Of a DNA stretch of 64,000 nucleotides, positions 1-64,000 are shown piece by piece. Every line of letters starts with the position of its first letter. Position 1 is the first letter of the stretch. This DNA is from Streptomyces sp. NBC_00344 (GTDB lineage Bacteria; Actinomycetota; Actinomycetes; Streptomycetales; Streptomycetaceae), in assembly GCF_036088315.1 (NCBI RefSeq), contig NZ_CP107996.1, forward strand, positions 1,756,501-1,820,500. Direction: 5' to 3'. Made by a program: the position numbers and the translations under genes. The notes under the pieces were generated by a model that searched no databases, was not told the DNA's origin, and saw nothing but the letters and a program-made list of their open reading frames with translations.

Positions 1-631
1 GGATGTCCGCAGCCTGCTGCATCAGTTCCTGGTCGATGCCGAGGCGGCCCGCGGTGTCCACGACGACCACGTCGTACTGCTTGGACTTGGCGAACTCGAT
101 GGAGTCCTGGGCGACCTTGACGGGGTCCCCGACTCCATTACCCGGTTCGGGGGCGAAGACGGCGACGCCCGCACGCTCGGCGACGACGCTCAACTGGTTG
201 ACGGCGTTGGGACGCTGCAGGTCGCACGCCACAAGCAGGGGAGCATGTCCCTGACCCTTGAGCCAGAGACCCAGCTTTCCGGCGAGTGTCGTCTTGCCCG
301 CGCCCTGCAGACCCGCGAGCATGATCACGGTCGGCGGCTGCTTGGCGAAGCGGAGCCGGCGGGTCTCGCCGCCGAGGATGCCGATGAGCTCCTCGTTGAC
401 GATCTTGATGACCTGCTGGGCGGGATTCAGCGCCTGGGAGACCTCGGCGCCGGCCGCGCGCTCCTTGACCTGCTTGATGAAGGCGCGGACGACGGGCAGC
501 GCCACGTCCGCTTCGAGCAGCGCGATGCGGATCTCGCGTGCTGTGGCGTCGATGTCCGCCTCGGACAGGCGGCCCTTGCCCCGGAGGTTCTTGAATGTCG
601 CGGCAAGGCGGTCGGAGAGGGTGTCGAACAC
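1..631 (-). CDS. ffh: Signal recognition particle protein Ffh (N-terminal part; gene cut by window edge)
   Basis: SRP54-type GTPase that binds the signal peptides of nascent membrane and secreted proteins with the 4.5S-like RNA and docks them at FtsY. Only about 210 N-terminal residues are inside the window. They show the helical N domain (start VFDTLSDRLAATFKNLRG) and the G domain with P-loop GLQGAGKTTLAGKL, the DLQRPNAV motif and DTAGR; the rest of the G domain and the methionine-rich M domain lie beyond position 1. I chose the GTG at 629-631 because GAGGA lies about 10 bases upstream and the product then begins like the family. Its receptor gene ftsY lies 7.4 kb away on the same strand. 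Confidence 0.95.
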   Translation of the reverse strand, partial: MFDTLSDRLAATFKNLRGKGRLSEADIDATAREIRIALLEADVALPVVRAFIKQVKERAAGAEVSQALNPAQQVIKIVNEELIGILGGETRRLRFAKQPPTVIMLAGLQGAGKTTLAGKLGLWLKGQGHAPLLVACDLQRPNAVNQLSVVAERAGVAVFAPEPGNGVGDPVKVAQDSIEFAKSKQYDVVVVDTAGRLGIDQELMQQAADI

Positions 632-772
632 GGTGGTCGCGGATCCTCGGGTCGGGGGAAGGGTGACGGTTGTACCCCAGGGTATCCGCCCTCCGCGGAT
701 GGAATGCCTGCGGCGGGCCTTTTCCCTGCCCGCCGGGGAAAAGGCCCGCCGGGGAAAGGCCCGTTGCGGGCT

Positions 773-3238
773 TCACCCCCGCAGGGCCGTCTCGAGTCCA
801 CGGGTCAGTTCCACCGCCGCCTGCTCCGAGAGCGGCTTCCCCTCCGCGCCCGTCACATAGAACGCGTCAACGGCATTGGCGCCCAGCGTCGAGACGTGCG
901 CACTGCGTACCCGGACGGCCGCTGTCTCCAGCGCACGTCCGATCCGGTGCAGCAGGCCCGGCGCATCCTGGGCCCTGACCTCGATCACCGTGGCCAGCCG
1001 GGAGCCCGTCGAGGCCAGCCTGACCTGCGGCGGAGGCGCCTTGATGCCCCGGCGCCGCGGGTACGCCGCCTCCCGTTCGGCCAGCTTGCCCCGGATGTCG
1101 AGAGAGCCGTCCAGCGCCCTGACGAGATCCGCCCGCAGCCTGGCCGCCTGCGGCAGTGAGCCGTACTCCGCCGCAACTCGCCAGCTCAGCAGCAGCACGG
1201 TCGACTGCCGGCCGAGCCCGGTCGGCAGTTCGACGGCGCGCAGGTCGGCGGCGCGGACCGTGAGCCGGTGCAGAGCCAGCACACCGGCCGCGGCCGGCAG
1301 GACACCCGGCTGCTCGGGGAGGGCGATGAGCAGTTCCACGCCCACCGGCTCGGGGCTGCCGTCCTCCCGAGGGGCCTGGGTCTGGGCGTGCAGCGCCAGT
1401 ACCGGCTCGCCGGTGCGCAGCGCCTCCATCGCCAGCCGTTCCTGTTCCGCGCCCGGCCGGTCCTGGTCCTCGGGGTCGGGTTCTGCGGGGACGTCGCCGA
1501 TCAGTACCGCGGTCACCCGCTCGACCAGATCGTCCACCAGGGACCCCCGCCACGACGACCATGCCGCAGGGCCGGTGGCCAGCGCGTCGGCCTCGGTGAG
1601 CGCGTGCAGCAGCTCCAGGGTGGAGACCGCCCCCACCGCGTCCGCCACCGACCGCACCGTGGCGGGGTCGTCCAGATCACGCCTGGTCGCGGTCTCGACC
1701 AGCAGCAAGTGGTAGCGCACCAGTGTGGCCAGCACCTCCGCGTCCGTACGGTCGAAGCCGATGCGCGTGGCCACGTCCCGGGCGATGACCTCGCCTGCTG
1801 CCGAGTGGTCGCCCGGCCAGCCCTTGCCGATGTCGTGCAGCAGAGCAGCGACGAGCAGCAGGTCGGGGCGGCCCACCCGGCGGGTCAGCGAAGAGGCCCG
1901 GACCGCCGCCTCGACGAGATGGCGGTCCACGGTCCAGGTGTGCACGGGATTGCGCTGCGGCCTGCAGCGCACCCGCTCCCAGTCGGGCAGCAACCGGGTG
2001 ATCAGTCCCTCCGCCTCCAGTGCCTCCCACACAGGCACCGTCGACTCCCCCGCACCGAGCAGGGTGACGAGCTGCTCACGCGCCTCGGCCGGCCAGGGCA
2101 CCGGCAGCGGGCCGGCGGTGCCGGCCAGGCGGCGTACGGCATGCAGCGAGATGGGCAGCCCGGCCTGGGCCGCCGCCGCGGCGGCACGCAGCGGGAGGAC
2201 CGGATCGCGCTCCGGCCTGGCAGTGCGGGCGAGGACCACCTCGCCCTCCAGCTCGACGACCCCCTCGGCGAGGGGGGTCCGCTGGGGCACCGGAGGCTTG
2301 CCGCCCAGCATGGTCCGCAGCCGAGGCCTGGCCGCTCGTGAGCGCAGCACCCGGTTCACCTCACGCCAGGTGACATCGCTCGCGTAGGAAACGGTGCGGG
2401 CGGCCTCGTACACCTCGCGCAGCAGCACATCGGCGTCCAGGAGACCGAGTTCCGCGGCCACCTGATCCTGCTCCTGGAGGGCCAGCCGGTCGGTCGCGCG
2501 GCCGGTCACCAGTTGCAGTGCGTCCCGGGCATCGAGGAGGCGCCGGCGTGCGTCGTCGAGTCCCGCGCGGGGGGCGTCGGCGAGCCAGGAGGCCGCCACC
2601 GCCCGCAGTGCGGTGGCGTCACGCAGCCCGCCCCTCGCTTCCTTGAGGTCGGGTTCGAGCAGGAACTGCAGCTCGCCCTGGCGCTCGGCTCGCTCCTGGC
2701 ACAGTTCGTACAGCTCGGGAAGCCGCTTGAGTGCCTGGTTGCGCCAGTCGGCGAGCATCGTCGTACGCAGTCCGGCCGCGAGCTGGATATCGCCCGCGAC
2801 GTGCCGGGCGTCGAGCAGCCCGAGATGCACCTTCAGGTCGTCGCCCGCGGTCTTGCGCGCCTCTCCAGGGGTACGTACGGAGTGGTCCAGGGCGAGCCCC
2901 AGATCCCACACCGGGTACCAGATCCGGTCGGCCAGCGCGGCGATGGCGCTCGCGTCGGACTTCCCGTCGTGCAGCAGCAGCAGGTCCAGATCGCTGCGTG
3001 GCGACAGCTCGGCACGGCCGTAGCCGCCGACCGCCACCAGCGCAGCGCCCCGCACCCCCGCCGCCTCGGCGGCCGAAGTGAAGAGCGCCTGGACCCAGGC
3101 GTCCGTGAGCCCGGCGAGCGCGGAGCGGCGCGGCGGCCCGGGCTGCGCCTTCTCCTGGAGGAGGCGCAGCCGGGCCGCCGGGTAGCCGCTGGGCCCCGAA
3201 TCGTTCGGCTGTTCGTTGATCCTGTCGGCACTCGTCAC
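773..3238 (-). CDS. glnD: PII-protein nucleotidyltransferase GlnD (adenylyl/uridylyltransferase)
   Basis: Bifunctional enzyme that attaches a nucleotide to, and removes it from, the PII protein according to nitrogen status; in Streptomyces it is known to adenylylate GlnK rather than uridylylate it. The 821-residue product has a nucleotidyltransferase domain near residues 70-90 (GGYGRAELSPRSDLDLLLL, metal-binding DLD), an HD hydrolase domain (LLHDIGKG, then GDHS) and two C-terminal ACT-like segments. The GTG at 3236-3238 has GGGAGC upstream and follows glnK by 25 bases; a longer start at 3343 would run back into glnK and is unlikely. It is last in the amtB-glnK-glnD operon, so it is co-expressed with its target. 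Confidence 0.95.
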   Translation of the reverse strand: MTSADRINEQPNDSGPSGYPAARLRLLQEKAQPGPPRRSALAGLTDAWVQALFTSAAEAAGVRGAALVAVGGYGRAELSPRSDLDLLLLHDGKSDASAIAALADRIWYPVWDLGLALDHSVRTPGEARKTAGDDLKVHLGLLDARHVAGDIQLAAGLRTTMLADWRNQALKRLPELYELCQERAERQGELQFLLEPDLKEARGGLRDATALRAVAASWLADAPRAGLDDARRRLLDARDALQLVTGRATDRLALQEQDQVAAELGLLDADVLLREVYEAARTVSYASDVTWREVNRVLRSRAARPRLRTMLGGKPPVPQRTPLAEGVVELEGEVVLARTARPERDPVLPLRAAAAAAQAGLPISLHAVRRLAGTAGPLPVPWPAEAREQLVTLLGAGESTVPVWEALEAEGLITRLLPDWERVRCRPQRNPVHTWTVDRHLVEAAVRASSLTRRVGRPDLLLVAALLHDIGKGWPGDHSAAGEVIARDVATRIGFDRTDAEVLATLVRYHLLLVETATRRDLDDPATVRSVADAVGAVSTLELLHALTEADALATGPAAWSSWRGSLVDDLVERVTAVLIGDVPAEPDPEDQDRPGAEQERLAMEALRTGEPVLALHAQTQAPREDGSPEPVGVELLIALPEQPGVLPAAAGVLALHRLTVRAADLRAVELPTGLGRQSTVLLLSWRVAAEYGSLPQAARLRADLVRALDGSLDIRGKLAEREAAYPRRRGIKAPPPQVRLASTGSRLATVIEVRAQDAPGLLHRIGRALETAAVRVRSAHVSTLGANAVDAFYVTGAEGKPLSEQAAVELTRGLETALRG

Positions 3239-3263
3239 CCAGCAGCTCCCGTCTCCAGCTCGT

Positions 3264-5093
<1,830 letters not shown>

Positions 5094-5248
5094 TTACGCC
5101 CGGATGAATTGCGTGTTCGGCCCAGTGGCCGGACGGCGCCCCGGGCACATCACAAACCGGCCACGACGGCCACCCGGTTGACCTGGCGCGGGGGAGCCGA
5201 GTCGGGCATCACGGGGTGCGCCGTCGTGACCGGGGTTCTGTATGCCGC

Positions 5249-6769
5249 TCAGACCGCTTCCAGGGTCTCCGGCAGCTGCTCGGCGAGACGCTCGGTGAGG
5301 TCGACGATCGCGGGGACTCCGGAGAAGTCCCTGACCGCGGTGTCCACGGTCTTGCGCAGCCTGGTGTTGACGCGCTCGGAGCGCACCCGCTTGGCGATGG
5401 TCAGCGCCTGCGTCGCGAAGAGAGCGGACTGTTCGGGCTCCCTCTTCAGCAGGTGGACCGTGGCCATGCCGACCAGGTTGAGAGCGTACGAACGCTGGTG
5501 TTCCTCGTCCTTGCCGAAGAGGGCGACAGCGTCCTCCATCACCGGCTCGGCGAGCGAGGCGTACGTGGGGCTGCGACCCGCGACGTAGGCGAGGTCGCGG
5601 AATGAGTGGCCGTTCTCGCCGTTCAGCTCGGCCTCGGAGAAGAAGCGGATCCAGTCGGGTTCCGGCTCGCCGTCCAGACCGGCGTCGGAGAAGGTGTCCT
5701 CGGCCATCCGCACGGCCCGTTTGCACTTGCTCGGCTGGCCCATGTTCGCGTAGGCGCGCGCCTCCATCGCATACAGCATCGCCTGGGTGCGCGGGGTGGC
5801 GCACTCCCGGCTTCCGTACTGAGCGAGGTGGACGAGTTCCAGTGCGTCCTCGGGGCGGCCGAGGTGGATCATCTGACGGCTCATGGACGAGAGGATGTAC
5901 GAGCCGAGCGGCTTGTCCCCGGCCTCCTTCGAGGCGTGCAGGGCGAGCACGAAGTACTTCTGCGCGGTGGGCTGGAGCCCCACGTCGTAGCTCATCCAGC
6001 CGGCCAGCTCCGCCAGTTCGGCCGCGCTGCGGAAGAGCCGCTTGGCGGTGGCTGCCGGCTGGGGCTCCTGCAGCAGGTCGGTCACCTCATGGAGCTGGCC
6101 GACCACCGCCTTGCGGCGCAGGCCCCCACCGCACTGGGCGTCCCACTGCCGGAACATCGCCGTGGTGGACTCGAGCAGTTCGAGCTCGGGCCCCGAGAGC
6201 CTCGAAGGGCGCCGGGAGAGGCCCGGAGGCTCCTCGGCCGCCGGTTCGCCCGCCGGGGCCGGCACCAGCCAGCGCTGCATCGGCTCGATGAGGGAGGGCC
6301 CCGCGGCCAGCGCCAGCGATGTGCCCAGGAAGCCGCGCCGGGCGAGCATCAGATCGCTGCGGGAGAACTCGCTGAGCAGCGAGACGGTCTGCGGGCCGGC
6401 CCACGGCATGTCGACGCCGGACACCGAAGGCGACTGGTGGGCCGCGCGCAGGCCGAGAGCCTCGATGGCGACCACACTGCCGAAGCGCTCGGAGAACAGC
6501 TCGGAGAGGATGCGCGGGATCGGCTCCCGTGGCTGTTCGCCGTCCAGCCAGCGCCGGACCCGCGAGGTGTCGGTGCTGATGTGGTGCGCGCCCATCTGCC
6601 GCGCCCGGCGGTTCACCTGGCGTGCGAGCTCGCCCTTGGACCAGCCGCTGCGCACGAACCACGAGCCCAACTGCTCGTTCGGGCGCTTTCCGGCGCTCGT
6701 GCCGCCGTCGCCATTGCCGCCCACTGGGAACGCCCCCATCCCGCCGATGTTCTGACTACGCCAACCCAT
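5249..6769 (-). CDS. nsdA: NsdA-type negative regulator of sporulation and antibiotic production
   Basis: Homologue of NsdA, described in Streptomyces coelicolor as repressing aerial mycelium formation and actinorhodin synthesis and located next to amtB. The protein starts with a helix-turn-helix-like region (SGWSKGELARQVNRRARQ), then a conserved basic segment RVRRWLDGEQPREP. An internal RRGFLGTSLALAAG resembles a twin-arginine signal but sits near residue 145, and the C-terminal half is helical with TPR-like character. I use the ATG at 6767-6769 (506 residues); the ATG at 6739 (MGAFPVGG) is equally possible, and neither has a strong ribosome binding site. It is transcribed toward amtB, 300 bases away. 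Confidence 0.85.
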   Translation of the reverse strand: MGWRSQNIGGMGAFPVGGNGDGGTSAGKRPNEQLGSWFVRSGWSKGELARQVNRRARQMGAHHISTDTSRVRRWLDGEQPREPIPRILSELFSERFGSVVAIEALGLRAAHQSPSVSGVDMPWAGPQTVSLLSEFSRSDLMLARRGFLGTSLALAAGPSLIEPMQRWLVPAPAGEPAAEEPPGLSRRPSRLSGPELELLESTTAMFRQWDAQCGGGLRRKAVVGQLHEVTDLLQEPQPAATAKRLFRSAAELAELAGWMSYDVGLQPTAQKYFVLALHASKEAGDKPLGSYILSSMSRQMIHLGRPEDALELVHLAQYGSRECATPRTQAMLYAMEARAYANMGQPSKCKRAVRMAEDTFSDAGLDGEPEPDWIRFFSEAELNGENGHSFRDLAYVAGRSPTYASLAEPVMEDAVALFGKDEEHQRSYALNLVGMATVHLLKREPEQSALFATQALTIAKRVRSERVNTRLRKTVDTAVRDFSGVPAIVDLTERLAEQLPETLEAV

Positions 6770-7154
6770 ATCAGAATGCCGCGAGTTGATGTCCTCTGTC
6801 GGGGGCTTGCGCCCCCTCGAACAGAAAACCGGCTTGCCCCCGGCATACTCGCGGCAGCACCCCACCCGAGGGTTCGTGTACAGAACGTAATCCAACGATC
6901 ACCCGCCCCGCGAGGGCGATCCCGGAAACGCCACCATTCGCCACCCCTTTGAATGAACTCCCGCGCCACAGGGCGCGATTCACTTGACACTCGACGATCG
7001 GAGACGGGCGGAGCGATGTGCGCCGGGGCGTGCGAAATTTCGCGCAAGCCCCCGGATGTCACTCCGCACCGCCGGGACCTGTGCGTTTGCGACGCAGAGT
7101 GACGGACACACTCCAAGTCGTAACCACCGGCGAGTACGACCCGTTGGAGGGGGC

Positions 7155-7811
7155 ATGGGCTTCACTATCGGCGGCATCCGGGACATTCGCTCCGGCACCC
7201 GGCGTCGCGGCCGCACGTCGGAGTGCACGGCGGTGGCCGAGTTCACCGGGCTGTGGGGCTGGGACGTGGTTCCCGGCGCACGGGCCGCGGCAGGCCGCTG
7301 TTCCTGCGGCGACGACACGTGCGCGACCCCCGGTGCCCACCCTCTCGGGTTCGCCGCGGAGGTGCCGGCCGGCGCCACTCTCGACGAAGCGGCCAGAGCC
7401 TGGTCGCTGACCCCCGGCGCGGCGGTGCTGCTGCCGGTGGGCCGTTCGTTCGACATCTTCGACATCGCGGAGCCCGCGGGCCGCAAGGCTCTGGTGCGGA
7501 TGGAGCGGATGGGCCTTCCGCTGGGACCGGTGAGCGCCACCCCGGACGGCCGCGCCCAGTTCTTCGTCGCGCCGGGAGCCGCATCCCAGCTCCCCCAACT
7601 GCTCTACCGCATGGGCTGGGACGACGCGGATCTCGATCTGCACTGCCTGGGCCCCGGCGACCACATCACCGCGCCGCCGTCGAGCCACGGCGGCCTGGGA
7701 CCTGCGCGCTGGCTGCGCCCTCCGTCCCTGGAGACGGCGAACGACCTTCCCCAGGCCAAGCTGCTGCTGGGCACCCTGGCGTACATCTGTCATCGCAGCC
7801 TCGCCCCGTGA
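7155..7811 (+). CDS. Bifunctional DNA primase/polymerase-domain protein
   Basis: Protein of 218 residues resembling the prim-pol N-terminal domain family: WGWDVVPGARA followed by a Cys-rich CSCGDDTCATPGAHPLGF motif, and a late GDHITAPPSSHGG motif. Such domains normally make or extend primers in plasmid and phage replicases, but this stand-alone chromosomal form is conserved in Streptomyces next to nsdA and ftsY, and its role is not known. The start at 7155 has GGAGGGGG just upstream; a longer reading to 6984 lacks support. It is divergent from nsdA with about 385 bases between them, and a strong hairpin follows the gene. Confidence 0.8.
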   Translation: MGFTIGGIRDIRSGTRRRGRTSECTAVAEFTGLWGWDVVPGARAAAGRCSCGDDTCATPGAHPLGFAAEVPAGATLDEAARAWSLTPGAAVLLPVGRSFDIFDIAEPAGRKALVRMERMGLPLGPVSATPDGRAQFFVAPGAASQLPQLLYRMGWDDADLDLHCLGPGDHITAPPSSHGGLGPARWLRPPSLETANDLPQAKLLLGTLAYICHRSLAP

Positions 7812-7941
7812 GTCCGCTGAACCGCCCGAGTCCCCTGCGTCCATGAGCCGCCTCGGCGCCGCGGGTCGAGGGCGGCGCGCGGTGTGCGCGGCGCCGGACA
7901 GGACAGCCCGGTGCGGTGGTGTCCGCCACCGGCCGTGAAAC

Positions 7942-7984
7942 GGAAGGGACCGGCCACACCTGCACCGTGTGACCGGTCCCTTCC
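7942..7984. terminator. Bidirectional terminator between the prim-pol gene and ftsY
   Basis: Stem GGAAGGGACCGGCCACAC pairs with GTGTGACCGGTCCCTTCC (one mismatch, seven-base loop). It lies between two convergent genes and can serve both. Confidence 0.75.
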
Positions 7985-8022
7985 CTGCTCGGAAACCCGA
8001 CCCGAGCTGCGCCGCGTCCTCG

Positions 8023-9243
8023 CTAGTCGCCGATCAGCGCGTCCACGAACGCATCGGGTACGAACGGAGCCAGGTCGTCAGGGCCCTCTCCGAGACCCAC
8101 CAGCTTCACCGGTACACCCAGTTCACGCTGGACGGCGATCACGATGCCGCCCTTGGCCGTGCCGTCCAGCTTGGTCAGCACGATTCCGGTGATCGCCACG
8201 ACCTCGGCGAACACCCGCGCCTGCACCAGTCCGTTCTGCCCGGTCGTCGCGTCGAGCACGAGCAGCACCTCGTCCAGCGGGCCGTGCTTCTCCACGACCC
8301 GCTTGACCTTGCCGAGCTCGTCCATCAGCCCGGTCTTGGTGTGCAGACGCCCCGCGGTGTCGATGAGGACGACGTCCGCGCCCTCCTTGATGCCCTCCTT
8401 GACCGAATCGAAGGCGACGGAGGCCGGGTCGCCGCCCTCGGGACCGCGCACCGTACGCGCGCCGACCCGCTCGCCCCAGGTCTGCAGCTGGTCGGCCGCG
8501 GCAGCACGGAAGGTGTCGGCGGCACCGAGCACCACGCTCTTGCCGTCGGCGACCAGGACACGGGCGAGCTTGCCCGTTGTGGTGGTCTTGCCGGTGCCGT
8601 TGACGCCGACGACCATGACGACACCCGGGGTGTCCGTACCGCTCTCGGTCTTGACCTCACGGTCGAAGCCGGTGCCCAGCAGATTCAGCAGTTCCTCGCG
8701 CAGCAGCGTACGAAGCTCCTGAGGCGTACGGGTGCCGAGCACCTTGACCCGCTCGCGCAACCGCTCGACCAGTTCCTGCGTGGGCGCGACACCGACGTCC
8801 GCGGTGAGCAGGGTGTCCTCGATCTCCTCCCAGGTGTCCTCGTCGAGATTGTCCCGGGACAGCAGGGTCAGCAGACCCTTGCCGAGGGAGTTCTGGGAGC
8901 GGGCGAGCCTGGCACGCAGCCTGACCAGGCGGCCCTCGGTCGGTTCGGGGATCTCGATCTCGGGAGCCACCGGCTCCGCGACGACCGGGTCCTCAACGGC
9001 GGTGGGTGCTCCTGCGGCCGCGTCGGCCGGCGGGAGATCCACCTCTTCGATGGTGCGGCGCTTCTCGTCGCGCGGTGGGGCAGCTTCCTCGCCGACCTGG
9101 GGCTCGGCGGGAGGAGCGGTGAGGGTCGGCGCACTCGGCGGTGCCGTGGGCAGCTTCTTCTTCTTGCGGCTGCTGACCACGAGCCCGCTGATCGCGCCGA
9201 AGGCGACCAGGGCGATGACTACAGCAAGGATCACGATTTCCAT
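8023..9243 (-). CDS. ftsY: Signal recognition particle receptor FtsY
   Basis: Membrane-docking GTPase that receives the Ffh-ribosome complex. The 406-residue protein begins with a hydrophobic membrane anchor (MEIVILAVVIALVAFGAI), followed by a basic KKK stretch and an acidic, Pro-rich linker, then the NG domain: P-loop GVNGTGKTTTTGKLA, DTAGR, TKLDGTAKGG, ending GLGEGPDDLAPF. I chose the ATG at 9241-9243 because GGTGGG precedes it and the anchor then begins at residue 1; a longer form from 9264 adds seven residues. It is divergent from a permease gene. The N-terminal anchor is usual in actinobacterial FtsY. Confidence 0.95.
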   Translation of the reverse strand: MEIVILAVVIALVAFGAISGLVVSSRKKKKLPTAPPSAPTLTAPPAEPQVGEEAAPPRDEKRRTIEEVDLPPADAAAGAPTAVEDPVVAEPVAPEIEIPEPTEGRLVRLRARLARSQNSLGKGLLTLLSRDNLDEDTWEEIEDTLLTADVGVAPTQELVERLRERVKVLGTRTPQELRTLLREELLNLLGTGFDREVKTESGTDTPGVVMVVGVNGTGKTTTTGKLARVLVADGKSVVLGAADTFRAAAADQLQTWGERVGARTVRGPEGGDPASVAFDSVKEGIKEGADVVLIDTAGRLHTKTGLMDELGKVKRVVEKHGPLDEVLLVLDATTGQNGLVQARVFAEVVAITGIVLTKLDGTAKGGIVIAVQRELGVPVKLVGLGEGPDDLAPFVPDAFVDALIGD

Positions 9244-9401
9244 AACCCACCCAGTATCAGTCACGGCTCGATCCGGCGAGCCTTCTCAAGAGATCACATA
9301 AGGAATGAACTGCATTATTTGGTCTTTATGGGGTGCCCGTACGAGGATGGCGCTTCCGCGCCGGAAGGCGCCTGTCCCCCGCCGTCTCCATGGAGTCCCG
9401 C

Positions 9402-10931
9402 ATGCCCCACGCCACCGATGTCACCGAAGGCACGATGGAGACCCGCGGCCTCGAGCCCGTTCCTGACCATGAGCGCACGGGTCGTGTCCGCGACCTCTTC
9501 CCCACCTGGGTCGCGGCGAACATCAGTGTGCTGCTGCTCACGCTGGGCGCGAGCCTGGTGGTCGCCGACGGTCTGAACTTCTGGCAGGCCCTGATCGCCG
9601 CTGTGACCGCACCTGTGATCGGCTTCGGTCTGGTCGGCTTCATCGGCATCGCCGGCAAACGCGGCGGAGCCCCCGGCATGGCCCTCTCCCGTGCGGTCTT
9701 CGGCCAGCGCGGCAATCTGCTGCCCGGCGCGCTGATCTGGGTAGCGCGCTGGGGCTGGGAAACGATCAACGCGGTCACCGGCGCCTACGCCATGCTGACC
9801 GTGCTCGACATCTGCTTCGGTATCGGCAGCAGCACGCCACTGATCGTGGCCACGCTGCTGGTCTTCGTGGCCGGCACCTTTCTGATCTCGGGGCTGGGCA
9901 TCAACGCCGTACAGCTGTGCAACAAGTGGGCGGCGTATCTCTTCGCGGTCTTCTCGGTGCTCGTCCTGGTCCATCTGATCGTGACCACCGACTGGGCCGC
10001 CGTATTCGCCCGGCCGGCGGGCTCCACCGCATCACTGGTCGCCGGCATCGGGCTGATCGCCGCAGGCGGTCTCAGCTGGGCGCCCGCCGCACCGGACTTC
10101 GCGCGCTACCTGCCCCGCGGCTCGTCCAGCCGGGGCCTGGTGGCGAGCACGGTCGGCGGAGCGGGCATCGTCGTCCTGCCGATGGTGCTGATGGGGACGG
10201 TGATGGCGGTCTCGACACCGGACCTGGCCGCCGCGGCCGACCCGGTCTCCTTCCTCGGCGCCATCCTGCCGATGTGGCTCGCGGTCCCGTATCTGCTCAT
10301 CGCGGTGGTCGGTACGCTGCTGATCAACGCCATGTCGATGTACTCGGCCGGCTTCACCGCGCTGACTCTGGGCATCAATGTCCCCCGCGCGTGGGCGGTC
10401 TCCGTCAACGCCGTGATCAGTGTGGTCCTCGGGCTGATCCTGATGCTGGCCGCGACCAGCTTCCTCGGGTCGTTCGTGGCGTTTCTCTCGCTGCTCGCGG
10501 TGGCGTTCTCCGCCTGGATCGGTGTCTTCGGCGTGGACATGCTGCGGCGGCGCAGCTACGACACGGATGCGCTGATGGACACCACGCGCACCAGCGCCTA
10601 CTGGTACCGGGGTGGCTTCAGCCCTGCTGCTGTCGGCGCCTGGGCGGCCGCTCTGGCCGCCGGAATGGTGTTCACCCGCGCGGGCACCGCCGACTCCTCG
10701 TGGTTCGCCGGTCCGCTGGCGGACACCTGGCCGGGACGCAACGGTCTCGGCTGGGCGGTCAGCGCGCTGGTCGCGGGCTCGCTCTACGCCGCACTCCCCA
10801 AACCGGGGTGCGGCGACCGGGATGCGAGCCCCGCACCCGACCACGCATCGGGTGCGCTGCCCGTCCGGTCCTCCGGCGTCCGGCGTCCGGGGCTGTTCCC
10901 CGAAGACGCAACACCCCGGCTCAGGGACTGA
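9402..10931 (+). CDS. NCS1-family nucleobase (cytosine/purine-type) permease
   Basis: Membrane transporter of the nucleobase:cation symporter-1 family, 509 residues with about 12 hydrophobic segments. Typical features are the N-terminal WVAANISVLLL, the helix containing AGKRGGAPGMALSRAVFG, the WAPAAPDFARYLPR motif, and NAMSMYSAGFTAL late in the protein, all as in CodB-like cytosine permeases. Substrate is not determinable; cytosine or a purine is likely. The ATG at 9402 has GGAG seven bases upstream; an ATG at 9390 is the alternative. There is no nucleobase-using enzyme nearby. A strong hairpin overlaps its stop codon. Confidence 0.85.
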   Translation: MPHATDVTEGTMETRGLEPVPDHERTGRVRDLFPTWVAANISVLLLTLGASLVVADGLNFWQALIAAVTAPVIGFGLVGFIGIAGKRGGAPGMALSRAVFGQRGNLLPGALIWVARWGWETINAVTGAYAMLTVLDICFGIGSSTPLIVATLLVFVAGTFLISGLGINAVQLCNKWAAYLFAVFSVLVLVHLIVTTDWAAVFARPAGSTASLVAGIGLIAAGGLSWAPAAPDFARYLPRGSSSRGLVASTVGGAGIVVLPMVLMGTVMAVSTPDLAAAADPVSFLGAILPMWLAVPYLLIAVVGTLLINAMSMYSAGFTALTLGINVPRAWAVSVNAVISVVLGLILMLAATSFLGSFVAFLSLLAVAFSAWIGVFGVDMLRRRSYDTDALMDTTRTSAYWYRGGFSPAAVGAWAAALAAGMVFTRAGTADSSWFAGPLADTWPGRNGLGWAVSALVAGSLYAALPKPGCGDRDASPAPDHASGALPVRSSGVRRPGLFPEDATPRLRD

Positions 10932-10941
10932 GCCGGGGTGT
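10911..10941. terminator. Terminator overlapping the permease stop codon
   Basis: ACACCCCGGCTCA, a five-base loop and TGAGCCGGGGTGT form a perfect 13-bp stem. The permease TGA (10929-10931) is inside the right arm. It lies between convergent genes, so it probably acts in both directions. Confidence 0.8.
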
Positions 10942-10971
10942 CACGCGACACGGAAGAAACGGCAGCGGGGG

Positions 10972-12390
10972 TCAGCCCATCTCCTCCAGTGCCTTGCCCT
11001 TGGTCTCCTTCACGAACTTCAGCACGAACGGAATGGAGAGCGCCGCGAAGACGGTGTAGATCACATAGGTCGCGGAGAGATTCCAGTCGGCCAGGCTCGG
11101 GAAGCTGGCCGTGATCGCCCAGTTGGCGATCCACTGGGCCGATGCGGCCACACCCAGCGCGGCGGCGCGGATGTTGTTCGGGAACATCTCGCCGAGGAGA
11201 ACCCACACGACGACACCCCACGACATCGCGAAGAAGAAGACGAACCAGTGGGCCGCGACGAGCGCGACCCAGCCCTGGGTGGCCGGCAGCTTGCCGTCCA
11301 CGAGGTCGTAGGAGAAGGCCCATGCCTCCAAGGCGAGGCCGATGACCATTCCGACGGAGCCGATGAGCGCCAGCGGCCGGCGGCCGACCCGGTCGACGAA
11401 GATCATCGCGACCACGGTGCCGATGATGTTGATGATCGACGTGGTGAACGAGTAGAGGAACGAGTCCGTCGGGTCGATGCCGACCGACTGCCACAGCGTC
11501 GAGGAGTAGTAGAAGGCGACGTTGATGCCGACCAGCTGCTGGAAGGCGGAGAGCCCGATACCGACCCAGACGATCGGCTTGAAGAAGAAGCCGCCGCCGA
11601 GCAGATCACCGAACGTCGACTTGTGCTCGCTCTTCATCGCGTGCTCGATCTCGGCGACCCGAGCGTCGAGATCGATGTGCGTGCCCTCCACATCGGCCAG
11701 CACCTTCTTGGCCTTGGCGTCCTTGCCCGCATGGATCAGATAGCGCGGGGACTCGGGGATCGCGAAGGAGAGCAGACCGTAGATGACGGCCGGGATGACC
11801 ATCACACCGAGCATGACCTGCCAGGCTTCGAGGCCCATGACATCACCGCGCTGGTTCCCGTCGGCGATCTGCAGAATGCCGTAGTTGACGAGCTGCGAGA
11901 GAGCGATGCCGATGACGATCGCCGCCTGCTGGAAGGAGCCGAGGCGGCCGCGGTAGGCGGGGGGTGAGACCTCGGCGATATAGGCCGGGCCGATGACGGA
12001 GGCCATGCCGATGCCGAAGCCGCCGACGATCCGCCAGAAGGCCAGATCCCAGAGGGCGAAGGGCAGCGCGGATCCGACGGCACTGACGGTGAAGAGCACG
12101 GCCGCGATCTGCATGCACCGGATACGGCCGATACGGTCCGCGATACGGCCCGCCGTGGCGGCACCGATGGCACAGCCGATCAGGGCGACGGCGATGACCT
12201 GGGCGAGAGTTCCCGAACCGATGTCGTAACGGTCCCGGATGGCCTCGACGGCTCCGTTGATCACGGAGCTGTCGTAACCGAAGAGGAAGCCGCCCATCGC
12301 AGCCGCGGCCGTGATGAAGATGACATGTGCGAGGTGTTCCGGGGCAGCCGGGCTGCCTCCGGGCGTCGGTGCCTGCGCAGTGCTGCTCAC
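10972..12390 (-). CDS. glcP: Glucose/sugar permease, major facilitator superfamily (GlcP-like)
   Basis: Sugar:proton symporter of 472 residues with 12 helices. It has the sugar-porter signatures GRIADRIGR, RIVGGFGIGMAS, PESPRYLIHAGK in the central loop, GINVAFYYSS (the QLVGIN sugar-binding helix), DRVGRRPL and a final ETKGKALEEM. Position between ftsY and smc matches the S. coelicolor glucose permease gene glcP1, so glucose is the likely substrate. The upstream region holds a long inverted repeat, suggesting a dedicated repressor or activator. The ATG at 12388-12390 gives the usual short N-terminal tail before helix 1. Confidence 0.87.
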   Translation of the reverse strand: MSSTAQAPTPGGSPAAPEHLAHVIFITAAAAMGGFLFGYDSSVINGAVEAIRDRYDIGSGTLAQVIAVALIGCAIGAATAGRIADRIGRIRCMQIAAVLFTVSAVGSALPFALWDLAFWRIVGGFGIGMASVIGPAYIAEVSPPAYRGRLGSFQQAAIVIGIALSQLVNYGILQIADGNQRGDVMGLEAWQVMLGVMVIPAVIYGLLSFAIPESPRYLIHAGKDAKAKKVLADVEGTHIDLDARVAEIEHAMKSEHKSTFGDLLGGGFFFKPIVWVGIGLSAFQQLVGINVAFYYSSTLWQSVGIDPTDSFLYSFTTSIINIIGTVVAMIFVDRVGRRPLALIGSVGMVIGLALEAWAFSYDLVDGKLPATQGWVALVAAHWFVFFFAMSWGVVVWVLLGEMFPNNIRAAALGVAASAQWIANWAITASFPSLADWNLSATYVIYTVFAALSIPFVLKFVKETKGKALEEMG

Positions 12391-12436
12391 GTGAACTCCT
12401 GGGGCCCGTTGCTAGGACGGGCATGGGGGGACGAGC

Positions 12437-12479
12437 CCTTCAAGTGGCGCATACGTTCTCGCCAGCCACCACTTGAAGG
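12437..12479 (-). promoter_or_regulatory. Inverted-repeat operator candidate upstream of glcP
   Basis: CCTTCAAGTGG at 12437-12447 and CCACTTGAAGG at 12469-12479 form a perfect 11-bp inverted repeat with a 21-base spacer, 47-89 bases upstream of the glcP start. Arm centres are 32 bases (about three helical turns) apart, fitting two operator half-sites on one face of the DNA. A related palindrome lies at 12571-12583. Confidence 0.6.
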
Positions 12480-12570
12480 TAAAGACAACGTTGCAGAGAC
12501 TATGCCTTCATGTTTCGAAGTCAATACCCGCCCTTCCATGACCTCGACCTGCAAGCATGGATGAGTTGTG

Positions 12571-12583
12571 TTCAAGTCTTGAA
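12571..12583. promoter_or_regulatory. Second CTTGAA palindrome in the glcP-smc interval
   Basis: TTCAAGTCTTGAA is a perfect 6+1+6 palindrome built from the same TTCAAG/CTTGAA unit as the larger repeat at 12437-12479. It lies seven bases after the smc stop codon and about 180 bases upstream of glcP, so it may be a distal operator for the same regulator. Confidence 0.45.
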
Positions 12584-12589
12584 GATTTT

Positions 12590-15500
12590 TCAACGGAGCC
12601 GTTGACTGATGACCTTGGAGACGCCGTCGCCCTGCATGGAGACGCCGTACAGCGCGTCGGCGACCTCCATGGTCCGTTTCTGATGCGTGATCACGATCAG
12701 CTGCGAACTCTCCTGGAGCTCCTCCATGATCCTGATCAGGCGCTGCAGATTGGTGTCGTCCAGTGCGGCCTCGACCTCGTCCATCACATAGAACGGGCTC
12801 GGTCGGGCCTTGAAGATCGACACCAGCAGGGCCACCGCGGTAAGCGACCGCTCCCCGCCGGACAGCAGCGACAGGCGCTTGACCTTCTTGCCCGGGGGCC
12901 GTGCCTCGACGTCCACACCGGTGGTGAGCATGTTGTCGGGGTCGGTCAGGATCAGCCGCCCGTCACCCCCGGGGAAGAGCCGCGCGAAGACTCCTTCGAA
13001 CTCCCGCGCGGTGTCCCGGTATGCCTCGGTGAAGACCTGTTCGACACGCTCGTCGACCTCCTTCACCACCTGCAGGAGATCGGCCCTCGTCTTCTTCAGG
13101 TCTTCAAGCTGCTCGGAAAGGAACTTGTGCCGTTCCTCGAGCGCCGAGAACTCCTCGAGAGCGAGCGGATTCACCTTCCCGAGTTGCTGGTACGCCCGTT
13201 CGGCCGACTTCAGCCGCTTCTCCTGTTCGGCCCTGACGAACGGCACCGGCTGGTTCCTCGGATGCTGCGGATCATCGGGCAGCTCCTCTCCCTCCGCCGG
13301 AAGAGAAGGCGGTACCAACTGGCCCGGGCCGTAGTCGGCGATCAGTCCAGCGGGTTCCACGCCCAGTTCCTCCAGCGCCCTGTCCTCGAGCTGCTCGATA
13401 CGCAGCCGCTTCTCAGCACCTAGTACCTCGCCCCGGTGAACTGAATCAGTGAGCTTGTCGAGTTCTCCCTTGAGATCGCGGCCCCGGCTCCGCTCGGCCA
13501 CCAGTTCCTGCTCGCGCTCCGCCTTGGCGGCCTCGGCCGCCGCCCGCTCCTGCTCGGCACGCACCAGCGAGATCTCGACATGGGCGAGCAGTTGCCGGGC
13601 GCCGTCCGCCACCGCTGCCGCCACCGCGGCCTCGTGGCGCAGCCGGGCGCGGCGCTGTGCTGCACGTGCCCGCGCCTCGCGCTCGGCGCGCGCCCCGCGG
13701 TCCAGCGCTTCGGCCCGACCGGCGAGCCCCTTGACCCGCTCCTCGTGCGTGCGGGCCTGGAGCCTGGCTTCCATCTCGGTCTGCCGGGCGTTGGCGCCGT
13801 CGGCCGCCAGCCTGTCCCGCACGGAGGTGTCCGGCTCCTCGTCGACCGGTGCCTCCTCGGCCACCAGGAGCCGCTCGGCCAGTTCCTCGGCCTCTTCGGT
13901 CGCGCGCTCCAGTGCCGCCTGGGCCTTGGCCGCGGCGGCCGCCGACCTCTCGGCCTCGCCTGCGGCGCCCCGCGCCTGGCCGGACAACCGGCCGAGCTGC
14001 TGGGCGACGCCGGACTTCTCCCGGTCGGCTGCCGCCCGCCGCTCCCCGAACTCTTCGACGGCAGCGGCGCACCCGGTGCGCCGCTCCCCCGCGGCGCGCT
14101 GCGCCTCGGCCAGCTCCTCGCACCGTACGGCCAGCCCTGTCAGCTCGGCGGCCGCCTCGTCCACCGATGCCTGCACCTCGAGGAGGCTCGGTGCTCCAGC
14201 CGAACCGCCGTGCGCGAAATGCGCCCCGAGAACGTCTCCTTCGGCCGTGACGGCGGTGAGCCCCGGATGAACAGCGATCAGCTCCTCGGCGTCCTCCAGT
14301 GTCCCGACGACGGCGATGTTCCTCAGCAGTCTGCGCACCCCGGGCAGCAACTCTTCCGGTCCGCCCACCAGATCGACCGCGAGCGTCGGCACCGGCGCCA
14401 CGGCCGTCCGCTGCGGGGGCCGCTCGGCGCGGGCTTCGTGGCGGCTCGCCGCGATGTGTTCCGTACGGTCCGGCGCCCCGCTCCAGGTATCGCGCGTGAC
14501 GTCGGCGGATCCACCGGCCGACTGTCCGGGAACCGGCGCATGTGCCGCACTTCCGGGCATCGTGGCCGCCGGCGGCGTGGCCTGGCCGGGGATCGCGTCC
14601 GGTACCTGCACTCCACCGGACGGCTCCCGCTCGGCCGGCGCACCTCGGTCGCCGGACGTCCGGCCCGCTCGGCCGCTTCCGCTCCCGGCGGTGTCGCCGG
14701 AGCCCGTGCCGGGCAGCAGCGTCGCACGCCCCGCATCCTGTTTGCGCAGCAGCCGGATAGCGTTCGCGGCAGTGGCGGTGTCGGTCACCGCGATCGCGTC
14801 GGCCGCCGCTCCCAGGGCAGCCGCCACCGGGACCTCGTACCCCGGGGCTACCGTCAGCAGCCCGGCGGCCGGACCCAGCAGACCCGTCAGCCGGTCCTTC
14901 GCACCGAGCAGCGCCCCCGTGCCGTCCTTACGGCGCAGACCGAGCGCCAGCGCCTCGTGCCGCGCCGAAAGCGCCGCCCGCCGGCGCTCCGCAGTGGTCG
15001 CGGCCTCCCGCACCGCGGTGAGCTCCGCCTCGGCGTCCGCCAGCGCGGACTTCGCGGCGTCGTGCTGTCCGGCCAGCTCCTGGTGGCCGGCGTCGAGGCC
15101 GTCCACCTCGGCCTTGAGCTGCTCGTACTCCTCCTGGGCCGCGACCGCCCGCTGCTGAGCTCCGTCCCGGGCCTCGGCGAGCCGGTCGATCTCGGCCTGT
15201 GCGGAACCGGCCCGGCTGCGGGCCGCGTTGACCTGGCCGTTCAACCGGGCGAGGCCCTCTCTGCGGTCGGCGATGGCCCTGGCCGCGTCCTTGAGGCTGC
15301 GCTCCTCGGCCGCCAGCTCACGCTCCAGTTCGGCGCGGTGGGCCGCGGTGTCCTCCAGGGCCCGCTCCGCGGACTCGAGGGCGGCTTCGAGCTCCGCCTC
15401 CTGTTCGCGGATCCTGGCCGCCTCGCGCTCCATGTCCTCGGGGTCACGGCCCCGGCGCTCGTCGTCGGGCGCCGCGTTCGCGCTCTTCACCCGCGCGTCG

Positions 15501-16420
15501 GCGAGAGATACGGTCCCGCGCACCCGCTCGGCGAGCTGTGACAGCTCGTACCAGGTCTGCTGTGCGCGCTGCAGACGGGGCGCCAGCCGGCGCACCTCGT
15601 CCTCGAGTTCGGCCTCCCGGGCGAGGGTCGCCTTGAGCGCGGCCTCGGCGGTCTCCTTGCGCTGTTTGAGTGCGGCCTCGTCGGCGACCTCGGTCCGCAG
15701 CGCCTCGCGCAGGGTCACCAGATCGTCGGCGAGCAGGCGGAGCCTGGCATCGCGCAGGTCCGCCTGGATGACGGCGGCGCGCCGTGCAACGGCTGCCTGC
15801 CGCCCCAAGGGCTTGAGCTGACGGCGCAGTTCGTCGGTCAGATCCTGTACGCGGGCGAGATTGGCCTGCATGGCGTCCAGCTTCCGCAGCGCCTTCTCTT
15901 TCCGCTTGCGGTGCTTGAGTACGCCCGCCGCTTCCTCGATGAAGGCCCGCCGCCCCATCGGATCGGCGTGGAGTACCGAGTCGAGCTGCCCCTGCCCGAC
16001 GATGACGTGCATCTCGCGCCCGATGCCGGAGTCCGACAGCAATTCCTGGATGTCCAGCAGCCGGCAGGTGTCGCCATTGATCTGGTACTCGCTGCCGCCA
16101 TTTCGGAACATGATCCGGGTGATGGTGACTTCGGCGTACTCGATGGGAAGCGCACCATCGGAGTTGTCGATCGTGAGGGAGACCTCGGCGCGGCCGAGCG
16201 GCGGACGCCCGGTGGTGCCGGCGAAGATGACGTCTTCCATCTTGCCGCCGCGCAGTGTTTTCGCGCCCTGTTCTCCCATGACCCAGGAGAGCGCGTCCAC
16301 CACATTGGATTTGCCGGATCCATTGGGTCCCACGACACAGGTGATTCCGGGCTCGAACCGCAGAGTGGTGGCCGAGGCGAAGGATTTGAACCCGCGGAGG
16401 GTCATGGCCTTGAGGTGCAC
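12590..16420 (-). CDS. smc: Chromosome segregation protein SMC
   Basis: ATPase of the condensin complex with ScpA/ScpB that organises and segregates the chromosome. The 1276-residue protein has Walker A GPNGSGKSNV at residues 31-40, the QGQLD Q-loop near 145, long coiled coils, a hinge around residues 505-800, the ABC signature LLSGGERSLTAVALL and Walker B FYVMDEVEAALDD. Family members in this genus are near 1186 residues; the excess comes from a Gly/Pro/Ala-rich insert in the hinge at about residues 571-678. Coding is uninterrupted, so the insert is in frame. A small coiled-coil gene and acyP lie upstream on the same strand. Confidence 0.97.
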   Translation of the reverse strand: MHLKAMTLRGFKSFASATTLRFEPGITCVVGPNGSGKSNVVDALSWVMGEQGAKTLRGGKMEDVIFAGTTGRPPLGRAEVSLTIDNSDGALPIEYAEVTITRIMFRNGGSEYQINGDTCRLLDIQELLSDSGIGREMHVIVGQGQLDSVLHADPMGRRAFIEEAAGVLKHRKRKEKALRKLDAMQANLARVQDLTDELRRQLKPLGRQAAVARRAAVIQADLRDARLRLLADDLVTLREALRTEVADEAALKQRKETAEAALKATLAREAELEDEVRRLAPRLQRAQQTWYELSQLAERVRGTVSLADARVKSANAAPDDERRGRDPEDMEREAARIREQEAELEAALESAERALEDTAAHRAELERELAAEERSLKDAARAIADRREGLARLNGQVNAARSRAGSAQAEIDRLAEARDGAQQRAVAAQEEYEQLKAEVDGLDAGHQELAGQHDAAKSALADAEAELTAVREAATTAERRRAALSARHEALALGLRRKDGTGALLGAKDRLTGLLGPAAGLLTVAPGYEVPVAAALGAAADAIAVTDTATAANAIRLLRKQDAGRATLLPGTGSGDTAGSGSGRAGRTSGDRGAPAEREPSGGVQVPDAIPGQATPPAATMPGSAAHAPVPGQSAGGSADVTRDTWSGAPDRTEHIAASRHEARAERPPQRTAVAPVPTLAVDLVGGPEELLPGVRRLLRNIAVVGTLEDAEELIAVHPGLTAVTAEGDVLGAHFAHGGSAGAPSLLEVQASVDEAAAELTGLAVRCEELAEAQRAAGERRTGCAAAVEEFGERRAAADREKSGVAQQLGRLSGQARGAAGEAERSAAAAAKAQAALERATEEAEELAERLLVAEEAPVDEEPDTSVRDRLAADGANARQTEMEARLQARTHEERVKGLAGRAEALDRGARAEREARARAAQRRARLRHEAAVAAAVADGARQLLAHVEISLVRAEQERAAAEAAKAEREQELVAERSRGRDLKGELDKLTDSVHRGEVLGAEKRLRIEQLEDRALEELGVEPAGLIADYGPGQLVPPSLPAEGEELPDDPQHPRNQPVPFVRAEQEKRLKSAERAYQQLGKVNPLALEEFSALEERHKFLSEQLEDLKKTRADLLQVVKEVDERVEQVFTEAYRDTAREFEGVFARLFPGGDGRLILTDPDNMLTTGVDVEARPPGKKVKRLSLLSGGERSLTAVALLVSIFKARPSPFYVMDEVEAALDDTNLQRLIRIMEELQESSQLIVITHQKRTMEVADALYGVSMQGDGVSKVISQRLR

Positions 16421-16515
16421 GCCGCCGGACTCTACCTTTCACCGCCGGTTTCGCCCATGAAGGTGCAGGGCACATCAGACGGTAAAGGAAGAGATCCACC
16501 GAGGCGGACAGAAAG

Positions 16516-16537
16516 AAGGGACGCCGAAGCGTCCCTT
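16516..16537 (-). terminator. Hairpin terminator downstream of the small coiled-coil gene
   Basis: Minus-strand AAGGGACGC-TTCG-GCGTCCCTT, a perfect 9-bp stem with a stable TTCG loop, followed by CTTTCTG. It separates the 71-residue gene from smc. Confidence 0.7.
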
Positions 16538-16606
16538 GCATATCCTTGCGCACTGGATCTCAAGCGGCTGACGGATCAGCCCGACCTTTCCCTTGTGGGG
16601 CGAGGG

Positions 16607-16822
16607 TCAGGTGAGCGCAGGCTCCGCGTGGGGTACGTCCATGTCGATACCGTCGAGCAACGAGTCTCCGTGGTGCTGAACAGCGGCGGCCAGCGCGTCG
16701 TTCTCGGACTGAATCCGTACGAGCTCGGATTCGAGATCCTGGACACGCTGCTGAAGCCGTCGCATCTCGGAGAGAAGTCGCGGGTCGGAACCGCCGACGT
16801 AACCGAGAAGCGCCTTTGCCAT
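16607..16822 (-). CDS. Small coiled-coil protein of unknown function (upstream of smc)
   Basis: I do not recognise a named function. The 71-residue product has a short N-terminal MAKALLGYVGG motif, then a heptad-repeat coiled coil (LLSEMRRLQQRVQDLESEL), and an acidic C-terminus. The ATG at 16820-16822 is preceded by GGAGGA about ten bases upstream; a longer start in the same frame lacks a binding site. It lies between acyP and smc on the same strand with a TTCG-loop hairpin after it. I recall a conserved protein of this kind in Streptomyces; dimerisation through the coiled coil is an inference. Confidence 0.75.
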   Translation of the reverse strand: MAKALLGYVGGSDPRLLSEMRRLQQRVQDLESELVRIQSENDALAAAVQHHGDSLLDGIDMDVPHAEPALT

Positions 16823-17157
16823 GATGGATGGTCCTCCACACTGAGTGACCGACCGGAGATGTGGTGGTCGTAGGGGGAATCGCACCCGCGGTGCTCGGCA
16901 GCCTCTGTCTTACTGCGTTTTCCTACTGCCAAGCAGCTGAGGTGCGCGGGGCTTCCAGAGTCTCACCAAAAAGTTTGACGGTCAACACGATCACACCCCG
17001 TATCGGTGGGCAGACCCGGGGGCGCACGGCGGAAGTACCCGCGATGCGACTCTCCTGCGGGGCCCAGGGGGCGTGGAGATCATCACTACTGAGGCAGCCT
17101 GGCACGGAGCGCGCTTCTTGGCAACCATCAGGCGTTTTCTGCCTTGCACAGAGGCCC

Positions 17158-17187
17158 GGGGCCCATCACGGAGTGCTTCCGGGGCCC
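17158..17187 (-). terminator. Possible terminator downstream of acyP
   Basis: Two GGGGCCC blocks 16 bases apart can pair (each is self-complementary), giving a GC-rich hairpin about 17 bases after the acyP stop. The 330 bases between acyP and the small coiled-coil gene (16823-17203) otherwise show no credible gene. Confidence 0.4.
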
Positions 17188-17203
17188 CTTCTTCACAGCT
17201 CTG

Positions 17204-17485
17204 TCAGCGGATCGCGAAGCTCTGGTAGACGCCGCGCGGAGTGTCCCAGATCTCAGTGACACCGTCGACGCGGCCGGGTGTGTCGGATGACCTGAGCCAC
17301 TCCAGCAGACGGTGGCAGTTCTCACGCGGCCCTTCGGCGACAACCTGCACCCTGCCGTCCTCCAGATTGAGGGCGAAACCGGTGAGTCCGCCGATCTGCA
17401 AGGCATTTGCCCTGGTGAACCAGCGAAAGCCCACGCCCTGCACCTTGCCTCGCACCCAAGCCGTGAGTCGTACATCTTCTTTCAT
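17204..17485 (-). CDS. acyP: Acylphosphatase
   Basis: Small enzyme (93 residues) that hydrolyses acyl phosphates such as carbamoyl phosphate. The signature VQGVGFRWF supplies the phosphate-binding loop and catalytic Arg, and [18 protein letters not shown] holds the catalytic Asn; both are intact and length is normal for the family. It is transcribed toward smc, which matches other Streptomyces. It is divergent from the CAP-domain gene, sharing a 130-base promoter region. Physiological role is generally unclear for this family. Confidence 0.95.
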
Positions 17486-17618
17486 GTGTGCACGCTAACT
17501 GGCCAATTGCTTGCGGGACACTTCGCCGTCAGGCGCCATGGGCTACAGTCCCGACCCAATGAGCCTCACCCATTCGGGTGAAAGACGTTTGACGTCGAGA
17601 ACGAGAAAGGCACCGTAC

Positions 17619-18533
17619 ATGGGACGCCATGGTCGCTCCGCCGCCGTACCTGCCGCCGTTGCCCAGGCGGGAGTTCCGGGGCGCAGGCACCGCAGCCGCG
17701 CCCGCCGCAAGGGCGTGGCAGCGCCGGTGCGTACCGGACTGCTCGGCGTATCCGCCGCGGTGGCGGTAGGCGCCGTGGCGATGGCCTCGGGGCTGCTGCC
17801 CGGCGGGAACACCTACTCGGTCGGCGGTTCCGGCGGCGGCGATCAGGTCCGCGCGGACGGCGTACCGGACCTGCAGACGCAGGGCGGTGCGTCCGTCACA
17901 CCGACCGCCGGCACCCCTTCGTCACCCGCGAACTCCGCCACGGCGCCGGCCCACGCTCCTTCCACCTCCCCCTCCCCCGGCAGGTCGAACGGCGCGCCGA
18001 AGACCGGGCCGAAGAGCTCCGCTCCCACTTCCGACCGGACGAAGGCCCCCGCGAACCGGAGCGAGACCCGCAGCGCGGCTCCCACTCATAGCGCCACAGC
18101 CGCCGCCACGCCCGAACGTTCGGCGTCCGCCAGGACAGCTGCGCCCGCGAGCGCCGAGAGCGCAGCTGCGGCAGCGGTGCTGAGCCTGGTCAATCAGCAG
18201 CGGGCGACGGCCGGTTGCCAGCCCGTGCAGGCGAAGGCCGATCTCGCCTCGCTGGCCGGAGCGTTCAGCGACGACATGGCCGCTCGCGGCTTCTTCGACC
18301 ACACCGACCCCGACGGGGACACTCCCTGGGACCGCGCCGACCAGGCAGGTGTGAAGGGTCTGGGCGGCGAGAACATAGCGCGCGGCCAGGCCGACGCGGC
18401 GGCCGTGATGGACGCCTGGATGAACAGCCCCGGCCACCGCGCCAACATCCTCAACTGCGACTACAAGACCCTGGGCGTCGGCGTGCACTTCGGATCCGGC
18501 GGCCCCTGGTGGACCCAGGACTTCGGCTTTTGA
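17619..18533 (+). CDS. Secreted CAP/SCP-domain protein (element integration target)
   Basis: Exported protein of 304 residues. An Arg-rich N-terminus precedes one hydrophobic segment (GLLGVSAAVAVGAVAMASGLL, signal anchor), then a long Ala/Thr/Ser/Pro linker, then a CAP domain from about residue 185: LVNQQRATAGC, the HTDPDGDTPWDR motif, GENIARGQ, and WMNSPGHRANILN, ending WWTQDFGF. Such domains occur in bacterial secreted proteins of unclear activity. The ATG at 17619 follows GAGAAAGG. Its last codons and stop form the left end of an integrated element; a copy of the terminal CTTCGGCTTyTGAG lies at the far end, so insertion probably preserved the reading frame. Confidence 0.88.
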   Translation: MGRHGRSAAVPAAVAQAGVPGRRHRSRARRKGVAAPVRTGLLGVSAAVAVGAVAMASGLLPGGNTYSVGGSGGGDQVRADGVPDLQTQGGASVTPTAGTPSSPANSATAPAHAPSTSPSPGRSNGAPKTGPKSSAPTSDRTKAPANRSETRSAAPTHSATAAATPERSASARTAAPASAESAAAAAVLSLVNQQRATAGCQPVQAKADLASLAGAFSDDMAARGFFDHTDPDGDTPWDRADQAGVKGLGGENIARGQADAAAVMDAWMNSPGHRANILNCDYKTLGVGVHFGSGGPWWTQDFGF

Positions 18534-18550
18534 GATAGCCGCAGGTCAGG
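18521..18550 (+). repeat. Left attachment-site candidate (attL)
   Basis: Holds CTTCGGCTTTTGAG (end of the CAP gene) and, three bases later, AGCCGCAGGTCAGG followed by ggCCT. The integrase gene ends four bases further on, as is usual for the int-proximal att site. Either repeat could be the crossover core; the other would then be an integrase arm site. Confidence 0.65.
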
Positions 18551-18553
18551 GGC

Positions 18554-19792
18554 CTATGAGCCCGTTTGGGCCGTCTCAGGGCCGTCAGCCGCATCCTCTT
18601 GGTGCATGAAAACGCGATCCACGGCGGAACGGGTGCGAGTCTCGCTGGCGGGCATCAGGTGCGTGTAGGTCCGCAGCGTGAAGCCGGGGTCATGGTGCCC
18701 CAGGTACTCGCTCAGAGCCTTGATGCTCTCGCCCGCGTCGAGCAGCACGGAGGCATAGAAGTGCCTCAGCGCATGCATCCCGTTGTCACGGCCAGCGGGC
18801 ACCGCAGCGGCCTGCAGAGCGGGCTTCCACTCTCGGTGATTGAAGCGATTCCGGTTCAGGGAGAGACCTTCAGGGCTGTAGAAGATCAGCGTTGCCGTCA
18901 CGGGTGGACCGTCCAGCGTCTTCCACGGCAAGGTGATCTCTTTCGCTGGATAGCGCGTCAGGTGAGCCGCCAAGGCGAAGGCGACCGACTCAGGCAGCGG
19001 CACGTCCCGTTCCTTGCCACCTTTGGGCGGAGCGAAGACCGGGCGATTGTGCAACAACTTGACCTGCCTCACCAGGTGAACGATCCCGCCAAGGAAGTCC
19101 ACATCCTCGACCGCCAAGCCGAAGATCTCCCCCTGTCGCATGCCGCACCCAGCCGCAGGCTCGACGAGGGCGCGGTAGCGCTCAGGCAGAGCCGCACGCA
19201 CCGCCATTACGCGATCAGCTGTCCAGGGCTTCACCTTGCGTGGATCGAGTCGGGGAGCCTTGACCGACCGGGCACTACACGGGTTCGCCCTGATGACTCG
19301 GTCCTCCACAGCGGCGGTGAACACAGTCGAGACGTGCGCGAAGATCCCACGCCGGTAGGCAGGCGACAGCCCCGAGTCTTCCAGCGTCCGCATCCACATC
19401 CGGAGGTGCGTCGGATTGAACGAGCCGATGGGACGCTTTCCCAGGTGCGGGATCACGTGGCGACGAAGCCGCATCTCGACTGACTCCCGCGTGGCGGGGT
19501 CGGTGACCTGCGTAGTCATCCACTTCGTTGCGTACTGCTCGAAGGTCACTTTCCCGGCGTCAGGGTCGATGTAGTCGCCGCGCGACATGTCGGCTTCGAT
19601 GTTCGACAACCACGTCTCTGCCTTGCGCTTCTGCTTGTCGGGAAACGATTGGCTCTTCTCGGTGCCATCAGGGCCGACGTAGCGCGCGCGGTAGCGGAGG
19701 CCGACGCCAAAGCGCTCGGTCTTGACCTTGGCTGTCTTGCCGTCAGGTCCGGTGGTGGTCTTGTACCAGCGGTCTTGGACGTGTCCGGCCAT
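18554..19792 (-). CDS. int: Tyrosine site-specific integrase of the AICE
   Basis: Phage-type recombinase of 412 residues that inserts and, with Xis, excises the element. An N-terminal AP2-like arm-binding region leads to a SAM-like core-binding domain (TFEQYATKWM onwards) and a catalytic domain with Arg in CGMRQGEIFGL, His-x-x-Arg in MHALRHFYAS, and LGHHDPGFTLRTYTHL with the second His and the nucleophile Tyr. The ATG at 19790-19792 overlaps the xis stop (TGATG). A longer open frame to 20770 runs through xis and rep in another frame and is not coding. The stop lies beside the left repeat. Confidence 0.92.
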   Translation of the reverse strand: MAGHVQDRWYKTTTGPDGKTAKVKTERFGVGLRYRARYVGPDGTEKSQSFPDKQKRKAETWLSNIEADMSRGDYIDPDAGKVTFEQYATKWMTTQVTDPATRESVEMRLRRHVIPHLGKRPIGSFNPTHLRMWMRTLEDSGLSPAYRRGIFAHVSTVFTAAVEDRVIRANPCSARSVKAPRLDPRKVKPWTADRVMAVRAALPERYRALVEPAAGCGMRQGEIFGLAVEDVDFLGGIVHLVRQVKLLHNRPVFAPPKGGKERDVPLPESVAFALAAHLTRYPAKEITLPWKTLDGPPVTATLIFYSPEGLSLNRNRFNHREWKPALQAAAVPAGRDNGMHALRHFYASVLLDAGESIKALSEYLGHHDPGFTLRTYTHLMPASETRTRSAVDRVFMHQEDAADGPETAQTGS

Positions 19793-19986
19793 CAGGCTGC
19801 CTCTTCCATGAGGGTGGCGACCCAGGCGCGTACGTCCTCGGGGTCGAAGCGGAGGTGTCGGCCGACGCGGAAGCCGCGGGGACCGGTGTGCTTGCGCCGC
19901 CACTGGTAGACGGTCTCGACCGGGACGCCGAGCAGGTCCGCAAGGTCGATCGGGGTCAGGTAGCGGTTGGGCAGGGTGCGCGCCAT
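19792..19986 (-). CDS. xis: Excisionase / helix-turn-helix DNA-binding protein
   Basis: A 64-residue MerR/Xis-like winged helix protein: YLTPIDLADLLGVPVETVYQW, then HTGPRGFRVGRHLRFDPEDV, which is the usual pattern of AICE excisionases. It should bind near the att site and direct the integrase toward excision. The ATG at 19984-19986 follows the repSA stop by two bases with GGGGAG eight bases upstream, and its stop overlaps the int start, so rep-xis-int form one coupled transcription unit. Confidence 0.88.
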   Translation of the reverse strand: MARTLPNRYLTPIDLADLLGVPVETVYQWRRKHTGPRGFRVGRHLRFDPEDVRAWVATLMEEAA

Positions 19987-19988
19987 GG

Positions 19989-21407
19989 TCACCACTCCCC
20001 GGCGTTGTGGAGGTCGGCGAGGGCTTCGCGTGCGGTGTCGCGGTTGGCTTTGAGATCGCGAGCGATCGAGGCGGCGAGCCAGGACTCGCCAGGGGTGTGG
20101 CCTTGTCCGGCGTACTCCCAGTGTGCGATGACCAGGGTGGTGTCTTCGGTGTCGTCGTCCTGGTCGAGGTCGGGCAGGCCCTTGTCCCGGCGTTCTTGTT
20201 GTGCGCGCCAGTCGGCCCGTGCGCCGCGCAGGGCTCCGAGGGTGGTCGAGTAGGTGGGGGACTTGGTGGAGAAGTGGCCCCGGAAGCCGAGCATGTGCGA
20301 CCAGTGCGCGAGGAGCCGTTCCGGGTAGTCGGCGTCCAGCTCCCAGCAGGCTTTGATGAGCCGCTTGGTGTGGTCGGGCATGTCTGGGTGGGAGTCGAGC
20401 TCCCGCAGCTCTCCCACCCGCCGGTCAAGGGTGCCGGTCGTCTCGGCTGCCTTGGTGGCGTACTTCGCGACGTAGGCGCCGACGGCTTGCTCGGTGACGT
20501 CGTCCTGGTCTTCGAGAGCGCCGATGGGCTGGACATCGATCTGTGTTCCCCACCCGAGAATCCGGGCCGGGAAACGGCCGGCGGAAGCGAGCGGGACTGT
20601 GGCCCGTTTCGCGGCGGCGCGGATCGCGTCATCCAGGAGCGCGACCGTGGCCCAGGCCGGGGCTGGGGTGTCGGGGCCGTCCGGTCCGTCGATACGGATG
20701 ATGGCGTGAAAGTGGACAGCGCCACGCTTCTGGAACTCGGCAACCTTCCCGAACGAGATCCGGGCCGCATCCCGCAGCGCGGCTTGAGTGAGTCCGGCGC
20801 GGGCGGCGACTTCCCGTCGAAGGTAGATCGTGAAGCGCTGCCAGAGCTGCCCGGCGTGGTTGTTCCACAGGACCGCGCCCGCGTAGTCGTACCGGTCGGG
20901 GTCGAGTGCCGTACCGAGGGCGGGGTCGTTTTCCGGGTGGGTGGTGCCGCAGCGGCAGCGGCCGGTGGTGGGCCGGTTGTGTACCGGGCCGAACGAGGGC
21001 GCGGTGAGCGTCGCGAAGACGCGGGGGCGCTCTGCCACCGTGGCCGGGATGCCCTTGCCGCCGACGAGTCCGGCCATGATCAGCTGGTAGGTGTCCCCGG
21101 CGTAGGTCCACGCGCAGGAAGGGCAGCGGGAGGCACGGCGGTTGCCGCACGCGATCCGTAACCGGCCGCCCGGCTCACTGCTGGTGGAGTACTCGAAGAA
21201 CTCCCCGGTACGCGTGTCCACGGTCCGTGAGTGGCCGCTCAGGTGGATCGGGTTGGCGCAGCCACCGGTACGGCGTACCTGCTCCTGCCAGCGCTCGAAG
21301 CCGGGGGCCGAGGTGACCCGCAGGGCGTCGGACAGGGTGGTGGGGTCGGTACCCACGGCGGCCGCGACGTCAGTCAGGGCCGCCGTGGCGACGGGGAAGC
21401 GGCTCAC
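19989..21407 (-). CDS. repSA: RepSA-like rolling-circle replication initiator
   Basis: Initiator protein of 472 residues resembling RepSA of pSAM2. It has Cys-rich zinc-type motifs (CGNRRASRCPSC; CRCGTTHPE), the metal-binding HUH motif in RGAVHFHAIIRIDG, and the catalytic-type tyrosine motif YVAKYATKAAE. Such enzymes nick the double-strand origin and stay linked to the 5' end. The GTG at 21405-21407 overlaps the stop of the upstream gene (GTGA). No frameshift is visible. Replication of the excised circle is therefore expected, with the hairpin at 23368-23519 as a candidate minus-strand origin. Confidence 0.88.
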   Translation of the reverse strand: MSRFPVATAALTDVAAAVGTDPTTLSDALRVTSAPGFERWQEQVRRTGGCANPIHLSGHSRTVDTRTGEFFEYSTSSEPGGRLRIACGNRRASRCPSCAWTYAGDTYQLIMAGLVGGKGIPATVAERPRVFATLTAPSFGPVHNRPTTGRCRCGTTHPENDPALGTALDPDRYDYAGAVLWNNHAGQLWQRFTIYLRREVAARAGLTQAALRDAARISFGKVAEFQKRGAVHFHAIIRIDGPDGPDTPAPAWATVALLDDAIRAAAKRATVPLASAGRFPARILGWGTQIDVQPIGALEDQDDVTEQAVGAYVAKYATKAAETTGTLDRRVGELRELDSHPDMPDHTKRLIKACWELDADYPERLLAHWSHMLGFRGHFSTKSPTYSTTLGALRGARADWRAQQERRDKGLPDLDQDDDTEDTTLVIAHWEYAGQGHTPGESWLAASIARDLKANRDTAREALADLHNAGEW

Positions 21408-22009
21408 GCGGCGACCCCCGAGCCCACGGGCTGGGACAGCACCTTGTTGAGGGCGCGGAAGTTGCGCTCCACCTCGTAGGAGGCCTGCATGATCCGGGCG
21501 CGGTCGAAGCGGGCGCAGTAGGTGTCCCACACGGCCGGGGTGTCGGTGTTGTTCTCGCAGTGGGCCCAGAACTCCTGAAGCTGTACCGCCTTCTGCGCCA
21601 CGTGCTCGTACCCGACGAGGTCCAGCCCACGGCCGATGAGGACGATCAACTCGGCGAGCTGGGGCCGGGACTTGGTGGTGTAGTCCGAGCAGTACAGGGC
21701 GGTGACCCACTCAATGGTGGACAGCCCAGCCAGGGTGATCGAGGGCAGGACGTTGCCGGTTGCCCAGTCGATCGGGCGCGAGACCGGGCACGGCGTGGTC
21801 TCTTCGTCAACCTCGTGCACGAGGACGCCACGGCCGTGGTAGTTGATCCAGCCCCAGCCCTCCACCTCAGCGCCGCACGTCATGCACGGCGACGGGATGA
21901 CCTCGGCATCGTCCGACCGGGACAGCGGAGCCGACAGAGGCACCGACGCAGTCTCGACAGGCCGGACGAGAGACAGAGCGTGCGAAGGGGTGAGTGTCGC
22001 AGGCATCAT
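21404..22009 (-). CDS. AICE accessory protein of unknown function
   Basis: I do not recognise a named family. The 201-residue protein has a CMTCGAEVEGWGW motif that resembles half of a zinc ribbon, a TTPCPVS segment, and a helical C-terminal half (LAELIVLIGRGLDLVGYEHV; FDRARIMQASYEVERNF). Genes of this size commonly sit just ahead of repSA in these elements. The start at 22007-22009 has GGGAG five bases upstream. It overlaps repSA by four bases, so it is the first gene of the rep-xis-int unit and is divergent from the XRE regulator. A role in replication control is only a guess from position. Confidence 0.7.
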   Translation of the reverse strand: MMPATLTPSHALSLVRPVETASVPLSAPLSRSDDAEVIPSPCMTCGAEVEGWGWINYHGRGVLVHEVDEETTPCPVSRPIDWATGNVLPSITLAGLSTIEWVTALYCSDYTTKSRPQLAELIVLIGRGLDLVGYEHVAQKAVQLQEFWAHCENNTDTPAVWDTYCARFDRARIMQASYEVERNFRALNKVLSQPVGSGVAA

Positions 22010-22090
22010 GGAAGCTCCCTCAGGGGATGGGGAGCGGCGAATCTGCTTGGCGGTGGGTGCGCCGCTCCCGACGTTTTCGTCCTCTGCGTG

Positions 22091-22150
22091 AGGACTAATA
22101 CTGCCTCTAGTAGTAGAGGGCGGATCCGTCCTGTTGTCAAGGACTAGAAC
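22091..22150. promoter_or_regulatory. Divergent promoter region with operator-like repeats
   Basis: Contains the palindrome CCTCTA-GTAG-TAGAGG (22104-22119) and a direct repeat AGGACTAATAC (22091-22101) / AGGACTAGAAC (22140-22150) 49 bases apart. It lies between the rep operon and the XRE gene, where a repressor that chooses between the integrated and replicating states would act. Confidence 0.5.
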
Positions 22151-22169
22151 GTCCCCTCATGATGGGGGC

Positions 22170-22766
22170 ATGGAAATGGGCGAAATCATCAAGCAGCGCA
22201 GGGCCGAGCTGGGCATGTCCCAGGCGGACCTGGCCATTGCCGCAGGCGTCGACAAGCGGCAGATCAGGCGGTACGAGGCGGGAGAGCAGCAGCCCGTACT
22301 CTCCCTGGCCGTTGCTATCGCCCAGGCGCTGAAGATCACGGTCAACGAGTTGGCGGGCATGCCTTCGCACCGCGTGAACTTGTCCGGCGACTGGTGGATG
22401 TCCTGGCAGACGTCGAAGGACGGCGTCGAGGTCATCACCGCTCAGGAAGTCCGCTTCCACCAGCAGGACGAGCTGATCCACCTCGACACGGTCACGCGCG
22501 GGATCACGGTCGAAGACGGCGGCTTCATGTGGAACGGTGAACTACGCCTGTGGGACAACGAGATCCTGATGGGCTGGTACGTCGCCAACGAAGGCCCCGT
22601 GCGCTCGAAGGGGACTCTGTACTTCGTGCTGCACCCTCACGGCATCCACATGTCCGGCCGCTGGGTCGGTCTCAGCTACGACGGCAAGATCATGACCGGC
22701 TGGGGGGCCGCTGCCCGCAGCGAGGAAGCATGCCGCGACCTGATCGCAGCACTCAAGACGGACTAA
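22170..22766 (+). CDS. XRE-family regulator with a beta-rich C-terminal sensor-like domain
   Basis: Residues 1-65 form a Cro/CI-type helix-turn-helix (IIKQRRAELGMSQADLAIA, then RQIRRYEAGEQQP). Residues 70-198 are a beta-rich domain with repeated Gly-Asp/Trp strands: LSGDWWMSW, GELRLWDNEILMGWY, MSGRWVGLSYDGKIMTGWG. The pattern looks like a small beta-barrel that could bind a ligand; I cannot name the fold. The ATG at 22170 follows GGGGG closely. It is divergent from the rep operon and four codons ahead of the CutA-like gene, so it is the likely master switch of the element. Confidence 0.8.
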   Translation: MEMGEIIKQRRAELGMSQADLAIAAGVDKRQIRRYEAGEQQPVLSLAVAIAQALKITVNELAGMPSHRVNLSGDWWMSWQTSKDGVEVITAQEVRFHQQDELIHLDTVTRGITVEDGGFMWNGELRLWDNEILMGWYVANEGPVRSKGTLYFVLHPHGIHMSGRWVGLSYDGKIMTGWGAAARSEEACRDLIAALKTD

Positions 22767-22775
22767 GGAGTCCCC

Positions 22776-23105
22776 GTGGCAGACGTTCGACTCTGCGCCG
22801 TAACGATCACAGCGCCAGAAGAGGCGTGGCTTGCCGACTTCGTACGCAGCCTGGTGGCCGACCGCTTGTGTGCCGGGGCGCACATCACGTCACCGATCCG
22901 GTCCATCTACCGATGGCAGAGCGAAATCTACGATCGCCCCGAGGCTCACGTCACGCTGCACACCAGGGCCGAGCACGTACCGGCGATCATCGCCCGAGCC
23001 AACGACCAGCACCCCTACGAAGTCCCGTGCGTCGTCGCCACGGAGATCACGGACGCTGCACCGGATTACGCCGCCTGGATCGTCGAGCAGACCGAACGGC
23101 CATGA
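22776..23105 (+). CDS. CutA1-like protein carried by the element
   Basis: A 109-residue protein with the CutA1 fold signatures IRSIYRWQSEIYD and HPYEVPCVVATEI, and the final WIVEQT. CutA proteins are trimeric, PII-like in structure, and linked loosely to metal tolerance. The GTG at 22776 has AAGGAG seven bases upstream and follows the XRE stop by nine bases, so the two are co-transcribed. It is more divergent at its N-terminus than chromosomal CutA and may have been adapted to a small-molecule or partner-sensing role in the element; that is inference. Confidence 0.8.
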   Translation: MADVRLCAVTITAPEEAWLADFVRSLVADRLCAGAHITSPIRSIYRWQSEIYDRPEAHVTLHTRAEHVPAIIARANDQHPYEVPCVVATEITDAAPDYAAWIVEQTERP

Positions 23106-23367
23106 CACCAGAAGCTGTTACGGATTTCTCTACCTCATCAAGGCTCCTCGCTCCGCTCGTCGCGCGCTCCCCGGCTCACCGCCGGGGCCCTGCGCTCCTG
23201 TCTCCGCCCCGCGCTGGGCCCCGGCTCCGCCGGTCGCGCAACTAGAGCGAGAGATCCTGACGAGGGGAAGCCGCGGGCAAAGACACGCCTCCGGCGGGGG
23301 CGCTCAGACTCCGGGATGGATTGGGCGCCGTTGGCGAGTGCCGGCGGATTCGTGGTGAACGTTGTGG

Positions 23368-23519
23368 GGCTCCCATCCCGACCACCTCCGACCCAGGCAG
23401 AGCCGAGCAGTCGCGGCCCAGGGCGTCAAGGTCGTTCGTACAGTGGCGCGCTCCACCTTGACGCCCTGAACCACGCCCGCTCCACGGTGTGTGGGTCGAA
23501 GGCGGACGGGATGGGAGCC
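23368..23519. repeat. 152-nt long hairpin, candidate single-strand origin of the element
   Basis: Outer arms GGCTCCCATCCCG (23368-23380) and CGGGATGGGAGCC (23507-23519) and inner arms CAGGGCGTCAAGGT (23419-23432) and ACCTTGACGCCCTG (23455-23468) pair perfectly. The 38-base segments between them on each side are equal in length and partly complementary, giving a 65-bp imperfect stem with a 22-base loop. It lies in a 710-base stretch (23106-23815) with no credible gene. Rolling-circle plasmids carry such structures as minus-strand origins. Confidence 0.65.
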
Positions 23520-23571
23520 GGGGTGAGTGGTGGGTTGAGGACGTGGCGGCGGTGACGAGCTGGCAAGAAGA

Positions 23572-23611
23572 AGCACCCTCTCGGGCCGTCACTGGGCCGT
23601 GAAAGGGTGCT
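23572..23611. terminator. Hairpin near the right end of the element
   Basis: AGCACCCT (23572-23579) and AGGGTGCT (23604-23611) form an 8-bp stem with a 24-base interior that can partly pair. It could end transcription from the element before the right att site, or belong to the origin structure. Confidence 0.4.
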
Positions 23612-23677
23612 CAAGGTCGACCAACACTGACAACCGTTGACAGCTCAATACCAGGTCAGCGCGTTGATCGAATAGTC

Positions 23678-23722
23678 AGCCGCAGGTCAGGAACCTGAAG
23701 CGTCACTTCTTCGGCTTCTGAG
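23678..23722 (+). repeat. Right attachment-site candidate (attR)
   Basis: Carries the second copies of AGCCGCAGGTCAGG (23678-23691, followed by aaCCT) and CTTCGGCTTCTGAG (23709-23722). The latter reads TTC GGC TTC TGA in phase with the CAP-gene ending Phe-Gly-Phe-stop, suggesting it is the displaced original gene end or the element's mimic of it. Confidence 0.65.
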
Positions 23723-23815
23723 CCGCGCGCGGACGTGACTACTAACTTTTCGCTACCGCAGCCCATGGGTTTGCGCAGCCACTGAGTTAGCGCTGCACCG
23801 GAGTATGCTTCCGCT

Positions 23816-24217
23816 ATGGAACCCACCCTCCGGGACGGCGAGGCCGAGGACCGCGCCTTCGACGTGTTCGCCAGGGCCTGCCCCTCGCGTGGCACGCTCG
23901 AACACGTCACAGGCCGCTGGGGCAGCCTGACCCTGGGGGCGCTGCACGGCGGTCAGCTGCGCTTCAACGAACTGCGGCGGCGCGTCGACGGTGTCAGCGA
24001 GAAGATGCTCTCCCAGACGCTGCACGCCCTGGAGCGGGACGGTCTGGTGCACCGCGAGGCCCAGCCGACCAATCCCCCGCGCGTCGACTACGAACTCACC
24101 CCGCTCGGGCGGGAGGTCGCGCAGCGGCTGCTGGATCTGATCCATCTCGTCGAAGGCCGGATGGACGACGTGCTCCTGGCGCGCGGGAGTTACGACGCGG
24201 CGCGCGGCGGTCTCTGA
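23816..24217 (+). CDS. HxlR-family transcriptional regulator
   Basis: Winged-helix regulator of 133 residues with the HxlR pattern: an N-terminal Cys (ARACPS), [48 protein letters not shown] and the wing [11 protein letters not shown]. HxlR proteins often sense reactive electrophiles or oxidants through that Cys and control a neighbouring oxidoreductase, but no such gene is adjacent here. The 3' end overlaps the convergent mutM end by 28 bases. Its upstream region holds CTAACT/AGTTAG arms at 23742-23747 and 23785-23790, a possible operator. Confidence 0.88.
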
Positions 24218-25050
24218 CAGCGCGGGCAGAAGTAGCTGGAGCGGTTCATCCAGGGGCGTCGGCGCATCGCGGTCCCGCAGCGGCGACAGGGCTCGTCCTC
24301 GCGCCCGTATGCGTCCAGTGACCGGTCGAAGTAGCCCGATTCACCGTTCACGTTGACGTAGAGGCTGTCGAAGCTGGTGCCGCCTACGGCCAGCGCGGCG
24401 TTCATCACATCGCGTACATGGCCAAGGAGCTCGGCGGTGCGGGGGCGGGTGAAGGACGCCGTCGGACGCTCGTAGTGCAGCCGGGCACGCCAGAGCGCCT
24501 CGTCGGCGTAGATGTTGCCGACCCCGCTGATCAGCGACTGGTGCAGCAGCGCGCGTTTGATGGTCGTACGGCGAAGACGCAGCGCCGAGTGGAACGCGTC
24601 GTCGTCGAAGGCCGGGTCCAGCGGGTCGCGGGCGATGTGCGCGATGACATCGGGCAGCCCGTCGGGGGAATTCGTGTGGAGCGACAGTCCGCCGAAAGTC
24701 CGCTGGTCGACGAAACGCAGCTCGGTGTCGTCCGCGTCGTCGAAAGCGATACGGATCCGCAGGTGCTTCTCGTCCGGTGCGCTGCCGGGCTGGACGAGCA
24801 ACTGGCCGCTCATGCCCAGATGGCCGAGGACCGAGGTCGCGCCGTCGTCGAGCGGCAGCCACAGGTACTTGCCCCGCCGCCGGGCCACCCCGAACCTGTG
24901 CCCTTTCAGAGCGGCGGCGAAGTCCGCGCCGCCCGCCACGTGGCGGCGCACTGCCCGGGGGTGGAGCACCTCGACCGCGGCGACGGTACGTCCGGCCACC
25001 CAGCGCTCGAGTCCGCGCCGGACGACTTCGACCTCGGGCAGCTCGGGCAC
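24190..25050 (-). CDS. mutM: Formamidopyrimidine-DNA glycosylase MutM (Fpg)
   Basis: Base-excision repair enzyme that removes 8-oxoguanine and ring-opened purines and cleaves the strand. After removal of the initiator residue the product starts with [15 protein letters not shown], giving the catalytic Pro and Glu; the helix-two-turn-helix follows [14 protein letters not shown], and the C-terminal zinc finger has CRRCG and CPRC. It has 286 residues. The GTG at 25048-25050 is supported by GAGGAG five bases upstream; longer frames in the same phase would bury the catalytic Pro. It is downstream of rnc on the same strand, as in most Streptomyces. Confidence 0.96.
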
Positions 25051-25141
25051 GGCACTCCTCGGCAGTACGGCCGCGGTCCGGGCGGCCGGTGAACACGGAC
25101 CGCCCGCCCCCCGGAGGGGACGGGCGGGGAAAGCGCCGGCG

Positions 25142-25960
25142 TCAGGCCGAAGCCGTACCGGCGGCCGGAGCCGAAGGGGCGTCGGCGTCCGCTTCGGGCT
25201 CGGGCTCCTCAGGCACTTCGGCAGCGGCCTCGGCCGCCACCGCTCGCTTCTCCGCGGCGGCGCTGATCTCACGCCATGCGGATTCCGCGGCCTGCTGTTC
25301 CGCTTCCTTCTTGCTGCGGCCGGTGCCGGTGCCGTACGAGACACCACCGACGCGGGCAGCAGCAGTGAAGGTCTTCTCGTGGTCCGGTCCGGTCTCACTG
25401 ACCAGATACTCCGGAACTCCGAGGCCTTCGCTCGCGGTGAGTTCCTGGAGGCTGGTCTTCCAGTCCAGGCCCGCACCGAGGTTGGAGGACATCTCGATCA
25501 GCGGATCGAAGAGCCGGTGCACCAGCTCCGATGCCGCTTCAAGGCCCTGATCGAGATAGACGGCGCCGATCACCGCTTCAAGGGTGTCGGCGAGAATGGA
25601 CGCCTTGTCCCGCCCGCCCGTGCCTTCTTCGCCCCGGCCGAGCCGGATGAAGAGACCGAGTTCGAGCCCACGGCTCACCCCTGCGAGCGCACGCGAGTTG
25701 ACCACCGCGGCCCGGAGTTTGGCCAGCTGGCCTTCCGGGAGGTCGGGGTGGGTGCGGTACAGCGTGTCCGTGACCACCAGGCCGAGCACGGAATCCCCGA
25801 GGAACTCCAGTCGCTCGTTGGTGGGCAGACCGCCGTTCTCGTATGCGTACGAACGGTGAGTCAGTGCACGCACCAGAAGGGCGGACTCGAGTCTGTACCC
25901 GAGCCGCCCTTCCAGAAGCGTGTGGGACGAGGCATTGTCCGTCTTGTTGACGTCAGACAT
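25142..25960 (-). CDS. rnc: Ribonuclease III
   Basis: Double-strand-specific endoribonuclease that processes rRNA and mRNA; in S. coelicolor the enzyme also affects antibiotic production (absB). The 272-residue protein has the catalytic signature [15 protein letters not shown], the second metal site region [15 protein letters not shown], and a C-terminal double-stranded RNA-binding domain ([13 protein letters not shown] through [13 protein letters not shown]). An Ala/Glu/Pro-rich tail of about 40 residues follows, as is common in the genus. The ATG at 25958-25960 has GAGAGG upstream. It lies between rpmF and mutM. Confidence 0.96.
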
Positions 25961-25979
25961 TGCGCCTCTCACCAGCCGC

Positions 25980-26153
25980 TCAGACCTCGAGGACCTGGCG
26001 CTTGTTGTAGGTGCCGCAGCTCGGGCACGCGATGTGCTGGAGCTTCGGCTCCTGGCAGCGCTCACACGCAACCAGGGTGGGGACCGCAGCCTTCCACTGC
26101 GACCGGCGGTGGCGCGTGTTGCTGCGCGACATCTTCCGCTTCGGAACAGCCAC
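25980..26153 (-). CDS. rpmF: 50S ribosomal protein L32
   Basis: Ribosomal protein of 57 residues: [19 protein letters not shown], then a zinc-binding ribbon CERCQEP...[13 protein letters not shown] with all four Cys, so it is the zinc-containing form. The GTG at 26151-26153 has GGAGAAG eight bases upstream. It starts two bases after the stop of the DUF177 gene and ends 19 bases before rnc, a conserved trio. Confidence 0.97.
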
Positions 26154-26155
26154 GG

Positions 26156-26809
26156 CTACTTCTCCTGCTTCTCGGCGCCGCGCTCCACTTGAGGCGCAGC
26201 ATCGTTCACGTTGTCCTTCTCGTCGACCTGGCCGGTCCCGACGAGTCCCTGCAGCGCCGCCCATCGAGCGTCGACGGCGTCATGGTGGTGGCCGGGTTCG
26301 TCATCCAGCCTGATTCCGCATTCGGAACACAGACCGGCGCAATCCTCCCGGCACACCGGCTGCATCGGCAGTGCGAGCACCACCGCATCACGCAGCACGG
26401 GTTCGAGGTCGAACAAGCCGTCCTCGAGGGGGGTGATTTCCTCGTCCTCGTCCTCGGCACTGTCGACGGGGTCCGCCTTCTTGCTGCGGCCCCGGTCATC
26501 GGCGTCAGGGTACGAGAACATCTCCTGGAAATCCGCTTCGAGCTCTCGCTCCAGCGGCTCCAGACACCTTACGCACTCCCCCCGGGCGGTTGAACCGGCG
26601 GTGCCTGTGACAAGCACCCCGTCCATGACCGACTCCAGGCGGAGCTGCAGTTCCACGGGGGTGCCTTCCGGCACTCCGATGACCCCTTCTATACCGAGGT
26701 CGGCGGGGGCTGCGATCGAGCGGGTAAGCCGCTGGAGCGCACCGGGACGCCGGCCCAGCTCGTGTGTGTCGAACACGAGGGGGTTGCGGTGGTCGAGGCG
26801 GGCGTTCAG
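26156..26809 (-). CDS. DUF177 (YceD-family) protein upstream of rpmF
   Basis: A 217-residue member of the YceD/DUF177 family, which is almost always encoded just before rpmF; in other bacteria and plastids it is linked to 23S rRNA accumulation. Visible features are [19 protein letters not shown] at the N-terminus, [21 protein letters not shown] in the middle, a Glu/Asp-rich loop, and [13 protein letters not shown], together likely zinc-binding. The start is uncertain: AGGA six bases before a CTG at 26807-26809 fits the conserved N-terminus, while other possible starts lie further upstream (to 26950). It ends two bases before rpmF. Confidence 0.85.
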
Positions 26810-26967
26810 GGCTCTTCCTGCTTTCGGATCTCTGAGAAACTGCTGGGAATGTGGCGCTGCCGCATCAGAAACGTTCAAAACGGGCAACGGTGATCGCGGA
26901 CATACGGCGACCGAAGAGCCAGGATACTGGACCGGCCGCCGTAGACCCAATCCGCCCCTTCGGCCCG

Positions 26968-28068
26968 CTACCGCCCCTGCTCGTATGCGCGCAGCTGGTC
27001 GAGGTCGATCATGCTGGTGTCGAAGAGGCTGGTCTCGTCGAGAGCACTCTGCTGCTGTTGCGGCTGCTGCTGCTGATACTGATCGGGCTGCTGGTAGCCG
27101 TAGGGGTCCTGCTGCTGGACCTGCTGCTGATAGCCGTACGGGTCCTGCTGGTACGCGTACGGGTCCTGGTAGCCGTAGGGGTCCTGCTGCTGGACCTGCT
27201 GCTGATAGCCGTACGGGTCGTATCCCTGCTGGACCGGGATCTCCGGCTGCTGCCCCATGACATCGGGTGGCACCTGCGCCGCCATCGGGGCCTGCTCCAT
27301 CGGGGCCGGCTCCATCGGGGCCTGTGGCTGGGCCGGAACCGCGGCCTGCGGCTCTGCCAGGTCGGCGAGGAAGTCGGCATCGCTGCTGCGCTGCATACCG
27401 AGCTCGTCCTGGGCGGCCATGTGCACTCCGAGGTCGTCCGTGGCGACCCGGCCGTGCAGCTTCTGCCGGCCCCGGCCCACCGCCTCGAGCGTCTTGGCCA
27501 GCACCGCCTCGAAGGCACCGAGCTTGGTGTCCACGTACTCGTCGGCCCGTACCTTCAGCGTCTCCGGGTCGTGACTGCGCTCGGGAGCCTCCGGGTCCTC
27601 GTATCCCTGCTCGTCCAGCCCAGGGCCGCGGCCGAGGAGCTTCTCCCGGCCCCGGTCGACGGAGCCGATCGTCTTGGTGAGGACGACCTCGAAGTTGGCC
27701 AGCTTGGAGTCGACGTAGTCGTCGGCCTCGGCGCGGATCTCGTCGGCTTCCCGGTGCGCCTCGGCGAGAACACGGTCGGCCTCGCCCTGGGACTGCCTGG
27801 CGACCTCGGTGTCGGAGACCAGGGAGCCGCGCTGGAGGTGGGCCGCCTCGATGATCCGCTCGGCCTCGCTCCTGGCCTCCTCGACCAGCTGCTCGCGGCC
27901 GCCGATCAGCTCTTCGGCCTGCGCCAGCGAACCCGGCAGGGCATGCCGGACCTCTTCGAGCATCGACAGCAGCTCGGCGCGGTTGACCACGCAGGAGGCC
28001 GACATGGGCATGGATCTGGCGTTGCCGACCGTGTCGACGATCTCGTCGAGCTTCTTCTGCACGTCCAC
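26968..28068 (-). CDS. DivIVA/AtpF-like coiled-coil protein with Tyr-Gln-rich repeat tail
   Basis: Conserved streptomycete protein of 366 residues between coaD and DUF177. Residues 1-220 are predicted long helix and coiled coil with two related EADDYVDSKLANFEVVL / RADEYVDTKLGAFEAVL repeats, a pattern shared with DivIVA-like and ATP-synthase-b-like proteins, suggesting a structural role in polar growth or cell division. The C-terminal 130 residues are Pro/Gln-rich with repeats of DPYGYQQQVQQQ. The GTG start at 28066-28068 is the only one that keeps the N-terminal helix. The function of the orthologue is not known to me. Confidence 0.75.
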   Translation of the reverse strand: MDVQKKLDEIVDTVGNARSMPMSASCVVNRAELLSMLEEVRHALPGSLAQAEELIGGREQLVEEARSEAERIIEAAHLQRGSLVSDTEVARQSQGEADRVLAEAHREADEIRAEADDYVDSKLANFEVVLTKTIGSVDRGREKLLGRGPGLDEQGYEDPEAPERSHDPETLKVRADEYVDTKLGAFEAVLAKTLEAVGRGRQKLHGRVATDDLGVHMAAQDELGMQRSSDADFLADLAEPQAAVPAQPQAPMEPAPMEQAPMAAQVPPDVMGQQPEIPVQQGYDPYGYQQQVQQQDPYGYQDPYAYQQDPYGYQQQVQQQDPYGYQQPDQYQQQQPQQQQSALDETSLFDTSMIDLDQLRAYEQGR

Positions 28069-28164
28069 CGTGTGCTCGCCACCTGTTCTTCCGGCCTGGA
28101 GACGGACGGGGACGACTGTACGGCCAGTCGGCGCCCGCCCGACACCTGGTGACGGACTGTCAGT

Positions 28165-28677
28165 TCATCGCTTCGCGCCGAGGCGCTCCACCAGGGCATC
28201 GTGAACCATCGGCGGCAGCAGGTGCGAGACGTCCCCGCCCCAGGTCGCGACCTCCTTGACCAGGCTGGACGAGAGGAAGCTGTAGGTGGGGTTGGTCGGA
28301 ACGAACAGCGTCTCGACTCCGGAGAGACCGTTGTTCATCTGAGCCATCTGCAGCTCGTAGTCGAAGTCGCTCACCGCCCGCAGGCCCTTCACGATGGCCG
28401 GGATGTCGCGCTGCTTGCAGAAGTCGACGAGCAGGCCGTGGAAGGACTCGACCTCGACGTTTCCGAAGTCGGCGGTGACCCGGCGGATCATCTCGATCCG
28501 CTCCTCCACGGAGAACAGGCCCTTCTTCGACTGGTTGATCATCACAGCCACATGTACGACGTCGTACAGCTTCGAGGCTCTGCCGATGATGTCGAGGTGG
28601 CCATTGGTGATGGGGTCGAATGACCCCGGACATACGGCGCGGCGCAACTGAAGTCCCTCGCTCCCGGGTCCGGTCAT
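28165..28677 (-). CDS. coaD: Phosphopantetheine adenylyltransferase
   Basis: Fourth step of coenzyme A synthesis: joins 4'-phosphopantetheine and ATP to dephospho-CoA. The 170-residue protein shows the nucleotidyltransferase motif [14 protein letters not shown] (TNGH) and the ISSS-like [12 protein letters not shown] motif, plus [16 protein letters not shown]. The ATG at 28675-28677 overlaps the rsmD stop (ATGA), giving the common rsmD-coaD pair. A longer frame to 28716 is not needed. Length is usual for the family. Confidence 0.96.
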
Positions 28678-29258
28678 CGTGCGTCTTCGCACGTAGAGGC
28701 GGCGCGACCGTACCAAAGCGTGCCCTCGCCGTAGCGACGGGCCCGCAACGGCTCAAAACCCTTGGGCCACTTGAACTCTCCGCCTCTGGTGCTCCGTTCC
28801 ACCGTGACGACGGCATCCTCCGCGAGCCAGCCCTGAGCGAGGAGTGTGAGCAGTATCTCGCGAAGATCGTCATCGGTGACGGCGTAGGGCGGATCGAGAA
28901 AGACGACGTCATAGCGGAGTTCGGGCGCGCGGCCTGTCACGATCTGTTCCGCTTTGCCGCTGCGCACCTCCGCTCCGGGGAGACCAAGGGTGCGGACGTT
29001 GTCACGTACCGTGGCGGCGGCCCGGCTGTCGGCCTCGACCAGCAGCGCGTGCACCGATCCGCGGGACAGTGCCTCCAGACCGACGGCCCCGGATCCCGCG
29101 TACAGGTCGGCGACCCTGGTTCCCTCCAGCGTCCCCAGAAGGGACTCCCAGGTCGAGAAGAGCCCCTCCCGCGCACGGTCGGACGTGGGGCGGGTGCCGT
29201 TGCCCGGCGGCACGGCCAGGAGCCGTCCGCCTGCCGTACCGGCGATCACGCGGGTCAT
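28674..29258 (-). CDS. rsmD: 16S rRNA (guanine-966-N2)-methyltransferase RsmD
   Basis: SAM-dependent methyltransferase of 194 residues acting on small-subunit rRNA. Motif I is [17 protein letters not shown], and the catalytic loop is FLDPPYAV. The N-terminal [17 protein letters not shown] and [13 protein letters not shown] are typical of the family. It is translationally coupled to coaD by a four-base overlap and starts 46 bases after recG on the same strand. Confidence 0.93.
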
Positions 29259-29304
29259 CTCGGTCCTTCTCGGGAGTGGGGTCGAGCCTGTCCCGGTCAG
29301 TCTC

Positions 29305-31488
29305 TCAGCCCTTGTCGAGATACCGCTCGCGCTCCTGGTCGAGAAGGGCGTCCAGCGCGATGCGCAGCTCGGGCAGATGCGTCAGCTCGGGATCGGCGGC
29401 GACCACCACCGCGGCCTCCTCACGGGCGGCTGCGATGACCTCCTCGTCCTCGATCACCGCCAGCATCCGCAGCGAGGAACGCACACCCGACTGGGCCTGA
29501 CCCAGCACATCGCCCTCACGGCGCTGTTCGAGGTCGATGCGGGAGAGCTCGAAGCCGTCGAGAGTGGCGGCCACAGCATCGAGTCTGGCGCGCGCGGGGC
29601 CGGCCTCATGGGCCTCGCTGACCAGCAGACAGAGACCGGGCGCGGAACCGCGGCCCACCCGGCCGCGCAACTGGTGGAGCTGCGATACGCCGAAACGGTC
29701 GGCGTCCAGGATCACCATCACGGTGGCATTGGGCACATTGACGCCGACCTCGATGACCGTCGTCGCGACCAGGACGTCCACCTCGCCGGCGGCGAAGCGG
29801 CGCATCACGCCGTCCTTGTCGTCGGGTGCCATCCGTCCGTGCAGCATTTCGATGCGGAGTCCGCTCAGCGGGCCCTTGGCGAGCTGCTCGGCGATCTCCA
29901 CCACGGCGAGCGGTGGCCTCTTGTCCGCCTCATCGGCCGCCTGCTTCTTCCTGGGCTCGTCCTCGCCGTCCCCGATGCGCGGGCACACGATGTACGCCTG
30001 GTGGCCGTTGCCCGCCTCTTCGCGCACCCGTTCCCAGGCGCGTGCCAGGAAATGCGGCTTGTCCTTGGCCGGCACCACGTGGGTGGCGATGGGTGAGCGG
30101 CCGGCCGGGAGCTGGTCGAGTACCGAGGTCTCCAGATCTCCGAAGACGGTCATCGCGACGGTACGGGGGATGGGTGTCGCGGTCATGACCAGCAGATGCG
30201 GGGGCTGCTTGCCCTTGCCGCGCAGAGCGTCACGCTGCTCCACGCCGAACCGGTGCTGTTCGTCGACGACCACCAGTCCGAGATCGTGGAACTGCACCTT
30301 GTCCTCGATGAGTGCATGGGTGCCGATCACCAGTCCGGCCTCACCCGTGACCAGGTCCAGCAGCGCCCTGCGGCGGGCGGCAGCACCCATGGAGCCGGTC
30401 AGCAGCACCACCTTGGTGGACTGCTCCGCGCCCCCGAGCATCCCGCCCTCGGCCAGTTCCCCCATCATCTCGGTGATGGATCTGTGGTGCTGCTGGGCGA
30501 GCACCTCGGTGGGCGCGAGCATCGCGGCCTGCCCACCGGAGTCGACCACGGCGAGCATCGCGCGCAGCGCGACCATGGTCTTTCCCGACCCGACCTCCCC
30601 CTGGAGCAGCCGGTGCATCGGGTGCTCGGTCGCCAGTTCGCCGAAAATCTCCCCGGAGACCTTCAGCTGCCCCTCGGTGAGGGTGAACGGCAGTCTGGCG
30701 TCGAAGGCGTCCAGCAGACCGCCCGCCACAGGTCTCCTTGCCACGGCGGGGAGTTGGGCCTCCGCGTGACGCCGCCGGGCGAGAGCGACCTGGAGCACGA
30801 AGGCCTCGTCCCACTTCAGACGGTCCCGTGCCGTCGCGACATCCGCCCTGGTCTTCGGTCTGTGCACCTTCAGCAGCGCATCGGGCAGCGTGGTCAGTCC
30901 GCGCCCTTCGCGCAGTGCGGCCGGCAGCGGGTCGGCGGCCTCCCCGGCGCTCGGCAGTACCGCGTCGACCGCCTTGGCGATCTTCCAGGACTCCAGCCCC
31001 TTGCACGCCGGATAGATCGGGATCAGCTGATTCGCCCAGGCCTCGACGGCCCCCGCGTCCGTGTCGTCGTCCAGCAGTTCGTACGTGGGGTGGGCGAGCT
31101 GCAGCTTCTGGTTGAACCTGGACACCTTGCCGGCGAACATCGCCCGGCGGCCCGGCAGCAGGTCCTTGTGGGGCTTGTGGATTCCCTTGCCGAAGAACAC
31201 CAGTTGCAGGCGGCCGCTGCCGTCGGTGATGTTGACCTCCAGGCGCTTGCCCCGGCCCTGGTTGAACGTCAGGACGCGGGCGTCCGCCACCCGCGCGAAA
31301 ACGGTGACGTGTTCGTCCAGCGGCAGCTCGGCGAGCTGCGTCAGCTCACCCCGCTCGGCATATCTGCGGGGGTAGTGGTGCAGCAGGTCGCCGACCGTGT
31401 GCAGGTCGAGTTGCTCGGCCATCACCTTGGCGGTGGGGGCGCCGAGCGTGTTCTTCAGGGGTTCGTCTAGCGCGGGCACACGGCCCAT
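29305..31488 (-). CDS. recG: ATP-dependent DNA helicase RecG
   Basis: Branch-migration helicase that remodels stalled forks and Holliday junctions. The 727-residue protein has a wedge/OB-fold domain (RLEVNITDGSGRLQLVFF), Walker A QGEVGSGKTMVALRA, DEQHRFGV, TATPIPRT, and the late QLRGRVGRGSAPG motif; all helicase motifs are intact. The start at 31486-31488 is the longest; a GTG three codons later (VPALDEPL) is a real alternative, as neither has a strong ribosome binding site. Neighbours (DAK2 gene upstream, rsmD-coaD downstream) match the usual actinobacterial order. Confidence 0.96.
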   Translation of the reverse strand: MGRVPALDEPLKNTLGAPTAKVMAEQLDLHTVGDLLHHYPRRYAERGELTQLAELPLDEHVTVFARVADARVLTFNQGRGKRLEVNITDGSGRLQLVFFGKGIHKPHKDLLPGRRAMFAGKVSRFNQKLQLAHPTYELLDDDTDAGAVEAWANQLIPIYPACKGLESWKIAKAVDAVLPSAGEAADPLPAALREGRGLTTLPDALLKVHRPKTRADVATARDRLKWDEAFVLQVALARRRHAEAQLPAVARRPVAGGLLDAFDARLPFTLTEGQLKVSGEIFGELATEHPMHRLLQGEVGSGKTMVALRAMLAVVDSGGQAAMLAPTEVLAQQHHRSITEMMGELAEGGMLGGAEQSTKVVLLTGSMGAAARRRALLDLVTGEAGLVIGTHALIEDKVQFHDLGLVVVDEQHRFGVEQRDALRGKGKQPPHLLVMTATPIPRTVAMTVFGDLETSVLDQLPAGRSPIATHVVPAKDKPHFLARAWERVREEAGNGHQAYIVCPRIGDGEDEPRKKQAADEADKRPPLAVVEIAEQLAKGPLSGLRIEMLHGRMAPDDKDGVMRRFAAGEVDVLVATTVIEVGVNVPNATVMVILDADRFGVSQLHQLRGRVGRGSAPGLCLLVSEAHEAGPARARLDAVAATLDGFELSRIDLEQRREGDVLGQAQSGVRSSLRMLAVIEDEEVIAAAREEAAVVVAADPELTHLPELRIALDALLDQERERYLDKG

Positions 31489-31552
31489 TGCACACCATGG
31501 GTCCGACAGCGGGGGTATTTCCCGGGCGCCTCGTGCGGGCGGCCGGTGGCGG

Positions 31553-33181
31553 CTACTCCACCCCGATCAGCAGCGGCGCTGCCTGCCGGCCTCCTGGATA
31601 GACAACCGTGTCGACGGCCAGATGGCCGTCGCGGACGAATGCCTCCAGCCGCTCGGCGACATCCGGCGGCGCGTCGTCGGCCAGTACCAGGGTGACCAGT
31701 TCACCGCCCGCCGCCAGCATCCGCTGGAGTACCGACTCCGCCGTCGTCGCCAGATCGGCACCGATCACCGCCACATCGCCGTCGATGAGGCCGAGCACGT
31801 CCCCCGCCTGACAGATGCCGGCCGATGTCCAGGACTGCCGCTCCGCCACGGCCAGTTCGGCGTAACGGGTGGCGCCGGCCGCCGCAGTCATGGCCACCAC
31901 GTCCTCGTCGAAGCGGCGCTCGGGTTCGTGGACGGCCAGGGCAGCGATGCCCTGGACGGCCGCCCGGGTGGGGATGAGAGCGACCCGTACGCCCTCCGCC
32001 CTGGCCTGTTCCGCCGCAGCGGCCGCCGTGTGCCGCAGCTCCGCGTCATTGGGCAGCAGCACCACTTCCCGGGCGTGCGCCCGCCTGATGGCGTCGACCA
32101 GTTCACCGCTCGCGGGCAGCTCACCAGGGCGTGCGAGCACCGTGGTCGCACCGGCTTCCGTGCAGAGTCCCGCGAGACCCTCGCCGGGGACGACCGCCAC
32201 CACCGCGCGCTGGGCCTGCTCCCGCGGCCTGGCCACCACCGAGCCGAAGTGGGTGATCCTGATCCGGTACGGGCGCCCCGCGTCGATGCCAGCCTCCACG
32301 GCCGCGCCCGCGTCGTCCACATGGACATGCACGTTCCACAGGCCGTCGCCGCCGACGACGACCAGGGAGTCCCCCAGCCCGTCGAGCCGGGTCCGCAGCC
32401 GGGCCACCGCCTCGTCGTCGGCCTCCAGGAGATAGATCACCTCGAAGGCGGGACCGCCCTCGGCCGGGCAGTCGTCGGCGAAGTGCGGCGGCAGAACCGG
32501 TGCACTCACCCGTCCACCGGACGCGGGCACCTGCCCCGAGAGCGCACCGACCAGGGTGGCGAGGATGTCGACGAGTCCGCGACCGCCCGCGTCCACCACG
32601 CCGGCGCGGCCGAGCACGGCCAGCTGCCCCGGGGTCGCGTCGAGCGCCGTCCGCGCTCCCTCGTAGGCCGCGCGTGCCACCGCGGTGCAGCCGGGGCCGG
32701 CCCCGGCCGCCGCGTCGGCAGCCGCGGTGGCCACCGTCAGCACGGTGCCTTCCACCGGGTGCGCGACCGCCTGATACGCCGATTCGGCCGCACGGCGCAG
32801 GGATGCGCGCAGCAGTTCGGCGTGATCATCGTCACCCGCGGGAGCGCCGAGCACCTCGGCCATGCCGCGCAGCAACTGCGCCAGGATCGTCCCCGAATTC
32901 CCCCGGGCGCCGATCAGTGCCCCGTGCGCCATGGCCCGTACCGCGTCGGCCAGCGCGGGGGCCGACGCCCGTTCGACGGTCTCGTGCGCGGTGAACACCG
33001 CTTCCACGGCGGCGGCCGCCGATTCCACCGTCAGATAGAGATTGGTGCCGGTGTCCCCGTCGGCGACCGGATAGACGTTGATCGCGTCGATTTCCTCGCG
33101 GTCCCTGCCCAGCGCCTCCAGGGCCAGTGAGCACCAGGTGCGGACCGCGACGGCGTCGATATCGTCGGGGGGCTGCGGCAC
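31553..33181 (-). CDS. DAK2-domain protein (FakA-like kinase family)
   Basis: A 542-residue protein with an N-terminal DAK2 domain: WCSLALEALGRDREEIDAIN, the nucleotide/metal motif VYPVADGDTGTNLYLT, and GARGNSGTILAQLLRG, followed by a middle domain and a FakA-type C-terminal domain (VVLLPNDAELRHTA; VIGADLAT). In Firmicutes FakA with FakB phosphorylates fatty acids; no FakB/DegV gene is next door, so the substrate here is uncertain. The GTG at 33179-33181 has AAGGAGG seven bases upstream, which decides against longer frames reaching 33334. It is divergent from rpmB and 64 bases ahead of recG. Confidence 0.85.
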   Translation of the reverse strand: MPQPPDDIDAVAVRTWCSLALEALGRDREEIDAINVYPVADGDTGTNLYLTVESAAAAVEAVFTAHETVERASAPALADAVRAMAHGALIGARGNSGTILAQLLRGMAEVLGAPAGDDDHAELLRASLRRAAESAYQAVAHPVEGTVLTVATAAADAAAGAGPGCTAVARAAYEGARTALDATPGQLAVLGRAGVVDAGGRGLVDILATLVGALSGQVPASGGRVSAPVLPPHFADDCPAEGGPAFEVIYLLEADDEAVARLRTRLDGLGDSLVVVGGDGLWNVHVHVDDAGAAVEAGIDAGRPYRIRITHFGSVVARPREQAQRAVVAVVPGEGLAGLCTEAGATTVLARPGELPASGELVDAIRRAHAREVVLLPNDAELRHTAAAAAEQARAEGVRVALIPTRAAVQGIAALAVHEPERRFDEDVVAMTAAAGATRYAELAVAERQSWTSAGICQAGDVLGLIDGDVAVIGADLATTAESVLQRMLAAGGELVTLVLADDAPPDVAERLEAFVRDGHLAVDTVVYPGGRQAAPLLIGVE

Positions 33182-33416
33182 CTGGAGCCTCCTTGAGCAG
33201 CGGGGTTGCATCGCAGCGTAGACCCGGGGGCCCGGACGGGGGGCCGGGAAGCAGGCGGGGTCAACCATGGTAGTTTCGTATCTCCGACGCAGTCGTTGTA
33301 TGCTGCTTCGGTTGCCCGATGAGAATCGGGCCATTCCTCCGGTACCGCCACTTCAGATAATGATTCCGGCGCGCCGGATTTCACTGTAAGTGCACCTGAA
33401 GTCTTTGGAGTGACCC

Positions 33417-33602
33417 GTGGCTGCCAACTGCGACGTCTGCGGCAAGGGGCCGGGCTTCGGCAACAACATTTCGCACTCGCACCGCCGTACGCCCCGTCGC
33501 TGGAATCCCAACATCCAGCGCGTGCGTGCCGTGGTCGGTCGGACGCCGAAGCGGCTCAACGTCTGCACCTCGTGCATCAAGGCCGGCAAGGTCTCGCGCT
33601 AA
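33417..33602 (+). CDS. rpmB: 50S ribosomal protein L28
   Basis: Ribosomal protein of 61 residues, with zinc-binding CDVCGK near the N-terminus and CTSC near the C-terminus, so it is the zinc (C+) form. Core motif [18 protein letters not shown] is intact. The GTG at 33417 has GGAG seven bases upstream. Streptomyces usually also carry a zinc-free paralogue under Zur control; this copy is followed by a very strong terminator and stands alone on the plus strand. Confidence 0.96.
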
Positions 33603-33644
33603 CGCCGACGTTTCGTCGTTGCGCAGCCCCTTGCGGTTGCCTTG

Positions 33645-33677
33645 AAAAGCCGGTCCACCTCGGTGGACCGGCTTTTT
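33645..33677 (+). terminator. Rho-independent terminator of rpmB
   Basis: AAAAGCCGGTCCACC-tc-GGTGGACCGGCTTTT forms a 15-bp perfect stem followed by T. The A-run on the left makes it able to work in both directions. The 250 bases after it up to thiD hold no credible gene. Confidence 0.93.
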
Positions 33678-33930
33678 CGCGTCCCCTCGGCGTCCATCCG
33701 GCCGGGACCTCTCGTCCGGATCGTGCCGGGCGCGCACGCCCTGGCACCGCGCCTCGCCGCGTTGCCGACGACGGCACAGTTCCTCCCCCGGAACCTCGAC
33801 CGCCCGACCAGGGCGAGGGCCCCAGCTGCCTCCCTCCTCAGCGCTGCGATCCTCCGCCGCGCGATCCCCCGTCATGCGATCAACGGCACCGGAACCCCTC
33901 ACTGGTCGGGCCCGATCCGGACGAAAGACC

Positions 33931-34725
33931 TCAGCCGGCGCGGAAACCCCAGCCGTGATCGACCGGCCCGATGCCACCACCGAGTGGGAAGCCCCCGGCG
34001 ATCGCGCCCGTGACGTATGTCTTCGCCGCCGCGACGGCCTCCGGCACGGTGAGCCCGCGGGCCAGATACGAGGCGACCGCCGAGGCCAGCGTGCAACCGG
34101 TGCCATGGGTGTGCCGGTTGTCGTGCCGCGGCGCCCGAAGCCAGTGTTCCTCGGTGCCGTCCGTCAGCAGGTCCACCGCCTCTCCCGCGAGATGGCCTCC
34201 CTTGATCAGCGCCCAGCGCGGCCCGTACGACAGCACCGCGGCAGCTGCCCGCGGCAGATCGGCCTCGGATTCCACCTGCACGCCGGTGAGCAGGGCCACC
34301 TCGTCGAGGTTCGGAGTAGCGACCGTGGCCGTCGGCAGCAGTTTCGTGCGCACCGCGTCGAGCGCGGATGCGGCGAGCAGCGGATCCCCGTGCTTGGAGA
34401 CACCCACCGGGTCGACCACCACCGGAGCCCCGGTCGCGGCGAGCAGCGCGGCCACCGTCTCCACCAGCTCGCCCGACGACAGCATCCCGGTTTTCACTGC
34501 CTGGACGCCGATGTCGTCGACGACGGCGCGGTACTGGGCCCGCACGGCGTCGGCGGGAAGCTCCCACACACCGTGCACGCCCAGTGAGTTCTGCGCGGTG
34601 ACCGCCGTGAGCACGCTCATTCCGTGCACGCCGAGCGCCAGCATCGTCTTGAGATCTGCCTGAATGCCCGCGCCGCCGCCGGAGTCGGAGCCTGCGACGG
34701 TCAGGACCAGTGGAGGCGTCGTCAT
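33931..34725 (-). CDS. thiD: Hydroxymethylpyrimidine/phosphomethylpyrimidine kinase
   Basis: Kinase of thiamine synthesis that phosphorylates HMP and HMP-phosphate. The 264-residue protein begins [20 protein letters not shown], and has [23 protein letters not shown], and the catalytic/anion-hole motif [11 protein letters not shown]. The ATG at 34723-34725 overlaps the thiL stop (ATGA), so thiL-thiD are coupled. There is no TPP riboswitch visible upstream of this pair. Confidence 0.95.
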
Positions 34726-35687
34726 GAGGGGTCGTCCCCGAAGTGGTCCCAGCCGCCCTTGCTCGTCCACGGTGCTCCGTCGACCGTCACCTGGGGCAGC
34801 GCCGAGGGGTTGAGCACCTCACCGATCACCTTCCAGCGGGCAGGCAGTTTCACGTCCGGCGGGAAGGTCGCCACCATGGCGTGGTCCTCCCCTCCGGTGA
34901 GCACCCACTGCAGCGGATCCACTCCGACGGCCTGCCCGATGTCGTTCATCTGGGTGGGGATGTCGATGAGTCCGGCCCGCAGATCGATCCGGACCTTGCT
35001 GGCCTCGGCGATGTGACCGAGATCGGCCACCAGGCCGTCACTGACGTCGGTCATCGCGGTGGCGCCGAGCCCGGCAGCCGCGGGGCCCGCGTGGTACGGG
35101 GGTTCGGGGCGCCGATGTGCTTCGACGAAGGCGCGCGGCGAGCGGAAGCCCCGGGAGAGGACCGCGTATCCGGCCGCGGACCAGCCCAACCAGCCGGTGA
35201 CAGCGACGACATCGCCCGGCTGGGCGCCCGCCCTGGTGACCGGTTCGTGGTTGCGCAGGTCGCCGAGGGCGGTGATGGCGACCGTGATCGTCTCTCCCCG
35301 TACGACATCGCCGCCGACCACGGCCGCACCCGCGACCTGGCACTCGTCGCGGATCCCGTCCATCAGTTCGGTCGGCCAGGTGGCCGGGAGCTCGGCCGGC
35401 ACGACGAGGCCCAGAAGTATCGCGGTCGGTACCGCGCCCATGGCCGCGATGTCCGCGAGGTTCTGGGCTGCCGCCTTGCGGCCCACGTCGTATGCGGTGG
35501 ACCAGTCGCGGCGGAAGTGCCGGCCCTCGAGCAGGATGTCCGTACTCGCCACCACCCGCCGGTCCGGTGCGGCCACGACCGCGGCGTCGTCGCCCGGCCC
35601 CAGCCGTACCGCCGGGGTGGTGGTGAGCCGGGAGGTGAGCTCTCTGATCAGCCCGAACTCCCCGAGCTCCCCCACGGTGCCCTTCAT
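34722..35687 (-). CDS. thiL: Thiamine-monophosphate kinase
   Basis: Phosphorylates thiamine monophosphate to thiamine diphosphate. The 321-residue protein has the PurM/ThiL-like motifs [53 protein letters not shown] and [12 protein letters not shown]. The ATG at 35685-35687 has AAGGGG upstream. It is the first gene of a two-gene operon with thiD, with a promoter-like sequence about 50-75 bases upstream, and is divergent from the Lrp-domain gene. Confidence 0.95.
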
Positions 35688-35735
35688 TCTTGTGCCCCTT
35701 CTGCCCCAGTGCGCTTGCGGTCGCGAGCCATCACT

Positions 35736-35764
35736 GCTGTAGGTACGGTCAATACGTACGTCAA
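35736..35764 (-). promoter_or_regulatory. Candidate sigma-HrdB-type promoter for thiL-thiD
   Basis: On the minus strand TTGACG and TACAGC are 17 bases apart, close to the Streptomyces vegetative consensus (TTGACn, TAgpuPyT-like). A second TTGACC lies inside the spacer. The expected transcript start leaves a 40-45 base leader before thiL. Confidence 0.5.
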
Positions 35765-35891
35765 CTCTGTTATCTCTGCGCCCCGAACGCGCGCGGCTGT
35801 CGGACGCCGGGGTCTCCCCCTTGCCCGGAGCGACGCGATACCGTGGCGTCCCTTTCCCCCACATGATCCTCGTGGCCGCCTTGGAGGTTCC

Positions 35892-36125
35892 GTGGTACAG
35901 GCGTACATCCTTATCCAGACCGAAGTGGGCAAGGCGACAACTGTCGCCGAGCTCGTCGGCAAGATCCCCGGGGTGATCCAGGCGGAAGACGTGACAGGGC
36001 CTTATGACGTGATCGCTCGGGCGCAGGCCGACACGGTCGATGAGCTGGGCCGCATCGTGGTCGCCAAGGTCCAGCAAGTGGACGGCATTACCCGCACGCT
36101 GACCTGCCCGGTCGTCCACCTGTAG
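35892..36125 (+). CDS. Lrp/AsnC ligand-binding (RAM) domain protein
   Basis: A 77-residue stand-alone regulation-of-amino-acid-metabolism domain without a DNA-binding part: VQAYILIQTEVGKA, GVIQAEDVTGPYDVIARAQ and a final TRTLTCPVVHL. Such proteins form beta-alpha dimers that may bind amino acids and modulate full-length Lrp regulators. The GTG at 35892 is preceded by GGAGGTT. It is followed after 20 bases by a lipoprotein gene on the same strand. Confidence 0.9.
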   Translation: MVQAYILIQTEVGKATTVAELVGKIPGVIQAEDVTGPYDVIARAQADTVDELGRIVVAKVQQVDGITRTLTCPVVHL

Positions 36126-36145
36126 CCCCCGTCTACGCTGAGCCG

Positions 36146-36616
36146 GTGACGTTCTCCCGCCATCGGCTCCTGCCTCTTCCCGTCTGCGCACTGCTGCTGG
36201 CTGCCGCGGGCTGCTCCTCGGGGGACGACGCGGCGCCCGTCGCGGTTCCCGAGCCGCCCGCGGACCAGGTCGCACTGTGCAAGGCGCTCGACAAGGAGCT
36301 GCCGAACTCCGTCGCGGGGAAGTCCCGCAGCGACCCCTCCCCCGGTTCGGAACTGACCGCCGGGTGGGGGGACGCGGCGATCGTACTGCGCTGCGGCGTC
36401 CCCCGGCCCGCGAAGATGGACGACCCCCATGCGGACGCGGTCGCCGCGAACGGGGTGAACTGGATGGTGGAGCAGCAGAAGAGCGGCACCCGGTTCACGA
36501 CCACCTACCGCAAGGCGTACATCGAGGTGACCATGGCGGCGCAGTACGCCCATGACGTCACCCCGCTCTCCGACTTCGCGCACGCCGTCAGCAGGACCGA
36601 CCCTTCCATCCTCTAG
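36146..36616 (+). CDS. DUF3515-type lipoprotein
   Basis: A 156-residue predicted lipoprotein: basic start, hydrophobic LPVCALLLAAAGC with the lipobox Cys at about residue 23, then a domain with QVALCKALDKELPNSVAGK, WGDAAIVLRCGVPRP and GVNWMVEQQKSGTRF, which is the DUF3515 pattern; the two further Cys could form a disulfide. Function unknown. The GTG at 36146 is 20 bases after the Lrp-domain gene with only a weak ribosome binding site, so coupling to that gene is likely. It ends at a strong bidirectional hairpin. Confidence 0.85.
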   Translation: MTFSRHRLLPLPVCALLLAAAGCSSGDDAAPVAVPEPPADQVALCKALDKELPNSVAGKSRSDPSPGSELTAGWGDAAIVLRCGVPRPAKMDDPHADAVAANGVNWMVEQQKSGTRFTTTYRKAYIEVTMAAQYAHDVTPLSDFAHAVSRTDPSIL

Positions 36617-36661
36617 TGCTGTGGCAGGCATCGGCGGGGCGGACGCCGCCTGCCACAGCAC
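36616..36661. terminator. Bidirectional terminator between the DUF3515 gene and ddl
   Basis: GTGCTGTGGCAGGC (36616-36629) pairs perfectly with GCCTGCCACAGCAC (36648-36661); the interior can extend the stem (GGCG/CGCC). The left arm begins at the end of the lipoprotein stop codon. Confidence 0.85.
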
Positions 36662-36685
36662 CGGACCACCTCCGGGCGGGCGCCG

Positions 36686-37843
36686 TCAGCGCAAGCCCGT
36701 CGGACGGCTCAGCGCCGCCTGGATGAGCTTGTCCACCAGTTCCGGGTAGCCGACACCGCTCTCCTGCCACATCCGCGGGTACATCGAGATCGGTGTGAAG
36801 CCCGGCATCGTGTTGATCTCGTTGATGACGAACCCGCCGTCGTCGGTGAGGAAGAAGTCGGCGCGCACCAGGCCCTCGCAGGATGTGGCGTCGAAAGCGG
36901 CGACGGCCAGCCGCTGCACCTCGGCGGTCTCCTCGGGGGTCAGCGGCGCGGGCACCAGGCCGTTTGCCGCGTCGATGTACTTCGCCTCGAAGTCGTAGAA
37001 GTCGTGCGAGGTGACCGGCGGGATCTCGGCGGGCACGCTCGCCCGCGGCCCGTCCTCGAACTCCAGCACTCCGCACTCGATCTCACGGCCGCGCAGCAGC
37101 GACTCGACCAGGATCTTCGGGTCGTGTCGCCTGGCCTCCTCGACCGCGTCGTCGAGACCTGCGAGCGAGTCGACCTTCGTGATGCCCATCGACGAGCCGC
37201 CGCGCGCGGGTTTGATGAAGAGCGGCCAGCCGTGCTCGCCGGCGAAGTCCACGATTCTTCTCCGGGCGGCCGCCGGGTCACGGTCCCACTCGCGGGGCCG
37301 GATCACCTCGTACGGGCCGACGGGCAGCCCGAAGGAGATGAACACCCGCTTCATGTACTCCTTGTCCTGGCCCACGGCCGAGGCGAGCACACCGGCGCCG
37401 ACATAGGGCACTCCGGATAGCTCCAGCAGGCCCTGGAGCGTGCCGTCCTCGCCGTACGGGCCGTGCAGCATGGGAAAGACGACATCGACGTCCCCCAGCG
37501 CTTTGGGCACCGAGCCCGGCTCGCTGTAGACGACTTCACGGTTCCCGGGGTCGACGGAGAGCACCACGCCGCCCTCGGTGGACTCGGCGAGCGCGGCGAC
37601 CGTCGGCAGCGTACGGTCGTTGATCGCCATCCGCTCGGGGTCGTCCGCGGTCAGCGCCCAGCGGCCGTCCGTGGTGATGCCGATGGGCAGCACGTCGTAC
37701 TTCGTACGGTCGATGGCGCGCAGGACCGCGCCCGCGGTCACCACCGAGATGGCATGTTCGGAGCTGCGTCCGCCGAAGACGACCGCCACACGCGGCTTAC
37801 GACGCTGCTGCTCAGGGTTCTGGGAGGAGTTCTCGCTGCTCAT
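36686..37843 (-). CDS. ddl: D-alanine-D-alanine ligase
   Basis: ATP-grasp enzyme that makes the D-Ala-D-Ala dipeptide of peptidoglycan. The 385-residue protein shows VAVVFGGRSSEHAISV at the N-terminus, HGPYGEDGTLQG, WPLFIKPARGGSSMG, FYDFEAKYIDA in the omega loop, and VINEINTMPGFTPISMYP with the metal ligands. The Lys-Tyr in the omega loop is the form linked with D-Ala rather than D-lactate ligases, so this is the housekeeping enzyme, not a Van-type one. It lies downstream of gpsA on the same strand. Confidence 0.96.
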   Translation of the reverse strand: MSSENSSQNPEQQRRKPRVAVVFGGRSSEHAISVVTAGAVLRAIDRTKYDVLPIGITTDGRWALTADDPERMAINDRTLPTVAALAESTEGGVVLSVDPGNREVVYSEPGSVPKALGDVDVVFPMLHGPYGEDGTLQGLLELSGVPYVGAGVLASAVGQDKEYMKRVFISFGLPVGPYEVIRPREWDRDPAAARRRIVDFAGEHGWPLFIKPARGGSSMGITKVDSLAGLDDAVEEARRHDPKILVESLLRGREIECGVLEFEDGPRASVPAEIPPVTSHDFYDFEAKYIDAANGLVPAPLTPEETAEVQRLAVAAFDATSCEGLVRADFFLTDDGGFVINEINTMPGFTPISMYPRMWQESGVGYPELVDKLIQAALSRPTGLR

Positions 37844-37877
37844 ATCGCGTTGAGAGTACCTGCTGGTAGGAATTCAG

Positions 37878-38879
37878 TCAGCGACGCTCGGCCTTGGCGC
37901 TGCGTGACATCAGTTCCTTCAGTGCGACGACCGGCGCCTTCCCGTGATGCACGATGTCCACGACGGTTTCGGTGATGGGCATTTCGACGTGGTGCCGCCG
38001 GGCCAGATCGGCCACCGATTCGCAGGATTTGACGCCTTCGGCCGTCTGGCTGGTGGCCGCGATGGTCTCCTGCAGGGTCATGCCCCGCCCGAGGTTGGTG
38101 CCGAAGGTGTGGTTGCGTGAGAGCGGCGACGAGCAGGTGGCGACGAGGTCACCGAGCCCGGCGAGTCCGGAGAAGGTCAGCGGATCGGCGCCCATCGCCA
38201 GGCCGAGCCGGGTGGTTTCGGCCAGCCCGCGGGTGATCAGTGAGCCCTTGGCGTTGTCACCGAGACCCATGCCGTCGGCGATCCCGACGGCGAGGCCGAT
38301 CACGTTCTTGACCGCACCGCCGAGCTCACACCCGACCACGTCGGTGTTGGTGTAGGGCCGGAAGTACGCGGTGTGGCAGGCGGCCTGGAGGCGCTGGGCC
38401 ACTGCTTCGTCCGAGCAGGCGACCACGGCGGCGGCCGGCATCCGGCCCGCGATCTCCTTGGCCAGGTTGGGACCGGTGAGGACCGCGACCCGCTCGGCGG
38501 GGACCTTGGCGACCTCTTCGATCACCTCGCTCATCCGCTTGGCCGTGCCGAGTTCGACGCCCTTCATCAGCGACACCAGGACGGTCTCCGACGGCAACAG
38601 CTCCGCCCAGTCGGCGAGGTTGGCGCGCAGTGTCTGGGACGGCACGGCCAGCACCGTGAAGTCGGCGCCGCGGGCGGCCTCGATGGGGTCGGTGGTGGCC
38701 CGTACCGATGCGGGAAGCTCGATTCCCGGCAGATAATCGGGGTTGGTACGAGTCGTGTTGATGGCGTCGACGAGCCCGGCGCGGCGCCCCCAGAGGGTCA
38801 CCTCACAGCCCGCGTCGGCGAGGACCATGGCGAACGCCGTGCCCCAGGATCCGTTGCCGAAAACGGCCGCTCGCGTCAC
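37878..38879 (-). CDS. gpsA: Glycerol-3-phosphate dehydrogenase [NAD(P)+]
   Basis: Makes sn-glycerol 3-phosphate from dihydroxyacetone phosphate for phospholipids. The 333-residue protein has the dinucleotide motif AVFGNGSWGTAFAMVLA, VSLMKGVE, LTGPNLAKEIA, the catalytic-Lys region GCELGGAVKNVIGLAVGI and GLGDLVATCSSPLSRN. The GTG start overlaps the plsC stop (GTGA), so acyltransferase and substrate supply are co-translated. It lies 34 bases ahead of ddl. Confidence 0.96.
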   Translation of the reverse strand: MTRAAVFGNGSWGTAFAMVLADAGCEVTLWGRRAGLVDAINTTRTNPDYLPGIELPASVRATTDPIEAARGADFTVLAVPSQTLRANLADWAELLPSETVLVSLMKGVELGTAKRMSEVIEEVAKVPAERVAVLTGPNLAKEIAGRMPAAAVVACSDEAVAQRLQAACHTAYFRPYTNTDVVGCELGGAVKNVIGLAVGIADGMGLGDNAKGSLITRGLAETTRLGLAMGADPLTFSGLAGLGDLVATCSSPLSRNHTFGTNLGRGMTLQETIAATSQTAEGVKSCESVADLARRHHVEMPITETVVDIVHHGKAPVVALKELMSRSAKAERR

Positions 38880-39628
38880 TTGGTGCCCTCCCCTGCGGCC
38901 TTGCGCCGCTCTTCCGTGCGGGCCTTGCGGTGATCGTAGGGCTCGTCGGGAGCCTTCTCACCGCGCAGTTCCTCCAGCAGGGCGGTGATCGCCGCCATGA
39001 CTGCCTCGGTCGCCTCCCTCAGCACCTCGGGCGTCGGGTCCTGGCCGTAGAAGCGCGCCAGGTCGACGGGCGGTCCTGCCTTGACCACCAGGGTCTTCCG
39101 CGGGAAGAGGCGGATCCGCTTCTCCTTGGCGTACGGCGGCATGGCCAGGTTGGCGCCCCACTGGGCCACCGGGATAACAGGCGCCTTGGTGAGCAGCGCG
39201 GCCCGTGCGACCCCGCTCTTGGCAGTCATCGGCCACTGTCCGGGGTCGCGGGTGAGGGTGCCTTCGGGATAGAAGGCCACGCACTGCCCCTGTTCGACGG
39301 CCTCCACTGCGGCGCGGAAGGCGCCGAACGCGTTGGAGGAATCGCGGTAGACCGGGATCTGCCCGGTGCCGCGCAGCAGCAGCCCGACACCAGGCACGTC
39401 GAAGAGCGCCGCCTTGGCCAGGAAACGGGGGACTTTACCCGTGTTGTACTGGAAGTGCCCGTAGGAGAACATATCCAGATACGAGTTGTGATTGACGGCG
39501 GTGATAAATCCGCCGTCATCCGGAATGTGTTCCATTCCGCTCCAGTCCCGCTTGAACAGAACCAGCAACGGCGGTTTCGAAATGACCGCCGCCAGGCGGT
39601 ACCAGAAGCCGATTCTACGGCCGGACAC
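38876..39628 (-). CDS. plsC: 1-acyl-sn-glycerol-3-phosphate acyltransferase (PlsC family)
   Basis: Membrane-associated acyltransferase of phospholipid synthesis, 250 residues. The catalytic box is NHNSYLD (HX4D), with the substrate site FYPEGTLTRDPG and a hydrophobic start. It is coupled to gpsA by a four-base overlap, so glycerol-phosphate formation and acylation are co-expressed. A charged C-terminal tail (DEPYDHRKARTEERRK) is likely cytosolic. Divergent from cofC. Confidence 0.92.
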   Translation of the reverse strand: MSGRRIGFWYRLAAVISKPPLLVLFKRDWSGMEHIPDDGGFITAVNHNSYLDMFSYGHFQYNTGKVPRFLAKAALFDVPGVGLLLRGTGQIPVYRDSSNAFGAFRAAVEAVEQGQCVAFYPEGTLTRDPGQWPMTAKSGVARAALLTKAPVIPVAQWGANLAMPPYAKEKRIRLFPRKTLVVKAGPPVDLARFYGQDPTPEVLREATEAVMAAITALLEELRGEKAPDEPYDHRKARTEERRKAAGEGTK

Positions 39629-39762
39629 CCGGACACCTTCCTCTAGGACTCATTGCCCGGTCACCGAACGTCGAGTCTCGCCCCAGGCCCCTGCTCTGTC
39701 GAGAACACCGTACGCCCGGCCCGGCCCGTCCGGTATCGCGGGCTCGGGCCACAATAGGACCG

Positions 39763-40431
39763 ATGCCGAACATGGATCGGGCCGCCAACTGGTCCCTGGT
39801 CGTACCCCTGAAGCCCTTGGCGCTGGCGAAAAGCAGACTTGCTCCGACGGCGGACGACGAGGTACGCCCGGAGCTCGCTCTCGCCTTCGCCCAGGACACC
39901 GTGGCCGCGGCACTGGCTTGTTCTGCCGTGCGGGATGTGGCCGTAGTCACCAATGACGCCCGTGCGTCGGCGGAGCTGGCTGCCCTGGGTGCCCGGATTG
40001 TGCCGGATCTTTCCACGACGGGACTCAACGGCGCACTCACGCTCGGAGCGCGTTCGGTGCGCGCGTCGCGCCCCGGAGCGGCGGTGGCCGCACTGAATGC
40101 CGATCTTCCGGCGCTGCGTCCCGGGGAATTGCGACGGGTGCTCGACCGTGCAGCAGATTTTCAACGGGCATTTCTGGCTGATGCCGCCGGAATCGGCACA
40201 ACGTTGCTCACGTCGGCTCCCGGAGTCGAATTGGGGCCGGTTTTCGGCGGCCGCTCCCGGGCGGGGCATTCCGCCTCCGGTGCTGTGGAGATACTGCTGG
40301 ACGGGGTCGCCTCGGTCCGCCAGGACGTGGACACCGGGGACGATCTGCGGGTCGCTGCCGCGATGGGGCTCGGCCGGTACACATCCCGGCGGTATGGGGC
40401 GGCCGGGCTGCGGGGGCCGGGCGGCGGCTGA
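39763..40431 (+). CDS. cofC: 2-phospho-L-lactate (phosphoenolpyruvate) guanylyltransferase CofC/FbiD
   Basis: Nucleotidyltransferase of coenzyme F420 synthesis that activates the lactyl or PEP moiety with GTP. The 222-residue protein has the family start WSLVVPLKPLALAKSRLAP, VVTNDARA, GLNGALTLGA and ALNADLPALRPGEL with the metal-binding NAD motif. In actinobacteria the substrate is probably PEP. The ATG at 39763 has AGGA three bases before it; the ATG at 39772 is an alternative start. It is divergent from plsC. Confidence 0.93.
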   Translation: MPNMDRAANWSLVVPLKPLALAKSRLAPTADDEVRPELALAFAQDTVAAALACSAVRDVAVVTNDARASAELAALGARIVPDLSTTGLNGALTLGARSVRASRPGAAVAALNADLPALRPGELRRVLDRAADFQRAFLADAAGIGTTLLTSAPGVELGPVFGGRSRAGHSASGAVEILLDGVASVRQDVDTGDDLRVAAAMGLGRYTSRRYGAAGLRGPGGG

Positions 40432-40465
40432 CAGCGCCTCCTGCCCGAGGCTCTAAGCTGCGGCC

Positions 40466-40669
40466 ATGCAGGCGACCGCGTACACATACGACTCCGAGAC
40501 CCGCAGCGGCAGTGTGCTGCTCGACGACGGCACCCCGGTGGATTTCGACGCCCCGGCCTTCGACGCCGGGGGGCTGCGTCTCCTGCGGCCCGGCCAGCGG
40601 GTGCGGATCGAGACCACGGGTGAGGGCGACAGCCGGCACATCACCCTGATCACACTGCAGACCCTCTGA
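40466..40669 (+). CDS. Small conserved protein, possibly cold-shock-like (67 residues)
   Basis: Not firmly recognised. The product reads MQATAYTYDSETRSGSVLL, DDGTPVDFDAPAF, LRLLRPGQRVRIETTG and ends in HITLITLQTL: short beta strands in the order of an OB-fold/cold-shock domain, but without the aromatic RNP motifs of CspA. It lies 34 bases after cofC and could be in its operon; the perfect terminator after it supports it as the end of that unit. Confidence 0.7.
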   Translation: MQATAYTYDSETRSGSVLLDDGTPVDFDAPAFDAGGLRLLRPGQRVRIETTGEGDSRHITLITLQTL

Positions 40670-40708
40670 CCGCACGTCTTCCGGCGGCTTGTCCTGCCGA
40701 CGCGCCGC

Positions 40709-40737
40709 GGGCCGGGCTCCCCAGGGGAGCCCGGCCC
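40709..40737. terminator. Perfect bidirectional terminator between the small gene and hupS
   Basis: GGGCCGGGCTCCCC and GGGGAGCCCGGCCC pair over 14 bp with a one-base loop. The two flanking genes converge on it. Confidence 0.88.
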
Positions 40738-40760
40738 GACGCGTGGGTGGCCTGTGCCGC

Positions 40761-41420
40761 TTACTTCTTCCGTGCGGTGGCCTTCTTGGCGGTGGTCTTG
40801 CGCGCCGTGGTCTTCTTCGCGGGCGCCTTCTTGGCCACGGCCTTCTTCGCCGGGGCGGTCTTCTTCGCGGTGGCCTTCTTCGTGGTGGCCTTCTTCGCCG
40901 GCGTGGCCTTCTTCGCGGCCGTCTTCGCGGCGGAGCCGGTCTTCTTGGCTGCTGTGGCCGTCTTCTTCGCCGGCGTCGTCTTCTTGGCGGCGGTCTTCGC
41001 GGCCGTGGTCTTCTTCGCTGCCGTCTTCTTGGCGGCGGTGGCCTTCTTGGCCGCGGCCTTCTTGACGGCCGTACGCGTGGAAGATCCGCCCGAGAGGCTG
41101 CCCTTGGGCGCCTTCTTGACGGCCACATCGTTCTTCGGGAGCTTCTTCGAGCCGCTGACCAGGTCCTTGAAGCCCTGACCGGCGCGGAAACGCGGAACCG
41201 AGGTCTTCTTGACCCGTACCCGCTCTCCCGTCTGAGGGTTACGGGCGTAACGGGCCGGGCGGTCGACCTTCTCGAACGATCCGAAGCCGGTGACCGAGAC
41301 CCGGTCGCCTCCGACCACCGCGCGGACGATGGCGTCCAGTACCGCGTCCACCGCGTCTGCGGCCTGCTGGCGGCCGCCGACCTTGTCGGCAATGGCCTCT
41401 ACGAGCTGCGCCTTGTTCAC
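40761..41420 (-). CDS. hupS: HU-type nucleoid protein HupS with Lys-Ala-rich tail
   Basis: DNA-bending nucleoid protein of 219 residues. Residues 1-93 are a normal HU domain (MNKAQLVEAIADKVGG; GFGSFEKVDRPARYARNPQTG); the rest is a histone-H1-like tail of repeated AAKKTT/AKKA units. In S. coelicolor HupS is the developmentally up-regulated HU that condenses spore DNA. The GTG start is preceded by AAGGGG. The tail is low-complexity in DNA too, so unit number may vary between strains. Confidence 0.94.
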   Translation of the reverse strand: MNKAQLVEAIADKVGGRQQAADAVDAVLDAIVRAVVGGDRVSVTGFGSFEKVDRPARYARNPQTGERVRVKKTSVPRFRAGQGFKDLVSGSKKLPKNDVAVKKAPKGSLSGGSSTRTAVKKAAAKKATAAKKTAAKKTTAAKTAAKKTTPAKKTATAAKKTGSAAKTAAKKATPAKKATTKKATAKKTAPAKKAVAKKAPAKKTTARKTTAKKATARKK

Positions 41421-41545
41421 GTCTTCCCCTTCGGAGACATTGCCAGAACGAAACTGTTCAGGCTTTTTCGCACGTTAGGCAGATATATACCGCAAATCAA
41501 ACACGAAACGGTCTAATCACCCTTGTGCCGCAACGAACTGAACCG

Positions 41546-41791
41546 TCACGGAGATCCACCAAGGGAGTTGCCATCGGGGAATCGACCCTCGTCGAGGTCC
41601 TTCATCAACCGATCCAGGCGCGTTGCTGCATCGGTGAGATCGTGCTTCGCCGCGGCCGTGATGACCAACAGCTTCCGGGACAGCGCCATCCTTACGCCCT
41701 CCGGGACTTGCAGTTCGCGCACCCTTGTGTGCGCTTCTTTCAATTGTTCGGCGACTTCCGCGTAGAGCTTGAGTTGGTTGTCGCTTCCCAT
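41546..41791 (-). CDS. Small conserved protein of unknown function (81 residues)
   Basis: I do not recognise a named family. The product is mostly helical: MGSDNQLKLYAEVAEQLKEAH, VRMALSRKLLVITAAAKHDL, RLDRLMKDLDEGRFPDG. It lies between leuD and hupS, where I recall a conserved streptomycete protein. The ATG at 41789-41791 is chosen over a longer reading (to 41842) that would run into the leuD terminator region. Confidence 0.65.
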   Translation of the reverse strand: MGSDNQLKLYAEVAEQLKEAHTRVRELQVPEGVRMALSRKLLVITAAAKHDLTDAATRLDRLMKDLDEGRFPDGNSLGGSP

Positions 41792-41844
41792 GCGCCGATT
41801 GTGCCATCTGGGGCGAGTTGTCGCCCGACGGGGGCTCAACATGC

Positions 41845-41880
41845 GACTGCGCCCCCTGCCGGTCGGCAGGGGGCGCAGTC
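41845..41880 (-). terminator. Terminator of the leuC-leuD operon
   Basis: GACTGCGCCCCCTGCC-ggtc-GGCAGGGGGCGCAGTC, a 16-bp perfect stem with a four-base loop, 15 bases downstream of the leuD stop. Confidence 0.9.
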
Positions 41881-41895
41881 TCGAAAAAGCGCTGC

Positions 41896-42504
41896 TCAGA
41901 CCTCAATTGTGCGCGGCTTGAAGGCCGGGCGCGCCCCTTCGTAAGCCGTGATGTCCGCTTCGTTCTGAAGGGTGAGGGCGATGTCGTCCAGACCGTTCAG
42001 CAGACGCCAGCGGGCGTTCTCGTCGAGCTCGAAGTCCGCCGTCAGCTTTGATCCGTCGACAGCCTCCGCCAGGACCTGCCGGCCCTCCAGGTCCACCGTG
42101 ATTTCGGCATTCGGGTCGGCGTCGGTGAGGTCCCAGAGCGCGTCCACGACCTTCTGGTCGAGCACCACGGTCAGGAGGCCGTTCTTGAGCGAGTTGCCGC
42201 GGAAGATATCGGCGAACCGCGAGGAGATGACGGCCTTGAATCCGAAGTTCTGCAGCGCCCAGACCGCGTGCTCACGCGATGAGCCGGTGCCGAAGTCGGG
42301 ACCGGCCACCAGCACCGAGGCACCCGCGCGCTCGGGACGGTTCAGGATGAACTCGGGGTCCTTGCGCCAGGCCTCGAAGAGCCCGTCCTCGAAACCGTCC
42401 CGGGTGACCTTCTTCAGCCAGTGGGCCGGGATGATCTGGTCGGTGTCGACGTTGGAGCGGCGCAGCGGGACGCCCCTGCCGGTGTGCTTGGTGAAAGCTT
42501 CCAT
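41896..42504 (-). CDS. leuD: 3-isopropylmalate dehydratase small subunit
   Basis: Small subunit of isopropylmalate isomerase in leucine synthesis, 202 residues. Family motifs are the N-terminal [32 protein letters not shown] (substrate-binding swivel-domain loop) and [17 protein letters not shown]. It starts five bases after leuC and is followed by a strong terminator, so the two subunits are made from one message. Confidence 0.96.
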
Positions 42505-42509
42505 GGAAA

Positions 42510-43934
42510 TCAGGCCTCCACGAGGGTCGGGGCGTCGGACAGGTCGGCCGGCGAGGCCAGATGACCCAGCACCGCGGTGGCGGCAGCCACCTGCGGGGAG
42601 ACCAGGTGGGTACGCCCGCCCTTGCCCTGCCTGCCTTCGAAGTTACGGTTGGAGGTGGACGCGGAACGCTCGCCCGGCGCCAGTTGGTCGGGGTTCATGC
42701 CCAGGCACATCGAACAGCCCGCGTGCCGCCATTCGGCGCCCGCGGCGGTGAAGACCTTGTCCAGGCCTTCCTCCACTGCCTGCAGTGCGACCCGCACGGA
42801 GCCCGGGACGACCAGCATCCGTACGCCGTCGGCGACTTTGCGGCCCTCCAGGAGAGCGGCCGCGTTCCGCAGGTCCTCGATACGGCCGTTGGTGCAGGAA
42901 CCTACGAAGACCGTGTCGACCTTGATGTCGCGCAGCGGCTGTCCGGCCGTCAACCCCATGTACTCCAGGGCCTTTTCGGCGGCCAGGCGCTCCGATGCGT
43001 CTTCGTACGAAGCCGGGTCGGGGACGCTGGCCGAGAGCGGCGCGCCCTGGCCGGGGTTGGTGCCCCAGGTGACGAAGGGAGCCAGTTCGGCACCGTCGAT
43101 GAACACCTCGGCGTCGAAGACCGCGTCGTCGTCGGTGCGCAGCGTCTTCCAGTACTCGACCGCCGCGTCCCACTCGGCACCCTTCGGGGCGTGGTCACGG
43201 CCCTGGAGGTAGTCGAAGGTGGTCCGGTCGGGGGCGATCATGCCGGCCCGGGCACCCGCCTCGATCGACATGTTGCAGATGGTCATGCGGGCTTCCATCG
43301 ACAGCTTCTCGATGGCGGGTCCGCGGTATTCGAGGATGTAGCCCTGGCCGCCACCGGTGCCGATACGGGCGATGATCGCCAGGATCAGGTCCTTGGCGGT
43401 GACGGAGTCGGGCAGTTCGCCCCCGACCGTGATGGCCATCGTCTTCGGACGGTCCAGCGTCAGCGTCTGGGTGGCCAGCACGTGCTCGACCTGCGAGGTG
43501 CCGATACCGAACGCCAGCGCGCCGAACGCGCCGTGCGTGGACGTGTGGCTGTCACCGCAGACCACCGTGGTGCCCGGCTGGGTCAGACCCAGCTGCGGCC
43601 CCACGACGTGGACGACGCCCTGCTCGACATCGCCCAGCGGGTGCAGGCGTACACCGAACTCGGCGCAGTTCTTGCGCAGCGTCTCCAGCTGGACACGGGA
43701 CACCGGGTCCGCGATCGGCTTGTCGATGTCGAGGGTCGGGGTGTTGTGGTCCTCGGTGGCGATGGTGAGGTCGAGGCGCCGCACCGGCCGGCCGTTCTGG
43801 CGCAGGCCGTCGAACGCCTGCGGGCTGGTCACCTCGTGCAGCAGGTGCAGATCGATGAAGAGGAGGTCGGGCTCGCCTTCGGCGCGCCTGACGACATGGT
43901 CGTCCCAGACCTTCTCCGCGAGTGTCCTACCCAT
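42510..43934 (-). CDS. leuC: 3-isopropylmalate dehydratase large subunit
   Basis: Iron-sulfur (aconitase-type) large subunit, 474 residues. Motifs include VWDDHVVRR, the [14 protein letters not shown] loop, [13 protein letters not shown] with the first cluster Cys, and [13 protein letters not shown] with the other two. It is first in leuC-leuD and divergent from ndgR, whose product is known in S. coelicolor to regulate leucine genes. The 172-base intergenic region carries a palindrome at 44076-44092 that could serve both genes. Confidence 0.97.
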
Positions 43935-44075
43935 CGCTTTCCCTCCGGCCGGCGTCTTCGCCGGCCCAACTAGAAATCGGGCGTCCCCGTCCGAACCCCC
44001 GTACCGGGCGAAAACTGCGAGCCGTTGTACGGCCGCCCCTACAGGTTGGCAAGTTCCCGAGAAAATTGAACTTGC

Positions 44076-44092
44076 GTTTCACAGAGTGAGAC
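44076..44092. promoter_or_regulatory. Palindromic operator candidate between leuC and ndgR
   Basis: GTTTCAC-AGA-GTGAGAC is a 7+3+7 inverted repeat with one mismatch, 14 bases before the ndgR ATG and about 140 bases from leuC. A TTGAAC lies just before it. Its place suggests autoregulation by NdgR and control of leuCD. Confidence 0.55.
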
Positions 44093-44106
44093 GCGAGTAT
44101 CGTTGC

Positions 44107-44823
44107 ATGGACAACTCTAGCGGCGTCGGCGTTCTCGACAAGGCAGCTCTGGTATTGAGCGCTCTGGAGTCCGGCCCGGCCACCCTCGCCGGGCTGGTCG
44201 CGGCGACCGGGCTGGCACGACCCACGGCACATCGTCTTGCCGTGGCACTGGAACACCACCGACTGGTGGCGAGGGACATGCAGGGGCGCTTCATTCTCGG
44301 CCCGCGGCTTTCGGAACTCGCCGCTGCTGCGGGCGAGGACCGGCTGCTGGCGACGGCAGGACCGGTGCTGACGCACCTGCGCGATGTCACGGGTGAGAGC
44401 GCTCAGCTCTACCGACGACAGGGCGACATGCGGATCTGCGTGGCGGCGGCCGAGCGCCTCTCCGGCTTGCGGGACACCGTTCCGGTCGGCTCGACCCTCA
44501 CCATGAAGGCCGGCTCGTCGGCCCAGATCCTGATGGCCTGGGAGGAGCCCGAGCGTCTCCACCGAGGGCTCCAGGGTGCCCGCTTCACGGCGACGGCACT
44601 GTCAGGCGTACGGCGCAGGGGCTGGGCCCAGTCCATCGGCGAGCGCGAGCCGGGCGTGGCCTCGGTCTCCGCCCCGGTGCGCGGACCCTCCAACCGCGTG
44701 GTCGCGGCCGTCTCGGTATCGGGTCCGATCGAGCGGCTCACCCGGCACCCCGGCCGGATGCACGCCCAGGCGGTCATTGACGCGGCAGGCCGGCTCTCCG
44801 AGGCCCTGCGCCGGACCAGCTGA
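44107..44823 (+). CDS. ndgR: IclR-family regulator NdgR
   Basis: IclR-type regulator of 238 residues. The winged helix covers residues 8-65 (LDKAALVLSALESGPATLAG; TGLARPTAHRLAVALE), and the effector-binding domain follows from about 80 (HLRDVTGESAQLYRR; SSAQILMAW). NdgR in S. coelicolor controls amino-acid genes including leuCD and affects antibiotic production. The ATG at 44107 is the natural start; the in-frame extension upstream passes antisense through leuC and is not coding. Only a short leader separates it from the palindrome. Confidence 0.93.
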   Translation: MDNSSGVGVLDKAALVLSALESGPATLAGLVAATGLARPTAHRLAVALEHHRLVARDMQGRFILGPRLSELAAAAGEDRLLATAGPVLTHLRDVTGESAQLYRRQGDMRICVAAAERLSGLRDTVPVGSTLTMKAGSSAQILMAWEEPERLHRGLQGARFTATALSGVRRRGWAQSIGEREPGVASVSAPVRGPSNRVVAAVSVSGPIERLTRHPGRMHAQAVIDAAGRLSEALRRTS

Positions 44824-44852
44824 CGCCGCGCAGCGCCTTTTTCCTTTCAGCA

Positions 44853-44876
44853 GGCCGCCCCAGCGTCGTGGCGGCC
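44853..44876 (+). terminator. Terminator downstream of ndgR
   Basis: GGCCGCC and GGCGGCC, ten bases apart, form a stem followed by ccccttt, 30 bases after the ndgR stop. Confidence 0.55.
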
Positions 44877-45337
44877 CCCTTTCCCGGCCGCCGGATCCCG
44901 GTCGGCCGCCCCCGGCCCGGTCACTTCGCGCCGGAGCGGTGCGCGAGACGATCCGCCACCGTGCGGCCCCTCCCCCGGACCGGCATCACACCGGTCGCCG
45001 CCGGACCGTGCAACGGCACATCGCCGTAGATCGACTCGTACGATCCCCCGGGCACGACGCAGGTCCCGTGCCATGGACGCGACGCAGTACATCCGCGGTG
45101 AGCCGGACGGCAGGGTGCAGCCGAGCAGCCCCGGCTCCGGTCTCTGCTCAACTCCCTGAGCATTATCGGCATTGCAAGCAGTACGGGCCTGCGGGCCGTT
45201 GCTGGTCTCGCTGCGCAGAGTGGCCCAGGAGGAGGAGTCGGCGCGGCACCACGGACTGTGAACCACCCACGGGGCAACGGGAGATCCGCGAACCCGGCCC
45301 GGCCGGCGGGCCGCCGGACAGCCGGCCGCGGCCATGC
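44877..45337. other. Gene-free interval between ndgR and the tRNA array
   Basis: About 460 bases with no convincing gene. Open frames here on both strands lack ribosome binding sites and family features, and some continue across the tRNA genes. No repeats of note apart from short GC-rich self-complementary blocks. Confidence 0.5.
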
Positions 45338-45366
45338 AAAAAGGCCCTTCACCGAAGTGAAGGACC
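45338..45366 (-). terminator. Terminator of the tRNA operon
   Basis: On the minus strand the stem GGTCCTTCAC and GTGAAGGGCC with a TTCG tetraloop is followed by TTTTT. It lies 12 bases after the last tRNA gene. Confidence 0.9.
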
Positions 45367-45377
45367 CTTCCATCCTG

Positions 45378-45450
45378 TACCCCCGACCGGATTCGAACCG
45401 GCGCTACTGCCGTGAGAGGGCAGCGTGCTAGGCCGCTACACAACGGGGGC
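45378..45450 (-). tRNA. tRNA-Glu (CUC), third Glu gene of the array
   Basis: Cloverleaf with anticodon loop CTCTCAC (anticodon CUC), T-loop GGTTCGAATCC, acceptor GCCCCCG/CGGGGGT (G1-U72), discriminator A. CCA is not encoded. It is last in the minus-strand array and is followed by the TTCG-loop terminator. Confidence 0.97.
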
Positions 45451-45469
45451 GTGTACTACAGATGTTGCG

Positions 45470-45541
45470 CTGGGCTACCAGGACTCGAACCTAGAATGAC
45501 GGTACCAGAAACCGTTGTGTTGCCAATTACACCATAGCCCA
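45470..45541 (-). tRNA. tRNA-Gln (CUG), second Gln gene of the array
   Basis: Anticodon loop TTCTGGT (anticodon CUG), T-loop GGTTCGAGTCC, acceptor TGGGCTA/TAGCCCA with a U1-A72 pair and discriminator G. The U1-A72 pair is the known recognition feature for the GatCAB amidotransferase, consistent with indirect Gln-tRNA formation. CCA is not encoded. Confidence 0.97.
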
Positions 45542-45549
45542 TGGTGGAG

Positions 45550-45622
45550 TACCCCCGACCGGATTCGAACCGGCGCTACTGCCGTGAGAGGGCAGCGTGC
45601 TAGGCCGCTACACAACGGGGGC
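45550..45622 (-). tRNA. tRNA-Glu (CUC), second Glu gene of the array
   Basis: Identical in the mature region to the Glu gene at 45378-45450; only eight bases separate its end from the tRNA-Gln at 45470-45541, so both come from one precursor. Confidence 0.97.
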
Positions 45623-45683
45623 CCTGGCGATCCTGCATCAAGTCCATCGGGTGCGACCCTGATGATCTCGCGGGAAGGATCTG

Positions 45684-45756
45684 TACCCCCGACCGGATTC
45701 GAACCGGCGCTACTGCCGTGAGAGGGCAGCGTGCTAGGCCGCTACACAACGGGGGC
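45684..45756 (-). tRNA. tRNA-Glu (CUC), first Glu gene of the array
   Basis: Third identical copy of tRNA-Glu(CUC), 61 bases upstream of the next Glu gene and 33 bases after the first Gln gene. Confidence 0.97.
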
Positions 45757-45789
45757 TTGTACTTCAAGGTGGTTACTGCTGATCTTGCG

Positions 45790-45861
45790 CTGGGCTACCA
45801 GGACTCGAACCTAGAATGACGGTACCAGAAACCGTTGTGTTGCCAATTACACCATAGCCCA
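45790..45861 (-). tRNA. tRNA-Gln (CUG), first Gln gene of the array
   Basis: Identical in the mature region to the Gln gene at 45470-45541. It is the promoter-proximal member of the five-gene array, with the HAD gene about 90 bases upstream on the same strand. Confidence 0.97.
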
Positions 45862-45948
45862 CCAAAGCGCAACCCCTTGTCGAGGTTTTGCTCGGATCGC
45901 ACCGTCCACTCCGGCCTTCCGGCCCGGTCGAGCGGCGCAGGAAGAACA

Positions 45949-46668
45949 TTACCTGAAGGTGGACGGCGCTCCAAAACGGGTATCGCGCCGCAGCAGGGCC
46001 GGAAGCTGGTCGAGTCCGGTGATCCGGATCAGCTCGGGCCGGCCGGCCGTGTCCGTACGGTCCAGCCAGACGGCACTCAACCCGGCTGCGAGCGCGCCGA
46101 CTGCGTCGATATCCGGGTGATCTCCCACGTACACGACATCCGCCGGGGCCAGCCCCATCTCGTCGCACGCGGCGAGGAACGCCTCCGGCCGGGGCTTGGC
46201 AAAGCCCAGCTCAGCGGCGCAGACGAGGGCTTCGAAGCGGTCCCGCACACCGAGGACGCGCAGCTTGTGGTCCTGGCTGTGGACGGAGGAGTTCGACAGC
46301 GCGCCGTGTCGGTAGTCCGCCGTCAGCAGATCGAGGGCGGGAACGAAGTCGGGGAAGAGCGACCACGCCGCCTCGTAGTGCCCGAGATGCCGGCCGAACC
46401 AGTCGTCGGCCTGCGTGTCGCTCAGGTCCCGGCCGACGAACATCCGCACCCGGGCCCTGCGCTGCCCCTGCCAGTCGGTCTCCCCGGCTGAGAACCGGCC
46501 CCAGTGCAGATCAGTGATCTCACGCCAACGGGTGAGGGCCTGCTCGACGGAGCCGTATCCGTCGGGCAGGCCCTCGATGTTCAGGTGCGCTCGCATACCG
46601 GCGCGGTCGGCGCCGGTGTAGTCGAAGATCGTGTCGTCGATGTCCCAGAGGACGGCGCGTACCGGCAT
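45949..46668 (-). CDS. HAD-superfamily hydrolase (phosphatase)
   Basis: A 239-residue haloacid dehalogenase-type phosphatase. The catalytic loop is LWDIDDTIFDY (nucleophile and acid Asp), motif II GALSNSSV, motif III Lys in GFAKPRPEAF, and motif IV VYVGDHPDIDAVGA. The helical cap between motifs I and II makes it a subfamily I enzyme; substrate is unknown. It lies between gltX and the tRNA array on the same strand, about 115 bases after gltX. A housekeeping metabolite-phosphatase role is the best guess. Confidence 0.88.
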   Translation of the reverse strand: MPVRAVLWDIDDTIFDYTGADRAGMRAHLNIEGLPDGYGSVEQALTRWREITDLHWGRFSAGETDWQGQRRARVRMFVGRDLSDTQADDWFGRHLGHYEAAWSLFPDFVPALDLLTADYRHGALSNSSVHSQDHKLRVLGVRDRFEALVCAAELGFAKPRPEAFLAACDEMGLAPADVVYVGDHPDIDAVGALAAGLSAVWLDRTDTAGRPELIRITGLDQLPALLRRDTRFGAPSTFR

Positions 46669-46784
46669 GCTCCGAACGTACCGCGCGGAGCACGTCGGAC
46701 GCCCCGGGAAGGCGTCCGGGGGGGCGGGTCCGACGGGGCGGGCGGCAGCAGGTGCGACTGCCGCCCGCCCCGGGACACGGCCGG

Positions 46785-48305
46785 CTATCCCGCCAGCTTC
46801 GCCAGCGCGGCGTCGATGCGCTCGAGCGAGCGCTCCCTGCCCAGGATCTGCAGTGACTCGAAGAGGGGCAGACCCACCGTGCGGCCGGTGACCGCGACGC
46901 GGACCGGCGCCTGGGCCTTGCCGAGCTTCAGGCCGTGCTGCTCCCCTGCGGCCAGGACGGCTGACTTGAGGGCCTCCGGGCTGGCCCAGTCCGCTTCGGC
47001 CAGGTTGGCGCGGGCCGTGGTCAGCAGGGCCACCGGGTCGCCCTTCATGGCCTTGGCCCAGGACGCCTCGTCCTCCACCGGCCGGTCGAGGAAGAGGAAG
47101 TCGACGTTGGCTGTGATGTCGGAGAGGACGGTGAGGCGGGTCTGGGCGTACGGCGCGATGGCCTCCCAGGCCGCCCGGTCGAAGCTCTCCTCCGCCCAGT
47201 TGGCGTGCGGGGCACGCAGCCAGGGGGTGCAGGCGTCGGTGAAGGTCTTCACGTCGAGCAGCCGGATGTGGTCGGCGTTGATCGCCTCGGCCTTCTTCAG
47301 GTCGAAGCGGGCAGGGTTGGCGTTGACGTCCGCGATGTCGAACTTCTCGACCAGTTCGGCGACGGTGAAGATGTCCTTGTCCGCCGAGAAGGACCAGCCC
47401 AGCAGGGACAGGTAGTTGAGCAGTCCCTCGGGAAGGAAGCCGCGCTCGCGGTAGAGGTTGAGGGATGCCTCCGGGTCACGCTTGGAGAGCTTCTTGTTGC
47501 CCTCGCCCATGACGTAGGGAAGGTGGCCGAACTGCGGGATCCGCTTGGCGACACCGATCTCGATCAGGGCCTTGTAGAGCGCGATCTGCCGGGGAGTGGA
47601 GGAGAGCAGGTCCTCGCCGCGCAGTACGTGGGTGATCTCCATCAGCGCGTCGTCGAGGGGGTTGACGAGCGTGTAGAGCGGGGCACCGTTGGCGCGCACG
47701 ATCCCGAAGTCCGGCACGTTCTCCGGGGTGAAGGTGAGCTCGCCGCGGACCAGGTCGGTGAAGGTGATCGTCTCGTCGGGCATCCGGAAGCGGACGATGG
47801 ACGTACGGCCTTCGGCCCGGTAGGCCTCGACCTGACCGGCGGAGAGGTCACGGCAGTGCCCGTCGTAGCCCGAGGGCCGGCCGGCCTTGCGGGCGGCGTC
47901 GCGGCGCTCCTCGAGCTCGGCGGTGGTGCAGTAGCAGTCGTAGGCGTGACCCGCGTCCTGGAGCTTCTTCGCCACATCGGCGTAGATGTCCATGCGCAGC
48001 GACTGGCGGTACGGAGCGTGCGGGCCGCCGACCTCGTCGGGGCCCTCGTCCCAGTCGAGACCGAGCCAGCGCAGCGAGTCGAGCAGCTGCTCGTACGACT
48101 CCTCCGAGTCCCGGGCCGCGTCGGTGTCCTCGATGCGGAAGACCATGGTGCCGCCGGTGTGCCGGGCGAACGCCCAGTTGAACAGGGCGGTGCGGACCAG
48201 ACCCACATGAGGGTTACCGGTCGGCGAGGGACAGAAACGTACCCGGGGGGGCACCTCCTGCTCGAGCGGAGCCGGGTGCTGGGGGGAGTTGGTCGCGTTA
48301 GCCAC
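46785..48305 (-). CDS. gltX: Glutamyl-tRNA synthetase
   Basis: Class I synthetase that charges tRNA-Glu; in bacteria without glutaminyl-tRNA synthetase it also puts Glu on tRNA-Gln for later amidation by GatCAB, which applies to Streptomyces. The 506-residue protein has [20 protein letters not shown] (HVGL in place of HIGH) and [13 protein letters not shown] (KLSKR in place of KMSKS). The GTG start overlaps the upstream hydrolase gene by eight bases. Genes for both its tRNA substrates lie 1-2.5 kb downstream on the same strand. Confidence 0.97.
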
Positions 48306-49077
48306 GCTTGATCACCTTGTTGGTGAGAGTGCCGATGCCTTCGATGGTGACGGCGACCTCGTCGCCGATGTTGAGCGGTCCGACTCCGGCCGGGGTGCCG
48401 GTCAGGATGACGTCTCCGGGGAGCAGCGTCATGGCCTCGGTGATGTTGACGATCAGATCCTCGATGGAGTGGATCATCTCGCTGGTACGGCCGAGCTGGC
48501 GCTGGTCACCGTTGACGGTGGCCTGGATGGTGAGATCGGAGGCGTCGAGTTCGGTCTCCACCCAGGGGCCAAGCGGGCACGAGGTGTCGAAGCCCTTGGC
48601 CCTGGCCCACTGCTTCTCACGCTTCTGTACATCGCGGGCGGTGACGTCGTTGGCGCAGGTGTAACCGAAGATGACGTCCTTGACGCGTTCCCTCGGGACC
48701 TCGCGGCACATCCGGCCGATGACCACGGCCAGCTCGGCCTCGTGATGCAGCTCGCTGGAGAAGGAGGGGTACTCGATGGCGTCGCCGGAACCGATCACCG
48801 ATGTGGTCGGCTTGAAGAAGGCGAACGGTGTGTCGGGCACCGCGTTGCCGAGCTCTCCCGCGTGTTCCGCGTAGTTGCGGCCGAAGGCCACCACCTTGTT
48901 GGGGAGCACCGGGGGCAGCAGCCGGACCTTGCTCAGCGGGACCTTCGTGCCGGAGCGCTCGAAGTCGGCGTACGGAATGCCCTTGATGATGTCGAGGACG
49001 AGGCCGGCTGAGCCGCCTTCGTCCTCGACCACGCCGAAGGCGACATTGCCGTCGATGGAGAATCTGGCGATGCGCAC
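48298..49077 (-). CDS. Fumarylacetoacetate hydrolase-family protein
   Basis: A 259-residue FAH-fold enzyme: [31 protein letters not shown], the metal-binding [12 protein letters not shown] (two Glu), [15 protein letters not shown], and [13 protein letters not shown]. This family includes hydrolases, decarboxylases and isomerases of aromatic catabolism (HpcE/FahD type), and many actinobacterial members are housekeeping oxaloacetate- or acylpyruvate-acting enzymes; substrate here is open. It overlaps gltX by eight bases, so the two are co-translated. Confidence 0.9.
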
Positions 49078-49167
49078 GAGTGCTGTCGCCCCTCACTTAC
49101 TGGCTGGCTGGAGTCTGACGCTCCAGGCTAGCGCGGGCGGAGAGGGGGGCCGAGCGACTGCTTCCCG

Positions 49168-49362
49168 CTACTTCGCGGCGGTGACCTGTGTCTGGGCCGG
49201 TACTTCCATCAGGATGGTGCGACGGGGATTGGCCGTTACGGTGGGCAGGGTGGCGGCGTGCTCCGGCTGCTCGGGCTGCTGCAGCTGCGCCGCGTCCGCG
49301 AGATGGGCCAGCGTGATGCGGCGCGGGTTGGCAATGTTGCGGAACAGCGTCGTCGTCTTCAT
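49168..49362 (-). CDS. Small hypothetical protein (64 residues)
   Basis: I do not recognise it. The product has two similar NPRR-containing segments (NIANPRRITLAHLA and TANPRRTILMEVPA) around a Gln/Pro-rich middle. A purine-rich GAAGAAG precedes the ATG at 49362. It is upstream of the FAH gene on the same strand. Codon use fits the genome, but the evidence is only moderate; it may be an exported or regulatory peptide, which I cannot tell. Confidence 0.5.
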   Translation of the reverse strand: MKTTTLFRNIANPRRITLAHLADAAQLQQPEQPEHAATLPTVTANPRRTILMEVPAQTQVTAAK

Positions 49363-49741
49363 CTGCTTCTTCGGCCCTGTCGGTCGGCGGCGCCGGAGCG
49401 CCGGTTGTCGGATTCGCCATCCCTGTAAAGCTTCAGGCTAAACATCCAATTCCCCGGAGAAGCGTGGACAAGACAACGATCTAGGTGTGAGTTTCCTCAC
49501 CACGTGATAGACATATCAGACTTAACACCCACTCAACCGCGTTCTCGAAATCGGACATTACACCCCTGAACGATGCATTCCGCTCCCGGAGCCGCCGCCC
49601 GGGACACCCCCCGCCCGTAAGCGGTCCGTGCGGATACGTCCGTTTTATGCGAGAACACTTTCTACGCTTCGTGACAAGGTGCTCACACGGTGTCAGAAAG
49701 GTCACAGCCCGGCACACGGGCCTTGTTGGAGATCCGCCACT

Positions 49742-49761
49742 GTGCTGGAATTCCACGCACT
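49742..49761 (+). promoter_or_regulatory. Conserved leader motif upstream of cvnA1
   Basis: GTGCTGGAATTCCACGCACT matches the sequence at 55288-55307 upstream of the second cvnA in 18 of 20 positions, with a perfect 12-base core GTGCTGGAATTC. It lies about 208 bases before the cvnA1 GTG within a gene-free stretch (49363-49949) that presumably holds the operon promoter. Confidence 0.5.
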
Positions 49762-49949
49762 GCCGCGCAGTCGTTGTGAGAACACAGCCAGGCCGGTGCA
49801 CAAGGGGCGCAAAGCAGCGCCGAGTGGCGGCGGTGAAGGGGGATTTACGCCGGTCACCTACGACCACCATGGGGCGCGCCGCGCCCCACGACTCGACACC
49901 GTTCTTCCGCTGGCGCGGGGGAACGCCTGGTCCAGAGGTTGCGACGCTA

Positions 49950-52900
49950 GTGCAGGGACGTTTCAAGAGGGATGGCAGCGCTGCGGCGGGACAAGAGCCG
50001 CGCGGCGGGACCGACCGCGGCTCCTCGCCCCAGCACGCCCAGGCCCAGCAGAACCATGGCCCGGCTTCGGCCGGCGCCGGTGACTCCAAGGCTCCGGCCT
50101 CGGCACCGGCTTCGCCCAAGCCGAAGGGCCCGGTCAATACCGGCTCGCGAATAGCCCTGCGCAACTGGCACATCAGTACCAAGCTCGTCGCTCTTCTGAC
50201 GCTGCCCGTGGTCGCCGCGACCACCCTGGGTGGTCTGAAGATCAACGAGTCGCTGAACAACATGCAGCAGCTGGATCACATGCAGCTGCTCACCCAGATG
50301 ACCAAGCAGGCGACCGAGCTGGCCGCCGCGCTCCAGGAGGAGCGGGACAAGTCAGCCGGTCCGCTGGCGCACGGTGCCGACGCCAGTGACTTCAACGTCG
50401 ACGAGCCGCGCAAGAAGACCGACCTCGCCTACACCTCGTTCATCGACGGCACGGCGAACTTCGACAACGCGAAGCGCGACGACTCCATCGAGTCCATCCG
50501 CAACAGCCTCCGCTCGATCGCCACCAAGCTCGGCCGTCTCAGGAGTATCCGCAAGGGTGCCTACGCGGGCGACGCCACCACCTCGCAGACGGTCACCGAG
50601 TACAGCGAGCTGATCAACTCGTTGCTCGGCCTCTCGCAGGACATGGCGCAGGCGACCGCGAACCCCGAGATGATCAAGCGCACCCGCGCCCTGGCCGCGT
50701 TCTCATCGGCCAAGGAGTACGCGTCGGAACAGCGTGCGGTGATCTCGGCGGCGCTGCCGCCGAACAAGAAGGACCACGGCCACCTCGAAGAGAGCGACCG
50801 GCTCTTCGCGCAGTCCGCGATGCAGAGCGAGAACGACGCCCTCTCCTCGTTCGACCAGGTGTACTCCGGCAACGCCGAGGCCCTTACGGCTCCCCTGGAC
50901 ACCGGAAATCCCGAGATCACGGCCGCCAGGCTGTACGCGAAGCACGTCCTGGAGAACAAGGACGGGCTGACCAACCAGTCGCCGCGTTCCTACAAGGACT
51001 GGTACGACGCGGACAGCAACCGCATCACGGCCATGAAGACCATCGAGGCCACGCTGCTCGGCGAGATGGAGCAGAAGGCCCGCGAGCTGCGCAACGACGC
51101 CGAGCGCGAGGCGATCATCAACGCCGCGCTGATCGTCCTCATCATGGGTGTCTCGCTGGTCGGCGCCTTCGTCGTGGCCCGCTCCATGATCCGCTCGCTG
51201 CGGAGGCTCCAGGACACCGCGACCAAGGTCGCCGGTGAGCGGCTGCCCGAGCTGGTCAAGCAGCTCTCGGAGTCGGACCCGCAGGACGTCGACACCTCTG
51301 TCGAGTCCGTCGGTGTGCACAGCCGGGACGAGATCGGCAAGGTCGCCGCGGCGTTCGACGACGTGCACCGCGAGGCGGTCCGGCTCGCCTCCGAGCAGGC
51401 CATGCTGCGGGGCAACGTCAATGCGATGTTCACCAACCTCTCGCGTCGCAGCCAGGGCCTCATCCAGCGTCAGCTCTCGCTGATCTCCGAACTCGAGTCG
51501 CGCGAGGCGGACCCGGACCAGCTGTCGTCGCTGTTCAAGCTCGACCACCTCGCGACCCGTATGCGCCGTAACGGTGAAAACCTCCTCGTCCTCGCGGGTG
51601 AGGAGCCGGGCCGCCGGTGGACCCGCCCTGTGCCGCTGGTCGACGTGCTCCGTGCCGCCGCCTCCGAGGTGGAGCAGTACGAGCGCATCGAACTCGCGGC
51701 GGTGCCCGCGACCGAGGTCGCGGGCCGCGTCGTCAACGACCTCGTCCACCTGCTCGCCGAGCTGCTCGAGAACGCGACGTCGTTCTCCTCACCGCAGACC
51801 AAGGTGCGGGTCACAGGTCACGCGCTGCCCGACGGGCGAGTCCTGGTCGAGATCCACGACACCGGTATCGGCCTCTCCCCCGAGGACCTCGCCGCGATCA
51901 ACGAGCGTCTGGCCTCGCCGCCCACCGTGGATGTCTCGGTCTCCCGCCGGATGGGTCTGTTCGTGGTCGGCCGGCTGTCCCTGCGACACGGCATCCGTAT
52001 TCAGCTCAGGCCTTCCGACTCCGGTGGTACGACCGCGCTGGTCATGCTCCCGGTCGATGTCGCCCAGGGCGGCAAGAAGGCTCCGCCCAAGCCGGGCGGT
52101 CCCGGGCAGCAGCTGCCGCAGCAGCCCGCCGGTTCGGCCGGACTGCTCAACGGCGGTGCCCAGCGCGGCCAGGTCAACGGTTCGGGTCCGCGTGCCGCGC
52201 TGCCCGCCCGTGACGGCGACCGTTCGATCCAGCCCGGCGGCCCCCAGCCGCAGGGCGGTGCCCCGCAGCAGCCCGGTCTGCCGCAGGGCTCTCCGGCACC
52301 CGCACCGGCGATGAACGCCTTCGGTGCGGGCGCCCCGATGCCTCGCCGCGGCGGTCAGGGCGGTCTGGGCAATGACGGCCCCGGGCGCGGTCAGGGCGGC
52401 CCCGCCCAGCAGCGTCCGCAGCAGCAGTACGGCGACGGCGGCTTCCCGCCCCCGCCGGCCGGCCGTCAGCAGCAGCAGCTACCCAACAGCGGCCCCCGGG
52501 CCGAACTGCCCGGCGGCAACACCCGGCCGCCGGCGCCGCAGCGCCCGCAGACCACGAGCTGGGGCAGCGAGCAGCCGCCGCGGCCCGGGCAGGATGCGCC
52601 GCGCGGTCACGAGGAGACGGATTCCGGATCCACTCCCCAGTACCGGCAGCCGATCCAGCCCAGGCGCCCCGCGAACGACCGTAACGATCGGCAGGGAGCC
52701 GGCTCCACCGCCGAGTTCCAGCGCCCGGACTTCGACGGACCGCCGCCCCAGCAGAACACCGGACAGTTCGAGCGTTCCGATGTGTTCGAGCGCCCGGATG
52801 TCCGCGGCCCGCAGCGGCCCCAGCCTCCGCAGTACCAGGAGGCTCAGTACCAGGAGCCCCGGCGGCAGGACCCGCAGCCGCAGGACCCCGCGTCCACGGC

Positions 52901-53510
52901 GCAGTTCCCCAGGCCGGACTTCAACGCACCGCGTCCGCCCGCGCCTTCGGACGCTCCCCGCGGCGGCGCACCGCGACGCGACAGCACCGACTTCGGCGCG
53001 CCGCGTCCGCCCGTCCCCAACAGCCTGCCGCAGCAGCCTCAGTACGAGGCGCTGCCGCCGGCGTCCGATCCGGGCGACGGCCGTACACCGCTGTACGACA
53101 CGCTGGAGACCAACTGGTTCCACGGCGCGCAGAGCGCCAGGGCCGCCGAGCCGCAGGCGCCTTCCGCGCCCGAGCAGCAGGCCCCGGCCGCTCCGCAGGC
53201 ACCACGTCGCGAGCCCGTCAACCAGGGCGGCCCGAGCCCCGCATGGCGCTCGTCGCCCAATGACGAACTCGTACGGCAGGCCGAGCGGGCGAAGAAGCCC
53301 GCCGCCGGTGGTGTCACCACTTCCGGTCTGCCCCGACGCGTACCGCGTGCCAACCTGGTGCCCGGTACCGCACAGCAGCAGGCCCATCAGGCCGGTCCGC
53401 AGGTTTCGCGTGCGCCCGATGACGTACGCGGCCGGCTGACCAATCTCCGGCGCGGTATCCAACAGGGGCGCCAAGCCGGAACCGGCCCCTCTCACCAGCA
53501 GGAGCACTAG
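49950..53510 (+). CDS. cvnA1: CvnA sensor histidine-kinase-like protein, first conservon
   Basis: Membrane sensor of a conservon, 1186 residues. A short cytosolic N-terminus (VQGRFKRDGS) leads to a membrane helix (about 77-96), an extracellular nitrate/nitrite-sensor-like helical domain (100-385), a second helix (389-410), a HAMP-like region, a helical box with LDHLATRMRRNGENLL (His near 533) and an HATPase_c domain (600-700; LLAELLENATSFSS). The last 480 residues are Pro/Gln-rich and end in a conserved PQVSRAPDDVRGRL-type motif. The GTG at 49950 follows GAGGTTG as in the second copy. It heads cvnA-B-C-D. Kinase activity is not established for all CvnA proteins. Confidence 0.92.
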   Translation: MQGRFKRDGSAAAGQEPRGGTDRGSSPQHAQAQQNHGPASAGAGDSKAPASAPASPKPKGPVNTGSRIALRNWHISTKLVALLTLPVVAATTLGGLKINESLNNMQQLDHMQLLTQMTKQATELAAALQEERDKSAGPLAHGADASDFNVDEPRKKTDLAYTSFIDGTANFDNAKRDDSIESIRNSLRSIATKLGRLRSIRKGAYAGDATTSQTVTEYSELINSLLGLSQDMAQATANPEMIKRTRALAAFSSAKEYASEQRAVISAALPPNKKDHGHLEESDRLFAQSAMQSENDALSSFDQVYSGNAEALTAPLDTGNPEITAARLYAKHVLENKDGLTNQSPRSYKDWYDADSNRITAMKTIEATLLGEMEQKARELRNDAEREAIINAALIVLIMGVSLVGAFVVARSMIRSLRRLQDTATKVAGERLPELVKQLSESDPQDVDTSVESVGVHSRDEIGKVAAAFDDVHREAVRLASEQAMLRGNVNAMFTNLSRRSQGLIQRQLSLISELESREADPDQLSSLFKLDHLATRMRRNGENLLVLAGEEPGRRWTRPVPLVDVLRAAASEVEQYERIELAAVPATEVAGRVVNDLVHLLAELLENATSFSSPQTKVRVTGHALPDGRVLVEIHDTGIGLSPEDLAAINERLASPPTVDVSVSRRMGLFVVGRLSLRHGIRIQLRPSDSGGTTALVMLPVDVAQGGKKAPPKPGGPGQQLPQQPAGSAGLLNGGAQRGQVNGSGPRAALPARDGDRSIQPGGPQPQGGAPQQPGLPQGSPAPAPAMNAFGAGAPMPRRGGQGGLGNDGPGRGQGGPAQQRPQQQYGDGGFPPPPAGRQQQQLPNSGPRAELPGGNTRPPAPQRPQTTSWGSEQPPRPGQDAPRGHEETDSGSTPQYRQPIQPRRPANDRNDRQGAGSTAEFQRPDFDGPPPQQNTGQFERSDVFERPDVRGPQRPQPPQYQEAQYQEPRRQDPQPQDPASTAQFPRPDFNAPRPPAPSDAPRGGAPRRDSTDFGAPRPPVPNSLPQQPQYEALPPASDPGDGRTPLYDTLETNWFHGAQSARAAEPQAPSAPEQQAPAAPQAPRREPVNQGGPSPAWRSSPNDELVRQAERAKKPAAGGVTTSGLPRRVPRANLVPGTAQQQAHQAGPQVSRAPDDVRGRLTNLRRGIQQGRQAGTGPSHQQEH

Positions 53511-53933
53511 TTGAGTCCGATGAGCCAGGCGGCGCAGAATCTGAACTGGTTGATCACCAACTTCGTGGACAACACCCCAGGGGTGTCCCACACAGTGGTG
53601 GTCTCCGCCGACGGACTCCTTCTGGCCATGTCCGAAGGCTTTCCGCGGGACCGTGCCGACCAGTTGGCGGCAGTGGCTTCCGGGCTGACCTCGCTCACCG
53701 CGGGTGCCTCCCGGATATTCGAGGGCGGCGACGTCGCCCAGACCGTGGTCGAGATGGAACGGGGCTTCCTCTTCCTCATGTCGGTCTCGGACGGTTCCTC
53801 CCTCGCCGTCCTTTCCCACCCGGACTGCGACATCGGCCTGGTGGGTTACGAGATGGCCCTCCTGGTCGACCGTGCGGGCAGTGTCCTCACCCCGGACCTG
53901 CGCGCCGAGCTGCAGGGGAGTCTGCTCCACTAG
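53511..53933 (+). CDS. cvnB1: CvnB roadblock/LC7-domain protein, first conservon
   Basis: A 140-residue roadblock/LC7 protein: SQAAQNLNWLITNFVDNTPG, VVVSADGLLLAMSEG and GYEMALLVDRAGSVLTPDL. Such proteins dimerise and act as scaffolds or GTPase-activating partners for small GTPases such as MglA, and CvnB is thought to work with CvnD. AGGAG lies six bases before the TTG at 53511, next to the cvnA1 stop; the ATG at 53520 would have a poor spacing. The second copy uses GTG at the same place, supporting this start. Confidence 0.93.
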   Translation: MSPMSQAAQNLNWLITNFVDNTPGVSHTVVVSADGLLLAMSEGFPRDRADQLAAVASGLTSLTAGASRIFEGGDVAQTVVEMERGFLFLMSVSDGSSLAVLSHPDCDIGLVGYEMALLVDRAGSVLTPDLRAELQGSLLH

Positions 53934-54052
53934 ACAGTTCTCCCACAGGTACTGCCCGTACGTTCCAACCAACCGTCCGGCCGCATCCCGACCCCCCCAC
54001 CGGCCCAGTTCAGACGGCACTCCGACTCACCGCTGTCACGCCCGGAGGATCC

Positions 54053-54460
54053 ATGACCCCGCCCCCCGCCTCGCACGATCCGTACGGGGCGCTGCACGAC
54101 GCGTCGTACGACAGTGAGGGCGACCAGCCACTGGTACGTCCGTACGCCATGACCGGCGGCCGGACCCGGCCGCGCTACCAGCTCGCCATCGAGGCGCTGG
54201 TGAGCACCACGGCCGACCCGGTGCACCTCGCGGGCCTGCTCCCCGAGCACCAGCGCATCTGCCATCTGTGCCGTGAGGTCAAGTCGGTGGCCGAGGTATC
54301 GGCGCTGCTGTCGATGCCGCTCGGTGTTGCCCGGATCCTCGTAGCCGACCTGGCCGAGGCCGGCATGGTGGCCATCCACCAGCCGGGCAATGGAGAGGCC
54401 GGCGGTACGCCGGACGTGACACTGCTCGAAAGGGTGCTCAGTGGACTTCGCAAGCTCTAG
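54053..54460 (+). CDS. cvnC1: CvnC DUF742 protein, first conservon
   Basis: A 135-residue DUF742 protein with VRPYAMTGGRTRPRYQLAIEAL, the LPEHQRICHLCREVKSVAEV motif, and a winged-helix-like segment MPLGVARILVADLAEAGMV. It probably joins the Cvn complex at the membrane. The start has GGAGG six bases upstream. It overlaps cvnD1 by 20 bases. Its N-terminal tail is about 45 residues shorter than in the second copy. Confidence 0.92.
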   Translation: MTPPPASHDPYGALHDASYDSEGDQPLVRPYAMTGGRTRPRYQLAIEALVSTTADPVHLAGLLPEHQRICHLCREVKSVAEVSALLSMPLGVARILVADLAEAGMVAIHQPGNGEAGGTPDVTLLERVLSGLRKL

Positions 54461-55025
54461 CGGCGGCGGCGCGGCCAGATCGACCACCTCGGCAAAGATC
54501 GTGGTGGCGGGGGGCTTCGGCGTGGGCAAGACCACGTTCGTCGGCGCCGTCTCGGAGATCAACCCGCTGCGCACCGAGGCCGTCATGACGTCTGCTTCGG
54601 CGGGCATCGACGACCTCACCCACACCGGGGACAAGACGACGACCACCGTCGCCATGGACTTCGGCCGTATCACGCTCGACCAGGATCTGATCCTGTACCT
54701 GTTCGGCACCCCCGGACAGGACCGCTTCTGGTTCATGTGGGACGACCTGGTACGCGGCGCCATCGGCGCGGTCGTGCTGGTCGACACCCGCCGGCTCTCC
54801 GACTGCTTCCCGGCGGTGGACTACTTCGAGAACTCGGGGCTCCCCTTCGTCATCGCCCTCAACGGCTTCGACGGACACCAGCCGTACACCCCGGACGAGG
54901 TACGCGAAGCCCTGCAGATCGGCCCCGACACCCCGATCCTCACCACCGACGCCCGCCACCGCGCGGACGCCAAGAGCGGACTGATCACGCTCGTCGAACA
55001 CGCACTGATGGCCCGCCTCAAGTAG
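54441..55025 (+). CDS. cvnD1: CvnD small GTPase, first conservon
   Basis: Ras/Arf-like GTPase of 194 residues. P-loop is GGFGVGKTTFVGA, the switch region TTVAMDFGRI, G3 is LFGTPGQDRFWFMW (TPGQ in place of DxxG), and the base-recognition motif is NGFD in place of NKxD. Such variant motifs are typical of CvnD. It overlaps cvnC1 by 20 bases and ends the operon, with a terminator six bases on. It is nearly identical to the second copy, also at synonymous sites. Confidence 0.94.
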   Translation: MDFASSSGGGAARSTTSAKIVVAGGFGVGKTTFVGAVSEINPLRTEAVMTSASAGIDDLTHTGDKTTTTVAMDFGRITLDQDLILYLFGTPGQDRFWFMWDDLVRGAIGAVVLVDTRRLSDCFPAVDYFENSGLPFVIALNGFDGHQPYTPDEVREALQIGPDTPILTTDARHRADAKSGLITLVEHALMARLK

Positions 55026-55030
55026 GTATC

Positions 55031-55054
55031 GCTCTACGGCAGTTGCCGTAGAGC
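55031..55054 (+). terminator. Terminator after the first conservon
   Basis: GCTCTACGGC-agtt-GCCGTAGAGC, a perfect 10-bp stem right after the cvnD1 stop. A further GGGGCGG/CCGCCCC hairpin with an inner GTGTC/GACAC stem lies at 55073-55106. Confidence 0.82.
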
Positions 55055-55287
55055 CGCTGACGCAGGTGAAGTGGGGCGGGCTGTGTCGTTTGACACGATC
55101 CGCCCCCGTGTTCATAACGTTTCGACAGAGAATTCATCAGCTGCGGATACCCGTTGCACTCGACCGGTGCCGCTGCGCTCACGTCGGACTCCGCTTTTGG
55201 CGTGGATCGTTCTTTATGCCCGTTTTATCTGAGGCTTACGCCACGTGAAATGGCCGGTTCCCGCTGTTTGGAGCGATGCCGTGCGAC

Positions 55288-55339
55288 GTGCTGGAATTCG
55301 ACGAACTACTCGGTAGTACGGCGACGAACCACCGAGTAG
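55288..55339 (+). promoter_or_regulatory. Leader elements upstream of cvnA2: shared motif and inverted repeat
   Basis: GTGCTGGAATTCGACGAACT (55288-55307) matches the cvnA1 leader motif. It runs into an inverted repeat CTACTCGGT (55306-55314) / ACCGAGTAG (55331-55339), 60-95 bases before the cvnA2 GTG. These could be promoter and operator elements; no gene fits in 55026-55400. Confidence 0.45.
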
Positions 55340-55400
55340 CACGGCTCTGAACGATAAAACGGCACACCGTAGGTGCCGACGCCGAGAGGTTGTTGGTCGA

Positions 55401-58400
55401 GTGAGGCGAAGCAAAAACAGCTCCGCGGCGGAGCAGGCGCGGGGCAACTTCACCCCGCCGTCGCGTACAGCGGCGTCTCCTGCGGACGTGTCCGGAGCTG
55501 CTGCCACCGCCCAGGGTGGTGGCAGCGGCAGCGGAAGCCGGCTGTCCCCGCGCAACTGGCGTGTGCCCACCAAGCTCAACGCGATTCTGCTCATCCCTGT
55601 CGTCGTCGGCCTGGTCATGGGCGGATTCCAGGTCAAGAGCTCCATCAACACCTGGAACGAGGCGCAGGACGCCGAGCGGGTCGCTCTCGTCGTGCGCGCC
55701 GCCTCCGGATACAGCCAGGCGCTGCTCAACGAGCGTGACCTCAGTGCCCAGCCCCTGCTGTCCAACAAGCGCGACAGCACGGTCGTCACCAGCGCCTACT
55801 CCGCCACCGACGCGGCGGCGCAGAAGTTCGACGCGGCCGTGCAGAACCTGCCGAAGACCAAGCACCTCCAGCGCCGCTTGAAGCTCTTCCGCGACGAGGA
55901 GCCCAACCTCGCCGCGCTGCGCAAGACCGCGTACGCCGAAGCCATGGACCCGGTGAAGACCGAAGAGGGCTACGTCTCGGTCCAGCACTCGCTGATGGAG
56001 TTCTCCAACGAGCTCGGCCTCGGGACCGGCAACATCACCAGCTACGGCCGTACGGTCTACGCGATCCAGCTGGCCAAGGCCGCGGAGTCCCTCCAGCGGT
56101 CCATCGGCATGCATCTGCTGGTGCGCCCCAGCCAGGACAACACGAAGTTCCGCGCCCAGGCCGTCGCCTTCAACTCGTACAACTACCTGGAGCAGATCGC
56201 ACTCGGCGAATACGTTTCCGGTGGCACCCAGGCCGACAGCGACAAGCTGAAGACGGTCATGGTGAGCAAGGCCACCGAGGGCCAGAAGCAGCTGGCTGCC
56301 GCCAAGAAGAAGGCCGCGGCCGCCGGGGTGCCCTTCGTGGCTCCGCCGTCCAAGGGCGGCTCGGTCTACGACGGCATGGCCGCGGAGATCGGCAAGGGTC
56401 AGAGCCCCGACGATCTGCGGACCAAGGGCATCACACCGCAGACCTGGATGGCTGCGTCGACCGCCAAGTTCGACGGATACACCGAAATCGAGAACGGCCT
56501 GGTCAACAAGGCTGTCGCCGACGCCGGCTCGATCTCGAGCAACGCCAAGAACGCCGCCATCACCAACGGCGCCATCGTCCTCGTCGCCCTCCTCGCCGCC
56601 TTCGTGCTGGCCGGAATGATGGCGCGGCAGATGAGCCGCGCGATGCGCCAGCTGCGGACCGCCGCCTTCGGGATCGCCGAGCAGCGCCTGCCGATGCTCG
56701 TCGACCAGCTCTCGCGGACCGAGCCGGGCCGGGTGGACACCCGGGTGCAGCCCATCCCGATCAACACGCAGGACGAGATCGGCGAGGTCGCCAGGGCCTT
56801 CGACCAGGTCCACCGCGAGGCCGTCAGGCTCGCCGCCGAGCAGGCCATGCTGCGGGGCAACGTCAACGCGATCTTCACCAACCTCTCGCGTCGCAACCAG
56901 TCCCTCATCGAGGGCCAGCTGACCCTGATCACCGACCTGGAGAACAACGAGGCCGATCCGGACCAGCTGGAGAGCCTCTTCCGCCTGGACCACCTGGCGA
57001 CCCGAATGCGCCGCAACGGCGAGAACCTGCTGGTTCTCGCGGGCGAGGAGCCGGGACGCCGCTGGAACCAGCCGGTGCCTCTGGTCGACGTACTCCGGGC
57101 CGCCTCGTCCGAGGTGGAGTCGTACGAGCGCATAGAACTGACCGGGGTCCCCGAGACGGAGATCCACGGCCAGGCCGTTACCGACCTCGTGCATCTGCTC
57201 GCCGAGCTGCTGGAGAACGCGACCACGTTCTCCTCCCCGCAGACCAAGGTGCGGGTCACCGCGACCCGTCTCCCGGACGGGCGGGTGATGGTCGAAATCC
57301 ACGACAAGGGCATCGGCCTCACCGCCGAGGACTTCGCGGACATCAACCACAAACTGGCCAACCCCCCGACGGTGGACGCGGCGATCTCGCAGCGCATGGG
57401 CCTCTTCGTGGTCGGCCGCCTCGCCGACCGGCACGGCGTGCGCGTCCAGCTCCGCCCGTCGGGCGAGCAGGCGGGCACCACATCCCTCGTCATGCTCCCC
57501 GACGCCATCACCCATGGTGGCGGCGGTGAGCCGCTGCCCAGCGACGACTTCACCGTCTCCTCGATCATTCCGCAGCAGGCGTCCTTCGAGACCGCCCCGC
57601 TGCGGACAGCGGCCGAACTCGGCTTCGACGACACCCGGTACAACGAGGGCGAGCCCCGTGAGCTGGACCCGGTCAACCGCTCGCTGATGCGTGAGGAGCG
57701 GCGCGCCGCTCTGGAGGCGCAGACCTCCGGGGGCGAACCGGCACTGTTCCGCGACGAGTTGGCGGGTCAGCCGCAGGAGTCGTACGGACGGGTTGAGTAC
57801 GAGCAGGAGCAGGGCTACGGCCGGGATGGGCAGTACGGCCAGGAGCAGTACGCGCAGCCTCGGCACGAGGAGTACGAGCCGTACGCACCTGAGGTCCGTC
57901 AGCCCCAGCAGGAGGCGTACGACCAGAACGGCTATGCGACCCCTGACGGCTACCCGGATCCGGCCTATGCGGAATCTGGTTACCCGGCCCAGGAGCCCGA
58001 GCAGCCGCGGTATGAGAGCACCTTCGATCTCCAGCCCCACCAGGATGACTGGCCAGGTCAGGCCGGCTACCAGGACGGCTACGAGACGGGTTACCAACCG
58101 GAAGCGGAATCTGCCCCCAGCGCTCCCACAGGCGCTTCGGACCGCGTAGGCTTCGACCGACCGGGACCGTCCCCGAGCACCTCCCACGAAATGACCGACG
58201 CCGGGCTTCCCCGCCGCGGAGGACAGCCGCAGGCCCCGGATCCGGAGCCCGCGGCGCAGAATGGGAACGGGGACGGCAGCGGGAACGGCAGTGGACCCGA
58301 CGACTGGCGTTCGTCGAACGACGAACGCTGGCACCGAGCGGAGAAACTGCGGGAGCCGAAGGCCGGCGGGGTCACCCCTTCCGGTCTCCCGCGGCGGGTG

Positions 58401-58607
58401 CCCAAGGCCAACCTGGTCGAGGGCAAGGCGGAACAGACCCCCCAGGGCGGCCCCCAGGTCTCCCGTGCTCCCGAGGACGTCCGAGGCAGGTTGAGCAACC
58501 TGCACCGCGGCGTACTGCGAGGGCGCAACGCAGGTAGTGACACGAACGGTCAGGCCAATGGGAATCACCACAGTGGTCCTGACAGCACCTACAACCAGGA
58601 GCGTTAG
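55401..58607 (+). CDS. cvnA2: CvnA sensor histidine-kinase-like protein, second conservon
   Basis: Paralogue of the first cvnA, 1068 residues. Membrane helix 1 at about 59-77, extracellular nitrate/nitrite-sensor-like domain (80-388), helix 2 at 389-408, HAMP-like region, LDHLATRMRRNGENLL (His near 532) and HATPase_c (600-702; LLAELLENATTFSS). The tail is Tyr/Glu/Pro/Gln-rich and ends with the same conserved PQVSRAPEDVRGRL motif. The external domain differs strongly from copy 1 while the cytosolic core is very similar, so the two likely sense different signals and use similar partners. The GTG start follows GAGAGGTTG. Confidence 0.92.
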   Translation: MRRSKNSSAAEQARGNFTPPSRTAASPADVSGAAATAQGGGSGSGSRLSPRNWRVPTKLNAILLIPVVVGLVMGGFQVKSSINTWNEAQDAERVALVVRAASGYSQALLNERDLSAQPLLSNKRDSTVVTSAYSATDAAAQKFDAAVQNLPKTKHLQRRLKLFRDEEPNLAALRKTAYAEAMDPVKTEEGYVSVQHSLMEFSNELGLGTGNITSYGRTVYAIQLAKAAESLQRSIGMHLLVRPSQDNTKFRAQAVAFNSYNYLEQIALGEYVSGGTQADSDKLKTVMVSKATEGQKQLAAAKKKAAAAGVPFVAPPSKGGSVYDGMAAEIGKGQSPDDLRTKGITPQTWMAASTAKFDGYTEIENGLVNKAVADAGSISSNAKNAAITNGAIVLVALLAAFVLAGMMARQMSRAMRQLRTAAFGIAEQRLPMLVDQLSRTEPGRVDTRVQPIPINTQDEIGEVARAFDQVHREAVRLAAEQAMLRGNVNAIFTNLSRRNQSLIEGQLTLITDLENNEADPDQLESLFRLDHLATRMRRNGENLLVLAGEEPGRRWNQPVPLVDVLRAASSEVESYERIELTGVPETEIHGQAVTDLVHLLAELLENATTFSSPQTKVRVTATRLPDGRVMVEIHDKGIGLTAEDFADINHKLANPPTVDAAISQRMGLFVVGRLADRHGVRVQLRPSGEQAGTTSLVMLPDAITHGGGGEPLPSDDFTVSSIIPQQASFETAPLRTAAELGFDDTRYNEGEPRELDPVNRSLMREERRAALEAQTSGGEPALFRDELAGQPQESYGRVEYEQEQGYGRDGQYGQEQYAQPRHEEYEPYAPEVRQPQQEAYDQNGYATPDGYPDPAYAESGYPAQEPEQPRYESTFDLQPHQDDWPGQAGYQDGYETGYQPEAESAPSAPTGASDRVGFDRPGPSPSTSHEMTDAGLPRRGGQPQAPDPEPAAQNGNGDGSGNGSGPDDWRSSNDERWHRAEKLREPKAGGVTPSGLPRRVPKANLVEGKAEQTPQGGPQVSRAPEDVRGRLSNLHRGVLRGRNAGSDTNGQANGNHHSGPDSTYNQER

Positions 58608-58608
58608 T

Positions 58609-59031
58609 GTGAGCCCGATGAGCCAGGCGGCACAGAACCTGAACTGGTTGATCACCAATTTCGTGGACAACACCCCCGGGGTGTCCCACACAGTGGTGGT
58701 CTCCGCCGACGGACTCCTTCTGGCCATGTCCGAGGGGTTCCCGCGTGACCGCGCCGACCAGCTGGCAGCAGTGGCTTCCGGGCTGACCTCGCTGACCGCG
58801 GGAGCGTCCCGGATCTTCGAGGGCGGTCATGTGAACCAGACCGTCGTGGAGATGGAGCGAGGTTTCCTCTTCATCATGTCCGTCTCCGACGGCTCCTCGC
58901 TGGCCGTGCTCGCGCATCCCGAGGCCGACATCGGTCTTGTGGGGTACGAAATGGCACTTCTGGTCGATCGTGCAGGCAGTGTCCTCACCCCGGACCTGCG
59001 TGCCGAGCTCCAGGGAAGTCTTCTCAACTAG
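58609..59031 (+). CDS. cvnB2: CvnB roadblock/LC7-domain protein, second conservon
   Basis: A 140-residue roadblock protein almost identical to the first CvnB, differing mainly in the stretch after RIFEGG (HVNQTV in place of DVAQTV) and HPEADIG. AGGAG lies seven bases before the GTG at 58609, one base after the cvnA2 stop. Long runs are identical to cvnB1 at DNA level (for example about 55 bases around VSHTVVVSADGLLLAMS), which suggests shared recent conversion. Confidence 0.93.
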   Translation: MSPMSQAAQNLNWLITNFVDNTPGVSHTVVVSADGLLLAMSEGFPRDRADQLAAVASGLTSLTAGASRIFEGGHVNQTVVEMERGFLFIMSVSDGSSLAVLAHPEADIGLVGYEMALLVDRAGSVLTPDLRAELQGSLLN

Positions 59032-59120
59032 CAAACAGACAGTGCGTTTCTCGTCACCGCACCATATGGTGCGGTGGCGCGGCTCCACAGCAACAACGAC
59101 CGGCAGTCGGAGGAGGAAAC

Positions 59121-59672
59121 GTGGCAACGCCCCCAGGCGGTCACCCGTACCACGGTGGACAGCAGTCTCCGGGTGACTACGACCGGACCCGCTACAACTT
59201 TCCCTCCACGCCGGGCAGACAGGGCCAGCAGCCCTACCGGCCGCAGCCCGAGCCGCCGTCGCCGTACGACCAGCCGCCCCGTATCCAGCCGGTGCAGCCG
59301 CGTAAGGCGCCGGAGCCGGCACGTGCCACCCACAACCCTCTGGTGCGCCCTTACGCGATGACCGGAGGCCGGACCCGGCCGCGCTACCAACTCGCCATCG
59401 AGGCGCTGGTGCACACCACGGCCGACCCGTCACGGTTGCAAGGGCAGCTGCCCGAGCACCAGCGGATCTGCCGGCTCTGTGTCGAGATCAAGTCGATTGC
59501 CGAGATCTCCGCACTTCTTACGATTCCCCTCGGCGTCGCCCGGATCCTCGTCGCCGATCTGGCAGAGGCCGGTCTCGTCGCCATTCATCAGCCAGGCGGC
59601 GACGAGGCCGCCGGCGGCCAGCCAGCCGTGACACTGCTCGAAAGGGTGCTCAGTGGACTTCGCAAGCTCTAG
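59121..59672 (+). CDS. cvnC2: CvnC DUF742 protein, second conservon
   Basis: A 183-residue DUF742 protein with a Pro/Tyr/Gln-rich N-terminal extension of about 70 residues, then VRPYAMTGGRTRPRYQLAIEAL, LPEHQRICRLCVEIKSIAEI and IPLGVARILVADLAEAGLV. The GTG at 59121 has GGAGGA upstream. It overlaps cvnD2 by 20 bases, exactly as in the first conservon. The extension is the main difference between the copies. Confidence 0.92.
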   Translation: MATPPGGHPYHGGQQSPGDYDRTRYNFPSTPGRQGQQPYRPQPEPPSPYDQPPRIQPVQPRKAPEPARATHNPLVRPYAMTGGRTRPRYQLAIEALVHTTADPSRLQGQLPEHQRICRLCVEIKSIAEISALLTIPLGVARILVADLAEAGLVAIHQPGGDEAAGGQPAVTLLERVLSGLRKL

Positions 59673-60234
59673 CGGCGGTGCAGCCCGCTCCACTACCTCC
59701 GCGAAAATCGTGGTGGCAGGGGGCTTCGGCGTGGGCAAGACCACGTTCGTCGGCGCCGTCTCGGAGATCAACCCGCTGCGTACCGAGGCCGTCATGACGT
59801 CTGCTTCGGCGGGCATCGACGACCTCACGCACACCGGGGACAAGACCACCACGACGGTGGCCATGGACTTCGGCCGTATCACGCTCGACCAGGATCTGAT
59901 CCTGTACCTGTTCGGCACCCCCGGACAGGACCGCTTCTGGTTCATGTGGGACGACCTGGTACGCGGCGCCATCGGCGCGGTCGTGCTGGTCGACACCCGC
60001 CGTCTTGCCGACTGCTTCCCGGCGGTGGACTACTTCGAGAACTCGGGGCTCCCCTTCGTCATCGCCCTCAACGGCTTCGACGGACACCAGCCGTACACCC
60101 CGGACGAGGTACGCGAAGCCCTGCAGATCGGCCCCGACACCCCGATCCTCACCACCGACGCCCGCCACCGCGCGGACGCCAAGAGCGCGCTGATCACGCT
60201 CGTCGAACACGCACTGATGGCCCGCCTGCGGTAG
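59653..60234 (+). CDS. cvnD2: CvnD small GTPase, second conservon
   Basis: A 193-residue GTPase with the same motifs as the first CvnD (GGFGVGKTT, FGTPGQDRFWFMW, NGFD). Protein differences are limited to a Gly deletion near the N-terminus, Ser to Ala at the RRLADC segment, Gly to Ala near the C-terminus, and the last residue. The 3' 360 bases are nearly identical to cvnD1 including third codon positions. It ends the operon at a strong terminator. Confidence 0.94.
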   Translation: MDFASSSGGAARSTTSAKIVVAGGFGVGKTTFVGAVSEINPLRTEAVMTSASAGIDDLTHTGDKTTTTVAMDFGRITLDQDLILYLFGTPGQDRFWFMWDDLVRGAIGAVVLVDTRRLADCFPAVDYFENSGLPFVIALNGFDGHQPYTPDEVREALQIGPDTPILTTDARHRADAKSALITLVEHALMARLR

Positions 60235-60254
60235 ACCGCGTCCGGCTCACTCGC

Positions 60255-60290
60255 CGAAGGCCCGCGCTCCGGTCGGAGCGCGGGCCTTCG
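60255..60290 (+). terminator. Terminator after the second conservon
   Basis: CGAAGGCCCGCGCTCC-ggtc-GGAGCGCGGGCCTTCG, a 16-bp perfect stem about 20 bases after the cvnD2 stop. Confidence 0.9.
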
Positions 60291-60347
60291 CGTTGCGGCG
60301 TATGGTCGCCGGGCCACGTGCTGTCACACAACGCCCCGGAGGATCGC

Positions 60348-60797
60348 ATGGCTGTGCACTGGAAGCTGGTCGTCGACTGCGCGGATCCCGTCCCGCTCGC
60401 GGGCTTCTGGGCTGCGGCGCTCGGCTACGAGGTGGAGGAGCACAGTTCGTTCATCGGCCGGCTGCTCGGCATGGGGGCGGTCACCGGGGACGACATCACC
60501 ACGGTGGACGGCCGACGGGCGTTCCGGCAGCTCGCCGCGGTACGCCATCCCGACGACCCGGTGGACCCGGACACCGGTACCGGCCTCGGCAGACGGGTGC
60601 TCTTCCAGGCGGTCCCCGAGACCAAACAGGGCAAGAACCGGCTGCACATGGATCTGCATGTCGGGCCCGGGCAACGCGACGCCGAGGTGGAGCGGCTGCA
60701 GGGCATCGGAGCGACGGTGCTGCACAGGGTGAACGATCGCGGCAGCAACCACGTCACCATGGCCGACCCCGAGGGCAACGAGTTCGACGTCCAGTAG
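60348..60797 (+). CDS. VOC (glyoxalase-like) domain protein
   Basis: A 149-residue protein with the streptomycete glyoxalase-like pattern: HWKLVVDCADPVPLAGFWAAALGY, RRVLFQAVPETKQGKNRLHMDLHV and MADPEGNEFDVQ. The His in the middle and the final Glu are likely metal ligands. Substrate is unknown; members are often annotated as bleomycin-resistance-like without evidence. The ATG at 60348 has GGAGG upstream. It converges on accE with only 13 bases between the stop codons. Confidence 0.85.
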   Translation: MAVHWKLVVDCADPVPLAGFWAAALGYEVEEHSSFIGRLLGMGAVTGDDITTVDGRRAFRQLAAVRHPDDPVDPDTGTGLGRRVLFQAVPETKQGKNRLHMDLHVGPGQRDAEVERLQGIGATVLHRVNDRGSNHVTMADPEGNEFDVQ

Positions 60798-60810
60798 CCC
60801 GGCGGCCGGT

Positions 60811-61071
60811 TCAGCCCTGCCAGGAGTGCGGTGCGCGGAAGCCGGGGGTGCGCTCGAGGCGTCGCCAGCCGGCGGTGGAGCGGACGGAGAAAGAGGGGAT
60901 ACCGGTCCGGGACCGGGTTCCGGTCCGGGCGAGGAGGATCGCGGTGATCGCGGCGAGTTCCTCCGGCTCGGCGTGGCCCTTCTCGACCCGCAGCAGTGAA
61001 GCGACGGCCGCGGCCGTCTCGGGGGCCGGGGCGGTCTCGGGAACAGGGGCGGTCTCGGTGGGGATGCTCAA
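60811..61071 (-). CDS. accE: Acyl-CoA carboxylase epsilon subunit
   Basis: Small subunit (86 residues) found only in actinobacterial acyl-CoA carboxylases; it raises activity by stabilising the alpha-beta complex. The core LLRVEKGHAEPEELAAITAILLAR and the final RLERTPGFRAPHSWQG fit the family; the N-terminus is a Pro/Ala/Glu-rich tail. The TTG at 61069-61071 has AGGAG seven bases upstream. It starts 18 bases after the beta-subunit gene, the standard accB-accE pair. Confidence 0.9.
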   Translation of the reverse strand: MSIPTETAPVPETAPAPETAAAVASLLRVEKGHAEPEELAAITAILLARTGTRSRTGIPSFSVRSTAGWRRLERTPGFRAPHSWQG

Positions 61072-61089
61072 GGGGTGTCTCCTGGTGTC

Positions 61090-62673
61090 TTACTGGGGCG
61101 GGTTGCCGTGCTTGCGGGACGGCAGATCGGCGTGTTTGGTCCGCAGCATCGCCAGCGAGGCGATCAGCACCTCACGGGTCTCGGCCGGATCGATCACGTC
61201 ATCGACCAGGCCCCGCTCCGCGGCGTAGTAGGGGTGCATCAACTCGGCCTTGTACTCCTTGACCATCCGGGCCCGCATCGCGTCCGGATCGGCGGCCTCG
61301 GCGATCTGCTTGCGGAAGATGACATTCGCAGCGCCCTCCGCTCCCATCACGGCGATCTCATTCGTCGGCCACGCATACGTGAGGTCCGCACCGATCGACT
61401 GGGAATCCATCACGATGTAAGCACCCCCGTACGCCTTGCGCAGGATGAGCGAGATCCGCGGCACCGTGGCATTGCAGTACGCGTACAGCAGCTTCGCCCC
61501 GTGCCGGATGATCCCGCCGTGCTCCTGGTCCACACCGGGAAGGAACCCCGGTACGTCCAGAAGAGTGATGATCGGAATGTTGAACGCATCGCACATCTGA
61601 ACGAACCGGGCGGCCTTCTCCGACGCCTCGATGTCCAGCACACCCGCCAGGGCCTGCGGCTGGTTCGCCACGATCCCCACCACCTGGCCGTCCAGCCGCG
61701 CCAGCGCACAGATGATGTTCCGCGCCCACCGCTCGTGAACCTCCAGGTAGTCCCCGTCGTCCACCAGCTCCTCGATGACCTGGTGCATGTCGTACGGGCG
61801 GTTCCCGTCGGCCGGCACCAGATCCAGCAGCACATCCGAACGCCGGTCGACCGGGTCCTCGCTCGGATGCGACGGCGGGTTCTCCCGGTTGTTCGAAGGC
61901 AGCATCGAGATCAGATACCGCACCTCGGCGATGCAGGTCTCCTCGTCGTCATACGCGAAATGCGCGACGCCGGACGTCTCGGCGTGCACGTCCGCGCCAC
62001 CGAGCCCGTTCTGGGTGATCTCCTCACCGGTCACCGCACGGACCACGTCCGGACCCGTGATGAACATCTGCGAGGTCTCCCGCACCATGAACACGAAGTC
62101 GGTGAGGGCGGGGCTGTAGGCCGCGCCGCCCGCGCACGGGCCGAGCATCACACTGATCTGCGGGATGACACCGGAGGCCCGGGTGTTGCGCTGGAAGATC
62201 CCGCCGTAGCCGGCCAGCGCCGAGACGCCCTCCTGAATACGGGCGCCCGCGCCGTCGTTCAGGGACACCAGCGGCGCACCCGCCGAAATCGCCATGTCCA
62301 TGATCTTGTGGATCTTCGTGGCATGTGCCTCGCCCAGCGCCCCGCCGAAGATCCGGAAATCGTGCGCATAGACGAAGACCGTCCGGCCCTCGACCGTTCC
62401 CCACCCGGTGATCACACCATCGGTAAAGGGCTTCTTCGCCTCCAGGCCGAAGCCCGACGCCCGGTGCCGGCGCAGCTGCTCGACCTCCTTGAACGAGCCC
62501 GCGTCGAGCAGCAGCTCGATCCGCTCACGCGCGGTCAGCTTGCCCTTCGCGTGCTGAGCCTCGGTCGCACGCTCGCTCGGGCCGAGCCGCGCCTGCTCGC
62601 GCAACGCCAACAGCTCCGCCACCCGCCCACGCGCGTCGGAGGGCTCACCCGTGGTCTCGTCCAAAACGGTCAT
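61090..62673 (-). CDS. accB: Acyl-CoA carboxylase beta subunit (carboxyltransferase)
   Basis: Carboxyltransferase subunit that moves CO2 from biotin to acetyl- and/or propionyl-CoA, giving malonyl- or methylmalonyl-CoA. The 527-residue protein has KLTARERIELLLDAGS, the two crotonase-like halves with oxyanion loops (GPCAGGAAYSPALTDFVFM and KAYGGAYIVMDSQSIGADL). Ile near residue 420 in GGAYI, where S. coelicolor PccB has Asp (D422) and AccB Ile, suggests the broad AccB type. In S. coelicolor this gene pairs with accE and is essential. The symbol follows S. coelicolor usage; it is not the biotin carrier AccB of E. coli. Confidence 0.92.
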   Translation of the reverse strand: MTVLDETTGEPSDARGRVAELLALREQARLGPSERATEAQHAKGKLTARERIELLLDAGSFKEVEQLRRHRASGFGLEAKKPFTDGVITGWGTVEGRTVFVYAHDFRIFGGALGEAHATKIHKIMDMAISAGAPLVSLNDGAGARIQEGVSALAGYGGIFQRNTRASGVIPQISVMLGPCAGGAAYSPALTDFVFMVRETSQMFITGPDVVRAVTGEEITQNGLGGADVHAETSGVAHFAYDDEETCIAEVRYLISMLPSNNRENPPSHPSEDPVDRRSDVLLDLVPADGNRPYDMHQVIEELVDDGDYLEVHERWARNIICALARLDGQVVGIVANQPQALAGVLDIEASEKAARFVQMCDAFNIPIITLLDVPGFLPGVDQEHGGIIRHGAKLLYAYCNATVPRISLILRKAYGGAYIVMDSQSIGADLTYAWPTNEIAVMGAEGAANVIFRKQIAEAADPDAMRARMVKEYKAELMHPYYAAERGLVDDVIDPAETREVLIASLAMLRTKHADLPSRKHGNPPQ

Positions 62674-62826
62674 GTATCGACACTACGAACTCCACCAACA
62701 AAACACGCAGTGCACTTCGCACAGTCTCCGGCCCAGTTTCCTGGTGGCCATGGACAGAAGACCCCGGCCGGGCAGCCCAAGTGCCAGGCCAGGACCACTC
62801 CGCGTTGTGGAGGTCCCACAACAGGT

Positions 62827-64000
62827 TCAGCTGAGGATTACCTCACAGCCATGAGTCGCCCCTGCTGTCCCAGGAGTAACCCGCAGCCGCAGTGTGCGCC
62901 CGGTGGACAGCACCTGAACCGATGAGTCCGCGCTGGTCACCCGGTGTACCGGACGGTCCAGGACGATCTCCACCGGCTGCCCGGTCCGGGGCGGCTCGCT
63001 GATGTGCAGCGTCGCTCGGCGCCCGTTGCCGCGCATAAGGACGCTCGCCGGGGAGGTGACGGAGACCGGCCCCACCGTACCGGCCTGCCAGAAGTTCACC
63101 GCGGTCAGCCCGAGTGAGCGGACGGTCACCGCCTGCTGTTCCGCGGTGTTGCGGAGGACCTCCAGCCAGCCACGGTCGGCAGCGCGGGCCGTCAGGGCGC
63201 GCCGCGAGGCCCCGGGCATCAGCAGATAGGCGTAGGACGCGTCCGCCGGATCGGTTCCGTGGTCGAGCCAGAGGGTCCGGTAGATCCGGGTCCGCTGCTC
63301 GGTGGTGCTGGTGCTGTTGATGTCGCTCCAGGACCCCGTGCGGGCCTCGCGCAGGGTACGCAGCGCACCGGTGCCTCCGGGGAAGACCCAGCCGCCGTGG
63401 CCCTCGAGATGTGCCCAGTGCGGGTGGCGCCGTCCATCGACGGTGAACTCGCCGGTACCGTCTGCGCCCAGGTTGCGATTGTCGACGACCGTCTCGACCG
63501 GGACGCCGTCGGTGGCAGTGATGCCCGCGCCGAGACAGATCACTGTGTCCGCCGCGCAGAACCACGACTTGCGGGCTTCCAGGGTCGACGTCAGGCCCTT
63601 CACATGCTGGCCGACAGCCGCGAACTCGCCGTCGCTGGATCCGCCCACCCATTGCACCGCGGGCTTGGCCGCGCCCCACTCACCGCCCGCACGGTCGGCG
63701 AGGCGCTTGGTGGACACGGTCGTTCCGGGCAGGCGGTACGGGTCGACGGTCGGCCAGAACCAGTCGGTGTACTGGTCGTTGGCCTTCTCCGCCGGCCACC
63801 AGCAGAGCATTCCGGCCCCGGTGTGCCAGCCGTGCGGATTCTCCCCGTTGCCGCACTCGTAGTAGGAGATCCGCTCGGAGCACATGGAGATATTGGCGGC
63901 CCAGTCGCGGCGGCGGTGCACAGCCCGGTCCATGGACGCGAACAGGTGGTGCGCCACCGGTTCCGGGGCAGCCGGGGCCGGGGCTTCGGCGACCGCCTGG
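62827..64000 (-). CDS. Polysaccharide lyase family 8 protein (C-terminal part; cut by window edge)
   Basis: Secreted-type lyase related to hyaluronate, chondroitin AC and xanthan lyases. The visible 390 residues start inside the catalytic region: SERISYYECGNGENPHGWHTGAG matches the substrate-cleft segment of the family, followed by the beta-sandwich domains (GADGTGEFTVDGRR; YAYLLMPGASRRAL; PVEIVLDRPVHRV). The alpha-toroid with the catalytic His and Tyr and any signal peptide lie beyond position 64000; the frame is open to the edge. The substrate cannot be told from this part. It is on the same strand as accB, 150 bases upstream of it. Confidence 0.85.
   Translation of the reverse strand, partial: QAVAEAPAPAAPEPVAHHLFASMDRAVHRRRDWAANISMCSERISYYECGNGENPHGWHTGAGMLCWWPAEKANDQYTDWFWPTVDPYRLPGTTVSTKRLADRAGGEWGAAKPAVQWVGGSSDGEFAAVGQHVKGLTSTLEARKSWFCAADTVICLGAGITATDGVPVETVVDNRNLGADGTGEFTVDGRRHPHWAHLEGHGGWVFPGGTGALRTLREARTGSWSDINSTSTTEQRTRIYRTLWLDHGTDPADASYAYLLMPGASRRALTARAADRGWLEVLRNTAEQQAVTVRSLGLTAVNFWQAGTVGPVSVTSPASVLMRGNGRRATLHISEPPRTGQPVEIVLDRPVHRVTSADSSVQVLSTGRTLRLRVTPGTAGATHGCEVILS

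Follow-up and report, generated by a model that had tools for sequence, protein, structure and literature searches.

A putative repressor with a barrel-like tail and a divergent CutA neighbour in a pSAM2-like integrative element of Streptomyces

The described system closest in layout to the locus presented here is ImmR-ImmA of ICEBs1 from Bacillus subtilis, in which, according to the excerpted text of the source, an XRE repressor sits beside the partner that inactivates it and against the excision operon, and two promoters pointing in opposite directions carry, in their regulatory regions, six sites to which ImmR binds (PMC8960796). The closest in kind of element is pSAM2, whose regulation, as the excerpts of another source give it, runs through the activator Pra and through KorSA, a GntR repressor of pra (PMC3218068). 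The same excerpts name a CutA1 with a likely metal-resistance function in the Frankia AICE FeuI6863, and name no pairing of it (PMC3218068).

Our locus shares with ImmR-ImmA an XRE protein beside a partner gene, an excision operon on the other side, and several sites in between; with pSAM2, to go by the excerpts of PMC3218068, it shares the type of element and, as the target of control, the rep-xis-int operon. Unlike in ICEBs1, the partner is a CutA protein rather than a metallopeptidase or an adjacent cleaving protease, the operators differ, and the tail of the regulator is modelled as a closed barrel where ImmR has two predicted helices. Unlike in pSAM2, what faces the operon is one XRE-barrel protein together with CutA, and Pfam scans of the genes of the 5.1-kb element recognised neither korSA nor pra. 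New here is thus an unusual candidate sensor in the repressor-plus-partner switch of an integrative element, itself a known kind of switch. Neither the pair nor the barrel nor the operators turned up in the open-access full text that we searched; subscription literature was mostly outside the scope of this search.

The window, i.e., the whole stretch of 64,000 nucleotides that was analysed, comes from the 7.06-Mb genome of Streptomyces sp. NBC_00344. The element lies within it as follows:

18537..18555 (+), att-like repeat at the left border, just past a CAP-domain gene, 17/19 identical to 23678-23696
18554..19792 (-), tyrosine integrase, 412 aa from a likely ATG at 19792 (Phage_integrase 5.6e-18)
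19792..19995 (-), excisionase-like HTH protein (Xis), 67 aa (HTH_17 6.1e-13; TIGR01764 33.7 bits, cut-off 28.8)
19989..21407 (-), RepSA replication initiator with a likely GTG start at 21407 (NF041486 783.7 bits, cut-off 700; PF20199 1.9e-151)
21404..22009 (-), divergent orf of 201 aa that opens the facing operon, without match to any family
23678..23696 (+), att-like repeat at the right border, 17/19 identical to the left copy

The divergent orf, repSA, xis and int form an overlapping operon that faces the regulator-cutA pair from the opposite strand, and the presence of RepSA, Xis and a tyrosine integrase in one operon assigns the element to the AICEs. The 19-base repeat is one of ten repeat families found and is weak taken alone. 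In ten of eleven relatives, however, the CAP-domain gene and an HxlR gene lie 71-983 bases apart, compared with 5.3 kb here (the stretch examined from the eleventh showed no CAP gene). With the two genes this close, and no match to the regulator in any of the 11 stretches, these relatives provide the empty site of the element; L093, which is without the element, has an 11-base core of the repeat after its CAP gene. Since the repeat coincides with the borders shown by the relatives, it delimits a pSAM2-like element of approximately 5.1 kb. Scanning the genes that lie between the att-like repeats brought up no FtsK/SpoIIIE-like Tra, and without a recognisable Tra we refer to this copy as an AICE-derived or minimal element. 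We found no tRNA target of the element; the window contains five tRNA genes (Glu, Gln, Glu, Glu, Gln; 45377-45861, minus strand) with no link to it. The divergent orf had no match in Pfam, NCBIfam, PHROG or PADLOC, genes at the same position in other scanned loci likewise have no Pfam match, and the orf of the window overlaps repSA. The best explanation of the pair, which we favour by a small measure as part of the whole reading developed below, is that it constitutes the regulatory module of this pSAM2-type integrative element.

The pair itself comprises:

22170..22766 (+), gene of the predicted XRE-barrel repressor, ATG start, 198 aa (Pfam HTH_3 4e-12; AlphaFold pLDDT 91.5)
22170-22367 (+), residues 1-66, its HTH (Pfam HTH_3), with the domain boundary at 22368
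22368-22763 (+), residues 67-198, its tail, an eight-stranded barrel and a C-terminal helix in the AlphaFold model
22776..23105 (+), CutA1-family protein, 109 aa, GTG start (PF03091), of an element-specific clade (H36, H62, R64, C85)

A preliminary description of this DNA had proposed a regulator in which a CI-type DNA-binding domain is joined to an unassigned domain of about 130 residues with beta strands such as LSGDWWMSW and GRWVGLSYDGKIMTGWG. This is indeed what we found: HTH_3 covers residues 7-61 (E 4e-12, Pfam scan) and is a five-helix CI/Cro (XRE) domain of the 434 Cro/P22 c2 type, and the 132-residue tail, which contains both quoted strands, has no family in Pfam, NCBIfam, PHROGs or PADLOC scans. 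The nearest tail matches were no better than chance (Pfam ITGAX, E 0.24; PHROG 7452, E 0.033), and 33 tail sequences scanned singly against Pfam gave no family with E < 0.05. A protein search with the regulator returned 1704 proteins at E <= 0.001, which we do not count as barrel proteins because just 120 of them are listed and weaker ones may match via the HTH. Among these 120 matches, the query itself aside, the relatives are 69-83% identical, the closest named one being a Streptomyces protein (83%). Two phage records also match, but via the HTH only, and phage relatives of the regulator were therefore rejected.

AlphaFold modelled the whole regulator with pLDDT 91.5 and its tail as a closed eight-stranded barrel (strands between residues 73 and 182) followed by a 13-residue helix (185-197), the remainder being the HTH only. 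The tail alone gave pLDDT 91.7 and pTM 0.84, so that the term beta-barrel-like used for it previously was well chosen. The closest natural folds are Cap15 (the CBASS cyclic-dinucleotide receptor), an amine-dehydrogenase barrel and avidins, with designed barrels tying; in a Foldseek search with the barrel alone, Cap15 was the best match at E 1.0e-3 and none fell below E 0.001. A match to a known non-sensory fold had been named as grounds for giving up the sensor idea, and the nearest natural folds are instead ligand binders. In a viral structure library, the matches listed for the regulator model were HTH matches. The model thus supports a tail of the ligand-binding barrel type, and we consider it somewhat probable that the barrel binds a small ligand. 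Ten tail residues are invariant or nearly so: W75, W76, W79, Q80, D129, E131, R145, K147, H155 and H157.

The modelled tail is like Cap15 and S-2TM-beta (PF18153) in its eight-stranded meander barrel, a likeness in which designed and amine-dehydrogenase barrels tie. It is unlike these proteins, Panoptes OptE included, in having no PF18153 match and in carrying an HTH where they have two membrane helices; unlike Cap15 systems, this element also has no nucleotidyltransferase gene. Scanning 33 barrel members for PF18153 gave no match, and an hhalign comparison of the PF18153 alignment with the 33 barrels gave a probability of 0.4 and E 0.16. The PF18153 alignment has 36 rows, largely from one actinobacterial subfamily, and the two alignments have Neff values of 2.7 and 3.7. 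Because both are shallow, the hhalign result lends homology to Cap15 no support but counts little against it, and we set homology aside as a sequence-based assignment. In its architecture, an XRE domain joined to a small beta domain, the regulator also resembles the XRE-cupin regulators as they appear in the excerpts of PMC7901475. Unlike the cupin of those proteins, the domain here is modelled as a closed, Cap15/avidin-like barrel. We know of no CutA in XRE-cupin systems.

The cutA gene begins nine bases past the regulator stop on the same strand, as had been stated previously (22776-23105, plus strand; PF03091, E 1.7e-27). The protein scored 95.6 bits against PF03091 (cut-off 22.4) and 66.1 bits against the NCBIfam CutA model, below its cut-off of 120. 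CutA proteins are spread over bacteria, archaea and eukaryotes, and their role is unsettled; a 2021 study reportedly presented data that speak against a part in heavy-metal tolerance and suggest carriage of small molecules or signalling. The CutA described here is like the CutA1 family (E. coli and Thermus CutA) in fold family and core motifs (Y45, W47, H79, Y81, P84, Y98 and W101 are retained), and unlike it in its H36/H62/R64/C85 signature, its NCBIfam score below cut-off and its operon with a repressor-like gene. In window numbering, chromosomal CutAs have Q36, K62 and E85, each in 30/30 sequences, whereas element CutAs have H36 (19/20), H62 (18/20) and C85 (15/20) in their place, together with R64, and with A57 where the chromosomal proteins have W (20 rows). 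These counts compare 20 of 23 element rows (L040, L054 and L055 dropped) with the 30 best-scoring chromosomal loci from 111 genomes with a match. The CutA of the window follows the element pattern, with H36, H62 and C85 and without the canonical Q36/K62/E85; in the alignment, L036 and L044 have Y62 together with H85. The computed tree likewise separates the element CutAs (23 rows) from the chromosomal ones (8 rows) with support 100/100, in an unrooted tree with 8 chromosomal rows and a bootstrap that has not settled. Judged from sequence, H/H/C could form a metal site or an altered ligand site.

The pairing of the two genes recurs. A CutA match lies within ~40 bases past the regulator stop on the same strand in 24 of 35 named loci, several of which end early at contig ends, and in 12 of these 24 the two genes share a 4-base start-stop overlap. 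The survey of pairs suggested in the preliminary description therefore speaks against uniqueness to this genome, which it had offered as a refutation, and the pairing is beyond chance. RepSA relatives were found near 14/24 paired loci, and RepSA, integrase or Xis near 16/24, and the pair ranges from Streptomyces to Pseudonocardia and Nocardia. Across the class, the tail occurs in 18 of 394 genomes and CutA (PF03091) in 111 of 394; 11 of the 18 match over the tail only, with another HTH in front in the ORFs read, and CutA adjoins in five of the 18, the window genome included. Within the genus, two of 392 genomes have the tail at E <= 1e-25, both with CutA.

The remaining named loci are eight from Frankia/Parafrankia, with a different HTH and without CutA, and three others without CutA. 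Altogether, barrels without CutA were seen in the eight Frankia loci, in L027, L050, L051 and L104 and in the two mycobacterial plasmids examined, so the barrel cannot always need CutA. In the Frankia and Parafrankia chromosomes (L038, L039, L042, L043, L045-L048), the barrel is part of a longer protein with a different XRE domain and lies in two conserved neighbourhoods, one with XdhC, MobA-like and luciferase-like genes, with no CutA or array. On the mycobacterial plasmids (L105:2493-4594, L106:1484-3615), another XRE gene, overlapping it, and a WhiB gene precede the barrel regulator, and no CutA is present. A viral contig of 97.9 kb carries one more barrel regulator that has no CutA (L104:6001-6648).

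We next consider whether CutA belongs functionally to the regulator. The regulator could be the repressor of the element while CutA is host cargo, for metal tolerance or housekeeping, that is merely co-transcribed. The proposal of heavy-metal resistance for the CutA1 of the Frankia AICE (excerpts of PMC3218068) would fit such cargo, as would the absence of a second CutA from the genome, in which a profile search found the element CutA as the sole PF03091 match, and the barrels that occur elsewhere without CutA. Cargo would not, however, be expected to form a separate clade with H/H/C for Q/K/E (23 vs. 8 rows, 100/100), nor to accompany the regulator, with overlapping stop and start codons, all the way from Streptomyces to Pseudonocardia and Nocardia, and the title of the CutA study states that its data do not support heavy-metal tolerance. 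In addition, CutA distances follow those of the barrel. In 20 loci, the barrel-CutA distance correlation was r 0.59 (reached by 0/2000 permutations), compared with 0.24 for HTH-CutA (140/2000 permutations) and 0.31 for HTH-barrel. The partial correlations were 0.56 for barrel-CutA given the HTH and 0.08 for HTH-CutA given the barrel, and with the barrel subsampled to 64 columns (19 loci) the value never came down to that of the HTH in 200 draws. In the 12 loci with Rep, regulator-CutA gave 0.62 vs. 0.31 for regulator-Rep and 0.23 for CutA-Rep, so that Rep tracks neither of the two closely. The set of 20 is the full set of 23 loci without the very divergent L052, L054 and L055, and that of 19 is additionally without L040; the contrast between barrel and HTH depends on dropping these three divergent loci, since with all 23 loci the values are 0.86 for barrel-CutA, 0.66 for HTH-CutA (0/2000) and 0.69 for HTH-barrel. 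The HTH is short and conserved, which calls for caution, but the better tracking of CutA by the barrel than by the HTH points to barrel and CutA as a functional unit. We consider the cargo explanation unlikely, and we put CutA acting through the barrel at an even chance.

Between the pair and the facing operon lies a predicted operator array:

22069..22082 (no strand), operator CGACGTTTTCGTCC, 1 mismatch (motif count)
22092..22105 (no strand), degenerate operator GGACTAATACTGCC with 2 mismatches, keeping the register of the array (motif inspection)
22118..22131 (no strand), operator GGGCGGATCCGTCC, 1 mismatch (motif count)
22134..22163 (+), promoter-like TTGTCA-18-CATGAT assigned to the regulator gene (one occurrence, against 0.1 expected in shuffled sequence)
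22141..22154 (no strand), exact operator GGACTAGAACGTCC, lying between -35 and -10 in the regulator promoter (motif count)

Relative to the regulator start, the exact site of the window is at -29, inside the promoter-like sequence, those with one mismatch are at -52 and -101, and the one with two is at -78. The regulator thus has palindromic operators, as predicted sites, at its own promoter. GGAC-N6-GTCC with at most one mismatch occurs at 102 sites in the 250 bp upstream of the regulator in 26 loci, compared with 6.0 expected from dinucleotide shuffles; the loci counted are those in which the motif had first been spotted by eye. The 26 loci are those left of 36 (35 named ones plus the window) without the eight Frankia loci and the truncated L053 and L056, and the regulator start used for L051 is a guess. 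Three or more operators were present in 20/26 loci, in the divergent promoter region, and neighbouring sites were 20-24 bp apart in 61/74 cases. The eight Frankia loci with the barrel on another HTH served as a control and did not exceed background, with 5 sites over 8 x 550 bp, and L027, L050 and L051, which are without CutA, have no operator sites upstream. In nine further loci, we found three sites in L008 and L101, two in L102, one each in L018 and L020, and none in L019, L021, L103 or L104. Two or more sites are thus present in just three of these nine, and CutA is adjacent in six, including L018 and L020 with one site each and L103 with none.

The array of the window is weak, with one exact site, two with one mismatch and one with two, and the window as a whole has five exact motifs vs. 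3.26 expected. Outside the array, exact motifs are few and scattered (14 loci). One at 22760-22773, over the regulator stop and the cutA ribosome-binding region, was considered as an internal control site; we treat it as chance because none of 24 other loci has one. By eye, GAC-N6-GTC palindromes were seen upstream in Nocardia, mycobacterial and L103 loci, and these may be a variant of the operator. As the start point of the transcript would coincide with the start codon, the regulator transcript is probably leaderless. To the left of the operators, a strong hairpin at 22030-22069 has 10 perfect outer pairs (-28.6 kcal/mol) and is followed by TTTT-containing sequence; it would fall in the leader of the divergent operon. 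Hairpins below -21 kcal/mol with a T-rich tail were present at that place in 8/22 loci, window included. A terminator scan of the window found none.

The regular spacing of the sites could also be read in terms of a barrel that senses nothing and acts as a dimerisation or higher-order assembly domain on neighbouring operators, with CutA tuning it by contact. At 20-24 bp, approximately two helical turns, the spacing would suit cooperative binding; moreover, what the fold search matched is a generic barrel, designed ones included, and Cap15 barrels oligomerise according to excerpts of two reports (PMC12657218, PMC12657230). The tail, however, has many invariant polar and aromatic residues, apparently more than a scaffold usually needs, and we regard this assignment as improbable.

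According to the reading that we prefer, the regulator would be a CI/ImmR-like repressor acting on the GGAC-N6-GTCC array between its own promoter and the opposed operon that ends in repSA-xis-int. Binding of the regulator to these predicted sites would shut off replication and excision, and would limit synthesis of the regulator itself. The barrel would be a sensor that either binds a small molecule or is contacted by CutA carrying a ligand, with a resulting change in repression, and CutA, encoded on the same transcript, would be the partner of the barrel as a ligand carrier, a ligand sensor or an anti-repressor, occupying the position of the protease ImmA next to ImmR in ICEBs1. We consider it likely that the regulator represses the facing operon; the whole reading, in which this repressor controls excision and replication and senses through barrel and CutA, is in our estimate only a little better than evenly balanced. 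A switch between the integrated and replicating states had been suggested previously, as a ligand-sensing one. The switch part fits the orientation of the pair towards the rep-xis-int operon and the operator array, and the pair probably decides when the element wakes; the ligand part is our inference from the barrel and CutA.

The other earlier suggestion, an accessory function such as defence, found no support: the tail, CutA and the divergent orf have no PADLOC match and the element contains no effector. An anti-phage or element-exclusion module rather than a master switch would agree with Cap15, a CBASS receptor, as the closest natural barrel in Foldseek, and with the pairing of a beta-fold recognition domain with a PII-like protein in fungal allorecognition (excerpts of PMC10890737). 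The 5.1-kb element has no nuclease, membrane or NAD-consuming partner, however, PADLOC gives generic HTH hits for the regulator alone and none for CutA, and the operators sit between the pair and the replication-excision operon; we thus consider such a module very improbable. A more specific form of our preferred reading is a two-protein chemical switch, in which the H/H/C CutA would capture a host-made nucleotide or metal-bound metabolite and hand it to, or dock on, the Cap15-like barrel built into the repressor, so that excision and replication would occur in a given host state. We offer this tentatively, as one possibility of fairly low probability. If true, a Cap15-type receptor would switch transcription rather than kill, and a CutA would have its first assignable job.

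Irrespective of this, a CutA is here tied by gene order and evolution to a likely repressor whose output is of a known kind and whose operators are visible, which makes ligand and partner testable by a plain reporter assay. AICEs would gain a regulator other than Pra/KorSA, with candidate binding sites in hand, and a Cap15/avidin-like receptor shape would be in use as a module on DNA-binding proteins. Lastly, in the Micromonosporaceae loci L034 (10756-11163), L031 and L032, a Glyoxalase_6 (VOC) gene lies directly 3' of CutA, extending the pair to a three-gene unit.
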